Both the position numbers and the translations under genes were made by a program. The notes below the pieces were generated by a model that was given only the letters and a program-made list of their open reading frames with translations, was not told the origin of the DNA and made no database searches. A DNA stretch of 64,000 bases from Phycisphaerae bacterium (lineage in GTDB: Bacteria; Planctomycetota; Phycisphaerae; UBA1845), in assembly GCA_024102815.1 (NCBI GenBank), contig JAGFJJ010000007.1, positions 1 through 64,000 of the forward strand, written 5' to 3'. Below, one piece after another: positions 1 to 64,000 of the stretch (positions are counted from its first letter, which is position 1; every line of letters starts with the position of its first letter).

Positions 1-1
1 A

Positions 2-493
2 GGCACAGCGGAGGAGTTGGAGCGGCGTCGCCTGCGAGCCATGACGCTGCTGGACAAAGGAATGCCCGGTGTCGAGGTGGCCGAGGTCCTCGGCGTGACC
101 CCGGGGGCCGTGTCCCAGTGGAAAAAGAAGTACCGGCGTGCCGGGCCGGACGCCTTGAAAGCCAAGCCGAATGTCGGCCCGAAATCCAAGTTGACGGACA
201 GGCAACGCCAGCAACTCGGGCAGCTGCTGCTCCAGGGCGCCCGGACGCACGGCTACCGCACCGAACTATGGACGCTGAAACGCATCGGCGAACTGATCGA
301 GCGGCACTTCGGCGTGACCTACGAGGCCTCCGCGGTGTGGCGTGTACTGCGGCGCATGGGCTGGTCCTGCCAGAAGCCCGAGCGCCGGGCCCGGGAGCGC
401 GACGACGAGGCCATTGCCCAATGGCGGGCGAAGGACTGGCCGCGTATAAAAAAACGCCCGAAGAAGCGGCCGAACCGTGGTATTTCTGGATGA
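2..493 (+). CDS. IS630 transposase, N-terminal DNA-binding part (5' partial, first frame)
   Basis: This frame encodes the DNA-binding half of an IS630 transposase. The frame is open from base 2, and the TTG at 17 is probably not the true start because family members normally have a few residues before the GTAEELERRR segment seen here. The first HTH is around VAEVLGVTPGAVSQWKKKY. A second winged-helix-like part follows (GYRTELWTLKRIGELIERHF, then VWRVLRRMGWSCQKPERRAR). At WPRIKK the frame reaches a run of seven A bases (448-454) and then leaves the family consensus, ending at 493. The continuation expected for the family (KNARRSGRTVVFLDETGF) is in the +1 frame. The coding unit is therefore split, either by recoding or by mutation. 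Confidence 0.8.
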   Translation, partial: GTAEELERRRLRAMTLLDKGMPGVEVAEVLGVTPGAVSQWKKKYRRAGPDALKAKPNVGPKSKLTDRQRQQLGQLLLQGARTHGYRTELWTLKRIGELIERHFGVTYEASAVWRVLRRMGWSCQKPERRARERDDEAIAQWRAKDWPRIKKRPKKRPNRGISG

Positions 494-1004
494 AACCGGC
501 TTCATGTTGCAGCCGGTGGTGCGTCGCACCTGGGCCCCGGAGGGGCAGACGCCCATCCACTACAGCTGGGACCGGCGGGATCGATTGTCGGTCATCTCGG
601 CGATCACGGTCTCGCCGACGCGGCGCCATCTGGGACTCTACTTCGACGTTCACGACCACAACATCGATACGGACACCTTCGAATCGTTCGTACGCTGGCT
701 GCGACATCAGGTTCGCTGCGGAATCGTCCTGGTCGTGGATCGCTGGTCCGTCCATCGATCGGGCGTACGGCGACTCCTGGACCGGTTCGGTTCCAAAGTC
801 CAGGTCGAGTGGCTTCCGCCCTACGCCCCCGAGCTCAACCCGGTGGAACAGGTCTGGTCGCATACGAAGTACGCCGATCTGGCCAACTACATTCCGGACG
901 ATGCCGGCGCCCTGGCCGAGGAAGTCATCGACTCCCTCGACCAAGCCGGCAAGAGCCAGAGTCTGCTGCACTCGTTCTTCCATCACGCGAAACTCAGACT
1001 GTGA
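477..1004 (+). CDS. IS630 transposase, DDE_3 catalytic part (second frame)
   Basis: This frame carries the catalytic RNase-H-fold domain. The acidic triad is visible as Asp in VVFLDETGF, Asp in VLVVDRWSVH, and Glu in the YAPELNPVEQVW segment. The GTG at 477 is the first possible start, but family-like sequence in this frame extends upstream to about 450, just after an in-frame TAA at 447-449. The domain is therefore probably made as a fusion with the preceding frame through slippage on A7, not from its own start. No ribosome binding site of note precedes 477. The two halves together have the usual IS630 length and no other damage is visible, so the element may still be functional. Confidence 0.8.
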   Translation: MVFLDETGFMLQPVVRRTWAPEGQTPIHYSWDRRDRLSVISAITVSPTRRHLGLYFDVHDHNIDTDTFESFVRWLRHQVRCGIVLVVDRWSVHRSGVRRLLDRFGSKVQVEWLPPYAPELNPVEQVWSHTKYADLANYIPDDAGALAEEVIDSLDQAGKSQSLLHSFFHHAKLRL

Positions 1005-1021
1005 GACATTTATTTGTCGAA

Positions 1022-1321
1022 TCAAAGATCAATAGAAAGGGCACGTTTGACAGATGGATGAATTCCGGGGTCGATAAATGAGCCCACATTCGTGTGATCT
1101 CGATCTTCCCGGAATAAATCACAGGGTGTTCTCATTGGGCCTACTGCGAATGCGATCTCCGCCAGGATCCGTGCGGTTTCGCCTGAGCGCCAGGTGTCGT
1201 CGGCGCCCTTATTGTGGGCGCGAATTGTCCCCACGCGCCAAAGCCAAAACGACAACAGGATGAGGCTGGGCAATGGCACCAGGAGGAAGAAGCGTAGTCG
1301 AATCCGCATCTTGTTATCCAT
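1022..1321 (-). CDS. Possible small membrane-anchored protein, perhaps truncated beside the IS
   Basis: I do not recognise this 99-residue reading frame. Starting at the ATG at 1321 it opens with a basic stretch and one good hydrophobic segment (RFFLLVPLPSLILLSFWLW), which looks like a signal anchor. The rest has no recognisable domain. The frame ends at 1022, right beside the presumed right end of the IS630 element. It could therefore be the 5' part of a gene cut by the insertion, with its last residues read from foreign DNA. The ribosome binding site is weak. It may also not be a gene. Confidence 0.3.
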   Translation of the reverse strand: MDNKMRIRLRFFLLVPLPSLILLSFWLWRVGTIRAHNKGADDTWRSGETARILAEIAFAVGPMRTPCDLFREDRDHTNVGSFIDPGIHPSVKRALSIDL

Positions 1322-1432
1322 AACACACTCGAAAGTCGCAATTGCACAGGCCAATATACTCACTTACGCCAACGTGCATCGGTTGGTTCGTCTTCCCATC
1401 ACGTTCCCAAATTGCGGGGAGAATGTAGCATT

Positions 1433-1461
1433 GTAGGGTGCGTCCCCTGACGCACCTCTTG
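1433..1461 (+). repeat. REP palindrome, left copy
   Basis: This is a 29-bp copy beginning GTAGGGTGCGTCCCC and ending CGCACCTCTTG. It contains the hairpin GGTGCGT-CCCCTG-ACGCACC at 1437-1456. It is an exact inverted match to 2099-2127. The GTAG head next to a hairpin is typical of REP sequences recognised by RAYT enzymes. Confidence 0.85.
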
Positions 1462-1516
1462 CTCGATCGTTGCCCGTTTGCGACTGCCTACGGCTGGGTT
1501 AGGATGCTTTATCGTC

Positions 1517-2087
1517 ATGCCAGAATACCGGCGAGCTTTCGTGCCCGGCGGCACGTTTTTCTTCACCGTCGTGACCTACGAGCGGCGGCCGATCCTGACT
1601 TCCGACGATGCCCTGGAGACGTTGCGGCAGGCATTTGATTGGACCCGCGTCATTCGGCCTTTCACCGTCGAAGCCATCGTCATCCTGCCCGACCACCTGC
1701 ATTGCATCTGGACGTTGCCGGCCAACGATGCCGACTTCGCCGTCCGCTGGCGCTCCATCAAGAGCCGGTTTACCCGCAACATTGTATCTAAGATCGACGC
1801 AAGAAGTGAATCGCCAAGTCGGGTGGCCCGCCGCGAACGACCCGTCTGGCAACGTCGATATTGGGAACACAACGTGCGTGACGAGAGGGATTTTCGACGT
1901 CACGTCGAGTACATCCACGCTAACCCGGTCCGCCACGGGTTGGGCCTGCGCGCACGCCTGGCCCCATTCGAGCTTTGGGCGATGGGTGACCGATGGAATG
2001 TTCGAATCCGATTGGTGCTGTTCGTGTGATGGCCGGGCGCTTCCGAAGATCGAAGTCGTCCGTGACATGGATCGGTTCGGAGAATGA
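1517..2087 (+). pseudogene. REP-associated tyrosine transposase (RAYT), frameshifted near C-terminus
   Basis: RAYTs are single-domain HUH/Y1 nucleases that nick REP hairpins. The start is the ATG at 1517 (MPEYRRAFVPGGTFFFTV). The HUH motif is the HLH in VILPDHLHCIWTLP, and the candidate nucleophile is the Tyr in VEYIHANPVRHGL. After HGL the frame should continue with a W-P-x-SSF-x-R-x-V segment. That segment is present, as WPHSSFGRWVTDGMFESDW, but in the next frame from about 1950 onward, ending at 2087. The uninterrupted original frame instead stops at 2029 with an unrelated tail. An indel near 1940-1955 therefore separates the catalytic part, which is intact, from the C-terminal tail. The gene is probably inactive or altered. 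Confidence 0.75.
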
Positions 2088-2098
2088 TGTTGCGAGCA

Positions 2099-2127
2099 CA
2101 AGAGGTGCGTCAGGGGACGCACCCTAC
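2099..2127 (-). repeat. REP palindrome, right copy
   Basis: This 29-bp sequence is the exact reverse complement of 1433-1461, with the same internal 7-bp stem. It begins 11 bases after the end of the restored RAYT frame and ends two bases before the stop end of the nadE gene at 2129. It therefore also forms the immediate 3' flank of nadE. Confidence 0.85.
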
Positions 2128-2128
2128 G

Positions 2129-3784
2129 TCAATATCCCTTCGCGGCAATCGGCATGCGGCGGCCGGTGCCGAAGGCGCGGCTGGTGACCTTCAGTCCCAC
2201 GGCCGATTGTTTGCGCTTGTACTCGTTGCGATCGACCATGCGGCCGATGCGCTCCACAAGCTGCCGATCAAAGCCGGCGGCGACGATTTCGTCCAATGAT
2301 TCCTCGCGCTCCACGAGACGCTCCAGCACGGTGTCGAGCACGTCGTAGGGCGGGAGCGTGTCCTGGTCGGTCTGATCGGCTTTGAGCTCGGCCGAGGGTG
2401 GCTTGGTGATGGTCCGCCGAGGGATGAGGTCCCGACCGGCCGCGCGGTTCATCTCCTCCGCCAGCTTGTACACCATGGTCTTGGGCACATCGCTGATGAC
2501 GGCCAGTCCCCCGCACATATCGCCGTAGAGCGTGCAATATCCCACGGCCAGTTCGCTCTTGTTGCCCGTGGTGAGCAGCAGCCAGTTGAACTTGTTGGAG
2601 AGGGCCATGAGCAGGTTGCCGCGCAGACGGGCCTGCACGTTCTCCTCGGTGACGTCGGATTCGCGCCCGGCGAAGAGCGGGGCGAGGGTGCGCTCCAGGG
2701 ATTGATGGGCTTCCTCGATGGGCAGCACGCGGTAGTCGATGCCGAGGGATTCGCTCAAGCGGCGGGCGTCCTCCAGGCTGTGGTCGCTGCTGTAGCGCGA
2801 GGGCAGCGCCACGCCGTGGACGCGATCGGCGCCGAGTGCTTCCACGGCCAGCGCCGCGGTGACGGCCGAGTCGATCCCGCCGGAGAGGCCCAGGACGACC
2901 TCGCGGAAGCCGCACTTGCTGACGTAGTCGCGAATGCCGAGGACCAGGCCGCGGTGGACGCTGGCGACAGGCTCGGGGTAGGGGCACGCGGACTGCGGCT
3001 GGGGGTGGTCCAGGTCGACGACGCGGAAGTCCTCGACGAACGCGGGGGCGCGGTCGAGCACCCGGCCCTGGGCGTCGAGCACGAGGCTGGCGCCGTCGAA
3101 GAGGAGGTCGTCGTTGCCGCCGACGAGGTTGACGTAGACGAGCGGGAGAGCGTGCTCGCGAACCTGCTCGGAGAAGAGGCGCTCGCGACGGGCCTGCACG
3201 CCGATGCGAAACGGCGAGCCGGAGATGTTCACGAGCAACTGGGCGCCGGCGCGGCGGGTCATCTCGATGGGGTCGAGGCCGTAGACCTTGCGGCCTTCGT
3301 ACTGCTGGTCGTTCCACAGATCCTCGCAGATGGTGAGGCCGACGGCGACGGTCGCACCGGATGGGGTTTTGACGGGGACCACGACGGGTCGGTCGCCGGT
3401 GTCGAAGTAGCGGGCCTCGTCGAATACGTCGTAGGTGGGCAGGAGCATCTTGGCGTAGGTTGCGACAATTTGTCCATCGGCGCAGAGGGCGGCGGCGTTG
3501 CGGATGCCCTTGCCCTCGCCGTTGGGTCCGGGCTGAACGAAGCCGAGGATGGCGGTGATGCCGTGGGTGGCTGCGGCGACCTGTCGCACGCCCTGGACGT
3601 TTTTCTCGACCAGCCCCCGGCGGAGGACGAGGTCCTTGGGCGGGTAGCCGAATGCGGCGAGCTCGGGGAATACGACCAGGGCGGCGCCGGCCTGCTTCGC
3701 CTTTTCGACGCCTGCGATCATCTTGCGGACGTTGCCGTCGATGTCCCCCACGGTGGTGTCAATCTGGGCAACGGCGATTTTCAT
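2129..3784 (-). CDS. nadE: Glutamine-dependent NAD+ synthetase
   Basis: This enzyme makes NAD+ from deamido-NAD+ using ATP and glutamine, the last step of NAD biosynthesis. The 551-residue protein has two domains. The N-terminal nitrilase-fold glutaminase shows the full Glu-Lys-Cys triad: Glu41 in VFPELAAFGY, Lys112 in YAKMLLPTYD and Cys153 in TICEDLW. The C-terminal synthetase carries the ATP-binding P-loop SGGIDS at 301-306. Length is normal for the glutamine-dependent form. The start is the ATG at 3784 (MKIAVAQIDTTVGD), which begins exactly at the conserved first strand. It stands alone, with a REP palindrome directly after its stop codon. Confidence 0.97.
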   Translation of the reverse strand: MKIAVAQIDTTVGDIDGNVRKMIAGVEKAKQAGAALVVFPELAAFGYPPKDLVLRRGLVEKNVQGVRQVAAATHGITAILGFVQPGPNGEGKGIRNAAALCADGQIVATYAKMLLPTYDVFDEARYFDTGDRPVVVPVKTPSGATVAVGLTICEDLWNDQQYEGRKVYGLDPIEMTRRAGAQLLVNISGSPFRIGVQARRERLFSEQVREHALPLVYVNLVGGNDDLLFDGASLVLDAQGRVLDRAPAFVEDFRVVDLDHPQPQSACPYPEPVASVHRGLVLGIRDYVSKCGFREVVLGLSGGIDSAVTAALAVEALGADRVHGVALPSRYSSDHSLEDARRLSESLGIDYRVLPIEEAHQSLERTLAPLFAGRESDVTEENVQARLRGNLLMALSNKFNWLLLTTGNKSELAVGYCTLYGDMCGGLAVISDVPKTMVYKLAEEMNRAAGRDLIPRRTITKPPSAELKADQTDQDTLPPYDVLDTVLERLVEREESLDEIVAAGFDRQLVERIGRMVDRNEYKRKQSAVGLKVTSRAFGTGRRMPIAAKGY

Positions 3785-4766
3785 GGGCGAGCTCGTTCGG
3801 TTCCAGAAACGAACAGGGCATCGGCACGTACGGTAGCGCCCAGCATTGTAGTGGGAATGGACAGAAACCCCAGATGGTGGGTTCCGTGGCTGGCGAGAGC
3901 AGGCGATTCGGGTCGAGCGTCAAGGCGGGAGAAAATGAACGAGGCCAGCGGTGCTCCTCCACGTTCGGGCCGGAGAGAGGAGAATGAGGTGGAAAAGCTT
4001 GGGTACCCGCTGGCCCCGTGTCCGTTGTGGCAACCGTCGCAGCAAGAGCTGCGCTCCTGGCATTCGGGCCGGAGAGAGAAGCGCCAGGAAGCGCCTAAGC
4101 AGCCCCGCAGGCAATTGCCACGCCTGTTAGAACCACCGACGAGCTGATTTGCCGACGCAGAATCACCGGGCGAAACCACCCTGCGGTATCTATCGGCCCA
4201 ATCGATTGCGTCCCCGAGACCAGCCCGTCCGGTCGGTTACGTTTGTTCCCTAAACCAACTGGCATTTCGGGTGCCAATCCGGGACAGTATTCCGGTCGGA
4301 TAAGACCCGGGCGTCTGCCAGCCCCAGCCGCTGGAGTGGTTGGGCAGTAAGCCGGTAGCGAGCGGCCGGCAGGTCGTCGGTGATCCCCCCCGGACGGCCT
4401 GCACATGCGGGTTTGTGCGATCCCGCCCACCGATGCGCCGGTTTCCACAAGTTCCGCCGGGAGATGCTCGGCTTCGGGTGCGGCGGTTTGCCGCAGATTG
4501 AGATCGCAGCGGCGCGGGATGCAGCGCCTGTACCGCGGGCTGTAGTTCTCGGTTCCGAGAGCGTCGTTCTCAACAATGGGTTTTCGTTCGCGCGGAATTC
4601 GCACGTGGCGGGGGCTTTCTTGAGGCAATGTCCGAGAACCGGCCGAGGAGGCGACGGGCGATAACGGTGTGAGTTGACCGGCCGGCCCGTTTCGCGTAAA
4701 CGATTGAAAGTAGTATGCACGTCTCACCCGACTCGGGCTTTGGGTAAAAGAGGAAAGCGGCACGTC
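3785..4766. other. Long region without a supported gene
   Basis: I find no convincing coding region here. The open frames on both strands are Arg/Pro/Ser-rich and resemble no family. The only structure noticed is a 16-bp direct repeat (TTCGGGCCGGAGAGAG) at 3964-3979 and 4063-4078, 99 bp apart. The promoters of nadE (leftward) and of the small membrane protein at 4767 (rightward) should lie here. Confidence 0.5.
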
Positions 4767-5033
4767 ATGCGCTATCTTTTCGGCAAGCTTCCGTTCGACG
4801 GGTCGATCTTCTGGAAGGTGCTCGTTGCTGTCTTCGCCCTGGTCGCTATTGCCTGGTTTCTCGTGCTCCGCTTTACCGAGTACACGATGACCGGGGCCGA
4901 CTACGGCGGTTCGTTCATTTGCAGCATCATTTTCGCCTACTGGGTGCACCTCTGGCTCCTGCCCATGGAGCACGCCGAATACGACGACGAGGACGAGTTC
5001 GGTTCAGAGAGCGACGAAAGACTTAACTCGTAA
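4767..5033 (+). CDS. Small two-helix membrane protein of unknown function
   Basis: I do not recognise this 88-residue protein. It has two clear hydrophobic segments (WKVLVAVFALVAIAWFLVL, then GSFICSIIFAYWVHLWLL) and an acidic C-terminal tail (EYDDEDEFGSESDE). The ATG at 4767 is chosen over an earlier start at 4674 because GAGGAAAG lies about 9 bases upstream and the extra N-terminal residues have no protein-like character. It is convergent with the glycosyltransferase gene at 5068-6528. Confidence 0.6.
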   Translation: MRYLFGKLPFDGSIFWKVLVAVFALVAIAWFLVLRFTEYTMTGADYGGSFICSIIFAYWVHLWLLPMEHAEYDDEDEFGSESDERLNS

Positions 5034-5067
5034 CGGACACCGCGGGGCGATCTGAGGCGGCGTATTC

Positions 5068-6528
5068 TCAGGGTCCGTCCGGGGACGGAACCGGTGCGGG
5101 AAGTTCCCCTCCCGCTGATTCGCCCGTGGGGCGGTCCACGCTTGATCGATGGAGGCTCCGCCGATCCGCGTCAAACATCGCCACAATTAGCAGCATCGGC
5201 AGGAGGGGCACGCGGAAGCGCGGATCGAGCTGGGGAACTGTCCCGGCCAGGAGCGCGCAAGTTACGGCGAGCGGGAAGTACACCGCGGAACCGGACCACC
5301 GTCCGCGCAGCATCTGCACGACGATGACGATGACCAGTATTGCAAACGGGGCGCTCACGGCCGCATAGCGCAGACGACCCGCGGCATTTCCGGTCGCGGG
5401 ACGAATGGCCAGACCCAAGGGAAAGGTCAACAGTTCTCCCGCGCGCGTCAGGTAGCACGTCAGGGTCGACCAGGGATGGGCGAGCAGTTCCTCCCGCCCG
5501 ATGTCCCAAAGCGCGTCGGAGACAACGAAGTCATTCACGCCGGTACGGTTCCCCTGGGCGAGATTGCGCCAGGAGAGCGACTCGAGCGTTTCCTCGGGCA
5601 GGAAACTGAGCCGGCGGCGCAAACGGCGGTCGATTTCCTCCCATGCGGAATGGGGCCGATCGGCGAAGTCCGGGTTGAGGGACGTCTCGATGTACCGGTC
5701 GGCGGATCGCCCCTGCCGCCAGAGCATCACCTCCGTGGCCTTGAAATAGGCCATGACGATGCCGCTTTGGTGCGTCAGCGCAAACTGTCCGGCAACGTGC
5801 AGGTTTCGGGCGCACCAGGCGCCCGGAATCACGGCCGAGGAAAACGCCAGGCCCAGGGCTGCAGGCAGCGCCCAATCCCGGCGATGTCGCCGAACGGAGC
5901 GGCGCAGGTCGATCATCGCTGCCGCCGCGATGCCCATCAGAAGCACCACCGGCAGCAGGAGCGCCAGTGGACGGACCAGGACGGTCGTGCCGCAGAGCAA
6001 TCCAAGGACGATGAAATCAGCAACGCGGCGCGAGCGCAACGCGCGGTCCCACGCCAGCCAGGTCAGAAGCACGAGCGCCGTGAACAGTGTCGTCGCCAGA
6101 AGCCATGTCGAGTAATAGAGACGATACGGGGCGAAGAGGAACAATGTCGTAGCGATCAGGGCGCGGCGCGTTCCCAGATGGCGGCGTGCGATCAGGAGAA
6201 ACAGAGTCACACCTGCGGCTGCGAGCACCTGCTGAACGAGCAGGAGCGCGAGGGGAGAATCACCCACGAGCAGTAGGCACGCGGCCAGGAAGAGGGGATA
6301 GCCGGGTGTGCGCCAGGTGTCGGGGGCGAAGGGCGCGTTCTCGGCTTGGCTGAACGTGCCGTGATGGGCCAAGTTCACCGCCAGCCGGTAATACTCCTTC
6401 GCGTCCAGGGAAGCGAAGGCATAGCCGTCCGGTTTGCCGGTGCGCAAGGTGACGGCGATCAGGACGCAGCCCTGAACGAGCAGGGCGGCGATGGCGATGG
6501 CCAGAGTCGTGCGTCGAGGAAGTGACAT
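5068..6528 (-). CDS. GT-C fold membrane glycosyltransferase (GT39/ArnT-like)
   Basis: This is probably a lipid-phosphosugar-dependent mannosyl/aminoarabinosyl-type transferase acting on the outer face of the cytoplasmic membrane. The 486-residue protein has about ten hydrophobic segments. Its first periplasmic loop carries the acidic motif of the family (LDAKEYYRLA), followed by the TWRTPGYPLFLA segment common to bacterial GT39/ArnT-like proteins. The acceptor cannot be told from sequence. The start is the ATG at 6528 (MSLPRRTTLAIAIAALL). It lies downstream of a second glycosyltransferase gene on the same strand, with a 176-bp gap that holds two REP-like hairpins. Confidence 0.8.
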   Translation of the reverse strand: MSLPRRTTLAIAIAALLVQGCVLIAVTLRTGKPDGYAFASLDAKEYYRLAVNLAHHGTFSQAENAPFAPDTWRTPGYPLFLAACLLLVGDSPLALLLVQQVLAAAGVTLFLLIARRHLGTRRALIATTLFLFAPYRLYYSTWLLATTLFTALVLLTWLAWDRALRSRRVADFIVLGLLCGTTVLVRPLALLLPVVLLMGIAAAAMIDLRRSVRRHRRDWALPAALGLAFSSAVIPGAWCARNLHVAGQFALTHQSGIVMAYFKATEVMLWRQGRSADRYIETSLNPDFADRPHSAWEEIDRRLRRRLSFLPEETLESLSWRNLAQGNRTGVNDFVVSDALWDIGREELLAHPWSTLTCYLTRAGELLTFPLGLAIRPATGNAAGRLRYAAVSAPFAILVIVIVVQMLRGRWSGSAVYFPLAVTCALLAGTVPQLDPRFRVPLLPMLLIVAMFDADRRSLHRSSVDRPTGESAGGELPAPVPSPDGP

Positions 6529-6640
6529 GGCATGACAGTTTAGCGGGGGGCGGGGAGGTACGCATGCTTTCCCGGTGTGCGCGTGGGTTCGCGCCGGGAG
6601 GAGAAGATGGCGGCCGCAGCCCGCCCTACTTGCGTTCCAA

Positions 6641-6696
6641 TCGGTGCATCGAGATGCACCCTACGATCACCCATCGGTGCATGGAGATGCACCCTT
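6641..6696. repeat. Tandem REP-like hairpins
   Basis: Two hairpins lie side by side in the gap between two minus-strand glycosyltransferase genes. The first is GGTGCATC-GA-GATGCACC at 6643-6660, followed by CTACG. The second is GGTGCAT-GGAG-ATGCACC at 6676-6693, followed by CTTT. Read on the minus strand, the first starts CGTAGGGTGCATC, which matches the GTAGGGTGC head of the RAYT-flanking REPs at 1433 and 2127. They look like diverged members of the same REP family. Confidence 0.65.
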
Positions 6697-6704
6697 TGGG
6701 CGAA

Positions 6705-7466
6705 TTACAGCAGCCCGCGTTCGGAGAGCATGCGGAGGTATCCCGGCGCTGGATCGGGGTAGGCTCCGGGCTCCGGCAGATTCCATTTCTCGAACAAGCG
6801 GCGATTGTCCTCGGCGCCGCGATCGAGGTCTCCCAACTTCCGCTCGTCGTGGTGTTCCTCGTGACGGATAAGCGCCCGCCGGCACCCGATGACCCTGAGA
6901 TTCTCTCGGAGCTGAAGGGTCAGCGAGAGGTCGGGATCGAACCCGAAGAAATAGAAGCGCTCGTCGGCAAATCCGATGCGCTCGAGGAGGCTGCGGCGGA
7001 GCAGGCCGAAGTTGGCGTAGGGGTACCCGCGCACATGGCACAGCTCGAAGGACTCTCCTTCGTGCTCGACGCGATCGAGGACGTTGCGCGGGTTGTGCCA
7101 GTTGTGGTAGAAAGCGACCATACCGAGCTCGGGCAGGTCGGGACGCCGAATCATGGTCAGGGCCGCCTCGACCGCGCCCGGCAGCGGCCAGGCGTCGTCG
7201 TTGAGCCACATGACGAACGTTCCCCGCGCCGCTCGAAAGCCCTTGTTAAAGGCCCGCACGGCCCCCTCGCGCTCGGGTTCGAGAATGACCGCCAAGTCGG
7301 GCTGGGCGGCCAGCCAGTCCCGGGTGCCGTCCCGGGAGTCACCATCGACGACAACGATTTCCTTGTCCACCGACACGTTGCCGCGGGTTTGCTCCACGGA
7401 GCGGATGAGGCGATCGCGCCGGTTGCACGTGGGTATAACAATGGAGACAACGGGATCGGCCGACAT
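6705..7466 (-). CDS. Glycosyltransferase family 2
   Basis: This is a GT-A fold transferase of 253 residues, predicted cytoplasmic, that would use a nucleotide-sugar. The opening VVSIVIPTCNRRDRL is the usual GT2 first strand. VVVDGDSRDGTRDW follows, and WLNDDAWPLPGA contains the DxD-type metal site (NDD). The C-terminal half continues with the rhamnosyltransferase-like FGFDPDLSLTLQLRENLRVI. The start is the ATG at 7466 (MSADPVVSIV). Earlier in-frame starts add sequence with no similarity to the fold. It may form a unit with the GT39-like gene downstream, although REP-like hairpins intervene. Confidence 0.88.
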   Translation of the reverse strand: MSADPVVSIVIPTCNRRDRLIRSVEQTRGNVSVDKEIVVVDGDSRDGTRDWLAAQPDLAVILEPEREGAVRAFNKGFRAARGTFVMWLNDDAWPLPGAVEAALTMIRRPDLPELGMVAFYHNWHNPRNVLDRVEHEGESFELCHVRGYPYANFGLLRRSLLERIGFADERFYFFGFDPDLSLTLQLRENLRVIGCRRALIRHEEHHDERKLGDLDRGAEDNRRLFEKWNLPEPGAYPDPAPGYLRMLSERGLL

Positions 7467-7539
7467 GCTCAAATGACCTGCCGTGGTTATAGTAAATGAT
7501 CGGCTTGGTGCATCGCACGACCCGCCGAAGGGACTATTC

Positions 7540-8640
7540 ATGCAACCGGCTCGATTTCCGGCAATTGCTCTTATCGGCGCTTGGACGGCCTGCACTGCGG
7601 CGGACTTCTCCGCCGCACGGGCTCAGACGCCCGAGGAAGCTCCTTCTGCAAGCAGGTCGGCCGAGCGGGCTGACCGGGAAGGGCGAGCGGAGGCCGGGCG
7701 GTCCGCGGGGGATTCCGACGCGGACGCCGGACTCTGGCCTTCGCCCAAGCTGACGCGCCTGATGCTCACGCGCTGGGCCGACGACATCAGCGAGCAGTAT
7801 GATCTCGATGCCGACCAGCGGACGGAAGTTCGCGAGATGGTCATTGATCGCTGGGGCTCCTTTCTGGAAGAGCACCGGGCCACGATCCGCCCGCTGCTGA
7901 ACGAATATCTCGAACTGCGGATGGAGATCGAGCCACCGCCGAAGGAAAAGGTCCAGGATTGGGCCAAGCGGGCAATGCCGGTGTTCGAACAATTCCGCGA
8001 GCAGATTTCGGAAGGGTCCGGCGATTTCCGCAAGGTGCTCACGCCGATGCAGCGGGTGAAGTTCGAGGTGGACGCTTTGCAGTTCAACGTGGGGCTGACG
8101 TTCGCGGAGAAGCAACTTCGCGACTACGCCTCGGGCGAATTCAAGCCCGAGGATTTCTGGATCCCGCATGGTGAGCGCTTTCGCCGGGAGCGGTCGGAGC
8201 GGCGGCGAGAGGAGCGTGAGGAGTTTGCCGAGGCTGTGCAGAAGGCGCAGGCGGAGACTCCGCCACCCGATCAGATCGAGCTGGAGCTGGCCCGCTGGGA
8301 CGAGTACGTGGCAACGTTCATTCGTGAACATCAACTTGATGAAGGGCAGCGCACGACCGTGCTGAGCATTCTCAGCGAGCTGAAGCGTCGGGCGCTCGAT
8401 CACCGCGACCGGCGTAAGGACGAGATTGTCGAGTTGGAGCGGCGGATCGCCGCGGGTTCGGACAGTGAACCCGAGCGGGAAGAACTGAAACGGCGGCTCG
8501 TGGAACTCTACGGGCCGATCGACGCCCTTTTTGCCGAACTCCAGGAGCGCCTGCGGGCCGTACTCACCGCGGAGCAGCGGGCGAAGGAACAGGAAGCCAA
8601 GGCCGCTCCGGCATCCGAGTCCCTGCCACCGCCGGGCTGA
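7540..8640 (+). CDS. Secreted helical protein with CpxP/Spy-like LTxxQ motifs
   Basis: I do not recognise the full protein. From the ATG at 7540 it has a signal peptide (MQPARFPAIALIGAWTAC up to about AARAQ). The mature part is charged and mostly helical. It contains LTPMQRVKFE in the middle and LTAEQRAKEQ at the C-terminus, the LTxxQ pattern found in periplasmic CpxP/Spy-type proteins, and two LDxxQRT-like segments (YDLDADQRTEVREM and HQLDEGQRTTVLSI). This suggests two repeats of a helical unit. An earlier start at 7483 would put the signal peptide inside the protein. It diverges from the GT2 gene. Confidence 0.6.
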   Translation: MQPARFPAIALIGAWTACTAADFSAARAQTPEEAPSASRSAERADREGRAEAGRSAGDSDADAGLWPSPKLTRLMLTRWADDISEQYDLDADQRTEVREMVIDRWGSFLEEHRATIRPLLNEYLELRMEIEPPPKEKVQDWAKRAMPVFEQFREQISEGSGDFRKVLTPMQRVKFEVDALQFNVGLTFAEKQLRDYASGEFKPEDFWIPHGERFRRERSERRREEREEFAEAVQKAQAETPPPDQIELELARWDEYVATFIREHQLDEGQRTTVLSILSELKRRALDHRDRRKDEIVELERRIAAGSDSEPEREELKRRLVELYGPIDALFAELQERLRAVLTAEQRAKEQEAKAAPASESLPPPG

Positions 8641-8766
8641 CATTCACAAAGAATGCAGTCTGTATCATTCGCGCCGCAAGAGCGATCGGTCGACGTGGCC
8701 AGTTGCGGGGGGCAAATCTATAACCCCTGCAGCGACGTCATTCGATTGCACGCTCAGGGGATCACG

Positions 8767-9471
8767 ATGATTCAGATACGGCGAAGCGGCGACCGCGGTC
8801 ATTTTGATCACGGCTGGCTGGACACCTACCACACGTTTTCATTCGCGGCGTACCACGATCCGCGGCATATGGGCTTCCGGACGCTGCGGGTGATGAATGA
8901 AGACCGCGTGCGCGGCGGGGCGGGATTCGGCGAGCACGGCCACCGCGACATGGAGATCATCACGTACGTTCTGGAGGGGGCGCTCGCCCATCGCGACAGC
9001 ATGGGCAACGGGACGACGATTCGCGCGGGTGAAGTACAGCGGATGAGGGCCGGGCGCGGGGTGGTACACGCGGAGTTCAATGCGTCGGAGTCCGAGCCGG
9101 TCCACTTTTTCCAGATCTGGATAACACCGGACAGGCTCGGGCTTGATCCCGGATACGAACAACGCGGATTCGATCGGGCCGCGAAGCTCGATCGCTGGGC
9201 GCTGATCGCTTCGGCGGACGGCAGGGACGGCTCGCTGTCCATCGCGCAGGATGTTTCGCTTGAGGCGGCCATCCTGTCTCCAGGGAAAATCCTGTCCCGC
9301 CCGTTGCGCGCCGGGCGGCACGCGTGGGTGCAGGTCGCCGTGGGGAGAATCCATCTGAACGGCGAAGCGCTCGAGGCCGGGGACGGCGCGGCCGTGAGCG
9401 ACGAGCATACGCTGGAACTGAGGGACGGCGGGGACAACGAGTCCGAAATCCTGTTGTTCGATCTTGCTTAG
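8767..9471 (+). CDS. Pirin family protein (bicupin, YhaK-like)
   Basis: The 234-residue protein matches bacterial pirins such as E. coli YhaK, cupin-fold proteins some of which act as quercetin 2,3-dioxygenase. The N-terminal cupin has the pirin signature: GWLDTYHTFSFAAYHDP, RTLRVMNEDRV, and the metal-site region GEHGHRDMEIITYVLEGAL, followed by QRMRAGRGVVHAEFN. The HxH and distal E and H positions for metal binding are present. The C-terminal cupin is shorter (HAWVQVAVGRIHLNGEAL). The start is the ATG at 8767 (MIQIRRSGDRGHFDHGW). The physiological substrate is unknown. Confidence 0.92.
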   Translation: MIQIRRSGDRGHFDHGWLDTYHTFSFAAYHDPRHMGFRTLRVMNEDRVRGGAGFGEHGHRDMEIITYVLEGALAHRDSMGNGTTIRAGEVQRMRAGRGVVHAEFNASESEPVHFFQIWITPDRLGLDPGYEQRGFDRAAKLDRWALIASADGRDGSLSIAQDVSLEAAILSPGKILSRPLRAGRHAWVQVAVGRIHLNGEALEAGDGAAVSDEHTLELRDGGDNESEILLFDLA

Positions 9472-9547
9472 ACGGAATTGTCCATATTGGTTAACATAGC
9501 AAACCACGCGGACGCGCGGTCCATCTAAACGAAGGGAGCTGACGATC

Positions 9548-10054
9548 ATGGCGGGAAACAGCAAGCACGTGAAGTTTGCAACGAAGAACGACATACCGGA
9601 GTCGAATCGCGAGAAGCTCGTCGAGCTGCTCAACGCGCGGCTGGCTGATCTGCTCGACCTGCAGACGCAGGCCAAGCAGGCGCACTGGAACGTCAAGGGG
9701 CCGAATTTCATCGCCCTGCACGAGCTGTTCGACGAGGTGTCGGACGGCCTGCGCGGATACGTGGACGACGTGGCCGAGCGTGCGGTCCAGCTTGGCGGCG
9801 TGGCGATGGGTACGGCGCGGCTTGCCGCCAAGAGCAGCACGCTGAGCGAGTATCCGGCGGACATCGCGGACGGAGCGGCGCACGTGCGGGCACTGTCCGA
9901 CGCCATGGCGCTGTGCGGCAAGCATGTACGCGCCGCCATCGACGCGTCCGACGAATTCGGCGACAAGGACACGGCCGATCTGTTTACGGAAATATCGCGG
10001 GGGCTCGACAAGCACCTGTGGTTCGTCGAGGCGCACTTGCAGAGCGGAAAGTGA
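9548..10054 (+). CDS. dps: Dps-type DNA starvation/stationary phase ferritin
   Basis: Dps proteins form 12-mers that oxidise and store iron using H2O2 and protect DNA. The 168-residue chain has the inter-subunit ferroxidase residues of the family, His in AHWNVKGPNF and Asp/Glu in LFDEVSDGLRGYVDDVAERA. The N-terminus is basic (MAGNSKHVKFATKN), which in other Dps proteins can bind DNA. The ATG at 9548 has a good ribosome binding site (GAAGGGAGC) 8-10 bases upstream. The gene stands alone and ends before a strong hairpin at 10115-10152. Confidence 0.93.
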   Translation: MAGNSKHVKFATKNDIPESNREKLVELLNARLADLLDLQTQAKQAHWNVKGPNFIALHELFDEVSDGLRGYVDDVAERAVQLGGVAMGTARLAAKSSTLSEYPADIADGAAHVRALSDAMALCGKHVRAAIDASDEFGDKDTADLFTEISRGLDKHLWFVEAHLQSGK

Positions 10055-10114
10055 TTACGGAAACCGCCGAAGGGCTCTTCTGGAGTGGGCCCGGATAGTC
10101 CGAGCAGTGCATAT

Positions 10115-10152
10115 GGAGCCCGGATCGGGAAGAGAATCTCGGTCCGGGCTCC
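10115..10152. terminator. Probable bidirectional terminator between convergent genes
   Basis: A perfect 10-bp stem (GGAGCCCGGA with TCCGGGCTCC) encloses an 18-base loop that contains further pairing. It lies between the stop codons of dps (10054, rightward) and the ABC permease (10206, leftward). There is no T-tract, so it is either an atypical terminator or an mRNA-stabilising 3' hairpin. Confidence 0.5.
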
Positions 10153-10205
10153 TTGCGTACGTACGTCCGCGCAAGCTGTAGCCTGCGGCTCGCCACCGAA
10201 AGATG

Positions 10206-11561
10206 TTATCCGCGGACGATCCAGCGGAGCATCTGCTTCACGTCGGCGCCCTTGCCCTGCATGAGAATACCCACGCGGAAGATGCGTCCCGCCGCCAGCA
10301 CGAAAAGCAGCGTGGTCATGATCACCAGCACCAGGCCCAGCAGCGGCTGCCAGATGGGAACGCCCGGTGGCACGGCCTGCCGCATGGGCATCAAGAACGG
10401 CGTGGCGGTGGGAATCAGGGACATCACCACGGCGAAGGAAGCCGTCGGCTCCTTCACCACATTGACCCAGACGAACAGCGGCATCATCACCACGAGCATG
10501 ACCGGCGTGATGAGGCTCTGCGACTCGCGGATGTCGGTGACGGCCGCGCCGACGGCGGCGAACATCGAGCCGAACATGAGCACGGCCATGGCCTGGTACA
10601 CGAGGAACCACCAGAGCTGCTGGGCGGGGAAGAACTGCTCGTAGCCGGCGTAGCGAATGGCGAAGAATCCGCCAAGGAGGTAGATGGTCGAGATGGTCAG
10701 GGCGACGCCGACCATGCCGATCAGCTTCCCGAGCATGAGCTGGAACGGCGGCACGGAGCCGAGGAGCACCTCGGCGATCCGTTGCATCTTCTCCTCGAGC
10801 ACGCTGTTGACCAGCGGCGTGGCCCCGACCATGACGACCATGAGCATGAGCATCATCATGCCCATGGGCACGAGGAAATTGGCCAGCTCGTTGGCCCTTT
10901 CGGCCTTGACGATTTCGCCTTTCTCGTTGACCGAGAGGAGCCCGAGATTATCCACGCGGACAGGCTTCGTGGCCTGCGCGACCGTCTGGGGATTGAGCCC
11001 GAGGCGGTCGAAACGGTTTGCCTGAACAGCGTTGTTGACGACCGGAACGAGCCACTCAAGCAGGTCCTCGTACGTCGGGCTGTTGGAGTGGTAATCGATT
11101 CGGGCGCCGGCCATCGCGGGTACGCCGGCACCTTCGGCCGATTTGCCGTCGTCCTTCGCCGGCGACAGGTTCGTGGGTATTACCACGAACGCGAAATATT
11201 TGCCCTCGCGAACGGCCGCGGAGAGATCGACGAGTTGGCGATCCTCATCGTCGGCCGGGGCGATCTTTTCGAACAGAAACTTCGGCTTGGTCTGCTTGCG
11301 CTCGCCGCCCTCCCCCGGGTCCGAAAAGATCCGGTTTTCGTTGCGCTCGTTGGCGGCAGCGGCGACGGCGTCGAACAGCCATCCCGTGTGATCGACAACC
11401 GCCACCTTCCGGGTGGTCGTGTCCACGCGATCCTTGAGAAGGAACTGAAAGGCGAGGCTCCCGCCGAAGAGAACGGGCATAAGCACCAGGGAGATAATGA
11501 AGGCCTTGGTGCGAACGGCCGCCTGATACTCTCGAACGGCGACGACGATGGTCTTACGCAT
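10206..11561 (-). CDS. ABC-2 type transporter permease (NatB-like)
   Basis: This is the membrane subunit of an ABC exporter with the NatB topology. One N-terminal helix (AFIISLVLMPVLFGGSLAFQ) is followed by a large extracytoplasmic domain (about residues 40-230) and then five or six C-terminal helices. The ELANFLVPMGMMMLMLMVVM segment followed by SVLEEKMQRIAEVLLGSV is characteristic of the ABC-2/NatB group, in which NatB of Bacillus exports Na+. Substrate cannot be assigned. The start is the ATG at 11561, overlapping the last 8 bases of the ATPase gene, so the two are translationally coupled. Confidence 0.88.
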   Translation of the reverse strand: MRKTIVVAVREYQAAVRTKAFIISLVLMPVLFGGSLAFQFLLKDRVDTTTRKVAVVDHTGWLFDAVAAAANERNENRIFSDPGEGGERKQTKPKFLFEKIAPADDEDRQLVDLSAAVREGKYFAFVVIPTNLSPAKDDGKSAEGAGVPAMAGARIDYHSNSPTYEDLLEWLVPVVNNAVQANRFDRLGLNPQTVAQATKPVRVDNLGLLSVNEKGEIVKAERANELANFLVPMGMMMLMLMVVMVGATPLVNSVLEEKMQRIAEVLLGSVPPFQLMLGKLIGMVGVALTISTIYLLGGFFAIRYAGYEQFFPAQQLWWFLVYQAMAVLMFGSMFAAVGAAVTDIRESQSLITPVMLVVMMPLFVWVNVVKEPTASFAVVMSLIPTATPFLMPMRQAVPPGVPIWQPLLGLVLVIMTTLLFVLAAGRIFRVGILMQGKGADVKQMLRWIVRG

Positions 11562-12498
11562 GGATCACCTCCTGCTGGCGGTCGCGGCGCGTGGCTTCCT
11601 CCGACTCCGGTCCGGCGATACGGACGAAGATGTCGTTCAGCGACGGTTTGCACAGCTCGAAATGGAGCACGCGACCGCGTCGCATCAATTCCGATAGGAC
11701 TTCCTGCGTATCCGTGTCCGGGTGAATCCGCAATTCCTGGAGTCGCCCGAAATCGGTGACCCGTTCCACGCCGGGTATCTCGTCGAGCTCGCCGGAGAAT
11801 TCCGCGAGGCGCACGCGCACGGTGTCCTGGCCGTATCGGTCCTGGATGGACTCCAGCGTACCGTCGAGGACTTTCTCGCCCTTGAAGATCATGAAGATGA
11901 AGTCGCACATGCGTTCGGCGACGGCCATGTCATGCGTGGAGAAGATGATCGTGGTCCCCTGCTTGCGGAGATCGAGCACGGCCTGGCGAAGTACTTCCAT
12001 GTTTACGGGATCGAGCCCGGAGAAGGGTTCGTCGAGAATTACCAGTTCGGGATCGGCGATCACCGCGGAGATGAACTGGATTTTCTGGGCCATGCCCTTG
12101 GACAGGGTTTCCACCTTCTTGTCGGCCCAGTCGGAAAGACCCATGCACTCCAGCCAGGAATCGACCGGCCGGCGGAAGTCGCGAATGCCCTTCAGCTCGG
12201 CGTAGAAGCGGAGGATGTCGCGGACCTTCATTTTCTTGTACAGCCCGCGCTCTTCGGGAAGATAGCCGATGCGGTCGCTGGCGGCGGCATGGCGCTCCTC
12301 CCCGAAAATGCGGATGGGGCCGCTCCGGGCGTCGGCGTAGTAGATGCCCATGATCATGCGCAGCGTCGTGGTCTTGCCCGAACCGTTGGGGCCGATGAAT
12401 CCGTAAATGGATCCTTCTGGCACAACCAGCGACAGGTCGTTGACCGCGATGTGGCGGCCGAACGTCTTGGTAACGTGCTCCAGCTCGATCACGTTCAT
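11554..12498 (-). CDS. ABC transporter ATP-binding protein (NatA-like)
   Basis: This 314-residue ATPase partners the permease downstream. Walker A is GPNGSGKTTT, the signature is LSKGMAQK (a common variant of LSGGQ in this subfamily), Walker B is PELVILDEPFSGLDP, and the switch His is in FSTHDMAVAE. The C-terminal 80 residues (from about VRLAEFSGEL) form the extra domain typical of NatA/DrrA-like proteins. The ATG at 12498 (MNVIELEHVTKTFG) is the natural start. It forms a two-gene operon with the permease. Confidence 0.92.
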   Translation of the reverse strand: MNVIELEHVTKTFGRHIAVNDLSLVVPEGSIYGFIGPNGSGKTTTLRMIMGIYYADARSGPIRIFGEERHAAASDRIGYLPEERGLYKKMKVRDILRFYAELKGIRDFRRPVDSWLECMGLSDWADKKVETLSKGMAQKIQFISAVIADPELVILDEPFSGLDPVNMEVLRQAVLDLRKQGTTIIFSTHDMAVAERMCDFIFMIFKGEKVLDGTLESIQDRYGQDTVRVRLAEFSGELDEIPGVERVTDFGRLQELRIHPDTDTQEVLSELMRRGRVLHFELCKPSLNDIFVRIAGPESEEATRRDRQQEVIHA

Positions 12499-12758
12499 GG
12501 GGAGTTCATCCGATTTGAAGCCGCAGGTTCGGCGGAGACGCGATTGGCCGCCCGACGACTGTCGATGTTACATTCCGAACATGAGCGACTCAATGCGCGC
12601 GGCGCGCGATCCTGTCGGAAGGCGTCCGCGTACGTCGCGGCAATCCGACGTTTGGTGACAGATTGTTGTCTCTTTCGGGGTTGCGGGGCACGATTTCCGC
12701 AACTGGAGGTTTGGAGGGACCGGGCGACGGGCTATTGTTCGAAGGGCGGACTTCCCAG

Positions 12759-12790
12759 AAAAAAAGGGCAAGACCCGCAGGCCTTGCCCT
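12759..12790 (-). terminator. Rho-independent terminator of the winged-helix-like gene
   Basis: On the minus strand an 8-bp stem AGGGCAAG/CTTGCCCT with a GC-rich loop is followed by a run of seven T bases. It sits about 30 bases after the stop codon of the gene at 12822-13088. Confidence 0.85.
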
Positions 12791-12821
12791 CTTCATTTTC
12801 TGATCGTGTACCCAACGTCGG

Positions 12822-13088
12822 CTAGGCGACGAGCTCCTTTCCGCGCTTGGTCAGCGCCGCGGCCATGATCGCCTGGTCCACGTCGTTGGTCAGCTTGCCC
12901 GCCCAAATCAGGCCGGCCTGCCGCAACTCCTCGAGCCACTGCGTCATGTGATCGCCACACTCTTCGACGTTGTATCCGGAGTGATCCGCAACCTGGCGGC
13001 AGAGCTCGAATTCAGTGAGAGGTCCGCCCCGCAAGCGGCGAAGGATAATCAACTGATGTTGCCTGAGGGCTTCCGTCGCTTCAATCAT
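12822..13088 (-). CDS. Small winged-helix-like protein
   Basis: The 88-residue protein looks like a compact winged-helix fold: a helix with LRQHQLIILRRLRGGPLTEFELCRQVA, then HMTQWLEELRQAGLIWAGKL resembling a recognition helix, and a C-terminal LTKRGKELVA (the TxxG motif common at the end of MarR/PadR-like folds). It may regulate a gene or act as a protein-binding domain; no partner is obvious. The ATG at 13088 is preferred over an upstream GTG at 13127 because GGAGGG lies 7 bases before it. A clear terminator follows. Confidence 0.65.
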   Translation of the reverse strand: MIEATEALRQHQLIILRRLRGGPLTEFELCRQVADHSGYNVEECGDHMTQWLEELRQAGLIWAGKLTNDVDQAIMAAALTKRGKELVA

Positions 13089-13412
13089 GCGTTGTCCCTC
13101 CAGTCGGACTTCCTCGACCGATCGCACGAAAGAGCGACCCGGCCGATGCCCGCGTCCGCTTCGCGAGCGTTGGATTCTAGGATCATTCCATAACGGACTT
13201 CAAGGGCTTCTGCGGGCGCGGACAAACTTCGACTTATCGACCCGCCTGATTTTTCCGACAGACCCGATCCGCCGCCTCATCAACGGAGACGTAAACAGGT
13301 TTCGCGGCTGAATTTGCCGGCTTGTCCGGATACGCGCCGCCGCTACACTTCGACTGAGCGTGATGTAACCCCGAACGAGACCCTGCGTCCCATACTCGGA
13401 CGATTCATAACC

Positions 13413-14075
13413 ATGAGCCAACCGAATCTGAACATTCACGTAACCAACGATCCGGTCTACATGCAAAACGGAATGGTCGTTTCGCTTCGCGAAAACGGAC
13501 CTTGCTGGATCGTCGATCCGGGCCTGCCGCCGCAGGCCGAGCAGATGATCGAGCACATCGAGGCACGGAAACTTGTTCCCCAGGCCGTCGTGCTCACCCA
13601 CGCCCATGCCGACCATATCGCCGGCATCGATGACGTCCGCGAATCACTGGGTTCGCTGCCCGTCTACCTTGCCCGGCCGGAGTGGGCGGCACTGACCGAT
13701 CCCATGGAAAACCTGTCCGGCCTGATGGGTCCGGGTCTGGTCACCAACGTTACCGACCCGTGTGACCTCGCCCCCGGCGACACACTCGAACTCGACGGCA
13801 CGAAGTGGCAGGTTTTTGACACATCCGGGCATTCTCCCGGAGGGCGAAGTCTGTACTGTGCGGCGCTCGGCGTGGTTATCGTGGGCGACGCCCTATTCGC
13901 GGGCAGCGTGGGGCGCGTCGACTTTCCCCACAGCGACGGTGAGAAGCTCATGCGTAACATCCGAGAAAACTTGATGACGCTCCCGGACGAAACGCGGGTA
14001 CTCAGCGGGCACGGACCGGCCACGACCATCGGACGCGAGCGGCGAAGTAACCCATTCGTGCTTCATGGGATTTGA
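13413..14075 (+). CDS. Metallo-beta-lactamase fold hydrolase (glyoxalase II-like)
   Basis: This 220-residue protein has the zinc-binding motif HAHADH (His63, His65, Asp67, His68), followed by SGHSPGG, a conserved Asp in IVGDALFAGSVGR, and SGHGPATTIG near the C-terminus. That set is typical of hydroxyacylglutathione-hydrolase-like and persulfide-dioxygenase-like MBL proteins of the short type. The exact thioester substrate cannot be told. The ATG at 13413 (MSQPNLNIHV) is chosen because upstream residues add nothing conserved. It is convergent with the hydrogenase operon, with its stop 42 bases from that of the protease gene. Confidence 0.88.
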   Translation: MSQPNLNIHVTNDPVYMQNGMVVSLRENGPCWIVDPGLPPQAEQMIEHIEARKLVPQAVVLTHAHADHIAGIDDVRESLGSLPVYLARPEWAALTDPMENLSGLMGPGLVTNVTDPCDLAPGDTLELDGTKWQVFDTSGHSPGGRSLYCAALGVVIVGDALFAGSVGRVDFPHSDGEKLMRNIRENLMTLPDETRVLSGHGPATTIGRERRSNPFVLHGI

Positions 14076-14117
14076 TGCCGCCGGGATCCCGGCGGTTGCG
14101 GAACGCTTGCGCGACGC

Positions 14118-14621
14118 CTACGGATGCGGTTGATTGTTCAGCTCATCGACGTCGCGCGAGATTCGCTCCGCCAGCGGTGTGATCGCACGAGAAACGGAGG
14201 TGGACATGTCCAGCGAACGATCAAACTGCTCGCCGAAAACCACGTAGATCCAGATGCGCTTCGGAAGCGCTTGAAGCGTTTGGGCGAGTTCCAGTCCCTG
14301 GGCGATGCCGATGGAATGCGAATCACCGGACGTTTTGCGCCGCAGCCGCTGCGCGTCCCGGGGATACATCAACCTGAGGAAGGAACCAGACGGATGTGCG
14401 TTGTCCGCCGGCGCCGCATCGATGAGCACCAGCAGGTCCGCCGACGCGAAGCTCCCGTCGGCCAGGTCCGTTCCCGGTGATTCGGAGAGGCGTACGTCAG
14501 CTTGCGGCAAGGCGTGATCAGCAATGAGTTCGGCGACGCGCAGACCGGCCTGGTCGTCGCCCATCGACCACCGCCCGCAGCCGAGGATGCACACCGCGGG
14601 CGGCACGGGAACTACTCCCAC
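14118..14621 (-). CDS. Hydrogenase maturation protease (HyaD/HycI family)
   Basis: This endopeptidase removes the C-terminal tail of the [NiFe]-hydrogenase large subunit after nickel insertion. The motif ILGCGRWSMGDDQAG matches the family GxGNxxxxDDGxG segment with its nickel-sensing Asp. VLIDAAP supplies the second Asp, and SGDSHSIGIAQGLELAQTL contains the expected His. A GTG start at 14621 is likely, overlapping the large-subunit stop codon by 10 bases, so translation is probably coupled. It is the last gene of the operon, directly after its substrate. Confidence 0.85.
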   Translation of the reverse strand: MGVVPVPPAVCILGCGRWSMGDDQAGLRVAELIADHALPQADVRLSESPGTDLADGSFASADLLVLIDAAPADNAHPSGSFLRLMYPRDAQRLRRKTSGDSHSIGIAQGLELAQTLQALPKRIWIYVVFGEQFDRSLDMSTSVSRAITPLAERISRDVDELNNQPHP

Positions 14622-15982
14622 TCGATGTCCAGAAAATGCGTAGCGCAGGAGATGCACGGGTCGTAGGCCCGCACGAGCATTTCCAGGCGAAGCGTCATTT
14701 CCTCCCGGGTCATGCCCGATTCCAGCAGTTGCGGCACCATGACGCGCATGTCCGCCTCGATGTTGGCGAGGTTCTGGCCGGTGGGAATGATGAGGTTGGC
14801 GTTCACGATCTTGCCGTCGCGGTCCAGTTCGTACTCGTGGAAGAGAATGCCGCGAGGAACATCGGCCGATCCCACGCCGAGACCGAAGCGACTCGGCTCG
14901 ACGAGCGGCTCGTCATGCAGCCCGCGTGTGAGGAGTTCGTCGATCAGCTCAATGGAGTGTTCGGTGCAATGCACGCACTCGACGAGCTGTGCCGTGTTGT
15001 TGTGGAACGGGTTTGTGCAGATCGGCTTGATGCCCAGTGCGGCCGCAACCTCCTTCGCATTGGGATGCAGTTGGTCAAAGTTGTTGTTGAACCGCGCCAG
15101 CGATCCCACCATGTACGCGGGAGCGTTGGGCGACTTGCAGTGCTTGGCGGCGGAGTGCTGCACCACGTCTTCGATCACCCGGCGGCGATACTCGCTGACC
15201 TCGGTCGGCTCGGGCTGAAGGTTGGAGTAGAGCTTCCCGTCGTAGAACGCATATTCCGATCCGTCCATCACCTTGAGTGACAGAAACTCCATGTCGCGGC
15301 GGAAGTCGGGAATCGGCAGGCAGGAGTACAACTGCGCCATTTCACCCAGGTCACTGCGCGATTCCTCCAGTCGCCGCTTGAGGGCGACGAGTTCCTCGGG
15401 TCTGGGCACGTGGGTGAAGCCGCCCGCGTGGCACGCGACGGGGTGAATGTGCCGTCCGCCGACGGCCCCGCAAATGTCGTTGGCCAGGCGTTTGAGCTTC
15501 AGCGCCCGCTTGACCACGTCGGGATGCGTCGAGGCGAGTGGAATGACCGACCCGGCACCGAAGAAATCCGGCACGGCCAGGAAGCAGACGTGAAGCACGT
15601 GGCTCTGCAATTGCTCGCCGTTAAAGAGCAGCTTACGGAGCAGGACGGTCTGTTCGGTGGGGACGATGCCCGTCGCCGCCTCGATCGCCTTGACCGAGGC
15701 CGTGGTGTGACCCACGGAGCAAATGCCGCACACGCGGCAGGTGATGTGCGGCGCCTCGTACCACCGCCGCCCGCGCAGGAAGGCCTCGAAGAAGCGCGGA
15801 CTCTCGACGATCTGAAGCTCGAGTTGCGTGATCGCGCCGTCACTGACGCGGACGACGATATTGCCGTGCCCCTCGACCCGGGTCACGTGCTTGACGTCGA
15901 TGGTGACGTTCTTGACGGCCGCCCGACGGGGCGGCGCGCCGTCCGAACTCTTCGGCTTGTTCTGCTGTTTCACGTCGGCCAT
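14612..15982 (-). CDS. hyhL: [NiFe]-hydrogenase group 3b, large (catalytic) subunit
   Basis: This subunit holds the NiFe centre of a cytoplasmic, reversible NAD(P)-linked hydrogenase that may also reduce sulfur. The N-terminal L1 motif is RVCGICSVGH with Cys85 and Cys88. The C-terminal L2 motif is DPCISCATH with Cys443 and Cys446. The expected cleavage after His449 releases only seven residues (FLDIEWE). All four Cys ligands are present, so the site should be active. The ATG at 15982 has GGAAGG upstream. A 111-base gap with a REP-like hairpin separates it from the small-subunit gene, whereas all other gene junctions in this operon are tight. Confidence 0.95.
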   Translation of the reverse strand: MADVKQQNKPKSSDGAPPRRAAVKNVTIDVKHVTRVEGHGNIVVRVSDGAITQLELQIVESPRFFEAFLRGRRWYEAPHITCRVCGICSVGHTTASVKAIEAATGIVPTEQTVLLRKLLFNGEQLQSHVLHVCFLAVPDFFGAGSVIPLASTHPDVVKRALKLKRLANDICGAVGGRHIHPVACHAGGFTHVPRPEELVALKRRLEESRSDLGEMAQLYSCLPIPDFRRDMEFLSLKVMDGSEYAFYDGKLYSNLQPEPTEVSEYRRRVIEDVVQHSAAKHCKSPNAPAYMVGSLARFNNNFDQLHPNAKEVAAALGIKPICTNPFHNNTAQLVECVHCTEHSIELIDELLTRGLHDEPLVEPSRFGLGVGSADVPRGILFHEYELDRDGKIVNANLIIPTGQNLANIEADMRVMVPQLLESGMTREEMTLRLEMLVRAYDPCISCATHFLDIEWE

Positions 15983-16074
15983 GATTGCCTTCCATCGACA
16001 GGAGAATGTGTCAACAAACGCCCGTCGTCTACTTCAAGGACCAATGTTGCAGAGCAGTGTCACACGCAAGGTCC

Positions 16075-16098
16075 GGTGCGCGAGAGGACGCACCTACG
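16075..16098. repeat. REP-like hairpin between hydrogenase subunit genes
   Basis: The hairpin GGTGCG-N8-CGCACC (16075-16094) is followed by TACG. On the minus strand it reads CGTAGGTGCGTCC, close to the GTAGGGTGCGTCC head of the RAYT-flanking REPs. It overlaps the stop codon of the small-subunit gene (16094-16096) and lies within the operon transcript before the large-subunit gene. Confidence 0.6.
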
Positions 16099-16837
16099 GC
16101 AGCTTTGCCTCCTGATACGCACCGAACAGCCGCAGGTCGGCCATCACGTCGTCCAGCGAGACGTTGTACTGCTCGCGCAAATTGACGCCCGCGGCGCGGA
16201 CGGCCTCCTCCGTGACGATCCCGCGGCAGCCTTCGCACTTGGATCCGAAACTGGGGCAGATCGCGTCGCAACCGGCACGGGTCACCGGCCCAAGGCAGAT
16301 CACGCCCTTTTCATACAGGCAGAGATTGCCCTTCCGCTTGCACTCCACGCAGACGGCATACTCGGGCAGGCGGAACGTCCGCCCGGCCAGCGTCAACTTG
16401 ACGAATTCCAGGAATTCTTCCTTGATCATCGGGCAGCCGGGTAACTCGAAGTCCACCTTGACCACGGCCGAGAGCGGACGGGCGGGGATCGTGGGGAACC
16501 ACCCCGCACGGTTGCCGTAGACATAGCTGCGGTAGTCGGCCTCGTTCTGGTAGTTCTTGAGCGTGTTGAGCCCGCCGAGGCAGGCGCACGCCCCGATGGC
16601 GACGAGCACCTTGCAGTGCTCGCGGAAGAGTCGGGCCTCTTTTTCGTCCTCCGGCGTGGAGACCGCCCCATCGACGAAACCGATGTCGATGTCCCAGCTT
16701 CGCTCGGTCATGCCTTCGCGGAAGTTCACAATCTCCACCGCGCCGAGGATATCGAGCAGCTCGTTTTCCAGTTCGAGGATCGCCAGCGAGCAGCCCTCGC
16801 AACTGGTCAGCGAGAAAATGCCGATCTTGGGTTTCAT
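16094..16837 (-). CDS. hyhS: [NiFe]-hydrogenase group 3b, small subunit
   Basis: This subunit carries the Fe-S clusters that wire the NiFe site to the flavin subunit. The 247-residue protein opens with FSLTSCEGCSLAILELE, where Cys13 and Cys16 bind the proximal cluster. It continues with the cluster ligands GACACLGG and LPGCPM, and ends with a cysteine-rich part (CVECKRKGNLCLYEKGVICLG, then CDAICPSFGSKCEGC). There is no Tat signal, in line with a cytoplasmic enzyme. The ATG at 16837 overlaps the stop of the flavin-subunit gene as ATGA, so the two are coupled. Confidence 0.94.
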   Translation of the reverse strand: MKPKIGIFSLTSCEGCSLAILELENELLDILGAVEIVNFREGMTERSWDIDIGFVDGAVSTPEDEKEARLFREHCKVLVAIGACACLGGLNTLKNYQNEADYRSYVYGNRAGWFPTIPARPLSAVVKVDFELPGCPMIKEEFLEFVKLTLAGRTFRLPEYAVCVECKRKGNLCLYEKGVICLGPVTRAGCDAICPSFGSKCEGCRGIVTEEAVRAAGVNLREQYNVSLDDVMADLRLFGAYQEAKLP

Positions 16838-17691
16838 TCGATCGCCTCCCGGAGGGCCTTCAGCTCTCCGTAGCGGAACACCGGACCCTCTAGGCAGACG
16901 TAGACGTTGTTCGCCTGGCAATGTCCGCACTTGCCCACGCCGCATTTCATCCGCCGCTCCAGGGAGCAGAAGACGTTCTTCTGGGGAACGCGCCGGGCAA
17001 GCACCTCCAGCACGACGAATTTGAACATGATCGGCGGGCCGACGATGACCACCATGGTCTCAAGCGGATCGATGGGCGGCAGCTCTCCGAACAACGTCGT
17101 CACCACGCCGCTACGTCCCCGCCACTGCTCGTCGGGGCGATCCACCGTCATGTGGAAGTTGACGTCGGGCGACTCCCGCCAGATCGTCAGATCGTTGCGG
17201 AACAGCAGCTCCGCCGGCGAGCGCGCCCCGTAAAGCAGATGAAACGCCCCGAAGCGGCTGCGCTCGTCGAGGATGTACTGAATCAGCGACCGGACCGGAG
17301 CCAGCCCCAACCCACCGGCAACGATGAGCACGTCCCGCCCGTGCATGTCATGCACGTCGAACCCGTGCCCCAGCGGCCCGCGAATGCCGATCGTGTCGCC
17401 CTTCTTGAGGCCGTGGATATGGCCGGTTACCTCGCCCACGCGGCGGACGCAGAGCTCAAAGTAGTCGCCACGTGTCGGGGAGGAGCAGATCGAAATGGGG
17501 CATTCGCCGATTCCCAGCAGGGACATCTGCACAAACTGCCCGGGGCCGTGCCCCAGCGGCTCGCCGCTGGACAGGCGGAAGCGATAGAGATTCTCCAGAT
17601 CCGTCAGTTTCTCGACCGCGACAACTTCCGCGGGCTGCGGCTCGTACAGCGTGCGGGCATGTTCCAGCGGTGCGGGAGCGATTGCGGTCAT
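16834..17691 (-). CDS. hyhG: Hydrogenase/sulfhydrogenase FAD-NAD(P)-binding subunit (gamma)
   Basis: This is a ferredoxin-NADP reductase-like subunit that passes electrons between NAD(P)H and the hydrogenase. The FAD-binding barrel ends with CPISICSSP, a variant of RxYS. The nucleotide-binding half has VLIVAGGLGLAPVRSL. The C-terminus carries a [2Fe-2S] site, MKCGVGKCGHCQANNVYVC, as in the dihydroorotate dehydrogenase PyrK/HydG group. The ATG at 17691 follows GGAGGAGGG, and its gene begins one base after the stop of the beta-subunit gene. Confidence 0.94.
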   Translation of the reverse strand: MTAIAPAPLEHARTLYEPQPAEVVAVEKLTDLENLYRFRLSSGEPLGHGPGQFVQMSLLGIGECPISICSSPTRGDYFELCVRRVGEVTGHIHGLKKGDTIGIRGPLGHGFDVHDMHGRDVLIVAGGLGLAPVRSLIQYILDERSRFGAFHLLYGARSPAELLFRNDLTIWRESPDVNFHMTVDRPDEQWRGRSGVVTTLFGELPPIDPLETMVVIVGPPIMFKFVVLEVLARRVPQKNVFCSLERRMKCGVGKCGHCQANNVYVCLEGPVFRYGELKALREAIE

Positions 17692-17692
17692 G

Positions 17693-18745
17693 TTATCCCT
17701 CCTCCGCAAGCTGATTGTAGATTTCCACCGAGTTGATCTTGGCGGTGCATGCTCGATCGCACCGCGCGCATCCCACGCAGCCCGGTATCCCCTCGCGTTC
17801 CAGGATCCACTTCCCCTTTCGGTAAATCCGATGTCGCAGGCGCGATGCCGCCTGCGGGCGGAAGTTGTGACCCCCCGCCACCGTCGCGAACTCGCGCAAC
17901 TGGCACCCGTCCCACTCTCGAACGCGCTGACCGGAGGAAAGGGTCAGGTCCAGCTTGTCAAACGTGTTGAAACAGAAACACGTGGGACAACTGAGATTGC
18001 AGCTTCCGCAGGAGTAGCAGCGGCGGGCGGTCGCCTCCCAGAGAAGGGAGTCGTAGCTGCGATCCAGCAAGGCGGGCAGACCATCGACATCGAACGGGAT
18101 GCGCCGCTGAAACGCCGCCCGTTTCTGGGCGCGGTAACGCTCAAATGCGCGCTCGTCTTCGACCGTCGGACGATCTCCGGCTTGCGCGTACAGCAGGAAC
18201 TCCCGGCCGGCGTCCGTCCCGAATTTGATCCCGTAGCGCATATCCTCAGAGGCGCCATTGGCGCTGAGGGGATAGCACATCAGATCGAACCCCTCGTTGG
18301 CCTCGTTGGATTTCATGTCCTCGCAGAACACGCCGGCGGTGCACTCGGCGGGACAATCCACGCCGATGATGAAGAGCTGTCGGCGCCGCGCCAGATAATG
18401 ATCGTCGCGATGGCTGTGCGAGAAGACCTGGTCAAGGAGGCGAATGGCGTTGATATCGCAGGGATGGACGCCGATCAGCGCCGTCGGTCGCTCGTCTAGC
18501 AGCGGCTTTGTGCGGAACGAACCGTTGTTCCGCTCAAACATGAACAGTTCTTCGCGTGCGGGAAACAGCACCTTCTTGGGGCTGTACACGCAGTAGTTGA
18601 ATTCGAGGTCGATCTCCCGCGCCTTGGCCACCGGCTCATAAAAAAACCGTTCGCCGCGGCGAACGGGCCCGATGATGCGCCGCGTACGCGCCAGTTCGTC
18701 GACGAGTTCCACGAGTCGGCCGCGGGTGATGATGCGGTCCAGCAT
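17693..18745 (-). CDS. hyhB: Hydrogenase/sulfhydrogenase beta subunit, 4Fe-4S dicluster
   Basis: This 350-residue protein matches the beta (HydB/HyhB) subunit of group 3b hydrogenases, an Fe-S relay related to anaerobic sulfite reductase subunit A. The N-terminal domain contains the family segment ALIGVHPCDINAIRLLDQVF. Two cluster motifs follow: CYSCGSCNLSCPTC, and CVGCARCDRACTAKI near the C-terminus. The ATG at 18745 has AGGAGTTGAG upstream. Only six bases separate it from the stop codon of the histidine kinase, so kinase and hydrogenase genes share a transcript. Confidence 0.93.
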   Translation of the reverse strand: MLDRIITRGRLVELVDELARTRRIIGPVRRGERFFYEPVAKAREIDLEFNYCVYSPKKVLFPAREELFMFERNNGSFRTKPLLDERPTALIGVHPCDINAIRLLDQVFSHSHRDDHYLARRRQLFIIGVDCPAECTAGVFCEDMKSNEANEGFDLMCYPLSANGASEDMRYGIKFGTDAGREFLLYAQAGDRPTVEDERAFERYRAQKRAAFQRRIPFDVDGLPALLDRSYDSLLWEATARRCYSCGSCNLSCPTCFCFNTFDKLDLTLSSGQRVREWDGCQLREFATVAGGHNFRPQAASRLRHRIYRKGKWILEREGIPGCVGCARCDRACTAKINSVEIYNQLAEEG

Positions 18746-18751
18746 GGCTGC

Positions 18752-20263
18752 TCAACTCCTGTCTGCTCTGCTGTTGCCGGAGACGAACCTCGGCCTGATC
18801 CGCGCTGATCGCGTGGCGCGTATTCGCGCCGTGTCCCGCTCGGGTTCGTGGCGTGGAAACGTGACGATGAACTCCGAACCCTCCCCCACCGTGGAGCGGA
18901 CTTCAATGCTCCCGTCGGCCTGTTCGACAACTTCGCGCACGATCGCCAGCCCCAAACCGGAACCCGGTATTCCCGCGGCCAGAGCCAGGTTTCCCCGCCG
19001 GAACGAATCGAAGATGTCGTCCGCCGATTCCTCTGCAATTCCCATTCCAGTGTCTTTTACCGAGACCGATATCGTGTCGGCGTCGCAATAACTGCGCACC
19101 TCCACCGAACCCCCTTCCGGCGTGTACTTAATGGCATTATCAATTAAGTTGCCGATACAATCGCGCAGGTCCCGTTCCGCCACGGCCGCCAGCGCCCCAC
19201 GACAGCCTGCCGAGGTCACCGTGAGCTGAATCTTCCGGGCCGACGCCAACTCGCCGTACCGTTTCACGACTTCACCCACAACCGCCGGGATTTCCGTCGT
19301 GGAAGCGGTGTGTTCGGACGGATCGGCCTCCTGAATCCGTGCCAGGGTCAGAAGTTCCGTCACCTGCACGATCGCCTCGCGGCAGCGATTGACGATCCGT
19401 CCCACCGTTTCATCAATCCGGTTTGGCGGAACGACATGGTCGCGGATCAGCCGGGCCAGCATCTCGATGCCTGTCAGCGGACTCTTGAGCTGATGAGCCG
19501 CCGTCTGCATGAACCGCGAGCGGCGCGCCTGGAGGTCCCGGATTGCATTCTGGCTGTGTTGCAGGGCTAGATTCATCTGGTGCTGCTCGCGCTCCTGCTG
19601 ATCGAGGCGCAGGGAGATCTGAAGCGTGAAGTACAGGGTGCCGAAGACACCGGCCGCGAGGACCACCACCCCCGCCGCCACGAGTGTCCAGTTCCTGTGG
19701 GCCGTTCCGGTCTCCGGGAGCGTGAGGAACGGATAATGCGGCTGAATCCAGCCGGCGACCTCGCCGAATCCAATCACACTGTACAGAAAGATGGCCCAGC
19801 ACCCCTGCAGGAGCGCCTGTCGCGGACGGAGCAACAGTGCCGCAATGAGCATGTGAAACAAATAGAACACGGCCATCGGGTTCTCGATGCCACCCGAGTA
19901 GCGGAGGATGACCGTGAGAATCAACAGATCGATGGTCATCTGCAGTGCGGCAAAGCGCTCGACACTGCGTTCCCTGCCTTCGGTTACGTCTTCCTCCCCT
20001 TCGATGTTTCGCAGGATGCCCCGGCCCATGATGGTCCAGATGACGTTGGCGACAGCCAAGGCCCCCACACAACCCATGACTTGGGGGGGCCTGGCCCCGG
20101 TGGGGAATAGGAAGCGTTCCACGAGGAGAACGGCCATCACGGCGAATGCGATGACCCAGCGCAGGCGGATGAACCAGTGATGGCGCACCATCGCCAGCAG
20201 GACGCGCACACGAAACGTAGTGCGCGGGATGCGCAGACTGGAAGCAGGTGGCAGAGAGTCCAT
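18752..20263 (-). CDS. Membrane sensor histidine kinase with RegB/PrrB-like GGxxNP motif
   Basis: The 503-residue protein has about six N-terminal hydrophobic segments (residues 30-215). It then has a short coiled linker, an H-box with His257 (AAHQLKSPLTGIE), and a complete HATPase domain: N-box NLIDNAIKYTPEGG, G1 VKDTGMGIAEE, F-box DSFRRG, G2 GSGLGLAIVREVVEQ. In the membrane part, residues 124-130 read GGIENPM, followed by AVFYLFHML. In RegB/PrrB the GGxxNPF heptapeptide between helices binds ubiquinone and sets kinase activity by redox state. The kinase sits between a lone receiver gene and the hydrogenase genes. Regulation of or by the hydrogenase is inferred from this context. Confidence 0.85.
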   Translation of the reverse strand: MDSLPPASSLRIPRTTFRVRVLLAMVRHHWFIRLRWVIAFAVMAVLLVERFLFPTGARPPQVMGCVGALAVANVIWTIMGRGILRNIEGEEDVTEGRERSVERFAALQMTIDLLILTVILRYSGGIENPMAVFYLFHMLIAALLLRPRQALLQGCWAIFLYSVIGFGEVAGWIQPHYPFLTLPETGTAHRNWTLVAAGVVVLAAGVFGTLYFTLQISLRLDQQEREQHQMNLALQHSQNAIRDLQARRSRFMQTAAHQLKSPLTGIEMLARLIRDHVVPPNRIDETVGRIVNRCREAIVQVTELLTLARIQEADPSEHTASTTEIPAVVGEVVKRYGELASARKIQLTVTSAGCRGALAAVAERDLRDCIGNLIDNAIKYTPEGGSVEVRSYCDADTISVSVKDTGMGIAEESADDIFDSFRRGNLALAAGIPGSGLGLAIVREVVEQADGSIEVRSTVGEGSEFIVTFPRHEPERDTARIRATRSARIRPRFVSGNSRADRS

Positions 20264-20278
20264 GTGAGGCCCGGACCG

Positions 20279-20689
20279 TCAGGATCGGCTGGCCGTGGAG
20301 GATTTGCCCAGTGTTTCCTTCACAGCCGAAAGTACCACTTCAGAGGTTAACGGCTTGTCCAGGAATTTCTCGACCGGAACGTAGTCGCTGCCCAACTCCC
20401 GGGCATAGTCCATGCCCATCGTGGCCCCGATCGAGGAGATCATGATAATGGGTATTCGCGACCGTCGCTCGTCGCGGCGCAGTTCATAGGCCAGATGGAA
20501 TCCCTCGGAAGGGGATGCCAGCATGATGTCCAGCAGTATGAGATCGGGCGGATCGCGCTCAATCGCGGCCATGCCTTCCGGGCCCGTGGCGCAACAGGTC
20601 AGGCGATAGCCGACGGGCTCGAGCATCATGGTCAGCGCTTCCCGAACGTCGGGATCGTCATCGATCACCAATATGTGTTCCTGGGCCAT
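20279..20689 (-). CDS. Stand-alone receiver (response regulator without output domain)
   Basis: The 136-residue protein is one CheY-like receiver. The acidic pair is Asp10/Asp11 (VIDDDPDV), the phosphoacceptor is Asp54 (LILLDIML), the switch Ser lies in IIMISSIGA and Lys112 is in FLDKPLT. A short tail follows Lys112 with no DNA-binding domain. It is the first gene of the hydrogenase operon, 15 bases upstream of the kinase. A receiver without an output domain must act on a protein partner or in a phosphorelay, unlike RegA, which carries its own HTH. Confidence 0.9.
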   Translation of the reverse strand: MAQEHILVIDDDPDVREALTMMLEPVGYRLTCCATGPEGMAAIERDPPDLILLDIMLASPSEGFHLAYELRRDERRSRIPIIMISSIGATMGMDYARELGSDYVPVEKFLDKPLTSEVVLSAVKETLGKSSTASRS

Positions 20690-21525
20690 TTTGGATCATC
20701 TCCCGGGCTTTTCAGCGGATGCGTCACGTCTGACGCGAAACTCGCGCACAATGCAGGCGCCACGTATAGCATACCGCCGACGAACTCGCTTGCATCCTTC
20801 GTGCCACTTTGTCCGGGCTCGGGGCGGAAACACGCAGTCGACCGTACGATCACCCGTGCCTCCAACCGGCCCCGGCCGGAAAAATCGAAGCCCGCGAAGG
20901 CGGGTCGGAGTCATCCTCGGGGAGGTGATTGAAGACGTTACCGCCCTTCCCCTCCAGCAGGAGGCTCTGACGACCTCCGCATGAAGCGCTCGGCCGTCGG
21001 CAAAAATCGTGTCAATTCGTTCAGGCCTCAGGGTTCCGTGGCAGTGAAATTTTCGCACATGAACCATTGAATCCGACTCAAACCGTGCACGCCACTGCCG
21101 TTCAACTGGCACTGCAAGCGATCGCCTCCCGCTTGGAATCCGACCGCAACTCTGAGCGGCGACTGAGGACTTCTTTGTCCCTGCTGGTGCCACATATGTT
21201 GCACCGGGGTTAGTACTCCACTGAGGTCTGCACGTACGCGTGCGCCTGAGATGCCATGAACATCCCGCACCTGCAACGAAGACGACAGTCAATACGGATC
21301 GATGGAGGAGAGCGACTTCCCAACAGTATTCTTGCCCAATAACAACAATTGTAATATGCTGTTCACTGGTTCATACCTATGATCCTCATGGTCTCGGGGC
21401 GCGCTGAGACCGAGGGTCTTGGTTCAGACGGGGCAAAGAGGCTTAGTATTTGTGTTCCAACCCGCTCTTGGGAGTGGGCTAAGAGGGCGTGTTTCGTAAC
21501 CACCACCGCAGGAGAATAACAGATT
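20690..21525. other. Long divergent intergenic region
   Basis: I see no supported gene between the first gene of the hydrogenase operon (leftward) and the zinc-finger gene (rightward). The region must hold both promoters. A distinctly AT-rich stretch at about 21325-21362 contains TTGTAATATGCT and is the best place for a promoter of the rightward gene. A dyad GGTGC-N10-GCACC lies at about 21184-21210. Confidence 0.45.
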
Positions 21526-22095
21526 ATGGCCAAGGGAAAATTCAAATGTCCCATGTGTGATCGGAGTTTCTCGATGGCAGCGCATCTCGCCCGCCATCAG
21601 AGCACGACGCACGGGACGAGAACAAAGAAGGCCGGGCGCCCCGCGGGGCGCGGCGCGGCGTCTCGTGGATGGCCTGCCGGTCGATTGAGCTACGCGGAAG
21701 GCAATGGTGCCGCACAACTCCGTCAAGCCATGCAGAACTATTATGACGAGCTCAATGCCCGTCGTGATGCCATCGAGCACGAAATAACCAACATCGCCAC
21801 CGCGATGCAGTCGATCGGCGGTACGGCAGCGGCTGCGCCGGCCAGGCGTGGACCGGGTCGTCCACCGGGTCGCCCCGCTGCGGCAGGCCGAGGTGGTCGT
21901 GCCGGTTCTCTGCGCGAGTACGTTGTCGGCGTCTTGAAGAGCAGTCCTGAACCGATGAGTCCTCGGGACATCGCCGGCGCCGTCCAGAAATCCGGCTACA
22001 AGACCAAGGCGAAGGATCTCACCAAGGCGGTGAGCAACCTTCTCCCACATCTCAGCGGGATCAAGAAGGTCGGGTTCGGCAAGTACAAGATGTAG
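21526..22095 (+). CDS. C2H2 zinc-finger protein with AT-hook-like linkers and C-terminal HTH
   Basis: The 189-residue protein is built like a small chromatin or transcription factor. Residues 6-29 form a classical C2H2 finger: CPMC, twelve residues, then His-x4-His (HQSTTH). A Gly-Arg-Pro linker (KKAGRPAGRG) leads to a predicted helix (LRQAMQNYYDELNARRDAIE). A second basic Gly-Arg-Pro run (RRGPGRPPGRPAAAGRGGRA) resembles tandem AT-hooks. The C-terminal 65 residues (SLREYVVGVLKSSPEPMSPR onward) resemble a HARE/winged-helix domain. The ATG at 21526 has GGAGAATAACAG upstream. It is monocistronic. DNA binding is inferred; the target is unknown. Confidence 0.7.
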   Translation: MAKGKFKCPMCDRSFSMAAHLARHQSTTHGTRTKKAGRPAGRGAASRGWPAGRLSYAEGNGAAQLRQAMQNYYDELNARRDAIEHEITNIATAMQSIGGTAAAAPARRGPGRPPGRPAAAGRGGRAGSLREYVVGVLKSSPEPMSPRDIAGAVQKSGYKTKAKDLTKAVSNLLPHLSGIKKVGFGKYKM

Positions 22096-22272
22096 TCGCC
22101 TGTCGGCGGTTCGCCAAGCCGTCGCATTCGGCATATAACGCGGGCGTGGGATAGCACGGTGGATGCCCCAATGGTGGGCGGACCGGGCTGTCCGACGCCC
22201 GTCTTGCCAGAGGGGCGGCGTTCACCGCTTGAGTGGTCTTCTGCTTGAAACCAGCCGATCCGGAGACAACTT

Positions 22273-22812
22273 ATGGCACCCCCGCAACCCACGACTCCGC
22301 CCGAGGATCCCAACGCCTACCGCGCCAGGATGATCGAGCAGCTCGGCGGCCGCGATCCGATCACGGTGTTCTCCGAAACCGCGCACGCACTGGGACAACT
22401 GGTCAGCCGCTTTCCTGCCCGGCATTTCCATCGGCGTCCGTTTCCCGGCAAGTGGACGCCCTGCGAAGTTCTGGGCCACCTGGTCGACGTGGAATGGACG
22501 CTGGGGTATCGCACGCGGCTCATTCTCTGTCAGGACCGGCCGCGCATCCCCAGCATGGACCAGGAGCAATGGGCTTCAGGGCAGCGGCATGCCGAGCGTG
22601 AACCGACGGAACTCCTCGCCGAGTTCCGTGCGCTGCGCGGCATTAATCTCCGCCTCTGGCGATCGCTCACCGATCGCGACCTGGATCGTACGGGTAATCA
22701 CGAAGAGCGGGGCCTGGAGTCGCTTCGGGACATTCTGCAAATGTACGCCGCGCATGATCTTTCCCACATCGACCAGCTGACGCGCTATCTCGAAGCTGCG
22801 CAAGAGGACTGA
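22273..22812 (+). CDS. DinB family protein
   Basis: DinB-like proteins are four-helix bundles with a His3 metal site; many act as thiol-dependent transferases or have no known role. The 179-residue protein has the first His in EVLGHLVDVEWTLGYRTRL, and the closing pair in YAAHDLSHIDQLTRYL, the usual HDxxH arrangement. The start is the ATG at 22273. A GC-rich hairpin with a T-rich tail follows at 22882-22924. Confidence 0.85.
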   Translation: MAPPQPTTPPEDPNAYRARMIEQLGGRDPITVFSETAHALGQLVSRFPARHFHRRPFPGKWTPCEVLGHLVDVEWTLGYRTRLILCQDRPRIPSMDQEQWASGQRHAEREPTELLAEFRALRGINLRLWRSLTDRDLDRTGNHEERGLESLRDILQMYAAHDLSHIDQLTRYLEAAQED

Positions 22813-22881
22813 GTCGTCCACGAGGGCGCCCCGCTCGATCTTGCCCCCGCGCGCGAACTCGCCGACAATCTGATGAACCCA

Positions 22882-22924
22882 AGCCGACGCCCCGGCCACC
22901 GGCAAACCGGGGCGGCTTTCTTTC
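22882..22924 (+). terminator. Rho-independent-like terminator after the DinB gene
   Basis: A 7-bp stem GCCCCGG/CCGGGGC (22889-22895 with 22907-22913), extended by AGCC/GGCT with a small bulge, is followed by TTTCTTTC. It lies 70 bases after the DinB stop codon and only 16 bases before the proposed start of the next gene. Confidence 0.65.
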
Positions 22925-22939
22925 ACCCAAGGCACGACA

Positions 22940-23914
22940 TTGACCCGGCAATCTCAGCACACCGCGCCGCGCGAGACCGCCGCCGGATCCGCGGCACTCG
23001 AGTCGTCGCATTCCAGAGACGCAGCGGTCGGTGTCCTTTACGGCGCCGCCAGCTATGCGTGGTGGGGGCTGGTCCCCATCTACTTCAAGGCCGTTGCTCA
23101 TGTGCCCGCCTTGGAGGTGCTTGCCTTTCGCGTCATGGGCGCCGTGGTGCTGCTGGGTCTGCTCATGGCCGCCTACCGCCGCTGGCCCGAGGTTCGCGGG
23201 CTGCTCATGCATCGTCGCACGATGCTCGCGCTCTTCGCCACGACCGTCCTGATTGCCACCAATTGGTTGACGTTCATCTGGTCGGTGGCTCACAACGTGG
23301 TCATGCAGGCCAGTCTCGGGTACTTCATCAACCCGCTGGTCAACGTGCTGCTGGGATTCGTTTTCCTGGGAGAGAGGCTGCGCCGGTGGCAGACGGTCAG
23401 CGTGATCCTGGCGACAGCCGGCGTGTCCTATCTGACGTGGGCGCACGGGGGGCCCCCGGGAATCGCCCTGATTCTCGCCTTCAGCTTCGGTCTTTACGGG
23501 CTCCTGCGCAAGACCGTCCGGGTCGATGCGCTCGTCGGGCTGACCGTGGAGACCTGCCTGCTCACACCGATCGCTTTGGGCTATCTGGCGGCGGTGGCCT
23601 GGTCGGGAACGATGGCCTTCGGGCACGAGGGCACCGGCACTGATATACTCCTTCTTTCCGCCGGAATCATCACCGCGGTGCCGCTCCTGTGGTTTACCAA
23701 TGCGGCCCGCCGGCTACGCCTGGCCACGATCGGGTTCCTCCAGTACATCGCGCCAACCATGCAATTCCTGCTGGCGGTTCTGGCGTTCGGCGAGCCTTTC
23801 ACGCACGATCAACTCATCAGCTTCGCACTGATCTGGAGCGCGCTCGCTATCTACTCGGCCGACACGCTGGCCTGGTCGCGTAAACTCAGCCGCCTGCGAA
23901 AATCGGCGACATGA
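22940..23914 (+). CDS. RarD-like EamA/DMT family transporter
   Basis: The 324-residue membrane protein has about ten hydrophobic segments in two EamA repeats. The opening GAASYAWWGLVPIYFKAV and VPALEVLAFRVMGAVVLL match RarD, a DMT permease first named from chloramphenicol-sensitive phenotypes whose substrate is not established. ANYWLTFIWSV-type and LGYFINPLVNVLLGFVFLGE segments follow as expected. The TTG at 22940 gives a 30-residue leader before the first helix. The true start may be a later codon nearer 23030, given the terminator just upstream. Confidence 0.85.
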   Translation: MTRQSQHTAPRETAAGSAALESSHSRDAAVGVLYGAASYAWWGLVPIYFKAVAHVPALEVLAFRVMGAVVLLGLLMAAYRRWPEVRGLLMHRRTMLALFATTVLIATNWLTFIWSVAHNVVMQASLGYFINPLVNVLLGFVFLGERLRRWQTVSVILATAGVSYLTWAHGGPPGIALILAFSFGLYGLLRKTVRVDALVGLTVETCLLTPIALGYLAAVAWSGTMAFGHEGTGTDILLLSAGIITAVPLLWFTNAARRLRLATIGFLQYIAPTMQFLLAVLAFGEPFTHDQLISFALIWSALAIYSADTLAWSRKLSRLRKSAT

Positions 23915-24077
23915 CGAATTCCGACATCCGGACTTGAACGGTTCCCCCTTTCCAGCGCAATCCGCGCCACGTGCCGACGAATCCACACGCCGGCCACTTT
24001 TCGCGGATGGGTTATGTCACTACGCTCCAACGCTGTTGATGTTGGGTTACTACGTTTTTTGGCTCGGAGTACTCACC

Positions 24078-26120
24078 ATGCGTATTGCTCTGCTCATCGT
24101 CTCTGTGTTCCTGGCTTCTGCGTTTACGCCGGCGAGGGCGGGAGATACACACCCGTTCTCCGTTCATGACATGGTCGCCATGCAGCGGATTTCCGATCAC
24201 CAGGTCTCTCCCGACGGTCGCCACGTCGCGTTCGTGCTCCGCACGACCGACCTCGAAGCCAACCGAGGCCGGCCCGACATCTGGCTGGTGGACGTGGATG
24301 GGACCAATCTCCGGCAACTCACCACCGATCCCGAAAGTGACTGGAACCCGCGCTGGTCTCCGGACGGCGCGGACATCTATTTCCTTTCGACCCGATCGGG
24401 TTCGGCCCAAGTCCACCGGATTCCTCTGGCGGGTGGTGAAGCGCGACAGATCACCAGTCTTCCGCTCGATGTGGGGATGGTCGCCGCATCACCCAACGGA
24501 AACCAACTGGCTATTTCTCTCGATGTCTACCCGGGGTTGTCCGTCAAGGAAACCGTCGCGCGACGCGACGAGATTACCTCGCGCAAGGCCACGGGGCGCG
24601 TCTACGATCAACTCTTCATTCGTCACTGGGACGAATGGAAGGATGGCCGTCGTTCGCATGTCTTCGTCATTCCCACTGACGGCAGCGGCGAACCGATGGA
24701 CATCATGAAAGACATGAACGCCGACTGCCCGACCAAACCCTTCGGCGGCCCGGAGGACATGACCTTCACACCCGACGGCAAGTCGGTCGTTTTTTCCGCC
24801 CGCGACGTCGGCCGCACGGAGGCTTGGTCCACGGATTTCGACCTGTACGTCGCTCCGATCGACGGCTCGGCCGCGCCGCGCTGTCTCACCACTGATAACG
24901 AAGCCGTCGACACACAACCCGTGTTCTCTCCCGACGGCAAGACACTCGCTTACCTCGCCATGACGCGTCCGGGCTATGAAGCCGATCGCTTGCGTATCGT
25001 CCTGATGTCCTGGCCAGACGGTGCGAAACGCACGCTCACGGAGGACTGGGACCATTCTCCGCGATCGATCGCCTGGTCATCCGACAGCAAGGACATCTAT
25101 GCCACCGCCGACCACCTCGGTCAGCATGCCCTGTTTGCCATCGATGCAAAGACGGGCGCTGCCCGCACGATCGTCGGGGAAGGCTCCGTCTACGGCGTCG
25201 CCTCCGCCGGGGATCGCATCGTATACGGGTTGCATCACTTGCGCTCGCCGGTGGAGCTGTACACCGTCCGCGGTGACGGCTCGGGCGTGAAGAAAATTAC
25301 GGACATCAATGCGGAGCGGCTCGCGGCAGCGCGCATGGGCGAGCCGGAGCAGTTCACGTTCAAGGGCTGGAACGACGAGACCGTCTACGCCTACATCGTA
25401 AAGCCGGTGGACTTCGATCCCGGCCGGAAGTACCCGGTCGCCTTTCTGATTCACGGCGGACCGCAGGGATCATTCGGCAACGACTTCCACTATCGTTGGA
25501 ACCCGCAGGCCTACGCCGGGGCCGGGTACGCCGCCGTCATGGTCGACTTCCACGGCTCGACCGGGTACGGCCAGGCCTTCTGCGACTCCATTCGCGGTGA
25601 CTGGGGTGGCAAGCCGCTCGTTGATCTTCAAAAGGGCCTCGATGCGGCGCTGAAGAAGTACAATTGGATGGACGCCGATCGCGTTTCGGCGCTAGGCGCA
25701 TCGTATGGCGGCTACATGATCAACTGGATCGCAGGCAACTGGCCGGATCGCTTCCGCTGCCTCGTCAGCCACGACGGCAATCTCGACGAGCGATTCGCCT
25801 ACTACGACACTGAAGAGCTATGGTTCCCCGAGTGGGACCACATGGGCACCCCTTGGGACAATCCGGAGGGCTATAAGAAGCATAACCCGATCAACTTCGT
25901 CAAGAACTGGCAGACGCCCATGCTGGTCATTCACGGCGCCCGGGATTTCCGCGTGGTCGAGACGCAGGGCACGGCCACGTTCACGGCCCTCCAGCGCCGC
26001 GGCATCCCCAGCAAGTTCCTCTACTTCCCCGACGAAAACCACTGGGTCCTCAAACCGGCCAACAGCATCCTCTGGCACGAGACGGTGCTGGGCTGGCTGG
26101 ATGAATGGACGAAGAAATAG
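24078..26120 (+). CDS. Secreted S9 family peptidase (dipeptidyl aminopeptidase/acylaminoacyl-like)
   Basis: This is a prolyl-oligopeptidase-family serine peptidase of 680 residues. From the ATG at 24078 it begins with a signal peptide (MRIALLIVSVFLASAFTPARA). A TolB/beta-propeller part follows, with repeated SPDG segments (QVSPDGRHVAF, RWSPDGADIYF, FSPDGKTLAYL). The C-terminal alpha/beta-hydrolase domain carries the triad Ser542 (GASYGGY), Asp623 (GARDFRV) and His655 (DENHW). It likely trims peptides in the periplasm. An earlier in-frame start would bury the signal peptide. Confidence 0.94.
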   Translation: MRIALLIVSVFLASAFTPARAGDTHPFSVHDMVAMQRISDHQVSPDGRHVAFVLRTTDLEANRGRPDIWLVDVDGTNLRQLTTDPESDWNPRWSPDGADIYFLSTRSGSAQVHRIPLAGGEARQITSLPLDVGMVAASPNGNQLAISLDVYPGLSVKETVARRDEITSRKATGRVYDQLFIRHWDEWKDGRRSHVFVIPTDGSGEPMDIMKDMNADCPTKPFGGPEDMTFTPDGKSVVFSARDVGRTEAWSTDFDLYVAPIDGSAAPRCLTTDNEAVDTQPVFSPDGKTLAYLAMTRPGYEADRLRIVLMSWPDGAKRTLTEDWDHSPRSIAWSSDSKDIYATADHLGQHALFAIDAKTGAARTIVGEGSVYGVASAGDRIVYGLHHLRSPVELYTVRGDGSGVKKITDINAERLAAARMGEPEQFTFKGWNDETVYAYIVKPVDFDPGRKYPVAFLIHGGPQGSFGNDFHYRWNPQAYAGAGYAAVMVDFHGSTGYGQAFCDSIRGDWGGKPLVDLQKGLDAALKKYNWMDADRVSALGASYGGYMINWIAGNWPDRFRCLVSHDGNLDERFAYYDTEELWFPEWDHMGTPWDNPEGYKKHNPINFVKNWQTPMLVIHGARDFRVVETQGTATFTALQRRGIPSKFLYFPDENHWVLKPANSILWHETVLGWLDEWTKK

Positions 26121-26231
26121 GCGGAAGCGCGGCCGAGTCCGGAACAGCAACTTGTCCTTCCGCGCGTTCTGCGGCTAAACTGCCTGCGCTGGAAATGCGC
26201 AGCCACTTCAACCAAAGGCCGGAGACATGTC

Positions 26232-28823
26232 GTGTCAACGCAACACCCACGGGACGAGACCCAATCCCTGCGCCCCGACATTGCTTCAGCAGATGCAACG
26301 CTGAGCCTTCCTCAGGGGAACAGTCTCCCCAGCGCGCTCCCCGCGCAGATTGGCCAGTACCGCATCGTCCGGGCGATCGCCTCGGGCGGGATGGGCACGG
26401 TCTACGAGGCCGAGCAGCAGAGCCCCAAGCGGACCGTGGCCCTCAAGGTCATCCGTCACGGGCTGACCACGCCCGCATTGTTGCGACGTTTCGAGCTCGA
26501 ATCGCAGGTCCTTGGGCGTTTGCAGCATCCCGGCATCGCCCAGATCTACGAGGCCGGATTCGCGGAGACCGAGTCCGGCACGCAGCCGTTTTTCGCCATG
26601 GAGTACGTTCGCGGGGAAGACCTGCGGAAGTACGTCAACCGCACCAACCTCAGCACTCGCCAGCGGCTCGACCTCATCGCCCGCATCTGCGACGCCGTCC
26701 ACCACGCGCACCAGAAGGGCGTGATCCACCGCGATCTCAAGCCCGGCAACATCCTCGTGGATGCTTCAGGGCAGCCGAAGATCCTCGACTTCGGCGTGGC
26801 TCGGGCCACCGACTCGGACATGCAGGTCACGACCATGCAGACCGATGTCGGGCAGCTCATCGGCACAATTCAATACATGTCCCCCGAGCAGGTCGCGGCC
26901 GATCCCAACCAGCTCGACACCCGCAGCGACGTCTACTCGCTCGGCGTGATCGCCTTCGAGATCCTCACCGGCCGGCCGCCGTATGACCTCAAGAACAAGA
27001 TGATCCACGAGGCGGCACGGATCATCCGCGAGGAAGAACTGACCCGCCTGAGCACCTTCAACCGCACGCTGCGCGGCGACGTCGAGACCATCGTCGGCAG
27101 GGCTCTCGAAAAGGAGAAGGAACGCCGCTACCCCTCGGCCGCGGGCCTGGCGGAAGACATCCGCCGCTACCTCGCCGATGAACCCATCCTCGCGAGGCCG
27201 CCCAGCGCCATCTACCAGCTCCAGAAATTCGCCAAGCGGAACAAAGCTCTGGCGACCGGTCTGGCCATCGCCATGGCCGCCCTGCTGGTGGGCATGTTTA
27301 CGAGCACCGCACTCTACCTCCGCGCCGAGAACGCCCGCCGAAGCGAGCAGGAACAGCGCGAACGCGCTGAGAAAACGGCCAAGGAGCTCGAGGTAGTCAC
27401 CGAGTTTCAACAGTCCATGCTGACCGGCATCGACGCCGAAGCGATGGGTCGCCGGATCGTCAATGCCCAGCGTGCCGAGATTCGCACGTCGATGGAAAAT
27501 GAGCGCGCCGATGCGGCACAAATCGAAGCGGCCCTCGCTTCGTTTGACAAGTCTGTCAAAGGGATGAACGCAACAGACTTGGCCCTGAAGGTTGTAGATG
27601 AGAACGTTCTGGCCCGGGCAGTGGAAACCATCGACGAACAGTTCGCCGAACAGCCGATTACCCGTGCCTCCCTGCAACAAGTGGTCGCGGATACCTATCA
27701 GTTTCTCGGCCTTCATGATCCCGCCATACCCTTACAGGAGGCAGCCCTGCACACCCGTCGACGGGAGCTTGGCGACCGTCATCCGGACACGCTGACCTCG
27801 GTCAGCGCCTTGGGCGCCCTGCTCAAAGCGATGGGCAAACTTGACGAAGCCGAGACGTATCACCGGGAGGCGATGGTAGGCCGGCGCCGGACACTCGGCG
27901 AAGGCCATCCTAGCACGATCACTTCCATAACAAATATGGGCTCTCTGCTAAGCCAGATGGGCAAGTACTCGGAAGCTGAGCCGTACTACAAGGAGGCCCT
28001 GGAGGCTAGCCGCCATGTGCTGGGCAACGATCATCCAAGGACGCTTCTTTCGATCAACAACATGGGAAGCCTCCTGTTTCGTATGGGCAAGTACACTGAG
28101 GCCGAGCCGCTCTTGCGCGAAGCTGTTGAAGGAAGGCGCCGCGTACTGGGCAACGACCACCCACACACCATGATTTCGATCAACAACCTGGGTGGGCTAC
28201 TCGCCAGGATGGGCAAGTTCGCCGAGGCCGAACCATACTTGCAGGAGACACTCGATGGCAGCCGCCGGGAGCTTGGCGACTATCACCCGAGCACACTGAC
28301 TCTGGTCAATAATATGGGCTTCCTTTTCAAGAGGATGGGGCGGCTCGCCGATGCGGAGCTCTATTTCCGCAAGGCGCTGGAAGGCCGCCGACAGACCCTT
28401 GGCGATGCCCATCCAAGTACGCTTAACACGGTTAACAACATGGGCGCCCTGCTCAGCCAAATGGGCAAGGACAGTCAGGCCGAGCCGTACTACCGCGAGG
28501 CGCTGGACGGGTTTCGCCGTGTGCTTGGTGATGACCATCCGCAGACGCTGGAATCGACCACCAGCATGGCTACCTGGCTCACTAAAATGACCCGGTTTGC
28601 CGAGGCAGAGCCCCTCCTCCGCGAGGCGCTAAACCACTGCCGCCGGAAGTATGGAGACGACAACCCCCGCACGACAGAGGTCGTCAACCACTTAATCATG
28701 CTCTACGACGCCTGGCACGCCGCCGAGCCGGACCAAGGCTACGACGCCGAGGCCGCCGAGTGGCGGGCCAAACTGGAAGAGGTGGAAGCGAGTACAGACT
28801 CCGAATCAACTGAGGAGCCGTAA
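26232..28823 (+). CDS. Membrane Ser/Thr protein kinase with C-terminal TPR repeats
   Basis: The 863-residue protein combines a PknB-type kinase with a TPR receptor-like part. The kinase domain (about 43-315) has the Gly-rich loop ASGGMGTVYEA, Lys72, HRDLKPGN with Asp168, and DFG with Asp187, so it should be active. One transmembrane helix lies at about 339-363, followed by a coiled-coil-like stretch. From about 495 to 830 there are eight or so 42-residue TPR units of the kinesin-light-chain type, with recurring MGKxxEAEPYYxEAL and LGxDHPxTLxSxNNMG. A GTG start at 26232 is used. The architecture is common in planctomycetes; substrate and ligand are unknown. Confidence 0.93.
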   Translation: MSTQHPRDETQSLRPDIASADATLSLPQGNSLPSALPAQIGQYRIVRAIASGGMGTVYEAEQQSPKRTVALKVIRHGLTTPALLRRFELESQVLGRLQHPGIAQIYEAGFAETESGTQPFFAMEYVRGEDLRKYVNRTNLSTRQRLDLIARICDAVHHAHQKGVIHRDLKPGNILVDASGQPKILDFGVARATDSDMQVTTMQTDVGQLIGTIQYMSPEQVAADPNQLDTRSDVYSLGVIAFEILTGRPPYDLKNKMIHEAARIIREEELTRLSTFNRTLRGDVETIVGRALEKEKERRYPSAAGLAEDIRRYLADEPILARPPSAIYQLQKFAKRNKALATGLAIAMAALLVGMFTSTALYLRAENARRSEQEQRERAEKTAKELEVVTEFQQSMLTGIDAEAMGRRIVNAQRAEIRTSMENERADAAQIEAALASFDKSVKGMNATDLALKVVDENVLARAVETIDEQFAEQPITRASLQQVVADTYQFLGLHDPAIPLQEAALHTRRRELGDRHPDTLTSVSALGALLKAMGKLDEAETYHREAMVGRRRTLGEGHPSTITSITNMGSLLSQMGKYSEAEPYYKEALEASRHVLGNDHPRTLLSINNMGSLLFRMGKYTEAEPLLREAVEGRRRVLGNDHPHTMISINNLGGLLARMGKFAEAEPYLQETLDGSRRELGDYHPSTLTLVNNMGFLFKRMGRLADAELYFRKALEGRRQTLGDAHPSTLNTVNNMGALLSQMGKDSQAEPYYREALDGFRRVLGDDHPQTLESTTSMATWLTKMTRFAEAEPLLREALNHCRRKYGDDNPRTTEVVNHLIMLYDAWHAAEPDQGYDAEAAEWRAKLEEVEASTDSESTEEP

Positions 28824-28871
28824 CGTAGTCTCCGCGCCAGCGGATCAGCTTTGACGAAATGGCCGACCCCG

Positions 28872-29642
28872 CTACGGCGTCTGCCCGTACCTCTTGCGGA
28901 GCACGTCGCGCAGGCGGGCGGCTTCCTCGAAGTGTTCCATATCCAGCGCCTGGCGCAGGGCGCGCCGCGTCGCCAGCAGGGAATCTTCGGGAATCTGGTC
29001 GGCCAGTTCCTTGACGAGGTTGCGCAGCATGCGCAGTTCCTCGCTCTTGCGCATCGCCTCGTCGTCGCCGCGCTCTTCGTAATGGGCCTGGATGTTGAGG
29101 ATACCGCGTTTGACGTGGGCGAGAGCGCTGGTCGGCTCGCCTTCCTGGAGGGCCTGATAGGCCTGAGCCCGGGCATTCATCATCATCACATAAGGCCGGT
29201 ACCGTTCGAGGCACTCGCGGTCGTCGCGTTCCGCCCCGTAGTCCCGGCAGAGGTCGAATATGCACAGCGTATGCGCCGTGTCGCGGGCCACGGACTCGAA
29301 CTCCTCGAGCACGAACAGCGCCACGTAGCGCCGGTAATAGACCGACGCCTCGTCGCGCAGGGCGCGACACTCGCGCGTGGACAATTCAAACTCACCCTGC
29401 CCATTGCCGTTGCCGTTTTCGCTCTCCTTGGGAAGTCGCCGCAGGTGGTAATCCACCAGCGACGGACAACCGTGGGGACGAACGCCGTCCGGCCGGCCCT
29501 CCGCCTCCATCTGGAGGACGCCGAGCTCGACGCGCATCTGGATGCGAATCTCCCCGTCCGCGCCGAGGATCTTCCGCACGGAGATCTGGTCCGGGTCGTA
29601 GGGCCATTCGCGCAGCGTGGTTTTCAGGTCGACGTACGACAT
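28872..29642 (-). CDS. UVR (UvrB/UvrC) motif protein of unknown function
   Basis: The 256-residue protein ends with a UVR helix pair, LRQALDMEHFEEAARLRDVL, the motif that mediates UvrB-UvrC contact and also occurs in McsA and Clp proteins. The rest is helical with no recognised enzyme domain. Residues 75-84 form a short Asn-Gly linker (ESENGNGNGQGE). An upstream tetratricopeptide-like part (ARAQAYQALQEGEPTSALAH) precedes the UVR motif. The start is the ATG at 29642. It converges on the kinase-TPR gene, 48 bases away. Confidence 0.7.
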   Translation of the reverse strand: MSYVDLKTTLREWPYDPDQISVRKILGADGEIRIQMRVELGVLQMEAEGRPDGVRPHGCPSLVDYHLRRLPKESENGNGNGQGEFELSTRECRALRDEASVYYRRYVALFVLEEFESVARDTAHTLCIFDLCRDYGAERDDRECLERYRPYVMMMNARAQAYQALQEGEPTSALAHVKRGILNIQAHYEERGDDEAMRKSEELRMLRNLVKELADQIPEDSLLATRRALRQALDMEHFEEAARLRDVLRKRYGQTP

Positions 29643-29929
29643 AGCATCGGGCCATTGGGGGGAATTCGAAGCTCGGACCCTGGGGCAGGCCGTCGCTCCT
29701 TACCCGATGGAGTTTACGATTCCGATGCGCTCGCTCGTCGCCGGGGAGTTCCCGCAGACCGCGCGGATTCGACCCCGATAATCACGCCGCGCGAATCGCT
29801 CCGCGGGTGGTCGTATGCGCAGCGTTCGCGCCGTCCGATAACGCGATTGGTGGTCCGTGGATTGGCGGTGGTGTGGTGAGAGACAAGAGGCGGGGGGCGG
29901 CGCTGTTCGGTCGCCATGAATCCGGCGTG

Positions 29930-30211
29930 TTAGCCGAGGACGTTCAGCAGTTTCTCGGCGGTGCCGTTGATGCGCTCCGGTGTTTCGTAGGTGCCGGCCT
30001 GGATGGACTCGCGAATGGCGTTGACCCGCGCCTGCCGGAAAGTGGACTTGTCGAGCGATTCGGCAAGCTCGCGTCCGGCACTGGAGATTTCGACGCGATC
30101 ACCGGACGCTTCGGATGGCGAAGCGGTTCCGCGGGCTTCCGGCGGCAAGTGCCGCATGGGATACGTCGGCGGAGGAAGGAAGCTCAAACTGTTGCTCACG
30201 ATCTCGTACAT
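29930..30211 (-). CDS. flgM: FlgM-like anti-sigma-28 factor
   Basis: FlgM holds the flagellar sigma factor inactive until the hook is complete and it is exported. The 93-residue protein has a Pro-rich unstructured N-terminus, then SGDRVEISSAGRELAESL, matching the DxVxISxxA segment at the core of FlgM. It ends with the helical pair VNAIRESIQAGTYETPERIN and TAEKLLNVL, which corresponds to the FlgM RxxxIxxGxY motif and closing helix. It suggests a flagellated cell, but no other flagellar gene is in the window. Confidence 0.78.
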   Translation of the reverse strand: MYEIVSNSLSFLPPPTYPMRHLPPEARGTASPSEASGDRVEISSAGRELAESLDKSTFRQARVNAIRESIQAGTYETPERINGTAEKLLNVLG

Positions 30212-30718
30212 GGCTCCGGTCCTTAGATTCTCACAACGATGACGCTGTCCGGTAATTCAGCCCCGACCGCCCCTTCATTGCTTGCCTGCGCGCGAAAAAA
30301 GCGAGCGGTCGAATCCGCCCCCCGTGGTTCATCCTCCGTGAATCGTGGGGTGGTTTAACGGCTGACAGCACTGGCAAGCCGCCCGATCCTCCGGCAGAGT
30401 GCCAAGCCTTGAAGTTATCAGTCGTAGTATCGTCCCGGTGGTGTTCGGCGCTTGAAGGATTATGCCTCCGCCCGACAAAAACTCACAGCACCCACAAGAT
30501 GTACGAGAAGGGTAACAATTGCTTCACAATATCTCGCGTCATATCTGACGGACCTCTGACATTCGAAGCCTGTCAGAAAACCAACACTCAAATAAATGAA
30601 GCGTAATTAGGGCCGATAATAACCGCCGTTTCCGCGCTGGGAGTGCCGACGACTTCCGGCGCGCATACGGTTGAGGACGGCCGGTAACGCGCGCCGTTCG
30701 CTTCGAAACCGCACACCA
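30212..30718. other. Intergenic region of lower GC
   Basis: I see no supported gene. The stretch 30400-30615 is visibly richer in A and T than the surrounding sequence and carries a 65-codon plus-strand frame at 30409 with no family-like features or ribosome binding site. The flgM promoter should lie just upstream of 30211. Confidence 0.4.
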
Positions 30719-31906
30719 TCATTGGCTGGCATCATCGGCCTGGAGTGTCACTTTGGTTGTTTCCGAGCGCCCGTCGCGAACGTAGGTAACGGTCACTTCG
30801 TCACCGATCTCGTGGCGCTCCAGCGCGTCATACAGATCGTCCATCGTGCGGATGACCCGGTCATCGATCTTGGTGATGACATCACCGAGTTGAGCGATGC
30901 GGCCGCGCCGGTTGACGACGGTTCCGCGCAATCCGGCCTTGTCGGCCGCGGAACCCTTGGGAACGCTGGCGACGAACGGCCCCGGAAGGTCGAGTCGCCG
31001 GGAAAGCCAGTCGCCGGCGAGCTCCACGCCCAAGGCCGGTCGGATCACCCGGCCGTAACGGATCAACTGCGGAACAATACGATTGACCGTATCCACCGGG
31101 ACCGCAAATCCCACTCCGGCGCTCGCGCCCGACGGACTGGCGATCTGCGTATTCACGCCGATCAGGCGCCCGTGGCTGTCCAGCAGCGGCCCGCCGGAAT
31201 TGCCGGGATTGATGGCCGCGTCCGTCTGAATCACGTCGTGGATCTTTCGACCCTCGAGAATCATCGAATCGATTTCGCGGTTCAGCGCGCTGACGATGCC
31301 CGTGGTCAGCGTCTGGTCCCACCCGAACGGATTGCCAATGGCGAAGACCTTCTGGCCAACCTGCAAGTCGTTCGACATTCCCACCTTGATGGGCGTCAGC
31401 TTCTCCCCGGGAGCGTCGATCTTCACGACCGCGATATCCTTGTCGCGCTCGAATCCGACGACCTTTGCCGACCAGGTGGACTGATCGGCCAGCCGCACCT
31501 CCAGTTCTTCAGCGCCGGCGATCACGTGGAAGTTGGTCACGACGTAACCGTTCTCGTCCCAGATGAAACCCGAACCCGTTCCCTGAGGAATGCGGAAGAC
31601 GTCGAAGCTGAACATCGGCCGGACATAATCGATGTTCGATATGTACACGACGGATGGTGACGCCTCGCGGAACAGGTTGATGTTAGCCTGCTCTTCCGGG
31701 AAAAGATCACCGCGCGGAGCGATGGGGCGAGGCTCGGCCGTGGCAGAGTGGACCCGCGAGCCGCGCAGTTGCCCGAGGACGGACCACGCCGCGAGAAAAA
31801 CGAGTACCCAGACGCCGATCATCGTCCCCCACGTCGGACCTCTGCGAATCGACTCCGAACGAAATGTCACAGCCGATCGCTCCTGGTCTTGGGGCGTATT
31901 GGTCAT
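30719..31906 (-). CDS. HtrA/DegP-like periplasmic serine protease, membrane anchored
   Basis: The 395-residue protein starts at the ATG at 31906, which has GGGAGATG upstream. A signal anchor (MIGVWVLVFLAAWSVLGQL) is followed by a trypsin-like domain with the triad His127 (TNFHVIAG), Asp157 (DKDIAVVKID) and Ser237 (NPGNSGGPLL). One C-terminal PDZ domain follows (ALGVELAGDWLSRRLDLPG onward, with GSAADKAGLRG). One PDZ makes it DegS/HtrA-like, not DegP with two. It would degrade or sense misfolded envelope proteins. It diverges from the MscS gene. Confidence 0.94.
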   Translation of the reverse strand: MTNTPQDQERSAVTFRSESIRRGPTWGTMIGVWVLVFLAAWSVLGQLRGSRVHSATAEPRPIAPRGDLFPEEQANINLFREASPSVVYISNIDYVRPMFSFDVFRIPQGTGSGFIWDENGYVVTNFHVIAGAEELEVRLADQSTWSAKVVGFERDKDIAVVKIDAPGEKLTPIKVGMSNDLQVGQKVFAIGNPFGWDQTLTTGIVSALNREIDSMILEGRKIHDVIQTDAAINPGNSGGPLLDSHGRLIGVNTQIASPSGASAGVGFAVPVDTVNRIVPQLIRYGRVIRPALGVELAGDWLSRRLDLPGPFVASVPKGSAADKAGLRGTVVNRRGRIAQLGDVITKIDDRVIRTMDDLYDALERHEIGDEVTVTYVRDGRSETTKVTLQADDASQ

Positions 31907-32130
31907 CGGTACATCTCCCGTTCGTTTGCGAAGCCGTCCGTTGGATGCTCGCCCAAATCGTTCAAACCAACCTATCCGACTTCTTTGCGTATTCCACCCG
32001 GAGCAGCAAGTTCCAACAAGAAGGACGAAGCCCTTTCCGATTCGACGTCGTTCCCGCTCGTCGAATTGAACCCGCTCCGCTCTCCCTATACCATGCCGCC
32101 CGGATAACACGTTTGTAAGGAGATGTATCA

Positions 32131-33012
32131 ATGTTCCCCATGTTCCTGGCCCAGGAAGCGGCGACCGGTGAAGCGGCGAAGAGTCCACTCCAGAATCCCA
32201 CGCTCGACGGGTTGCGCGAATACGGCATTTACCTGCTCGAGGCGTACGGACCCAAGGTCCTTCAGGCCTTGGCTGTACTGATCGTCGGTTGGATCGCCTC
32301 CCGCATCATCCGCGGAGCGGTACGCCGCCTCATGGTCCGCGCAAAAGTGGATGCCACGCTCACGGGCTTTATCGCCCACCTCGCTTACATGTTGCTCCTC
32401 GCTCTGGTTGTGGTCACGGCGCTTCAGCAACTCGGCGTTCAGTCCACGTCCTTTGTCGCGATCATCGGCGCGGCCGGTCTGGCGGTTGGTTTCGCCCTGC
32501 AAGGATCGCTGGCCAACTTCGCCGCCGGCGTCATGCTTATTTTCTTCCGACCCTTCCGCGTGGGCGACTACATCCAGGCCGGTGGCATCGGCGCCACGGT
32601 GGAGGAAATCCAGATCTTCGCCACGACTTTTCGAACGCCCGACAACGTCAGGGTCATTGTGCCCAACTCCAGCATCACCAACGGCGTGATCACGAATTAC
32701 TCGGCCAACCCTACGCGGCGCATTGACCTCGAGTTCGGCATCGGCTACGGCGATGACACGACCAAGGCCAAGGCCATCATCGAGGACATCCTCGCCAAGG
32801 ACGCCCGCATCCTGAAGGACCCCGCGCCGACGGTCGCCGTTGCCGCGCTGGCCGACAGCAGCGTGAACATCGTCTGCCGCCCATGGGTAAATTCGCCGGA
32901 ATACTGGGCGGTCCGATTCGACTTGCTGGAGACGGTCAAGCGGGCGTTTGACGACAACGGGATCACCATTCCGTTCCCGCAGCGCGACGTGCACGTGCAT
33001 CAGGTGGCATAA
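32131..33012 (+). CDS. mscS: Small-conductance mechanosensitive channel (MscS family)
   Basis: MscS channels open under membrane tension and release solutes on osmotic downshock. The 293-residue protein has three N-terminal membrane helices. The pore helix is rich in Gly and Ala (IIGAAGLAVGFALQGSLANFAAGVML), followed by the conserved PFRVGDYI at the start of the beta domain and the cytoplasmic vestibule (VIVPNSSITNGVITNYS). Length matches E. coli MscS. The ATG at 32131 follows TAAGGAGATG. Confidence 0.94.
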   Translation: MFPMFLAQEAATGEAAKSPLQNPTLDGLREYGIYLLEAYGPKVLQALAVLIVGWIASRIIRGAVRRLMVRAKVDATLTGFIAHLAYMLLLALVVVTALQQLGVQSTSFVAIIGAAGLAVGFALQGSLANFAAGVMLIFFRPFRVGDYIQAGGIGATVEEIQIFATTFRTPDNVRVIVPNSSITNGVITNYSANPTRRIDLEFGIGYGDDTTKAKAIIEDILAKDARILKDPAPTVAVAALADSSVNIVCRPWVNSPEYWAVRFDLLETVKRAFDDNGITIPFPQRDVHVHQVA

Positions 33013-33058
33013 TGATCCCGCTCGCGCGATAGGCGGTACTTGCGCGGCACGATAAGGC

Positions 33059-33448
33059 CTAATCAAGCATCGCGTCGGCTTCGATCTCGATGAGCCAGTC
33101 GGGGTCGATAAAGCCCGAAACCTGTGCGAAGGTGCTGGCAGGGCGAACGTCGCGGAAGAACTCGCCGTGAACCTGCCCGACTGCTTTCCAGTCCTCGATG
33201 CGCGTCAGCAGGATTCGTGTCCGGTAGACATGGCGCAAATCCGCGTCCAATTCCCGAAGGGCGCTTCCAATGATGTCCAGGCACCGTCGCGCCTGAATCA
33301 CCACGTCGCCCACGCCGACTGTTCGCCCTGCGGCATCGAGCGGGGCCGTTCCCGTAACAGCGATCATGTTCCCCGTACGGACAGCCCGGCAGATGCCGAA
33401 CGCCGCCTCATAGGGCGATCCCGTGAACACGTGCTTTCGATGGTCCAC
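33059..33448 (-). CDS. RidA/YjgF family protein
   Basis: RidA proteins are trimers that hydrolyse reactive enamine/imine intermediates from PLP enzymes. The 129-residue protein has the family core AVTGTAPLDAAGRTVGVGDV, a DVVIQARRCLDIIGSALREL helix, and a catalytic Arg candidate in VYRTRILLTRIEDW. The closing LIEIEADAM matches the usual VEIEaiA motif. It lies 12 bases downstream of the FHA gene on the same strand and probably shares its transcript. Confidence 0.9.
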   Translation of the reverse strand: MDHRKHVFTGSPYEAAFGICRAVRTGNMIAVTGTAPLDAAGRTVGVGDVVIQARRCLDIIGSALRELDADLRHVYRTRILLTRIEDWKAVGQVHGEFFRDVRPASTFAQVSGFIDPDWLIEIEADAMLD

Positions 33449-33460
33449 AGGAGTCTGCCT

Positions 33461-33838
33461 TCAGTCGACGGAAATGGTGCGCTGGTATCCCTGCCCGGGG
33501 CTCTTCCACGCCTCGAAAACCTTCATGGCGTCCTCGGCGTCATCGCTGGCATAAACAATGGCCGTGTCCCCAAGGGTGAGGATGTCGCGGTCGTTGAGCA
33601 GGGTCTCCTCGGTCAACTTCTGGCCGTTCAGGAGGACGCCGTTCTTGCTCTGGTAGTCGATCGCAAAATGGCGGCCTTGTCCGGCGTCGTGGCGGACTTG
33701 CAGGTGCATTCGCGAGAGCTTGGGATCGGTAATCTGAAACGTGCAGCGGGCATCCCGGCCGACCATGGCCAGGTTGCAGCCGGCCAGCGAGAACTTCTGA
33801 CCCTTACCCGGTCCGTCCGTCACGAAGAGCGTCGCCAT
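33461..33838 (-). CDS. Single-domain FHA protein
   Basis: FHA domains bind phosphothreonine peptides, usually downstream of Ser/Thr kinases. The 125-residue protein is almost only this fold: KFSLAGCNLAMVGRDARCTF, then DPKLSRMHLQVRHD with the phosphate-contacting Ser-Arg and His, and YQSKNGVLLNGQKL with the Asn-Gly pair. It may serve as an adaptor for kinases such as the one at 26232-28823; this is inference. The ATG at 33838 is the natural start. Confidence 0.93.
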   Translation of the reverse strand: MATLFVTDGPGKGQKFSLAGCNLAMVGRDARCTFQITDPKLSRMHLQVRHDAGQGRHFAIDYQSKNGVLLNGQKLTEETLLNDRDILTLGDTAIVYASDDAEDAMKVFEAWKSPGQGYQRTISVD

Positions 33839-33946
33839 GCCGGACTCCTCCCTCCCCCTTGTCCATGGCCTGGGCCAAGTCGCTCAGGCTGGAGCGGCAA
33901 GGCAACGATTTGGTGCGAGGCGGTCCCCCCGGCAGTCAGACCACAC

Positions 33947-34020
<74 letters not shown>

Positions 34021-34134
34021 AACCCGGACCCGCCGGGTTCAGCCGGGCGGGTCCGCACGAACCGCACATGATAGGCCCCCGTCCGGCGGGAGCAAGGGTC
34101 CGGCACCCAGATCGATGAGGAACACGCCCGTATC

Positions 34135-34911
34135 TCACGCCAATCCGAAGAACGCCTGCGTGTTGGCCGTCATCTGCTCCGCAAGGGCTTCGAGCGATTC
34201 GCCGCGAAGCTCCGCCAGGAAGCGGGCGGTATGGGCCAAGAACGAAGGCTCGTTCGGCTTGCGCCCGCGCACCGGCTCCGGCGAAAGATACGGCGCATCC
34301 GTCTCGACCATCAGCCGGTCCGCCGGATACGTCCGCGCCACCTCCTGCGTCTCCTTCGATTTGCGAAACGTCACCGTGCCGGTGAACGAAACTCGCCAAC
34401 CGTGCGCGCCGATCAGGTCTGCCTCCGCCGGGCCGCCTCCGAAGCAGTGAAACACGACGCGCCGGCCGGAGTAGCCTTCGTCAATCAGAATGGCGATCGT
34501 GTCGTCGAGCGCCTCCCGGCTGTGGATGATAATCGGGCGATCCAGCGGCAGCGCCCGTCGAAGCTGTTCGGCGAAGACCCGCTTTTGCACGGCGCGCTCC
34601 GCGAAGTCGTAGTGGTAGTCCAGGCCCATCTCGCCGAAGGCCACGATGGGCTCGTCCCGCCACAAGCGGGCGAGTTCCTCCAGGTCGGCGTCGGACACCT
34701 TGCCGGCCCCGTGCGGATGAATTCCCGCGGCGACCCGAACCACGTCAGGATATTTCCGAGCCAGACTCAGCGCAGCCGCCGCATCCGCCAGGTCCGTGGC
34801 CACGCTGATGATCCGCTCCACGCCAGCTTCCGCGGCGCGGGCGAGCACCGCCTCTAGCTGCTCCGAAAGCTCCGCGTAGGTCAGGTGGCAATGCGAATCG
34901 ATGAGGTTCAT
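34135..34911 (-). CDS. tatD: TatD family metal-dependent hydrolase
   Basis: TatD-like proteins are TIM-barrel metallohydrolases with 3'-5' exonuclease or deoxyribonuclease activity. The 258-residue protein begins MNLIDSHCHL, with the two metal-binding His, and continues with VAFGEMGLDYHYD (metal Glu), PIIIHSREALDDT, VVFHCFGG and the final Asp in LMVETDAPYLSP. All metal ligands are present. The ATG at 34911 is chosen because the fold starts there; residues from 34941 add nothing. It is followed by a non-coding gap before the tRNA. Confidence 0.94.
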   Translation of the reverse strand: MNLIDSHCHLTYAELSEQLEAVLARAAEAGVERIISVATDLADAAAALSLARKYPDVVRVAAGIHPHGAGKVSDADLEELARLWRDEPIVAFGEMGLDYHYDFAERAVQKRVFAEQLRRALPLDRPIIIHSREALDDTIAILIDEGYSGRRVVFHCFGGGPAEADLIGAHGWRVSFTGTVTFRKSKETQEVARTYPADRLMVETDAPYLSPEPVRGRKPNEPSFLAHTARFLAELRGESLEALAEQMTANTQAFFGLA

Positions 34912-34971
34912 GATGATTGGGGAGTGCCGCAATGATGGCACAGTTTGTTGATCGGGCGCCCCCGACCGGCA

Positions 34972-35400
34972 TTACTCCCCACGGCGATACGCGTCCGGGA
35001 AATGCTCGATGACGGGCTTGCCGCCCGGGGGCCAGAGTACCAGCACGAGATCGAAACGACAGGGAACCGAGAGCAACCGGCGGTGGGCAAGGAACCAGCG
35101 GGCGGTGCGCTCCACCCGAAGCCACTTCTGCCGCGAGACGGTTTCATCCAGCGGCTGATGCTCTTCGGAGGCTCGTGTCTTGACTTCCACGAAGACGACG
35201 TTGTCGCCGTCGAGCGTGATCAGGTCGATTTCGCCGGCCGGGCAATGGAAATTCCGGGCCAAGACGCGATGCCCGCGCTCGGCGAGATACCGCCGGGCAC
35301 GGCGCTCGCCACGACGCCCGAGGCGCAGATGTGGCGGACTACGCCGAAGCCGCAGCCAATTCAGGCTCGCGAGTCTTGCTCTTACTGACGCGAAGTTCAC
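34972..35400 (-). CDS. yraN: YraN/UPF0102 family protein (endonuclease-like fold)
   Basis: This 142-residue protein belongs to the YraN family, which has a restriction-endonuclease-like core of unproven role. Visible signature segments are LGRRGERRARRYLAERGHRV, FHCPAGEIDLITLDGDNVVF and VEVKTRAS, with the D-ExK active-site pattern intact. The GTG start at 35400 would overlap the end of rplS by 62 bases; a shorter start is possible because the conserved core begins at about residue 27. Its place after rplS is a common bacterial arrangement. Confidence 0.88.
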   Translation of the reverse strand: MNFASVRARLASLNWLRLRRSPPHLRLGRRGERRARRYLAERGHRVLARNFHCPAGEIDLITLDGDNVVFVEVKTRASEEHQPLDETVSRQKWLRVERTARWFLAHRRLLSVPCRFDLVLVLWPPGGKPVIEHFPDAYRRGE

Positions 35401-35734
35401 GCAGTCGCCGTGCCTTGCCGATGCGGTGCCGCAGGTAGTACAGCTTTGCCCGCCGCACTTTGCCGCGACGCTTGACCACCACGTCCACGACGTTCGGTGA
35501 GTGAACCAGGAAAGTCCGCTCCACGCCCTCGTCGCCGACGAACCGCCGAACCGTGAACGCTTCGTTCACGCCCGTGCTGCGGCGGGCGATGACCACGCCG
35601 GTGAACGTCTGAAGACGCTCCTTGTCGCCCTCCCGGATACGACAGCGAACGTCGACCGTATCGCCGATGTGAAACGTCGGTACACTCGACTTGAAGAACT
35701 TCTGTTCGACGATCTTGATCAGTGGCGAGGACAT
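35339..35734 (-). CDS. rplS: 50S ribosomal protein L19
   Basis: L19 sits at the 30S-50S interface. The 131-residue protein matches the family throughout: FHIGDTVDVRCRIREGDKER, VIARRSTGVNEAFTVRRF, GVERTFLVHSPNVVDVVVKR and KVRRAKLYYLRHRIGKARRL. The start is the ATG at 35734 (MSSPLIKIVEQ). The 16-residue tail rich in Lys, Arg and Ala is longer than in E. coli. It is separated from trmD by about 150 bases. Confidence 0.97.
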   Translation of the reverse strand: MSSPLIKIVEQKFFKSSVPTFHIGDTVDVRCRIREGDKERLQTFTGVVIARRSTGVNEAFTVRRFVGDEGVERTFLVHSPNVVDVVVKRRGKVRRAKLYYLRHRIGKARRLRELRVSKSKTREPELAAASA

Positions 35735-35884
35735 GCCCGAAAACTCCGCAATGCTAAACCGGCCGCTACGTCCGCCCGCTGACTTCCCGCATGGCGGAGA
35801 TACCCAATCGCTCGCCCTCGATCGCACTCCCGCGATGGGCTCGCTGTAAACCCAATGCTCAACCGCCGATCCGATCGGCGTGCC

Positions 35885-36583
35885 CTAGTCCTCCGACTCG
35901 GCGTGTCCGCGTAACAGGTCGGGACGCCGCTCCGCCGTGATCCGCCGGGCCTGCTCTTCGCGCCAGGCGGCAACCGCCTGATGATCACCCGAAAGCAGAA
36001 TCTCCGGAACGGTCATGCCCCGGAACTCGCGCGGCCGCGTGTACTGCGGATACTCCAGCATACCCATCGAGAACGAATCGCATCCCGCGGATTCGTCGTC
36101 TCCCAGGGCGCCCGGAAGCAGCCGGACGATCGCGTCAACGAGCACCATCGCGGCCGGCTCACCACCGGAGAGAACATAGTCTCCGATGGAAATCTCGCGG
36201 GAGCCGAGGCCCTCGTGGATACGCTCGTCGAACCCCTCGTAGTGCCCGCACAGAAACACCAGCCACGTTTCCCGGGCCAGGGTCTCAACGATCGACTGTG
36301 TGAGCGGTTCGCCTCGCGGACTGAGCAGTACGCGCGTCGACGTCTCCGCCCTACTGCCCTCGATGTGCTCCACGGCCTCGAAAACCGGACCGCACATCAT
36401 CACCATTCCCGGGCCGCCGCCAAACGGGCGATCGTCCACGGTGCGGTGTTTGTCATGGGTGAAGTCGCGGATGTTGGTACAACCGATCGACACGAGCCCG
36501 GCTCGCCGGGCCCGACCCACGATGCTTGACTCCAGAAACGGTTCAAAAACCTCGGGAAACAGCGTGAGGATATCGATGCGCAT
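35885..36583 (-). CDS. trmD: tRNA (guanine-N1-)-methyltransferase TrmD
   Basis: TrmD methylates G37 next to the anticodon using S-adenosylmethionine and prevents frameshifting. The 232-residue protein has the SPOUT trefoil-knot landmarks: [54 protein letters not shown] and [11 protein letters not shown], plus the [14 protein letters not shown] segment. The start is the ATG at 36583, 18 bases after the rpsP stop codon. The rimM gene that usually lies between rpsP and trmD is missing here. Confidence 0.97.
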
Positions 36584-36601
36584 TCCGCGCCGTCCCCGGC
36601 G

Positions 36602-36868
36602 CTACGATGCGCGCCCGGCCGCGCCGATCCCGTGCTTCGAAAGGAGATCGCGCACCGTTTCGCTCGGTTGAGCGCCCACGCTCAGCCAGTAGGCCACGCG
36701 CTCGCGATCGCAACTGAATTCCTGCTCGTTGCTTTCGCGGCGCGGGTCATAATGACCGAGTTCCTCGATCACGACGCTGTCCCGCGATCGGCGACGATCG
36801 ACGGCGACCACCCGGTAGACCGGCACGAAACGCCGGCCGATTCGCTTGAGACGTAACCTCACAGCCAC
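36602..36868 (-). CDS. rpsP: 30S ribosomal protein S16
   Basis: S16 is needed for 30S assembly. The 88-residue protein follows the family closely (VAVRLRLKRIGRRFVPVYRV, DRRRSRDSVVIEELGHYDPR and RVAYWLSVGAQPSETVRDLL). The start is the GTG at 36868, because the family begins MAVxIRLxRxG and AGGAGGA lies 6 bases upstream. It is the first gene of the minus-strand rpsP-trmD-rplS-yraN-tatD group. Confidence 0.96.
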   Translation of the reverse strand: MAVRLRLKRIGRRFVPVYRVVAVDRRRSRDSVVIEELGHYDPRRESNEQEFSCDRERVAYWLSVGAQPSETVRDLLSKHGIGAAGRAS

Positions 36869-37000
36869 GAACGTCCTCCTGCCCGCGCCGCCTCGGCGCT
36901 TCCTATCCCTGCCACGCTGGCCAGAGTCGGGCAAGTATAGCGGAGAGCGCGGGTTCGGCAAGCCCCGCCGTGTCAGCGATCGGGCTTGGGATTTCACTCA

Positions 37001-37042
37001 GAAAAAGAAAGCACCGCTCGCCCGAAGGCGAAACGGTGCTTT
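37001..37042 (-). terminator. Rho-independent terminator between nrdJ and rpsP
   Basis: On the minus strand a 9-bp stem AAAGCACCG/CGGTGCTTT encloses a second hairpin with a TTCG loop and is followed by CTTTTTC. It separates the nrdJ transcript (stop at 37249) from the promoter region of rpsP (start 36868). Confidence 0.8.
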
Positions 37043-37248
37043 CCGGAGGGGAAAGAAGCCAGGTAAAACGTACTGCTTAAACCGACCCCTTTATGATGTT
37101 TTCATCGGCGACATGGTTCCAAGACCTCGTCGCCAAGCGTTCTATCGTCGAACTTCCTGGGGCAACTTTTGTCGATCCTGAATTATTCTACGCACCATGT
37201 CCGAAAAGTCGCCTGTTACGCTCATTGTTACCGGACGAACGACAAATA

Positions 37249-39879
37249 TCAACACCGGGAATAGCCGCAGGATTCACAGCTGATGCAGCCCTCCTTGTAT
37301 CGGAGCGGCTGGCGGCATTCTGGGCAGACCACTTTGAACTGCGCCTCTTGTCCGGGCGCGCCGAGCGCATCGATCCGGTGCAGGGCTGAAGATAAAGTAG
37401 AAACTGATGAACGCGCCATTGTCTTTATCGCCCCCTCGCTCTGTGTTCCACGCAGCTTCGGGTCCGATGCGTTCACCCCTTTATTTCCGTTGCCGTTGCC
37501 GTGACCGTTTCCGTTCCCGTTGCCGCCGTTGCCCTCGTGCCCCGGCTTCTTGGGCGTGGGCGAGGACAGTTCGGCTTCACCAAGGAGCAGGGCTCGCAAT
37601 CCGCGGTCTTCTTTGACCTTCAGGTAGCGCTTCAAAGCCCGGGCAAGACCATCACCCAGGCTCATGATTTTGCCCTCCTTGGTCTGTACCTGGAGGCTCG
37701 ACCCGATCGAATGCAGCTGGCGGACCACGTGAATCAGGCTCCCGCCGGAACGCAGCCAGAGGCTGATAAGCCGGCAGATGGCCTCGAGATCACTGTTGGC
37801 CAGATCGCCACCCTTCCCGAGCTGGGCGAACACCTCCAACTCGCGCTCCGTGCGCGGATCGACGGTGATGTTGATATGCATGTTACCGAAAGGCGTAAGT
37901 TGCCGGACGCGCACGCTGCTTTGAATCTCGGGCAGGATGGCCGGCTCGAGTTCCTTGGGTGCCTCCGCCACGGCGGTCGCCTTCTGCTTGGCATGAGTCG
38001 CATCGCTGCTCTTGAGGGCCATGGGCTGGTGTTGTCGGCATCCGTTTCGGTACACGGTCACGCCCTTGCACTGCAATTCGTAGGCGAGGCGATAGATCTC
38101 ATCCACCTGCTCGATACTGGCCTCTTCGGGAAAATTGATGGTCTTGGAGATGGAGGCATCGCAATGCCGCTGGAAACCGGCCTGCATGCGCATATGCCAG
38201 ACGGGGGCGATGTCGTGCGCGCAGACGAACACGCGCTTCACTTCATCGGGAATGCCGTCCGCGCGGGCGAGGGTGCCGTCCGTGGCAATGCGCTCCATCA
38301 ACCCCTCGCTCAAGAAGCCACGGTCACGCGCCACCTGCTCGAAGATCGGATTGATCTCGATCATCGGGGCCGCGCCCTCATCTTGCCCGCGCAATACGTT
38401 GCGGAAATACGCCAGGCTGTAGAGCGGCTCGATGCCGCCGGAACAGCCGGCAATGATGCTGATGGTGCCCGTCGGTGCCACGGTCGTGCACGTGGCGTTA
38501 CGCATCGGGCGGTGGAACTTCGTGTCGTAAATGCTGCCCTTCCAGTTGGGGAACGATCCCCGCTCCCGCGCCAGTAGCTCGCTGTAGGCGTGCGATTCGT
38601 CATTGACGAACTGCATGAACCGCTCGCCCCAGGCCACGCCCTCCTCGCTGTTGTAAGGGACGTCCAGAAGATACAGGGCATCGGCAAATCCCATGATGCC
38701 TAAGCCGATCTTGCGATTGCCCTTGCAGATCGCGTCAATCTGTGGGAGGGGATAGCGGTTCGCGTCGATGACGTTGTCCAGGAAACGAACGCTCTCCTGA
38801 ATCGTTTCCCGCAGGCCGTCCCAGTCCACCGCGGCTGATCCGTCTTCACCGCGGTGAACGAACAGGGCCAGGTTGACGCTGCCGAGATTGCACGCCTCGA
38901 ATGGAAGCAGCGGCTGTTCCCCGCAGGGATTGGTCGCCTCGATGCGGCCGATGTGCGGCGTGGGATTGTCCTCGTTGATGCGGTCGATGAACACTACGCC
39001 CGGTTCGCCCGTCCGGTGGGCGTTGCGGACGATGAAGTCCCAGATGTCGCGCATCGTGTAGAACTCGCCCTCTGGCGCCGGTTCACCCGGCCGCAATTCC
39101 ACCAGCGAGCGAATGTCGTACTCCCAGATCTTCAGCTCGCGCGGAAGCAGATAGGTGCGGCCGGTGCGCGGATTGCGCACGACGTGCGGCCCGTCGGGGT
39201 CGGTCTTGAAGGACTCCATCCAGGCGTCCGTGACTTTGACCGAGATGTTGTAATTCGTGAATTGAGAAAGATCCTCCTTGGCATGGAGGAACTTGAGAAT
39301 GTCGGGATGATCGATGTACATCATCCCCATGTTGGCGCCACGGCGGAAAGCACCTTGTTGAATGGCATTGGTCGCCTCGCTGAACGCCCGCCAGAAGGAG
39401 ATCGGGCCGCTCGTTGTTCCACCGGAACTCTTGATGTAGTCGCCGGTGGGGCGCAGCTCGTCGAAGGCGAAGCCCGTTCCACCCCCGGCCTTTTGAATCA
39501 GCGCGGTGTACTTGATTGCATCGAAGATCTCATCAATGCTGTCGCCGACGGGAAGCACGAAACAGGCGCTGAGCATGCCCATTTCACGCCCCGCGTTCAT
39601 CAGCGTCGGGCTGTTGGGCATGAACCGCCGACTTGTCATCAGCGCATAAAAACGGTCTTCCCATTCGCTGCGAACGACCGGATCGGCGTCGTAGCTCAAC
39701 TCGGCGTCGGCGATGGCCTTGGCCACGCGACGAAACAAGTCCTGCGGTGATTCCACGCACCGCCCCTGCTCATCCTTTTTCAGGTATCGCGCCTTGAGAA
39801 CACGCTCCGCGTTGGGCGAGAACGCTACCGTCGCTCCGTGACCCGTCCGTCCAGGTTCCTTCCCGTTGGCCCGTACCAT
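37249..39879 (-). CDS. nrdJ: Vitamin B12-dependent (class II) ribonucleotide reductase
   Basis: This enzyme reduces ribonucleotides using adenosylcobalamin, independent of oxygen. The 876-residue protein has the class II landmarks: RRFMPNSPTLMNAG, an active-site Cys in LSACFVLPVGDSID, NPCGEQPLLPFEACNLGSVN with the Asn-Cys-Glu radical residues, and APTGTISIIAGCSGGIEP. The C-terminal half carries the NrdJ-specific domain. It ends in a zinc-ribbon-like CPECRQPLRYKEGCISCESC joined by a Gly-Asn-rich linker (about residues 775-800). The start is the ATG at 39879. No class I enzyme is in the window. A terminator follows at 37001-37042. Confidence 0.96.
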   Translation of the reverse strand: MVRANGKEPGRTGHGATVAFSPNAERVLKARYLKKDEQGRCVESPQDLFRRVAKAIADAELSYDADPVVRSEWEDRFYALMTSRRFMPNSPTLMNAGREMGMLSACFVLPVGDSIDEIFDAIKYTALIQKAGGGTGFAFDELRPTGDYIKSSGGTTSGPISFWRAFSEATNAIQQGAFRRGANMGMMYIDHPDILKFLHAKEDLSQFTNYNISVKVTDAWMESFKTDPDGPHVVRNPRTGRTYLLPRELKIWEYDIRSLVELRPGEPAPEGEFYTMRDIWDFIVRNAHRTGEPGVVFIDRINEDNPTPHIGRIEATNPCGEQPLLPFEACNLGSVNLALFVHRGEDGSAAVDWDGLRETIQESVRFLDNVIDANRYPLPQIDAICKGNRKIGLGIMGFADALYLLDVPYNSEEGVAWGERFMQFVNDESHAYSELLARERGSFPNWKGSIYDTKFHRPMRNATCTTVAPTGTISIIAGCSGGIEPLYSLAYFRNVLRGQDEGAAPMIEINPIFEQVARDRGFLSEGLMERIATDGTLARADGIPDEVKRVFVCAHDIAPVWHMRMQAGFQRHCDASISKTINFPEEASIEQVDEIYRLAYELQCKGVTVYRNGCRQHQPMALKSSDATHAKQKATAVAEAPKELEPAILPEIQSSVRVRQLTPFGNMHINITVDPRTERELEVFAQLGKGGDLANSDLEAICRLISLWLRSGGSLIHVVRQLHSIGSSLQVQTKEGKIMSLGDGLARALKRYLKVKEDRGLRALLLGEAELSSPTPKKPGHEGNGGNGNGNGHGNGNGNKGVNASDPKLRGTQSEGAIKTMARSSVSTLSSALHRIDALGAPGQEAQFKVVCPECRQPLRYKEGCISCESCGYSRC

Positions 39880-40483
39880 GTGATCTCATTCCCAAAAGTC
39901 GGCCCTGCTTGACCGAGATTATGGCGAAAACATACCCCCGGACCGCGCGCACGGCCGTTCCTTGGCACTTCAGAATCCGGGTTTAATTCGTTTGCCCCGA
40001 TCCCCTGGCAAACCGCCGATCCGACCGGCCAGCGGCACATCCGATAACCGGTCCTGGTCCGCCCGGCGGGATGAAAAAGGAAGTTGCTGGCTCAAATCGG
40101 CAACCTGAAATCTACTCCACGAATGGTGTTCCGTCAAATAAAAACGCCAAGATATTGTATGCTCTTCTTCGGCATCCACTTGGGTTTCCGGTAACATTTT
40201 TCTTGCGCTAACCTTACCGCTGCAACGACCCCGAATTCACATTGCGAATTCTCCCGCCGCCCGCAAAGAAGCCCCCTAACATATTACGAATATCGAATGC
40301 CGCTGGCCCAAGAAAAATCGGTACCGATATGGGGGCATTTTGACGCAGGATCGGGCGAGAACGCTCTTGGAGCCGTCGCATTCCTGCTTTCATCTCGCGA
40401 CAGCGGACTGATTGCAATTTGCGATGAATACAGTATCCTGCGGCGGCCGCGCCGGTCGATCCCCGGGGGCAGGAGGCTCCACC
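39880..40483. other. Divergent promoter region between nrdJ and the SPOR-like gene
   Basis: I see no gene. The middle (about 40120-40210) is AT-rich. I looked for a cobalamin riboswitch (B12 box) and for paired NrdR-type boxes upstream of nrdJ and could not find either by eye. Confidence 0.4.
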
Positions 40484-41311
40484 ATGGGAAAAGCACGTCG
40501 GGGGCGAGCTCTGTTCGACCTCCTGGATCAGGAGCAGTCGGACGCAGCGGAAAAACTGAAGATTCCGGGCTGGTTTGATGGACACCGAACCGAGCGCGAG
40601 GCGCCCATCCGCATGGATCGGGAACGGGGCGCCTCAACTCGTGGCGCTGACGACGAGGGCGACGAGACAGCCCCGTTGATCGAATTTGACGGCGGATACG
40701 TGCGGCTCACCCTTTCGAGCCTGTTTGCTGCGGCCGCGGCATTTGCTTTGCTGGCGGTCCTGACGACGGTTTTTCAGGCCGGTCGGCACATGGGCTACCA
40801 GGCCGGTGCCCGCCGGGGCTTTGAGGAAGGGCGGGTTGCCGCGTTGCCGGATGGCGGTGACGAGATGGCAGCCGCCAGGAGCCAGGTGCCGGCGACGCAT
40901 CTGATCGCGGCCTTGGCTCCGGAGGGCTCCAGTTCGGCGGGGGCACCGAATAGAGCCAGCGAAGCTGAGCCGGCGCTCGAGACCGCGGGGGCAACGTCGG
41001 CGTCCGGCCAGTGGGTACGAGATCACACGTACATCGTTGTCCAGGAGTTCCGCCCCGACCGGCAGCAGGATGTGGAGCCCGCCCGAGCGTTTCTGGAGGA
41101 GCGGGGCATCGGAACATCCCCGGTGACCTTCGATTCGGGGCGGATCCAGCTCATCACACGGACCGGGTTCGACCGCTCGGATGATGGGGGTCGGCGCCAG
41201 GCGGATGAGTTGCTTCAGCGGGTTCGTACCCTCGGTTCGGAGTATTACGCCTCAGGCGGCGGGTACAAGCTGGAAGGGTACTTCAAGACGTTAAAAGAAG
41301 ACCATTGGTAA
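40484..41311 (+). CDS. Single-pass membrane protein with SPOR-like C-terminus
   Basis: I recognise no full-length family. The 275-residue protein has a charged cytoplasmic N-terminus, one transmembrane helix (LSSLFAAAAAFALLAVLTTV), an Ala-rich spacer, and a C-terminal 85 residues (YIVVQEFRPDRQQDVEPARA onward) with the length and pattern of an SPOR peptidoglycan-binding domain (VQ-F opening, AxxFLEERGI, then RVRTLGSEY). The assignment to SPOR is tentative. The ATG at 40484 has GGAGGCTCC upstream. It lies 20 bases before the small basic protein gene, so both likely share a transcript. Confidence 0.6.
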   Translation: MGKARRGRALFDLLDQEQSDAAEKLKIPGWFDGHRTEREAPIRMDRERGASTRGADDEGDETAPLIEFDGGYVRLTLSSLFAAAAAFALLAVLTTVFQAGRHMGYQAGARRGFEEGRVAALPDGGDEMAAARSQVPATHLIAALAPEGSSSAGAPNRASEAEPALETAGATSASGQWVRDHTYIVVQEFRPDRQQDVEPARAFLEERGIGTSPVTFDSGRIQLITRTGFDRSDDGGRRQADELLQRVRTLGSEYYASGGGYKLEGYFKTLKEDHW

Positions 41312-41331
41312 TCGAAGCGGAGTAGGTCAGG

Positions 41332-41553
41332 ATGTCGCTGGACAAGTCTCTCAGATCCAAGAACATGCTCGTGCGGCACCGGAATGTACTCACCCGGGCT
41401 GAGCGAATCGAAGTGCTGAAGGAAACCGGTCGCTGGTCGGAGGATTCGACGGCCCTTCACCTGCCCAAGGTGGGTCACCGCAAGGCGGCGGTGGGCAAGA
41501 AGACCAAGACCAAAGCCGCGGAGGGTGAAGGCGAGGCCAAGAAAGAGGCCTGA
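41332..41553 (+). CDS. Small basic protein of the PVC-type family
   Basis: The 73-residue protein (MSLDKSLRSKNMLVRHRNVL, then TRAERIEVLKETGRWSED, then LPKVGHRKAAVGKKTK) matches the short basic proteins found across Planctomycetes, Verrucomicrobia and Chlamydiae. Their role is unknown; an rRNA or ribosome link has been suggested. The Lys-rich tail is longer than in most members. It supports the PVC assignment. It is followed by a clear terminator. Confidence 0.8.
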   Translation: MSLDKSLRSKNMLVRHRNVLTRAERIEVLKETGRWSEDSTALHLPKVGHRKAAVGKKTKTKAAEGEGEAKKEA

Positions 41554-41651
41554 TCCTCTGCCCCGCGGATTGGCTCCGGCGACGCCCATCGCCGATTGGA
41601 ATGGTTCCAGTCGTATCAGGTCGCAATGAGCATTCATTCAGCTAAGCGGTC

Positions 41652-41688
41652 GAGCCGCCGGGATATGATCCACGGCGGCTCTTTGTTT
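41652..41688 (+). terminator. Rho-independent terminator after the small basic protein gene
   Basis: An 8-bp stem GAGCCGCC/GGCGGCTC (41652-41659 with 41674-41681) is followed by TTTGTTTG. It ends the two-gene transcript 40484-41553 just before the aminotransferase gene. Confidence 0.75.
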
Positions 41689-41710
41689 GCGCATACCTGG
41701 AGGTAGCACC

Positions 41711-42832
41711 ATGAACACGGAGCGGTTCGTCGCGGATCGCGTGAAACACATTGGCGCGTCCGGCATCCGCCGGGTGTTTGATCTCGGAGCCCAGCTCAAG
41801 GACCCCATCAATCTCTCCATCGGACAGCCCGATTTCCCTGTCCCCGCCGCAGCCAAAGACGCCATGATTTCCGCCATCCGCGCCGACCACAACGGGTACA
41901 CGGTGACGCGCGGACTGCCGGCCTTGCGCCAGCGCATCGCGGGGCTGCTCAAGGAGGAACTCGGCTGGGAAGCCGACGTCTTCGTCACTTCGGGCGTTTC
42001 CGGCGGTCTCCTGTTGAGCATGCTGGCGTGCGTCAACCCGGGCGACGAGGTTATCTTTGGAGACCCTTGCTTCGTTTCCTACCCTTATCACGTCAGCCTG
42101 GCCGGCGGCGTCCCGGTACCGGTCGAGCTCTACGACGATTTCGGGCTGCATCCGGAACGCATCGCAAAAGCCATTACCTCGCGGACGAAGGTGCTGCTGT
42201 TGTGTTCACCGTCGAACCCCACGGGCGTGGTCTACCAGGAGGACGCCCTGCGGGAAGTGGTCCGGCTGGCGGAGCGGCACGACCTGCTGATCGTCATGGA
42301 CGAGATCTACCACATGCTCTGCTACGACGGCCCGAGTCCGTGCCCGGTGCGATTGGCGCCGGACCGGACCCTTCTGCTTCGCGGGTTTGCCAAGTCCTAC
42401 GCGATGACGGGGCTTCGGGTGGGATATGCAGCCGGACCGGAGCGGATTATCTCCGAGATGGCCAAGCTCCAGCAGTACACCTTCGTCTGCGCCCCCCATC
42501 CCGTTCAATACGGAGCCCTGGCAGCCCTGGATGTGGACATGAGCGAGCACGTGAAGTCGTACAAGGCGAAGCGCGATCTGGTGTGCCGGGAATTGAGCGG
42601 CTTCTTCGAGTTTGCACGGCCCTCCGGGGGTTTCTACGTCTTCCCGAAGGCGCCGACGAGATACCCGTCAGCGACGGCTTTCGTTGAAGAAGCAATCAAG
42701 CGGAACGTGCTGATTATTCCGGGAGAGGCGTTCAGCCGCAGGGATACCCATTTCCGCATCAGCTACGCGGCGCCGGACGAAAAAATCCGCCAGGGCTGCG
42801 CTGTCCTGCGCGCACTGGCGGAGGAGTCGTGA
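41711..42832 (+). CDS. Class I/II pyridoxal-phosphate aminotransferase
   Basis: The 373-residue protein is a fold-type I aminotransferase of the aspartate aminotransferase family. Visible are NLSIGQPDFPVP, the substrate-loop HNGYTVTRGLPALRQRIA, SPSNPTGVVYQ, MDEIYHMLCYDG with the PLP-binding Asp and Tyr, the Schiff-base Lys in LRGFAKSYAMTGLRVGY, and the terminal Arg in DTHFRISYA. Substrate range cannot be told. The ATG at 41711 has CTGGAGG 8-10 bases upstream. Upstream in-frame starts precede that ribosome binding site and are less likely. Confidence 0.92.
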   Translation: MNTERFVADRVKHIGASGIRRVFDLGAQLKDPINLSIGQPDFPVPAAAKDAMISAIRADHNGYTVTRGLPALRQRIAGLLKEELGWEADVFVTSGVSGGLLLSMLACVNPGDEVIFGDPCFVSYPYHVSLAGGVPVPVELYDDFGLHPERIAKAITSRTKVLLLCSPSNPTGVVYQEDALREVVRLAERHDLLIVMDEIYHMLCYDGPSPCPVRLAPDRTLLLRGFAKSYAMTGLRVGYAAGPERIISEMAKLQQYTFVCAPHPVQYGALAALDVDMSEHVKSYKAKRDLVCRELSGFFEFARPSGGFYVFPKAPTRYPSATAFVEEAIKRNVLIIPGEAFSRRDTHFRISYAAPDEKIRQGCAVLRALAEES

Positions 42833-42850
42833 GATCTTGCGGCTCCAGGA

Positions 42851-42952
42851 TCAGCCTGTGGGCGTCGCCTGCCCGGTGAGCAGGGCGAGGATGAGCTGAA
42901 CCAGAAGCGGCAGAATGCTGTTGAGGATCGAGGAGATAAACAGGTTGATCAT
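42851..42952 (-). CDS. Possible 33-residue hydrophobic peptide
   Basis: A short minus-strand frame starts at the ATG at 42952 and encodes MINLFISSILNSILPLLVQL followed by ILALLTGQATPTG. It is almost one continuous membrane helix with Asn and Gln spaced along it. GGGAG lies about 10 bases upstream. It sits downstream of the 5S rRNA gene and its terminator and converges on the aminotransferase stop codon. Length and character recall small membrane peptides or type I toxins, but chance cannot be excluded. Confidence 0.4.
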   Translation of the reverse strand: MINLFISSILNSILPLLVQLILALLTGQATPTG

Positions 42953-43064
42953 ATGTCGATGCTCCCGGGGAACCGACTCCAAAGCGGTTGCCTGACACGC
43001 GACGTTGCGCCTCGACAACCGCAACTGATGTTCGGCGATCGGCTCGGGTTTCCTTTAGCGCAAG

Positions 43065-43091
43065 AAAATACCCGCCGAAGCGGGTATTTTT
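43065..43091. terminator. Bidirectional terminator of 5S rRNA
   Basis: A perfect 10-bp stem AAAATACCCG/CGGGTATTTT encloses a 6-base loop; on the minus strand it reads CTTCGG, a C(UUCG)G tetraloop. The stem ends in T-runs on both strands, so it can end the 5S transcript leftward and any read-through from the aminotransferase rightward. Confidence 0.9.
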
Positions 43092-43097
43092 AAAAAG

Positions 43098-43203
43098 TGC
43101 GGCAATCACCTACTCTCGCCCGGAGACTACCATCGGCCGTGCAGGCTTAACGGCCGTGTTCGGAATGGGAACGGGTGTATCCCTGCACGTATCGTCACCG
43201 CAG
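43098..43203 (-). rRNA. rrf: 5S ribosomal RNA
   Basis: The minus strand reads TGCGGTGACGATACGTGCAG at the 5' side, then the highly conserved loop segment ACACCCGTTCCCATTCCGAA with CACGGCCGTTAAGC, and closes with GGTAGTCTCCGGGCGAGAGT followed by AGGTGATTGCCGCAC, which pairs with the 5' end. The length is about 106 nt. No 16S or 23S sequence lies nearby, so the 5S gene is unlinked. A strong terminator follows seven bases later. Confidence 0.95.
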
Positions 43204-43270
43204 CGGAAAGAATACGGAGGCCCTCGGTTTTGTCAAGCCCCCTTCTGGCACGGGAAATCGCCACAGGACG

Positions 43271-44308
43271 CTAACCGCCGGCGTCCGGCGGCACCTCGGC
43301 CAGGCGGAATTCGACGGGGACGGGGGGGTCGGCAAGGGTCAGGTTCGCGGGCAGTATGAATTCCGGCGTCCAGGCGCGGAAATCGCCGGGTTTCTCGAGT
43401 TCCGCTTCCTTGAGCTGAATCAGCCCGAAGGCCTTGGTCTCTCCGCGTTCGAGCTTGAGCACGTCCTCGGGCGGACCGGAGACGCGGATCGTCTGGGCGA
43501 CGAGGTTGATCGGCGCCCCGTCACGGCCCACCGGTTGAAGGGGGCGCTTCAGCCCGGCGAAGCTGACCACCAGCTTGATGGGCACGGTCGGAATCTCCTT
43601 GACAACGCGCTGGTCCGCAACGATGGCCGTCCCCTCGAGCACGGGAGGCTCCACGGTTGCCCCGGGTCCAAACCGGCTGGCGTCAATGGGCACAGGAAAC
43701 TCGATGCGTTTGCCGACCACGACGTCGCTTTTTTTGAGCTGTCTTTCGATTTCATCGCTCAAGTCGATGGCCGGTCTGCCGGCCTCCTGGACGATGCGAT
43801 TCAGGGCCGACTCCCGCAAGCGGACTTCGACATTGGATCGATTGAGCTGCGGAGGCTGGTCGTAGTTCAAGCGCAATCGGCCCAGGGTCAACTCGAACGG
43901 CTGACGGACCCATCGATCCACCGTCAAGGGGACACTGGCGGGCGTGATCGCTCCGACATTCAGTCGGGGGTCTTCGCGCCATTGGGTCTGGATTTCGCGG
44001 CGGAGAAGTTCCTTGTTGTCGAGGGTAAGTTCCCCAGCACCGACGGGGCGATCGACGACGGGAACCCGCAGTTTGAGGGTCTCCCGGCTTGCAAGATCTT
44101 CGACAACCTTGCGGGGGCCGGCGATTTCCATCTCCACGTAGGCCTGTTCCGCCGGGGGGGGTATTTCCATGACCAAGTCGGGATTGCCCCGCGGGTACGG
44201 CTCGACGCGCACGCGCAGGTTCCGGGTGTCGTTGACCAGGCTGTCCGCCGTTGCCCAGATTAGCAGGGTCAGCACGGCGGTCATGCTAAGCAGTTTGACT
44301 TGCTCCAT
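43271..44308 (-). CDS. YbbR domain protein (CdaR-like)
   Basis: CdaR/YbbR proteins are membrane-anchored partners that modulate the diadenylate cyclase CdaA. The protein starts at the ATG at 44308 (MEQVKLLSMTAVLTLLIWAT, a signal anchor) and has about 345 residues of extracytoplasmic beta-rich sequence with YbbR-type repeats (for example VEMEIAGPRKVVEDLASRET and IRVSGPPEDVLKLERGETKA). It overlaps the end of the cyclase gene, as in many cdaA-cdaR operons. The similarity is weak in places, so context carries much of the weight. Confidence 0.75.
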   Translation of the reverse strand: MEQVKLLSMTAVLTLLIWATADSLVNDTRNLRVRVEPYPRGNPDLVMEIPPPAEQAYVEMEIAGPRKVVEDLASRETLKLRVPVVDRPVGAGELTLDNKELLRREIQTQWREDPRLNVGAITPASVPLTVDRWVRQPFELTLGRLRLNYDQPPQLNRSNVEVRLRESALNRIVQEAGRPAIDLSDEIERQLKKSDVVVGKRIEFPVPIDASRFGPGATVEPPVLEGTAIVADQRVVKEIPTVPIKLVVSFAGLKRPLQPVGRDGAPINLVAQTIRVSGPPEDVLKLERGETKAFGLIQLKEAELEKPGDFRAWTPEFILPANLTLADPPVPVEFRLAEVPPDAGG

Positions 44309-45239
44309 CGGAGGCAACTCCCGTCGGTGAGCGCCGCGCGAACCACCGGCGCCGCTTGGAGACCCGCGCCGCGGCGGGCGCTGTCAGCTCCTTGCGGAGA
44401 AACTCCCGGAGCGTTTCGGCGCTGAGCCCGCGTCGCAGCCGGCCACGATTGGCCACCGAGATCGTCCCCGTCTCCTCGGAAACGATGATCACGACGGCCT
44501 CGGCTTCGTGACTCATGCCCAGCCCGGCGCGATGGCGGCTGCCCAGCGTGCGGTCCACTTCTCCCGACTCGGCGAGCGGAAACTGACATCCGGCGGCGAC
44601 AATTCGCCCCTGGTGGATGATCACCCCGAGGTCGTGAAGGCTCGTGCCGGGCCAGAAGATGGTCTCGAGCAACTCCGTGGAAACTTCGGCGTCGAGACGC
44701 ACCCCGGTATCGACCAGCGCCCCCACCTCTCCGGTGCGGTCAAGGGCGATCAGCGCCCCGATCTTTTTCTTGCTCATGCGCTCGCAGGCCAGAACGATGG
44801 GTTCGATGGTCGCCTCGGTGCGCCCCACCCAGTGCTGAAGCCAGCCCACATCGCCCACCCGAAGGAGCATGCGGCGCAGCTCCACCTGGAACGCGACCAG
44901 CGCAACGAGAAAGACGCTTACGATGAAGTACGGGTAAAGGACCTTGATCCGCTCAGAATCGAAGTTCTCCGCGAGGAGCCAGACGATCGCGAAACTCACC
45001 GCCAGAATAAGCAGCACCGCCCGCACGAGCCGTGCGCCGCGTGTCCCGTGAAAGAAGCGCAGCACGGTGTAGACGGCCGCGCCGATCAGGAACCACTCGA
45101 GCAGCGTAAGCCAGGGACGATAGGCGATCTGTTCAAAGAAGGACCGCAGGGGTGCGAGGAAATTGGATTGCGCAAGCAGCGCATCGAGCTTCACGGAGAC
45201 TTCCCGCGGTGGTTGAAGGCGACCGATTGCCGGACGCAT
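44286..45239 (-). CDS. cdaA: Diadenylate cyclase (CdaA/DacA type), atypical DGA motif
   Basis: CdaA makes cyclic di-AMP from two ATP at the inner membrane face. Three transmembrane helices (about residues 43-118) precede the DAC domain, as in CdaA. The RHR motif is intact at 235-237 (GSRHRAGLGMS). The DGA motif, normally in SPLHDGAVII, reads SLHDLGVII here, with Asp203 kept but Gly replaced by Leu. A long charged C-terminal tail (KRRRWFARRSPTG onward) extends past the usual end. Start: the ATG at 45239 is used; a GTG 48 bases later is also possible. It is followed, with overlap, by the YbbR gene. Confidence 0.88.
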   Translation of the reverse strand: MRPAIGRLQPPREVSVKLDALLAQSNFLAPLRSFFEQIAYRPWLTLLEWFLIGAAVYTVLRFFHGTRGARLVRAVLLILAVSFAIVWLLAENFDSERIKVLYPYFIVSVFLVALVAFQVELRRMLLRVGDVGWLQHWVGRTEATIEPIVLACERMSKKKIGALIALDRTGEVGALVDTGVRLDAEVSTELLETIFWPGTSLHDLGVIIHQGRIVAAGCQFPLAESGEVDRTLGSRHRAGLGMSHEAEAVVIIVSEETGTISVANRGRLRRGLSAETLREFLRKELTAPAAARVSKRRRWFARRSPTGVASDGASQTA

Positions 45240-45682
45240 CGTCCACCGAACATTAAGACATGCGCCGGGCGGCCGGCGTTGGTTTCGGCGGCTGCTCTCA
45301 AATTCCCGCCGCGTGACCCATCATATCGGCCAAGACCCTGTGAATTCCGCCCGTTTGCCGCCCGCAGCAGCGCGAGTATACGACCCGTGATCGAGGGACG
45401 CAAACGTCGTGGCAGTACTGGAAACCGCATACGATGGTAGCATCGACCGTTTGTCACGGACGACTTGCGTCGTGACGACATCGCGACAAATCGGGCGCCG
45501 CCAGATTGCAGGGTGAGTCATCCCCGTTTCGGTTGCGTGCGCGCCCTCCAGCGGGTCATGATGGTTGGCGCGACGCGGCGGGGTGTGCCGGAAAAGTTCT
45601 TGCCTCGGGGCGTGCGGCACCTTACAATAACCGAACTTCGTAGGCGAGCGGTTGCCGGAGTTCTTTGAGAGGAGCGTGAGTC
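45240..45682. other. Divergent intergenic region with overlapping dyads
   Basis: No gene is supported. At 45450-45490 TTTGTC and GACAAA bracket two overlapping dyads, ACGAC-TTGC-GTCGT (45460-45473) and GTCGT-G-ACGAC (45469-45479). Such a cluster could be an operator for the genes on either side, but this is not proven. Confidence 0.35.
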
Positions 45683-46186
45683 GTGTCGAATTCGGATTGC
45701 ATGCCGCAGGACGGCGTATCGGACCATCACAAGAAGCTCGAGCCATTCGTGGGAACCTTCAAAGCGCAGGTGAAGCTGTGGATGGGCCCGGGCGATCCCA
45801 TGGTCAGCACCGGCGTGATGACCAACTCCTGGGTCCTGGGCGGACGTTTCCTCAAGCAGGATTACCGCGGCGACCAGCAGGGTCAGCCCATGCCCCCCTT
45901 CGAGGGACACGGCTACTGGGGCTTCAACAACACAACGGGAAAGTACGAGGGATTCTGGATCGACAACGCCTCGACCATGATGCAAACGGAAGTGGGGGCG
46001 ATCGAATCGTCGGGTAAGGTCTGGACGATGGTCGGCGAGATGACCAATCCACAAACCAAGCAACCCTTGAGCAAACGCTCGGTCATCACGCTGCACGATG
46101 ATGACCATCACGATCTGGAGATGTACTTCTCCGGCCCGGACGGAAAGGAGTCCAAGGCCATGGAGATCAAATACGAACGCGCGTAG
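45683..46186 (+). CDS. DUF1579 family protein
   Basis: The 167-residue protein has the features of DUF1579, a lipocalin-like family of unknown function: HHKKLEPFVGTFKAQVKLWM at the start, GRFLKQDYRGD, FEGHGYWGFNNTTGKYEGFW, and a closing EMYFSGPDGKESKAMEIKYE. A GTG start at 45683 gives a sensible N-terminus. No signal peptide is seen. It stands alone. Confidence 0.85.
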   Translation: MSNSDCMPQDGVSDHHKKLEPFVGTFKAQVKLWMGPGDPMVSTGVMTNSWVLGGRFLKQDYRGDQQGQPMPPFEGHGYWGFNNTTGKYEGFWIDNASTMMQTEVGAIESSGKVWTMVGEMTNPQTKQPLSKRSVITLHDDDHHDLEMYFSGPDGKESKAMEIKYERA

Positions 46187-46262
46187 GTGAATGCGGAATG
46201 GCGTATCGGCACCCGGTATACCGCCGATTTTGAACTTGAATGGAAATGCGCGGGCGAGAAGA

Positions 46263-46790
46263 TCATCGGGCGTAGCGGGACCAGTCGTCCTTGGACTGTC
46301 TGATTGGCTGGCCGCATTCCGGGCAGTTCCCAGATGTGTTCCCGGTAAGGTCGTAATCACATTGCGAGCAGAATCCGCGCCGGCAGATCGGCTCCATCCT
46401 CCGAGAAATGATAAAGGCGCATGCCATGTAAGTGAGGACGCATAGAATGATCAGGGCAAGGTCCACCCTGATCGGTTGAAGTGCGCCTAGAAGGAAGCAA
46501 ATCAGGACACCAGCCAGGAAGGCGATCGCCAGGGCCAAACAGAAACGTCGCGGGCGTCGGAAACATATTCCGATGGCCGGCGCGGACAGAAGTCCGAAGA
46601 AGGCGCCGATGACCGCAGTAGAAAGGTTAACATAGGGCAGGCCTAAAGGGAACAGCCGGCCCGTGTCGCCCACCAAAAAACCCACTCCCATCCCGTAAAG
46701 AAAGGCGTTGGCGTACTCGGCGCAGAACGGGATATTGAGCAATCCTGCCACGAACGACCGGCGTGCGATCCTTTGGCTGAGTGCAGGCAT
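46263..46790 (-). CDS. Membrane protein with C-terminal zinc ribbon
   Basis: I do not recognise the membrane part. The 175-residue protein has three to four hydrophobic segments (for example LPYVNLSTAVIGAFFGLLSA and FCLALAIAFLAGVLICFLLG). It ends with the zinc ribbon CSQCDYDLTGNTSGNCPECG, nearly the same motif as in the next gene. Such CPxCxYxLxGNxSGxCPECG ribbons are frequent at the ends of planctomycete membrane proteins. The two genes lie 34 bases apart on the same strand and probably form one transcript. Confidence 0.65.
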   Translation of the reverse strand: MPALSQRIARRSFVAGLLNIPFCAEYANAFLYGMGVGFLVGDTGRLFPLGLPYVNLSTAVIGAFFGLLSAPAIGICFRRPRRFCLALAIAFLAGVLICFLLGALQPIRVDLALIILCVLTYMACAFIISRRMEPICRRGFCSQCDYDLTGNTSGNCPECGQPIRQSKDDWSRYAR

Positions 46791-46823
46791 GAAGCGAAGT
46801 CTCCCGCCACATGAACGTCGTTA

Positions 46824-47150
46824 TCACTCGGTGGGCGTACCAGAGAGCCTGTCGAGGACACGAGGCGGAATCGGCGTCCCGCATTCGGGACACCTGCCGG
46901 AGACATTGCCGCGAAGATTATACGAACATTTCGGGCATCGCAGGCTCTCTCGAATTGCGGAGAACTGGGTAAATGTATACCCGCAAGTGGTGCAAGGATA
47001 CCGCACGGGTAGTTCTGCTGCAGCAAACGCACGGCGGACCTTCAGGATCAAGCCATTCTGCAGCGAGCACAGGAAGTTGGGCAAGGTTCGCACCCTCCGC
47101 ACATCTTCTCGCGAATTGCACTTCGGGCAGGTAGGCCGGTCTGGGTTCAT
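46824..47150 (-). CDS. Small protein with two zinc ribbons
   Basis: The 108-residue protein (from the ATG at 47150) carries at least two zinc sites: CPKCNSRED pairing with the later CTTCGYTF, and a C-terminal ribbon CPKCSYNLRGNVSGRCPECG. An alternative start at 47183 adds 11 residues. There is no membrane helix. Function is unknown; the shared ribbon with the neighbouring gene at 46263 suggests a common partner or a duplication. Confidence 0.6.
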   Translation of the reverse strand: MNPDRPTCPKCNSREDVRRVRTLPNFLCSLQNGLILKVRRAFAAAELPVRYPCTTCGYTFTQFSAIRESLRCPKCSYNLRGNVSGRCPECGTPIPPRVLDRLSGTPTE

Positions 47151-47269
47151 TGTGGGCTTCTCACTGGCCGCCGGGCGGCCCACCGTCTTGGCGGTTGGGA
47201 AGCAATACTTGCAGCGAGCAAATCATGCCACCATTCCGGAGAGATAGGCCACCAGGCCGTTGCCCCAGT

Positions 47270-48391
47270 TTACCCTGCGGCGGCTGAATCCGTGATTCCG
47301 GATTCAGGTTGCGAACCGGAGAGCAGGTTTTCGTACAGTCGCATGTGCTGCTCGACGCTGCGACGAACGCCGAAAATCTCGTACGCCTGTCCGCGGGCGG
47401 TCTCGCGAATGCTACGCTGGGCGGCGCTGTCCAGAATGAGTCGAGCGGCGGGCACCGCCGCGGATTCATGGCTGGGGCGCTTGAAGAGCAGGCCGTTGAC
47501 CTTGGCGACGACGAGCTCGGTGACGGCGTAGTCGGCCACGGCCACCACGGCTGCGCCCGCCCCGAACGCCCACGCCACGGCGGTCATGGAGGCATCATCT
47601 TCGGGTGCCACGACCATGACATCCGCCAGCGCGAAGGCCACTTCGGCGGGAACGTCGTCACCCATAAAGATCGGTCGGCACAGGGCGGGCATGTTCCCGG
47701 CGAGCCGGCGGATGCGTCGGGTCTCCGGAGAATCGCCCGGAAGAATGAATCGGATACCCTCGCGCACGGCCGCCGCAAAGCAGGCCGCGAGGAACGCCTC
47801 ACGCTGTCCGCCGCGCGGCACCGCCGGGACCGGCGCGGTCACAATGAGCTCGTTCGGCGACAATCCGAAGCACTCGCGGGGCCGTTCCCGGCGGGCACGA
47901 TTGAGCAGGTTGAAGTCGACGCCGGGTCGAATCACGACGCAGCGGTCGTCGGGAACGCCACCCTCGACCAGTCGCCGCCGGACCATCTCCGCGGCGCATG
48001 CGAAAGCCGTCCGGCCCGATTGTGCGATGGTGCGCAGCAGATTCCGCTCGCGGGCGTCGATACGCGGATCGAATCGTTCCACCACGATGGGGCGATCCCC
48101 GGACGATCGCGCCGCCATCGCCGGGCGCGTTCCCCAGGCGTGGATGACATCAGCATGGCAATCGGTCGCCGCCCGGGCGACGAAGGGCGCCGCCAGGACG
48201 GGCCACCCGGCAAGCGCGGGTATCGTGCGAATCGGACCATCGAACTGATGGCGAAACGACTCGGCAGCGGGCCCGATGGAGATCACGCAATGACGGATTC
48301 GGGCTTGTTGAGCGTGATCGAGAAGCTGCCGCAGGGCGAGACGCTGTTCCCAGCTCGCGGAGGCATCCAGCACGTGCAGCACGGAGATCAT
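47270..48391 (-). CDS. Glycosyltransferase family 4-like
   Basis: The 373-residue protein has the GT-B layout of GT4 enzymes. The N-terminal Rossmann part opens with ISVLHVLDASASWEQRLALR and includes DVIHAWGTRPAMAARSSG. The middle has VIRPGVDFNLLNRARRE. The C-terminal donor domain has FILPGDSPETRRIRRLA, LADVMVVAPEDDASMTAVAW in place of the usual EGFP/E-x7-E region, and VNGLLFKRPSHES. The E-x7-E motif is degenerate, so the donor site may differ. It overlaps the upstream lipoprotein gene by 4 bases. Confidence 0.78.
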   Translation of the reverse strand: MISVLHVLDASASWEQRLALRQLLDHAQQARIRHCVISIGPAAESFRHQFDGPIRTIPALAGWPVLAAPFVARAATDCHADVIHAWGTRPAMAARSSGDRPIVVERFDPRIDARERNLLRTIAQSGRTAFACAAEMVRRRLVEGGVPDDRCVVIRPGVDFNLLNRARRERPRECFGLSPNELIVTAPVPAVPRGGQREAFLAACFAAAVREGIRFILPGDSPETRRIRRLAGNMPALCRPIFMGDDVPAEVAFALADVMVVAPEDDASMTAVAWAFGAGAAVVAVADYAVTELVVAKVNGLLFKRPSHESAAVPAARLILDSAAQRSIRETARGQAYEIFGVRRSVEQHMRLYENLLSGSQPESGITDSAAAG

Positions 48392-49065
48392 TGCTGGGGA
48401 CGCTCAAAGTCGCCGAGTCGGTGGTCATAGAACAGCTTGGCGATGTTCTCAGCCAAGTTGCGGGCGAGCTCCTCGGCGATGGCCTTGCGCGTCTTGAGCC
48501 GCGCGACGGTGGATCCGTCCAGCGAGGCGGTGATCACGCGGCCTTCGGGACTTTCCGGCCAGAGGCGGACCTTCGTGCGATCGCGCTCCTCCTTGGCGTT
48601 AATCACCTTCACCGAAACGCTGACATAGGCCGCGGCGGTGATGTCGGAAAACTCCTCTTCGGCGAGATAATCGCGGATTTGCAGCCACAGCACTTCAGTC
48701 GCGTCGGCCATGCGACCAATCTCCCGAGCGCCGCGCTTCTCAAAGTCAGGTTCTTCCTGGCGCAGCCGGTCGAGCGTCGAGGGCGGAATGACGCGCTGGG
48801 CCGCCTTGCGTCGCAGAAGCTCCTGGCCCAGTTCCTCGGTCAGGAAGGGTATCATCGGAGGATAATTGACGCGCGAGGTGGGATCATCGACGAGAACGAG
48901 CACGGGCTGATCCGTGAGCGTGTACTCCGCCTTGATTTTCTCTCCGCGACCGAACCCGGAGAGGAACAGAAGCTTCCCGCCGGTGTAGCCGCAGCCTGAA
49001 ATGCACACGGCCGGAAGAATGCACAACGGTAGCAGGATCGCGGCGACACGCCGTACAACGGGCAT
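48388..49065 (-). CDS. Lipoprotein, paralogue of the next upstream gene
   Basis: The protein starts at the ATG at 49065 with a lipoprotein signal (VAAILLPLCILPAVCISGCG, Cys in the lipobox). The mature part includes AEYTLTDQPVLVLVDDPTSR, YPPMIPFLTEELGQELLRRK and SVSVKVINAKEERDRTKVRL, and ends with ELARNLAENIAKLFYDHRL. The same order of segments occurs in the protein at 49086-49721, so the two are paralogues. I recognise no named family; the layout recalls outer-membrane-associated GNA1162/LpoB-like lipoproteins. It overlaps the GT4 gene, which points to a joint envelope role. Confidence 0.7.
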   Translation of the reverse strand: MPVVRRVAAILLPLCILPAVCISGCGYTGGKLLFLSGFGRGEKIKAEYTLTDQPVLVLVDDPTSRVNYPPMIPFLTEELGQELLRRKAAQRVIPPSTLDRLRQEEPDFEKRGAREIGRMADATEVLWLQIRDYLAEEEFSDITAAAYVSVSVKVINAKEERDRTKVRLWPESPEGRVITASLDGSTVARLKTRKAIAEELARNLAENIAKLFYDHRLGDFERPQQ

Positions 49066-49085
49066 GGACAGGCATTCGCGGCCGG

Positions 49086-49721
49086 TCATCGGATCTCAAC
49101 CGTGTAGTTGTAGAACTTTCGCGCGACCATGTCGGCAAACGTCCGGTAGGTCATTTCGCGCACCAGCGGAGCGTTGGTGGCGCTGAGCACTACCGGCTGG
49201 CCCTCCGGATAGACCGCCTCGACCGGTGCGAGTTCGTAGCGATCGGCCGCGCCCGCGCCAGGACGAATATCGTACACGGCAACGGAGGCCCCGATGCGCC
49301 CCTGAAGAAATTGAGGCTGTCGCGGATCGCGAATCTGAAAAGCGATGACTTCGAGATAAAGCACGAAATCGGCATTGAACTGGCGGCCGACGGTCCGCGG
49401 ATCGACGGCCACACCGGGATCGCGGCGCACGAAATCCTCCACCTCGCGGGCGTTGACCAAGTCGATCCGCTGATTGCGGGAACCGAATTCCGTGGTGAGC
49501 TTTTCCGTAACGTAGGACGCGAGCTCAAATCGGGCGTAAGGATAGTCGAAGAGCACAGCCGGGTCGGTCCAGACCAGCACGGCGACCCGGCTTCCGGGAA
49601 GCTTGTCGAACTCGGCCGTAACTTCCTTCTTGTGCTCCCCCACGAACACAAGCGGTGTCAGCCAGTTACAGCCGGAAGCGGCAACGGCCACGACGAGAAC
49701 CACCAACGTGAGCGTTCGCAT
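49086..49721 (-). CDS. Lipoprotein, paralogue of the next downstream gene
   Basis: The 211-residue protein has a lipoprotein signal (TLVVLVVAVAASGCNW). The mature part contains AEFDKLPGSRVAVLVWTDPA, DYPYARFELASYVTEKLTTE, FNADFVLYLEVIAFQIRD and a C-terminal YRTFADMVARKFYNYTVEIR. Each segment has a counterpart in the protein at 48388-49065. It is the first gene of a group of three with that lipoprotein and the GT4 enzyme. Function is unknown. Confidence 0.7.
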   Translation of the reverse strand: MRTLTLVVLVVAVAASGCNWLTPLVFVGEHKKEVTAEFDKLPGSRVAVLVWTDPAVLFDYPYARFELASYVTEKLTTEFGSRNQRIDLVNAREVEDFVRRDPGVAVDPRTVGRQFNADFVLYLEVIAFQIRDPRQPQFLQGRIGASVAVYDIRPGAGAADRYELAPVEAVYPEGQPVVLSATNAPLVREMTYRTFADMVARKFYNYTVEIR

Positions 49722-49744
49722 ACCTCCGACTCCGCGACGGTAAC

Positions 49745-50248
49745 TCAGGCGCCGCCTTCACCGTTCAGGACCAACATGGCAATCTTGACGCCCCAGCCCA
49801 GAAGGATCAACGCAACGATCAGCATGGGAACCAGGTCCCAGCGGGTCAGCCACAAGGGCAATCTGGGTGCGCGTCCCGTAACCAGCGCGCGGGCCGCCAT
49901 GAGGACGGACGCAAGCGTCGCCAAGGCCAGGATCGCGCCCGCCGGTTGCGCGCCCAAGGCGGAGAGCAAATGTCCCCGCACGACGTGGGCAAATGCCGTG
50001 GTCATGCCGCAGGTCGGGCAGGGATGACCCGTGAGCACGACCATGCTGCACGGGGGCAATCCGAACTGGCGATGTGTGCCCATGCCGCTCGGGTCGGGGC
50101 GAACCGCCGCCGCGAGGGATAGGATTGCGGCGCCCCCGGCGAGAACGAGCGCCGCCACGAATCTCGTCCGCGTGGAGTCCGCCGAAGACGGCAGGACCAG
50201 GGCTCGGGCTTCCAGGCTGCATCGATCGGACGAGGGTTTGCGCTGCAT
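49745..50248 (-). CDS. DUF2752 membrane protein
   Basis: The protein carries the DUF2752 core, GLPPCSMVVLTGHPCPTCGM followed by TTAFAHVVRGHL, where a CPxCGxTTA motif precedes a membrane helix. Three hydrophobic segments are seen (FVAALVLAGGAAILSLAAAV, ILALATLASVLMAARAL, VPMLIVALILLGWGVKIAML). The ATG at 50248 is used; a GTG at 50296 would add 16 residues. Role unknown. It lies upstream of the lipoprotein group on the same strand with 23 bases between. Confidence 0.8.
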   Translation of the reverse strand: MQRKPSSDRCSLEARALVLPSSADSTRTRFVAALVLAGGAAILSLAAAVRPDPSGMGTHRQFGLPPCSMVVLTGHPCPTCGMTTAFAHVVRGHLLSALGAQPAGAILALATLASVLMAARALVTGRAPRLPLWLTRWDLVPMLIVALILLGWGVKIAMLVLNGEGGA

Positions 50249-50558
50249 GAGGGTTGCATCGCCCTGAGGGTCGGTTTGGCGCGGCGCCACCGGCACGAAA
50301 ATTCGAGGATAGAAGGGCGACGGGCGCTGTCAAGCATGGGTGGCATTCCTTGACCGGGATCGAGTGCGTCATCGACGCTCGGCGGCGAATCGATTGAAAC
50401 AGCCAGCCGCCGGAGAAGATGCGTGTTTCGGCGGTACGTCAATTGCTAGGGCACTGGGGAGCACTATAATCCGGGTCCCGTGCGCGACCGGCGGTGTCGC
50501 TCGGATGCCTTGCGGGGAGAGGCTGGGCTCGCCCACGAAGACGTTGGAGGTGTATCTC

Positions 50559-51344
50559 GTGTCGGACAGTTCCACGGCCTCGGTTTCCTTCGGACAGAAG
50601 TACTACTTCCTGATTCGCAGACTCCACTCGCTCACGGGGATCATCCCGATCGGCTTCTTCCTGATCTTCCATCTCGTGAGCAACAGCATGGTGCTGGCTC
50701 CGTCCGAGCCGCCGGGCGCGGAGTTCCAGCGGCAGGTGGAACGAATTCACGAGCTCGGGGCGCTGGTCGTCCCCCTGGAAGTCACCTTCATCTTTCTTCC
50801 GCTGCTGTTCCATGGAATACTGGGGATCCAGATCTGGCTGACCGGCAAATCGAACACGCAGTATTACGGCTACGGCGCGAATGTCCGCTATACGCTCCAG
50901 CGCGTCACGGGCATCATCGCGTTCGTCTTCATTTTCTACCACGTGTGGCAGATGCACTGGCTGGGCAAGCCGCTGGGCGGCGGGGTGTTTGATGCGCACG
51001 AGGCGGCCTCCACGACAGCGGGAGCGATTCAATCCGCCTGGTGGGTCGCCCCGTTCTACTTCGTGGGCATCCTTTGCGCGGTGTACCACTTCGCCAACGG
51101 CATCTGGACGGCGCTGATCACCTGGGGCGTTACCATTCGGCCCGCGTCGCAGCGGGTATCGGGATACATTTGCGCCACGATCGGCATTCTTCTGGGAGCC
51201 GTCGGACTGGGCGCGCTGGGCGGGTTCGTCACGTTCAAGACGTCGGACGACCATCGACCGACGTCGGTCGCCACGCAGGAGGTAAGTGCCACGCAGTCGT
51301 CGTTGGTGGATCATCCGGCAGCGCAGAGGACATCCACTCCGTAG
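50559..51344 (+). CDS. sdhC: Succinate dehydrogenase cytochrome b558 subunit
   Basis: This is the membrane anchor and haem subunit of succinate:quinone oxidoreductase, of the Bacillus/epsilon type with one anchor polypeptide. The 261-residue protein has five main helices and His residues at haem-ligand positions (RRLHSLTGIIPIGFFLIFHL, LLFHGILGIQIW, IIAFVFIFYHVWQMHWLG, AVYHFANGIWTALITWG). The GTG at 50559 has GGAGGTG 8 bases upstream; longer starts extend into sequence without membrane-protein character. It is followed by sdhA and sdhB in the same direction. The C-terminal 40 residues are polar and not conserved. Confidence 0.93.
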   Translation: MSDSSTASVSFGQKYYFLIRRLHSLTGIIPIGFFLIFHLVSNSMVLAPSEPPGAEFQRQVERIHELGALVVPLEVTFIFLPLLFHGILGIQIWLTGKSNTQYYGYGANVRYTLQRVTGIIAFVFIFYHVWQMHWLGKPLGGGVFDAHEAASTTAGAIQSAWWVAPFYFVGILCAVYHFANGIWTALITWGVTIRPASQRVSGYICATIGILLGAVGLGALGGFVTFKTSDDHRPTSVATQEVSATQSSLVDHPAAQRTSTP

Positions 51345-51416
51345 GCAGGATCGAGGCGGAAGCCCGGTATCAGCAACGAGCGAAACAGGGTTTCATTCGA
51401 GAATCAGGTGAGCATC

Positions 51417-53393
51417 ATGGCCAAGAAGCATGTAGTCGTCGTCGGCGGAGGGCTGGGAGGCCTGGCGGCCACGATGAAGTTGGCGGAGCAGGGTATCCAC
51501 GTTTACCTGCTCAGCCTGGTTCCAGTGAAGCGCTCGCATAGCGTGTGCGCCCAGGGAGGGATCAACTCGGTCAACGACCTCACCCGCCAGCAGGGCGACA
51601 CGGAGTGGCTGCACTTCGACGACTCGGTCTACGGCGGCGACTTCCTTCAGCATCAGCCGCCGGTCAAGGAGATGTGCGACTGGGCCCCCAGGGTCATCGA
51701 TCTGCTCGATCGTCTGGGCGTTCCCTTCAACCGCACGGCCGAGGGGCTCCGCGATCAGCGGCGCTTCGGCGGAACCTTGTATAAGCGAACGGCTTTCGCC
51801 GGGGCCACGACCGGGCAGCAGCTTATCTACGCGCTGGACGAGCAGGTCCGCCGCTGGGAAACGGAGGGGCTGGTCGAGAAGTTCGAGTATTGGGATTTCC
51901 TCGGACCGATCCTCGACGACAACGGCGTATGCCGCGGCGTCGTCGCCCAGGACATGTTCAGCATGGAGATCCGCTCGTTCGCGGCCGATGCCGTGGTCAT
52001 GGCCACCGGCGGGTGCGGGTTGATTTACGGCCGCAGCACGATGTCCATGATCTGCACGGGCGGCGCGGCCGGTCGCGTCTATCGGGCGGGCGTCAAGTAC
52101 GCCAACGGCGAGTTCATCCAGGTCCATCCCACGGCAATCCCCGGGACGGACAAGCTCCGCTTGATGAGCGAGAGCGCCCGCGGCGAAGGCGGCCGAGTCT
52201 GGGTGCCGCGCAAGCCGCAGGACAACCGCGATCCCACCAGCATTCCCGCGAGTGAACGATACTATTTCCTCGAAGAGCGTTATCCGAAGTATGGCAACCT
52301 CGTTCCGCGTGACATCGCCACGCGGGAGATTTTCGACGTTTGCGTGAATCACGGGTTGAGCGTGGAGAAAGAGCGGCTTTGCGTCTATCTCGACGTGACC
52401 GAGCTGGAGCCGACCACGCAGAAGAAGCTCGACGGCATCCTGGAAATCTACGAGAAGTTTCAGGGCGCTGACCCGCGGCATGTGCCCATGAAGATCTTTC
52501 CCGCGGTGCACTACTCGATGGGCGGGCTGTGGATCGACTACGAGCGCGATGACAAGACCGGCGGTCTGGTGCCCGGCTCGCCGCGCAATCAGCACAGCAA
52601 CATCCCCGGCATCTTCGTCGTCGGCGAGCAGGACTATCAATATCACGGGGCCAATCGACTGGGAGCCAACTCGCTTCTCAGTTGCATCTTCGCGGGATTG
52701 ATTGTCGGGCCGTCCATCGAGAACTATCTCAAGTCGCGGAAGGACTCCGCCCAAGACCTTCCCGTTTCGCTTTTCGACGGCGCCGCAAAGCGCTGCCACG
52801 ACGAGACGGACCGGCTCATTAAGAACCAGGGCAACGAGAATCCTTACAAGATTCATCAGGAACTTGGCGACTGGATGACGCGCAACGTCACTGTGGTGCG
52901 CTACAACAAAGAAATCCAGGCCACGCTGGACAAGATCGGTGAGCTCGAAGATCGCTATCAGAAAGTCGCGCTGTCCGACAAGGGGAACTGGACCAACCAG
53001 AATCTGAGCTTCACGCGGGCGTTGGGCGAGATGCTCATGCTTGCCCGGGTGATTGCCGAAGGCGCCTTGAAGCGGGACGAGTGTCGCGGAGCGCACTACA
53101 AGCCGGATTTCGCGATTCCCGCACCCGATGCGGATGACCCGGCCGAGCTGCGCCAGCAGGCCCGGAAATGGTGTGAGGCATTCAAGAAGCAAACCGATCA
53201 GTGGCTGAAGTCCACGATTGCGGAGTATTCGCCCGATGGACCGGTCTTCTCGTACGAGGAGGTCGATACCTCGCTGATTCCGCCGCGCCCGCGGACGTAT
53301 GGCCTGAAAGGCGCCGAGGTCATCGAGGAAACCTGGCGGGAAATGATGAGGCCGCGCGAGTCGCGAGCCGCGGTCGGGGCGACGGCGAAGTAA
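51417..53393 (+). CDS. sdhA: Succinate dehydrogenase flavoprotein subunit
   Basis: SdhA oxidises succinate to fumarate with covalently bound FAD in the TCA cycle and respiratory chain. The 658-residue protein has the FAD fold VVVVGGGLGGLAATMKLAEQ, the FAD-linked His41 in KRSHSVCAQGGI, the active-site region VHPTAIPGTDKLRLMSESAR with GEGGR, and DIATREIFD, HYSMGGLWIDYE and GANRLGANSLLSCIFAG. The ATG at 51417 is preferred to a GTG 9 bases earlier. Length fits the non-proteobacterial type B enzyme. Confidence 0.97.
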   Translation: MAKKHVVVVGGGLGGLAATMKLAEQGIHVYLLSLVPVKRSHSVCAQGGINSVNDLTRQQGDTEWLHFDDSVYGGDFLQHQPPVKEMCDWAPRVIDLLDRLGVPFNRTAEGLRDQRRFGGTLYKRTAFAGATTGQQLIYALDEQVRRWETEGLVEKFEYWDFLGPILDDNGVCRGVVAQDMFSMEIRSFAADAVVMATGGCGLIYGRSTMSMICTGGAAGRVYRAGVKYANGEFIQVHPTAIPGTDKLRLMSESARGEGGRVWVPRKPQDNRDPTSIPASERYYFLEERYPKYGNLVPRDIATREIFDVCVNHGLSVEKERLCVYLDVTELEPTTQKKLDGILEIYEKFQGADPRHVPMKIFPAVHYSMGGLWIDYERDDKTGGLVPGSPRNQHSNIPGIFVVGEQDYQYHGANRLGANSLLSCIFAGLIVGPSIENYLKSRKDSAQDLPVSLFDGAAKRCHDETDRLIKNQGNENPYKIHQELGDWMTRNVTVVRYNKEIQATLDKIGELEDRYQKVALSDKGNWTNQNLSFTRALGEMLMLARVIAEGALKRDECRGAHYKPDFAIPAPDADDPAELRQQARKWCEAFKKQTDQWLKSTIAEYSPDGPVFSYEEVDTSLIPPRPRTYGLKGAEVIEETWREMMRPRESRAAVGATAK

Positions 53394-53459
53394 GAAGCAT
53401 CGGGTCCGCGCCCCCAGACTCTGGCGCGGTCCGGATATTTGAAAAAGGGCATGGGTATC

Positions 53460-54218
53460 ATGGCCAAGACATTTCGCGTGAAAGTGCTGCGACAGGACGG
53501 CCCGCAAGACGGTTCCCATTGGGAGACGTTTGAGCTTCCCTACGAAGACGGGATGAACATTACCACGGTTCTGCTCCGCATCGCCGCCAACCCGGTTACG
53601 GTCGACGGCAAGGAGACGACGCCGGTGGCGTACGACTCATGCTGCCTGGAAGAGGTCTGCGGCGCCTGCACAATGGTCATCAACGGCCGGGTCCGCCAGG
53701 GCTGCTCGGCGCTGGTGGACGCTCTGCTCAAGGAATCGAGCGACGGCATCGAGCTGCGCCCGATGACCAAGTTTCCCGTCATCCGAGACCTGCTGGTGAA
53801 CCGCAAGGCGATGTTCGAGTCGCTCAAGAAGGTCAAGGGATGGATCCATGTGGATGGCTACTACGACCTCGGACCGGGCCCGCGCGTGTCGCCCAAGGTT
53901 CAGGAGGAAGCCTACCCGCTGTCGCGTTGCATGACCTGCGGCTGCTGCGTGGAGGCCTGCCCGCAGTTCAACGAGCATTCGACGTTCATCGGCCCGGCGG
54001 CGATTTCCCAAGCCATTCTCTTCAACATGCATCCCACGGGAAAAGTGGACCGCGATGACCGCTTGGCCGTACTGGCAGGCGTCGGCGGCATTGCCGATTG
54101 CGGCAACAGCCAGAACTGCGTCAAGGTCTGCCCGAAGGAAATCCCGCTGACGGACTCCATCGCCGAGGCCGGCCGCGACACGACTTTGTACACCTTCCGC
54201 AAGTGGTTCGGGCGATAA
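53460..54218 (+). CDS. sdhB: Succinate dehydrogenase iron-sulfur subunit
   Basis: SdhB passes electrons from FAD to the quinone site through three clusters. The 252-residue protein has the [2Fe-2S] ligands in SCCLEEVCGACTMVINGRVR with a following QGC, the [4Fe-4S] ligands CMTCGCCVEACP, and the last set CVKVCPKEIPL. The ATG at 53460 (MAKTFRVKVLR) is used; an ATG 9 bases upstream is equally possible. It completes the sdhCAB operon. Confidence 0.96.
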   Translation: MAKTFRVKVLRQDGPQDGSHWETFELPYEDGMNITTVLLRIAANPVTVDGKETTPVAYDSCCLEEVCGACTMVINGRVRQGCSALVDALLKESSDGIELRPMTKFPVIRDLLVNRKAMFESLKKVKGWIHVDGYYDLGPGPRVSPKVQEEAYPLSRCMTCGCCVEACPQFNEHSTFIGPAAISQAILFNMHPTGKVDRDDRLAVLAGVGGIADCGNSQNCVKVCPKEIPLTDSIAEAGRDTTLYTFRKWFGR

Positions 54219-54342
54219 TCCAACAGGCCGGGCCTGACTTCCCTGTCGCGAGCAACGGACCTGTCGATGAGCGCGACAAAGGGCGCGTGCGCTGTTTCCA
54301 TGAGCTCCGGGCCTGTCTGTACACATTCAAAGGGACGACTGC

Positions 54343-55923
54343 ATGTCCATGAAACGATCTGAGCAATCCGGGCTTCCGTTCGGCCGTTGCCTGCTACCTG
54401 TTGCCTGTTGCCTTTTCTTCGCAATTCCCTCCGCCCGCGCGGAGGATCAGCGCATCGACCCGAACAACCCCCCGCAGGGTCGATTCGCCGACGATTGGGC
54501 CGTGATCTATCTCGCCGGACAGAAGATCGGTTACTCCCACTCATACATCACGCGCGAGGGCGACCAGATCCAGAGCTCCAGCCGCATGCACTTCTCCATC
54601 GATCGGGCCGATCAGCCCATCAAGATCGAACTGGAGCAGTCGTCGACGGAAACGATCATGGGCAGGCCGTTGGCATTTTCTTCAACAATGGACCTTTCAC
54701 AATTTCGCAACACGACGAGCGGCACGGTTCAGAACGGCAGGCTGACGCTGATCACCTCGCAGTTCGGGGCCGAGACGAAACAAACGCTGGATTTTCCCGA
54801 AGGGGCCTTGATGAGCTGGGGGCTGCTCCGGGAATCGCTGGTGCGCGGATTCAAGCCCGGTACCAATTACACGGTAAAGACCTATGCACCCGAGTTGAGG
54901 ACGAACGAGGCCATCCCCGCGGAGACCACGGTCGGCGAATGGGAGGAGTTTTCCGCCCAGGGGAAGACACATCGGGGGCAGCGCGTCACCGTGCGGATGA
55001 ACGCACCCACGGGAACGATGGAGATGATCTCGTGGGTCGATGAGCGCGGCCTGCCCGTGCGCATGCTGGTTCCCGCGCCGGGCATCGGCGAACTGGAAGT
55101 GGTCGTCACGGACGAGAAGTCGGCGTTGGCCGACTTCGTTCCGCCCGAGCTGTTCATGAAAACGACGATCAAGGCCGATCGCCGCATCGACCGTTCCCGC
55201 GCCAACCGCATCCGCTACAAGGTGACGACGACCGTCCCGGATCTGAAGCTGGAGCCGTTCCCGGAAACGGATTCGCAGAAGGTGAAGATGCTGCCCGATG
55301 GATCGATGGAGGTGACGGTTATCCGCCAGGAGCACGCCGCAGCGGCAAGCCCCGCGCCGGGAATGTCACCAGAACAGCGCAAGGAGTATCTCGGCAGCAA
55401 CCTGATGATGAACCTCGACGATCCGAAGTTGAAGAAACTCGCGGAGCAGGCCGTTGCGGGAGCTGACGTTTCCGACCCCTACAAGCTGGCCGATCAACTC
55501 CGGAAATTCGTCACTGATTATGTTGAGGAAAAGAGCCTCAACATCGGATTCGCCACGGCCAACGAGGTCTGCCGGACCAAGGAGGGCGATTGCAGCGAGC
55601 ACGGCGTACTGCTGGCGGCGCTGGGTCGACTGCATGGGCTGCCCTCGCGCGTGGCGGTGGGCTTGGCCTACGTCCCCGTATTCGCCCGGCAGGACGACAT
55701 TTTCGGCTACCACATGTGGACGCAGTTCTACATCGACGGCCAATGGCTGGACGTGGACGCCGCCTTGCGGGAGACGCAATGCAGCCCCACGCGACTCACC
55801 TTTGCCACCTCCTCGCTGCACAGCACGGGGCTGGCCGATCTGAGCCTGCCCCTATTGAACCGCATCGGGGCCATTAAGGTGGACATCGCCGAGGTTGATC
55901 CGCCGGAGGCGGCAACGAAGTAG
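54343..55923 (+). CDS. Secreted transglutaminase-like (papain-fold) protein
   Basis: The 526-residue protein has a signal peptide (RCLLPVACCLFFAIPSARA), a long beta-rich middle, and a C-terminal transglutaminase-core domain. The catalytic Cys-His-Asp set is seen as Cys in EGDCSEHGVLLAALGR, His in FGYHMWTQFYIDG and Asp in WLDVDAAL. Bacterial proteins of this type are thought to be peptidases or amidases in the envelope, but substrates are mostly unknown. The start at 54343 gives the best signal peptide. Confidence 0.88.
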   Translation: MSMKRSEQSGLPFGRCLLPVACCLFFAIPSARAEDQRIDPNNPPQGRFADDWAVIYLAGQKIGYSHSYITREGDQIQSSSRMHFSIDRADQPIKIELEQSSTETIMGRPLAFSSTMDLSQFRNTTSGTVQNGRLTLITSQFGAETKQTLDFPEGALMSWGLLRESLVRGFKPGTNYTVKTYAPELRTNEAIPAETTVGEWEEFSAQGKTHRGQRVTVRMNAPTGTMEMISWVDERGLPVRMLVPAPGIGELEVVVTDEKSALADFVPPELFMKTTIKADRRIDRSRANRIRYKVTTTVPDLKLEPFPETDSQKVKMLPDGSMEVTVIRQEHAAAASPAPGMSPEQRKEYLGSNLMMNLDDPKLKKLAEQAVAGADVSDPYKLADQLRKFVTDYVEEKSLNIGFATANEVCRTKEGDCSEHGVLLAALGRLHGLPSRVAVGLAYVPVFARQDDIFGYHMWTQFYIDGQWLDVDAALRETQCSPTRLTFATSSLHSTGLADLSLPLLNRIGAIKVDIAEVDPPEAATK

Positions 55924-56083
55924 CCCGGAGTTGCCACCCGGGACGACTTGGCCACCCCGGCATCCGCCGCTAGAATGCCCCCCTGCGCCAGGGGTTTCGG
56001 CGACAGAGACAGGCCGTCCCCCGGGCTGGGTGTGTTGTCTTGCCTGTTGACCTGCCTTGAGTGACCTGATCGGCAAGCCGGAG

Positions 56084-57952
56084 ATGATCGTGAAGCCTTC
56101 CCCCCTCGCGGCCGTTGTGGCGATCGTAGCGGTTATCCTGTTCTCCGCCGGACTGTGGTTCATTTCGGCGCCGCCGTCCCGTCTTCGGGCCGAGGCGCAG
56201 ATCGCCGACCACGTGGAGCGCGCCCGTCGCCTGCTCGAGCAATTCAACGTGTCGCTGGAACAATCGCAAACGATCGCCGATGAGCTGGCCCAGCGCGGCG
56301 TCGACGTCGACCTCGAGGATGTGGACGAACTGGCCGAAGAAGAGGATTTCGTCGACTACTTTCAGAAGCGACACGAGGAAGCCTGGACGACTTTCCAGCC
56401 CATGAACTGGCAGGCCGATCCCCCCCGCCCCGAACGCCCCCCCGGCTACGGGAATATCGCGGGGCTGGCTCGCAAGGGACTTTCCGAGCAGCACAGTCTT
56501 GATTCCCGCAATGGCAAGCTCCTCGACAGGGCGCTCCAGGAAATCAGCGCGGCCATGGCCGTTGGTGACGGCGACGTCAGTGGACGCAACGATGCCGAAG
56601 CCAATCGCCTCAAGGGTATCATCCTCTATCACCAGGGATTGACGGACGCACTCCGCGCGCGTCTGGTTCGAAACGATGCAACCCGGCTGCGCCAGCGACT
56701 TGTCGAGCTTTCCGACGAAGTCCTGGGGGCACAGGCTGCGATCCGCCGCGCAGAGGGCACGGAGCTGGCCGAGAAAACTGACGAGCTGAAAGACCGCATG
56801 CGGGAACGTTCCTCCGATCTCGATCGTCACAAGGGTGAGCTCGCCGCGCTGGACGAGGTGATTGGGCAGACCGAAGCGAAGCTCGCTTCGGCTCGCAGTC
56901 GGCTCGACGCTGCCCGCGCGGAAATGGATGCGCTTCGTGAGAAGGGGCTCGACTTCTCGCAGGAGAACGCTGCGGCCGTATTCGAAGAAAATCTCATGGC
57001 GCTGGACGCCAAACGACGCCAGGCGGAGCGTGACGTGCAGACGCTGCAATATGGCGACATCCCCGCGGCACGACTCGCTCCCGGTCAGGATTACCTCACG
57101 GGCCAATATGTTCAAGCCGGAACGGACCAACCGCAAACCGTACGTGGCCTGGAATCGCTCAAGGGGGACCGCGAGATCCTGGCCACTCGCGTTGCCGAAC
57201 TCCAAGCCGAGCTGGACAACCTCGGCGAGGACATCGACCGCCTGGTCAAGCTGCGTCAGGCGCGCGACGGACTGCGCAGCGGGGCGGAGTCGGCGATCGC
57301 CGAGGCCCGAAGCCAGGCCAAGGACATTTACACGCTGCTCGATGACATCGAGTCGCAGGCACAAGAGATCGAAGACGCCGCTCTGGGCAAGTTGGATCAA
57401 TCCGCGAAGGCGTCCGGCGCAGCCGCGCGGCTCGCTGGAGAATCGATCCGCCAGGCGCGCGAGCGCACCGAAGGCATCGCACCGGCCGCGCTGGAACGAT
57501 CGCCGTTCAAGCCGCGCCTGGATGACAACGGCGTGGAGGCGGCCGCCGGGGCTCAGGAAGCTGATGCGCTGCTCGCCGCCGCCTGGGTCCGCCTTCATCA
57601 GTACCTGGGAAACAACGCCGACGCCACCTGCCTGGCGGTTACGAGAGAGCCGCTGATGTTGCCTGGCGCGGATGAAGCCGCCCGCCGGGCCGACGCCGAC
57701 GAGGCACGCAGCGCCGGTGCCGAGCTCATCTCCGAGGCGATGAGGACTCTGGAGCAGGCCCACCGCAAGGGTCGCCGGCACTGGACCTATGTCGCCCAGC
57801 AGGCGGGGGCGGACTATCTCCTTGCCCTGTTCGGCTACACGGACTACCGCAAAGACGCCGTCGAAGCGTACCGCAGTGCTCTGAAGGGCCGTGAAAATGA
57901 GCCCTACACCGGTGTCTACAACGACGCCATCGCGGCATTGGGCTCGCCATAA
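56084..57952 (+). CDS. Membrane-anchored long coiled-coil protein
   Basis: I recognise no family. An N-terminal membrane helix (LAAVVAIVAVILFSAGLWFI) is followed by about 590 residues dominated by heptad-like helices (for example RLVELSDEVLGAQAAIRRAE and ILATRVAELQAELDNLGEDI) with many Asp, Glu, Arg and Ala. The C-terminal part (HWTYVAQQAGADYLLALFGY and DYRKDAVEAYRSALKGREN) resembles a TPR-like ending. The ATG at 56084 is used; a TTG at 56057 is possible. It may be a structural envelope protein. Confidence 0.65.
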   Translation: MIVKPSPLAAVVAIVAVILFSAGLWFISAPPSRLRAEAQIADHVERARRLLEQFNVSLEQSQTIADELAQRGVDVDLEDVDELAEEEDFVDYFQKRHEEAWTTFQPMNWQADPPRPERPPGYGNIAGLARKGLSEQHSLDSRNGKLLDRALQEISAAMAVGDGDVSGRNDAEANRLKGIILYHQGLTDALRARLVRNDATRLRQRLVELSDEVLGAQAAIRRAEGTELAEKTDELKDRMRERSSDLDRHKGELAALDEVIGQTEAKLASARSRLDAARAEMDALREKGLDFSQENAAAVFEENLMALDAKRRQAERDVQTLQYGDIPAARLAPGQDYLTGQYVQAGTDQPQTVRGLESLKGDREILATRVAELQAELDNLGEDIDRLVKLRQARDGLRSGAESAIAEARSQAKDIYTLLDDIESQAQEIEDAALGKLDQSAKASGAAARLAGESIRQARERTEGIAPAALERSPFKPRLDDNGVEAAAGAQEADALLAAAWVRLHQYLGNNADATCLAVTREPLMLPGADEAARRADADEARSAGAELISEAMRTLEQAHRKGRRHWTYVAQQAGADYLLALFGYTDYRKDAVEAYRSALKGRENEPYTGVYNDAIAALGSP

Positions 57953-58298
57953 TCGAGTCTCCGGCCGTACCTGTTCGCGCCATATGGAAGACCAGCGATT
58001 GACTTTCGCGCAAAGCGATCGTGAAAAACGTACTCGGGCAGCGCAAACGCATTGTCGGATGTTGTAAGAACCGCCTCGATTCCGAGCGCCGTGGCCCCCC
58101 TCCGCGTTGACCTTGGAAAACTGCCGGGCGATAATCCACGGTGGGATACGAGCGGTTGCACCGGATTTCCGACCCCAAGCGTCGGCCCCGCCTTCCACAA
58201 CACACCCGTTGGGACCGCCGCCGCATCGATCCGACGATTGGCCCGGCGTCATCGGCATGTTCCGCCGATGACCGCAAATGGGACCAGGGGGACAGGCC
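57953..58298. other. Promoter region of the sigma factor gene
   Basis: This 346-bp gap holds no supported gene. It should contain the promoter of the sigma factor, but no strong -35/-10 pair was seen. Confidence 0.35.
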
Positions 58299-59972
58299 GT
58301 GCCCAAGTTCTACAACAAAGACATGGCCGAGCTGGCTCATCAGCTCACGCTCTCTCCGCGGAGATTGCGGATCAAGCAGATTCTGGGAGTGGAAGCGCTC
58401 CTCGATCTGGTTGAGCCTGATCGGGCCTATCCATTTGAATTCGTCTGCGCCAGGATCACGGGCTACCAGAAACGCGGACCCGAGATCAGCGCGTCCATTC
58501 CCGGACAGGCGCTTGTCAGCGACCTGGTCACCCTGGCCGAGCTCATCAGCCGCAAGGCGAGCCTGACCGTCGCGGAGGTTGGAGAGCCGTTCCAGACCCA
58601 TCAGGAGCTGGCCGAGGGGCTTCGCGTCAGTACCAAGACCGTGCGTCGATGGCGCGATCGGGGCCTGATGGGCATTCGCCTCGTCTTCGAGGACGGTGTC
58701 AATCGCCTCGCGTTCCTCAAGCGAACCGTAGAGCGGTTCGTCCGCCACCACAAGAATCTCGTCGAGAAGGGCGCATCGTTCCGACAGCTCTCGGAACAGG
58801 AACGGGAGCAGATCGTCGCCCGGGCGAGAGAACTCCTGGCCAAGCGCCGCGTTCGCCTGCATGCCGCGGCGCGGACCATCGCGGAGGAGACCGGCCGGGC
58901 GGTGGAGACGGTGCGCTACACGCTCCGTCGATACGACGAGGCCAACCCCGCACGAGCGCTGTTCACGGGCCGCGCGGAGTCGATCCATACCGACAGCGAT
59001 CTGGCCGTTTGGCGCGCCCATGAATCGGGCAAGGGTGCGGCCGCCATCGCCGCGACAATGGAGGTCTCGGAAGACGACATTTACGCCGCGCTGCGGCGCG
59101 TTCAACTTCAGCGATGGGTGGCATCGCCGCCACAGTACATCCACAACGAATTGTTCGACGCACCGCAGGCGGACAGCCTGATATTGGATGCGCCGGAGCC
59201 GCCACCTTCCGAGGCGGAGGCCTCCCCGCGCATCCCCAAGGATCTGCCGGGTTATCTCCAGTCGCTCTACCTGACACCGTTGCTCACCACGGAGCAGGAG
59301 CGCGACCTGTTCCGGCGCTTCAATTACCTGAAATACAAGGCCGCCATGCAGCTCCGGTCCGTGGACACACTGAGTGCGACAACGGAGGAATTCGGCGAGA
59401 TCCAGGTGCTGTTGGCCCGCGCCGACGAAGTCCGCCAGCGCATCGTCCGGGCGAATCTGCGGCTGGTGGTGAGCATCGCCAAGAAGCACGTGGGCTGGTC
59501 ACCGCAGTTCTTCGAGGTCATCAGCGATGGCAACGTCTCGCTGCTGCGGGCCGTGGAAAAATTCGACTACGCGCTGGGCAACAAGTTCAGCACCTACGCC
59601 TCCTGGGCGATCATGAAGAACTACGCCCGATCGATCCCGGCCGAGCAGTACCAGGCGGCGCGCTACGTAACCGGGCAGGAGGAACTGCTCGACGCGGCGC
59701 CCTGCACCGCGCCGTCGGGTGCTACTGGCGAGTCCAGCGACCGTCGCCGCGTGCAGGAACTCATCGGCGAGGGTCTCATGGCGCTCGAGGAGCGTGAACG
59801 GGAGATCGTCCGGGCACACTTCGGCCTGGGTGGTGACGGAACACCGCTTACCCTCGAGCAACTCGGCCAGCGCTTCGGCGTCACCAAAGAGCGCGTTCGC
59901 CAGATCGAGCAGCGGGCCATCGAGCGCCTGCGCGAAGTGCTCGCGCCGGAACTCGCGGATTCGCTGGTCTAG
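58299..59972 (+). CDS. Sigma-70 family factor with N-terminal HTH modules and no region 3
   Basis: The 557-residue protein has sigma regions only in its second half. A 1.2-like segment lies at about 317-345, and region 2 at about 380-447 ([53 protein letters not shown]). After a linker of only some 40 residues comes region 4 at about 490-550 ([40 protein letters not shown]). Region 3 is missing. Residues 1-310 hold three HTH-like stretches: [20 protein letters not shown] at 101-120, [20 protein letters not shown] at 192-211 and [20 protein letters not shown] at 248-267. GTG at 58299 is chosen; ATG at 58278 is possible. Its regulon is unknown. Confidence 0.85.
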
Positions 59973-60137
59973 TTTCCATTCTTCCATCGAAAAAGCATCT
60001 GCTTCCGGGCATGCGTTATGCGCCATGGCAAATACGCCATGTGGCGTCTGCGCTGACGCAAACTGAATTCGGCCATCCCGTGTCCCCGAAGCGGTCAAGC
60101 CACGTTCCCGGCCAAGCCGATAATCTGCGGGACGGAC

Positions 60138-60857
60138 ATGACCGTACTCGGGATCATCCTCGCCCGGGCGGGAAGCAAGGGCCTGCCCGGGAAATGCATG
60201 CGCCCCCTTCGCGGCCGACCGCTGATCACCTATTCATTTGACCATGCTCTCGCGAGCCGTCGACTGACGGACCTCGTGCTTACCACGGACAGTGAGCCGG
60301 CCAAGGAACTGGCACGCCGAGCGAACATCGACGTGGTGGACCGCCCCGCCGAGTTGGCCACGGACACGGCCACGGTAGACGACGCGGCGCGACACGCTGT
60401 CCTCGACTGGGAGCGGCGGCACCGGCAGACCATCGACGCCGTGGTTCTGCTCTACGGCAATATTCCGATCCGCGCGAGAGGACTCATTGACCGGGCCATC
60501 GAGCATCTGCAACAAAGCGGCGCCGATTCCGTACGGAGCGTGGCTCCGGTCACCAAGCTTCATCCCGACTGGCTGCATCGCCTCGACGGCGACCGCATGT
60601 GTCAGTACCGAACCAACAGCATCTACAGGCGGCAGGATCTGGAACCGCTGTATTATCACGACGGCGCCGTTGCAGCGGTTACACGTGCTGCGTTGTTCGC
60701 CGCGCTAGAGATGCCGGACGACCATCAGGCGTTCCTGGGGCGCGACCGCCGGGCGATCGTCCAGCAGGCGGAAGACTCCGTGGATGTTGACGGGCCGATG
60801 GACCTCTATGTGGCAGAAGCGCTCCTGCGGGCGAAAGACGAGTTGCAACATGATTGA
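60138..60857 (+). CDS. neuA: CMP-nonulosonate (acylneuraminate) cytidylyltransferase
   Basis: This enzyme activates a sialic-type sugar with CTP to give the CMP-sugar donor. The 239-residue protein has the nucleotide-binding signature [20 protein letters not shown], followed by [20 protein letters not shown], the [19 protein letters not shown] segment and a metal-site Asp near the end ([12 protein letters not shown]). The start is the ATG at 60138. Its last 8 bases overlap neuB, so the two are coupled. Confidence 0.92.
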
Positions 60858-61953
60858 ATTCCGAAATCCGCTCATCCCCGAAGGGGCGCCGAACATATCC
60901 GGCGGCAGAGCCGTGACGATCGGCAACGATCGCGTCGGGCCTGGACAACGCGCGTATCTCGTCGCCGAAGCCGGCGTCAACCACAACGGCGACGAGCGTA
61001 TGGCACTCGCCCTTGTCGACGCGGCTGCGGACGGCTGCGCCGACGCCGTGAAGTTCCAGGTATTCCGGGCGGAAGACCTCGTCACACATAACGCGGCAAC
61101 CGCAGGCTATCAGCGCGCCGCCGGCGGACCGGCGTCCCAGCGCGCCCTGCTTGCTCCTCTGGAACTGACCGACGAAAGCTACGGGCGCATCGTTGCACGG
61201 TGTCACGCGCGCGGCATCGCTTTTCTGGCGACGCCGTTCGGCATCGCCGATGTCGCCCGCGTGCAGCGGATGGGCAGCGTCGCCATCAAGATTGCCTCGA
61301 CCGATTTGCCCAATCGGCCTCTTCTGGACGCAGCCGTAACCACGGGCTTGCCGATCGTTCTCTCCACGGGAGCCTCCACGCGTTGGGAAATCGGCGAGGC
61401 GGTGGGCTGGCTGCGCCAGCGCGGAGCCGGCGAGCGGCTCGTCCTGCTGCATTGCGTGAGTCGCTACCCCACGCCGCTGGAGGCGATCAACCTGGGTGCC
61501 ATTACCGGATTGCACCGGGCGTTCGACTTGCCGGCGGGCCTGAGCGATCACACGACGTCCGCCCTGACCGGCTCCTGGGCAAGAGCGGCCGGTGCGTGTC
61601 TGCTGGAAAAGCACATCACCCTCGATCAATCACTCACCGGGCCCGATCACGCCATGTCCCTTACGCCGGCGCAGTGGCGCGACTATGTCTCGCACGTGCG
61701 GGCGGCGGAGGGGGCCCTTGGTAGCGGTGCCGTGGGGATGGCGGCGGAAGAAACCGAGGTGCGCAACGTGGCCCGCAAGAGCGTCGTCGCGGCAGCGGAC
61801 ATCGCCGAGGGCGATGCGCTGACTTTCGAGCTGCTCACGTTGAAGCGTCCCGGCACGGGCATTTCCCCGCGGGAGTTCGTCCAACTCATCGGTCGTCGCG
61901 CGAGCCGAGCCATTCCGCGTGACACCGTCTTGTCGTGGGATATGGTCCGGTGA
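60850..61953 (+). CDS. neuB: N-acetylneuraminate (nonulosonate) synthase
   Basis: NeuB condenses phosphoenolpyruvate with a hexosamine (ManNAc or a bacterial derivative) to form a nine-carbon sugar acid. The 367-residue protein has the TIM-barrel landmarks YLVAEAGVNHNGDERMALAL, AVKFQVFRAEDLVT, ATPFGIADV, KIASTDLPNRPLL, VLSTGAST and LHCVSRYPTPLEAINLG. It ends with the antifreeze-like SAF domain (RKSVVAAADIAEGDALTFEL). The ATG at 60850 lies within the end of neuA. Confidence 0.94.
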   Translation: MIEFRNPLIPEGAPNISGGRAVTIGNDRVGPGQRAYLVAEAGVNHNGDERMALALVDAAADGCADAVKFQVFRAEDLVTHNAATAGYQRAAGGPASQRALLAPLELTDESYGRIVARCHARGIAFLATPFGIADVARVQRMGSVAIKIASTDLPNRPLLDAAVTTGLPIVLSTGASTRWEIGEAVGWLRQRGAGERLVLLHCVSRYPTPLEAINLGAITGLHRAFDLPAGLSDHTTSALTGSWARAAGACLLEKHITLDQSLTGPDHAMSLTPAQWRDYVSHVRAAEGALGSGAVGMAAEETEVRNVARKSVVAAADIAEGDALTFELLTLKRPGTGISPREFVQLIGRRASRAIPRDTVLSWDMVR

Positions 61954-63110
61954 AGTCACGCGGCCCGCGATTGAAACGGCGGCGCCGCATCGCCGTGGTC
62001 ACCGGAACGCGCGCCGAGTACGGCCTGCTCACCTCCACGCTCGAAGCCATCCGCAATCATCCCGATCTCGAGCTCCAGCTCGTCGTTACCGGTATGCACC
62101 TGCTGCGTCGCTTCGGCCGAACGGTGGACGTGATTCGCCGTGACGGGTTCACCATCGCGGCAAGGGTACGGATGCAGCGCGGTGACGACTCGGCGCTGGA
62201 CCAAGCCGACGGGCTCGCCGGCGGCGTGAAGGGCATCGCCGCGTTCCTGGAGGAGGCGCAATCGGACATCGTCGTGGTGCTCGGCGATCGGATCGAGGCA
62301 TTCGCCGGAGCATTGGCGGCGACGACCACCGGGCGCATTCTCGCCCACATTCATGGCGGCGATCTGGCCCTCGGCGATCTGGACGATCGAATTCGCCATG
62401 CCATTACGCGGCTGGCACACGTTCACCTGGCCGCTAGCGCCGGGGCGAAGCGTCGGTTGCTTCGCATGAGGGAATCGCCCGAGCGCGTTCATCTCGTGGG
62501 AGCACCGGGTCTGGACCGGCTCCGAACGCTTCTTCGAGAAGTCCCGCGACCGACCAGCCGGTCCGATCGGGCATTGGTCATTCAGCACCCCATCGGACGC
62601 TCGGCACAGCGCGAGCGGGCGGTGATGGCGACGATCCTCCAGGCCATCCATGATCGCGGGTTACGATCGACGATCATCTATCCGAATACCGACCGCGGGC
62701 ACGAGGGCATCATTGCCGCCGCGGAGTCATTTCAACGCCGGCGACCGCAAGCCGTGGAGCAGATGCATCGCTCCCTGGAGCGGGACAGGTTTCTGCGGCT
62801 GCTCATGAGCGCCGATGTTCTGGTGGGGAATTCTTCGAGCGGGGTGATCGAGGCGAACTTCGCAGGTACGCCGGTGGTCAACGTGGGTACGCGACAGGCC
62901 GGCCGGGAGCGTGGCGGCAGCGCCGTAGTCGATGTGGGCGAGTCGAAACCGTCGATTGCCGAAGGCCTCAAGCAGGCGCTGCGACTTCGCCCACGTGCCG
63001 GGCGATCGTCGGTCTATGGCACGAAACCCGTCGGCCCCCTGATTGCCGCGATTCTGGCGCGCGTGCCCCTCACGGACGAATTCCGGCGCAAATCGCTTGC
63101 GTTACGCTGA
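61950..63110 (+). CDS. neuC: UDP-N-acetylglucosamine 2-epimerase (hydrolysing)
   Basis: NeuC-type enzymes hydrolyse UDP-GlcNAc (or its diacetamido form) to supply the hexosamine for NeuB. The 386-residue protein has the GT-B epimerase landmarks IAVVTGTRAEYGLLTSTLEA, VVTGMHLLRRFGRTVDVIRR, VVVLGDRIEAFAGALAA, LAHIHGGDLALGDLDDRIRH, YPNTDRGHEGI and VGNSSSGVIEA. The GTG at 61950 overlaps the neuB stop as GTGA. With NeuA and NeuB it gives the core route to a CMP-nonulosonate; whether the product is Neu5Ac or a legionaminic-type acid cannot be told. Confidence 0.92.
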   Translation: MKSRGPRLKRRRRIAVVTGTRAEYGLLTSTLEAIRNHPDLELQLVVTGMHLLRRFGRTVDVIRRDGFTIAARVRMQRGDDSALDQADGLAGGVKGIAAFLEEAQSDIVVVLGDRIEAFAGALAATTTGRILAHIHGGDLALGDLDDRIRHAITRLAHVHLAASAGAKRRLLRMRESPERVHLVGAPGLDRLRTLLREVPRPTSRSDRALVIQHPIGRSAQRERAVMATILQAIHDRGLRSTIIYPNTDRGHEGIIAAAESFQRRRPQAVEQMHRSLERDRFLRLLMSADVLVGNSSSGVIEANFAGTPVVNVGTRQAGRERGGSAVVDVGESKPSIAEGLKQALRLRPRAGRSSVYGTKPVGPLIAAILARVPLTDEFRRKSLALR

Positions 63111-63258
63111 GTCCGATAATCGGTGCCACCTCCCGCAGACCTCGATCCTGGCCGATGATCGCAGAAGTGGAACTACTCATTCCCTCCCGGGTTGGTGTCG
63201 ATAAACCCGAGAAGAAGCCACCGCGGCTTGGGGTCGTGGAGGAGGAACTGGGGACCAT

Positions 63259-64000
63259 TATGTCGACGCAGATTGCCGATAACGCCAAGACCGTGGTCGA
63301 CAAGGCGCTCGCATCGATCGGCGACATCGCGACGCTGCCTGAGATCACCATCAAGATCATTCAGATCGTGGAGGATCCCAAAAGCACTGCCCGCGATCTG
63401 CACGACATCATCAAGAACGATCCGGCTCTGTCCGTGAAGGTCCTGAAGGTCGTGAACTCGGCGTTCTACGGACTTCCCGGGCAGGTGGCCAGCGTGGACC
63501 GGGCCATTATCCTGCTGGGTCTTTCGGCCGTGAAGAACATCGCCATCGCCGCCTCGATCGCCCGTTTGTTCAAGGGTCGCCGGATCAGCGAGCACTTCAG
63601 CGCATCGGACCTGTGGCGGCATAGTGTGGGCGTCGCGGTCGTCGCGGCCGACATCGCCAAGGCCGCACCGCACGACGTGCTCGTCGACGAGGTATTCGTC
63701 GCGGGAATGATTCACGACATCGGCATGATGGTGGAGCGGCAGGCTTATGCCGACGCGTTCGCCAACGTGGTCAACCGCTGCATGGACGGAAAGACGAACA
63801 TGCTCGAAGCCGAGCGGAAGCTGATCGGTGCGGACCATCAGGCCTTCGGCGTCGGGCTGACCACGAAGTGGAAGTTCCCCCGCCATCTGCGCGCCGCAGT
63901 CGGTTTCCATCACAACCCCGAGGCGCTCAGCCCCGAATTGCAGAACCTGGCGACGTTGATCCAACTGGCCGACGTGCTCTGCTGCCAGGAGAAGGTCGGG
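63259..64000 (+). CDS. HDOD domain protein (3' partial)
   Basis: HDOD proteins are catalytically dead relatives of HD phosphohydrolases that work in signalling and motility. From the ATG at 63259 (MSTQIADNAKTVVDKALASI) the frame stays open to the window end. Family segments are LPEITIKIIQIVEDPKSTAR, IIKNDPALSVKVLKVVNSAF with YGLPGQV, VDRAIILLGLSAVKNIAIAA, LWRHSVGVAVVAADIAK and GMIHDIGMMV. An in-frame ATG at 63154 exists but adds nothing conserved. The C-terminus is outside the window. Confidence 0.9.

Follow-up and report, generated by a model that had tools for sequence, protein, structure and literature searches.

Among the two-component systems that control hydrogenase genes, regulators of the HupR/HoxA type are NtrC-like. 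The sensor kinase RegB has two sensing features, the heptapeptide GGXXNPF and Cys-265 (PMC8191878), and the RegB/RegA system controls hydrogen utilisation (PMC5359404). In Caulobacter the kinase FixL is inhibited by FixT, a single-domain receiver with a bound Fe-S cluster (PMC7078487). Here we describe a receiver–kinase pair that leads a hydrogenase operon and compare it with these systems. The operon lies in a 5.1-Mb, Phycisphaerae-related planctomycete assembly, in a stretch of 64,000 nucleotides that we refer to as the window. A preliminary description had placed seven genes, in the order receiver, kinase, hyhB, hyhG, hyhS, hyhL and protease, on the minus strand between positions 14118 and 20689, and all seven lie as placed. 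The features of the locus are as follows:

20791..20806, minus strand: sigma-54-like −24/−12 site TGGCACGAAGGATGCA, some 100 bases ahead of the receiver start (suggestive only)
20279..20689, minus strand: single-domain response regulator, 136 aa (Pfam Response_reg, 58.9 bits; D54 as phospho-acceptor, S85, K112)
18752..20263, minus strand: membrane histidine kinase, 503 aa (six TM helices, H-box AAHQLKSPL, HATPase_c)
19874..19894, minus strand: GGIENPM, kinase residues 124–130, in the TM3–TM4 loop, equivalent to RegB GGxxNPF (GG and NP superposed by hhalign)
17693..18745, minus strand: hyhB, sulfhydrogenase beta subunit, 4Fe-4S (NCBIfam ShyB, 207.8 bits)
16834..17691, minus strand: hyhG, sulfhydrogenase gamma subunit, FAD/NAD(P) reductase (NCBIfam PRK08345, 270 bits; HydG, 215 bits)
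16094..16837, minus strand: hyhS, hydrogenase small subunit, delta (NCBIfam HydD, 161 bits; Pfam Oxidored_q6)
14612..15982, minus strand: hyhL, [NiFe] large subunit, alpha (NCBIfam ShyA, 267 bits; Pfam NiFeSe_Hases)
14118..14657, minus strand: hydrogenase maturation protease of the HycI type, HycI/hydrog_prot (TIGR00072, 67 bits)

The measured junctions reproduce the spacings reported earlier: 15 bases from receiver stop to kinase start, 6 bases from kinase stop to hyhB start and 111 bases between hyhS and hyhL, with the later genes otherwise touching or overlapping. The start of hyhG is most likely the ATG at 17691, which is preferred over the TTG at 17709, and the start of hyhS is most likely at 16837 (MKPKIG), overlapping the hyhG stop; the mechanical open reading frames are therefore overlong at their 5′ ends. 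The large subunit HyhL contains both nickel-ligand motifs (L1, RVCGICSVGH, and L2, DPCISCATH; CxxC twice in the sequence), and its nearest solved structures are the alpha chains of cytosolic hydrogenase and sulfhydrogenase 1. Sulfhydrogenase-type diaphorase subunits, beta and gamma, are present (ShyB/HydB and ShyC/HydG matches), and these subunits, together with the relatives of the large subunit, uphold the earlier assignment of the enzyme to group 3b. HyhG has FAD- and NAD-binding domains (Pfam), and NAD(P)-linked hydrogen turnover is a prediction. The genome's own hypE, at C14:190526, does not adjoin the operon; in many relatives hypE lies just upstream of the receiver. A candidate attenuator in the start of hyhB (18666–18647, minus strand; a perfect 8-bp hairpin followed by seven T) was rejected as coding-driven and not conserved in 17 orthologues. 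Upstream of the operon, on the plus strand of the window (21526–22095), is a gene for a 189-aa protein that starts MAKGKFKCPMCDRSFSMAAHLARH, like the start of a C2H2-type zinc finger, and that has no NCBIfam match.

The kinase has the Pfam domains HisKA and HATPase_c and a weak 6TM_PilS match at residues 102–166. An AlphaFold model (mean pLDDT 89.2, pTM 0.82) contains helices at residues 30–52, 60–88, 95–123, 129–144, 147–170 and 192–244, and it puts GGIENPM, previously noted as lying between membrane helices, in the loop that joins TM3 (95–123) to TM4 (129–144). To place this loop relative to that of RegB we compared by hhalign a profile of nine operon kinases with a profile of the RegB-like kinase of the same genome and six ActS/RegB references. 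The two profiles align with a probability of 98.8% (E 4e-17, 186 columns), GGIENP falling on GGPRNP in register, that is, GG on GG and NP on NP, and the membrane-domain comparison survives this check. A search of the PDB for structural relatives of the kinase membrane domain found none. We conclude that, as judged from sequence, the membrane domain is homologous to that of RegB and that the comparison is, to this extent, sound.

The kinase is nevertheless not RegB. The NCBIfam RegB/ActS model NF033792 matches residues 25–472 with 103 bits, below the curated cut-off of 350, and in a phylogenetic tree the RegB references (including the RegB-like kinase on contig C14 of the same genome) and the operon kinase family form two clades, both at 100/100, on long branches. 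Residues G124, G125, P129, Q108, D112, F136 and H137 are invariant across 44 sequences, and the loop region is among the best-conserved stretches of the membrane domain; among 40 close kinases, however, position 128 holds Asn in 27 cases and Ser in the other 13, and position 130 is Met or Leu, replacing Phe, in 38 (Met in the window kinase). The family consensus of the loop is GGxx[NS]P[M/L], mostly without Phe, so that the strict quinone motif is absent. The second sensing feature of RegB is the redox-box cysteine at His+40, Cys265 in R. capsulatus. The RegB/ActS references have RCR at about His+40, whereas the window kinase and the other hydrogenase-linked kinases have RC at His+37, earlier by one turn of the helix. 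The redox-box cysteine was accordingly rejected as a feature common with RegB, both H-box distance and alignment placing the family's cysteine three residues earlier; no cysteine occupies the family's alignment column in any of 12 other histidine kinases of the same genome.

The same genome also encodes a closer relative of RegB (contig C14, 26929–28134; 228 bits, also below the curated RegB cut-off), which has AGGPRNPF and a redox-box cysteine at the RegB position, with a RegA-like regulator next to it and cytochrome-oxidase-like membrane proteins nearby. At two loci of relatives (L165, 6888–9302, and L172, 4029–6560) a kinase of the operon kinase family lies beside a Crp/Fnr-type regulator, and the kinases of this subgroup are without a cysteine at His+37. 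The RegB likeness claimed for the window kinase thus stands for the membrane domain and does not extend to the kinase as a whole, in view of its separate clade, its 103 bits against 350, and its lack of the Phe and of the redox-box cysteine. It should be filed as a member of a new family, RegB-like but distinct, that goes with single-domain receivers and, in a planctomycete order, is associated with enzymes of hydrogen metabolism and fermentation.

A quinone is a plausible ligand of this kinase, given its homology to RegB, the invariant polar residues close to the loop and the redox functions of neighbouring genes. The quinone pool would be menaquinone, since the genome contains two futalosine-pathway-type menaquinone proteins and no MenD above cut-off. 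The loop may instead be structural only, in which case a kinase with the RegB membrane fold would sense proton-motive force, a different lipophilic compound or a partner protein in the membrane. The drift of the motif at Phe and Asn, the displaced cysteine, the 100/100 separation of the RegB clade and the weak match of the PilS six-TM model to residues 102–166 are all in keeping with a structural loop, but the high conservation of the loop, the closeness in sequence of the polar invariants Q108, D112 and H137, and the presence of redox enzymes as neighbours in most contexts make it somewhat unlikely, and we keep (mena)quinone as the candidate signal.

To determine whether the gene order is conserved in relatives we searched 298 genomes of the class, 154 of which contain a related large subunit, and read about 40 large-subunit loci, 27 loci in named genomes found through one peptide pattern of the kinase membrane domain, and 20 further stretches round kinase matches. 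The results show that the receiver–kinase pair lies immediately before hyhB, on the same strand, at 16 distinct loci, the window among them (one locus, in genome G260, being split over two contigs), and that it has the same order, but with a 3.2-kb gap to hyhB, at one more (L135); the gene order thus survives this check too. In most loci measured, the hyhB start lies within 20 bases of the kinase stop or overlaps it. At one locus (L040) the pair is inserted between hyhB and hyhG, and at another (L137) receiver–kinase and hyhB are divergently transcribed; this insertion, this divergence and the 3.2-kb gap show that cotranscription is not required. A receiver–kinase gene fusion at L142/L163 was ruled out, the coordinates placing the two genes in different reading frames. 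In another family of the class, at L179 and L059, a more distant kinase family (GGIENPF, H-box HDIKGHL) lies beside group 3b genes. A literature search of limited extent found no described hydrogenase-linked receiver/kinase pair in planctomycetes.

The receiver had been described as having no DNA-binding domain, and it is indeed receiver-only, both here (Pfam) and in all 55 aligned homologues, none of which has an output domain; the phosphotransfer residues are intact, with D54 present in 54 and K112 in 55 of the 55. The nearest paralogue in the genome is only 34% identical, and there is no close one. Because the receiver is a single domain, its output must pass through another protein. That protein could be a direct target, the receiver binding the hydrogenase or a maturation factor, or feeding back on the kinase, and not acting via a transcription factor. 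A lone receiver without kinase precedes hyhB at seven loci (L035, L037, L041, L050, L051, L052 and L055), which indicates that the link between receiver and hyhB is wider than that of the kinase, and many aligned receivers have adjacent cysteines (C32 in 36/55, C33 in 28/55), which would also suit direct action. However, like receivers occur at unrelated enzymes (group-1 hydrogenase, PFOR), which argues against one specific enzyme contact, and the four-Cys motif of FixT is absent from the 55 aligned receivers. We regard direct action as unlikely, and favour a partner outside the operon.

One candidate route to such a partner is the sigma-54-like site upstream of the receiver. The sigma-54 pattern was one of four motif types tried there; in the upstream 300 bases its score was matched in 3 of 1000 dinucleotide shuffles, and window-wide it is not significant on its own. 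In the region before the receiver, no clear excess over chance was seen for FNR, CRP or Rex sites. A sigma-54-like site was also found in two close relatives, at L134 (0.004) and L137 (0.001), both likewise without hypE upstream, and not at L133 or L135, and the genome has rpoN and 11 activator domains. The sequence thus suggests a sigma-54 promoter as a possible output route. NtrC-type proteins, considered as candidate output proteins, occur near some hydrogenase loci (L041, L066, L067 and L071).

The kinase family also occurs beside other enzymes: a group-1 hydrogenase with NrfD (L140/L161, L164), Vhu/Mvh-like hydrogenases (L146, L167, L138, L174), PFOR (L144, L145/L162, L171, L173, L175), and HypF (L168), a Crp/Fnr regulator (L165, L172) or a cytochrome c assembly protein (L166). 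The wording of the preliminary description, in which the hydrogenase is led by its own two-component system, therefore understates the matter, the pair not being tied to group 3b. At L140 (4204–11521) and L164 the group-1 operon (large, small, FeS, NrfD) is followed directly by the receiver–kinase pair. At L146 (8892–12832) and L167 the Vhu/Mvh-like genes are followed by a stand-alone cyclic-nucleotide-binding-domain protein and then the receiver, with the kinase nearby.

In 14 of 26 cases a close kinase has a [NiFe] large-subunit gene no more than 10 kb away, always on its own strand, vs. an expected 0.22 (P about 3e-23 by position alone, before kinship, the related genomes not being independent), and every searched genome that contains the close kinase family also contains a [NiFe] hydrogenase. 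For the partner label the kinase tree requires 16 changes; the lowest possible number for ten labels is 9, and shuffling gives 24.7 on average, indicating that the linkage is inherited yet has repeatedly been switched. The recurrence of the sensor pair beside hydrogen and fermentation enzymes points to a hitherto undescribed redox switch acting on hydrogen metabolism.

The linkage to several kinds of hydrogenase-related genes (3b, Vhu/Mvh-like, group 1, HypF) would also be expected of a kinase that responds to hydrogen or to the activity of a hydrogenase, in the manner of HupT/HoxJ, which rely on a regulatory hydrogenase. But the genome has no second [NiFe] large subunit, both of its PF00374 matches being parts of hyhL, the kinase has no PAS domain (Pfam), and several relatives have the pair with PFOR instead of a hydrogenase; hydrogen sensing is accordingly improbable. 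That the pair sits in the operon by chance, without regulating it, is scarcely credible, for although gene order varies (L040, L137, L135) and 12 of the 26 kinases have no hydrogenase large-subunit gene nearby, the association is about 60-fold over chance and recurs, on the kinase tree, with several types of enzyme.

According to the reading that we prefer, receiver and kinase together act as a redox-sensing module for the control of the hydrogenase and related fermentative redox genes, with (mena)quinone as signal and an external partner as output; we give this reading an even chance. The six-helix membrane domain, with its RegB fold, would most likely bind (mena)quinone at the loop GGxENP, close to which lie the conserved transmembrane residues Q108, D112 and H137. 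The redox state of the pool would set, with one sign of response or the other, autophosphorylation at the H-box histidine; phosphate would presumably pass to D54 of the single-domain receiver; and the phosphorylated receiver would act on a putative partner outside the operon; in the window's subclade, one candidate for this partner is an activator that works with sigma-54 at the upstream promoter. More broadly, and with a little less assurance, we propose that an undescribed family of RegB-fold kinases, tuned to low-potential menaquinone and paired with receivers that have no DNA-binding domain, may constitute a portable redox switch that has been redeployed in a single planctomycete order, next to group 3b, Vhu/Mvh-like and group-1 hydrogenases, PFOR and maturation genes; a TM4 histidine and a dimerisation-domain cysteine of the family's own would replace the features of RegB.

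The conserved sensor pair makes the role and the trigger of group 3b hydrogenases testable, naming a candidate signal (menaquinone redox state), candidate residues (GG124-125, H137 and the Cys at His+37) and a promoter type. If the proposal is true, the window kinase would be a sensor with the RegB fold that uses menaquinone and operates with a partner unable to bind DNA.

In comparison with known systems, the window kinase resembles those of RegB/RegA, PrrB/PrrA, ActS/ActR and RoxS/RoxR in being a six-TM histidine kinase with a GGxxNP loop between TM3 and TM4, in register, and the locus resembles RegB/RegA in its link to redox and hydrogenase genes. It differs in the H-box (HQLKSPL, vs. HELGTPL in RegB) and in the receiver, which has no Fis-type HTH like that of RegA, whereas a RegA-like protein follows the C14 kinase. 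With HupT/HupR and HoxJ/HoxA (together with HupUV/HoxBC) it has in common two-component control linked to [NiFe] hydrogenase genes and, here, a sigma-54-like site; those systems, however, use a regulatory (group 2b) hydrogenase and a PAS kinase, neither of which is found here (PF00374 genome search, Pfam), whereas the window has a membrane kinase and a receiver without AAA or HTH domain. Like FixT, the receiver is a receiver-only protein of a two-component pathway linked to redox or oxygen (PMC7078487); unlike FixT, it has no four-Cys motif and is encoded in a metabolic operon. The enzyme itself, with all four subunits and the protease, is like the group 3b hydrogenases/sulfhydrogenases (HydBGDA, ShyABCD), and what sets its operon apart from known group 3b operons is that a receiver and a kinase lead it and that hypE is not adjacent.
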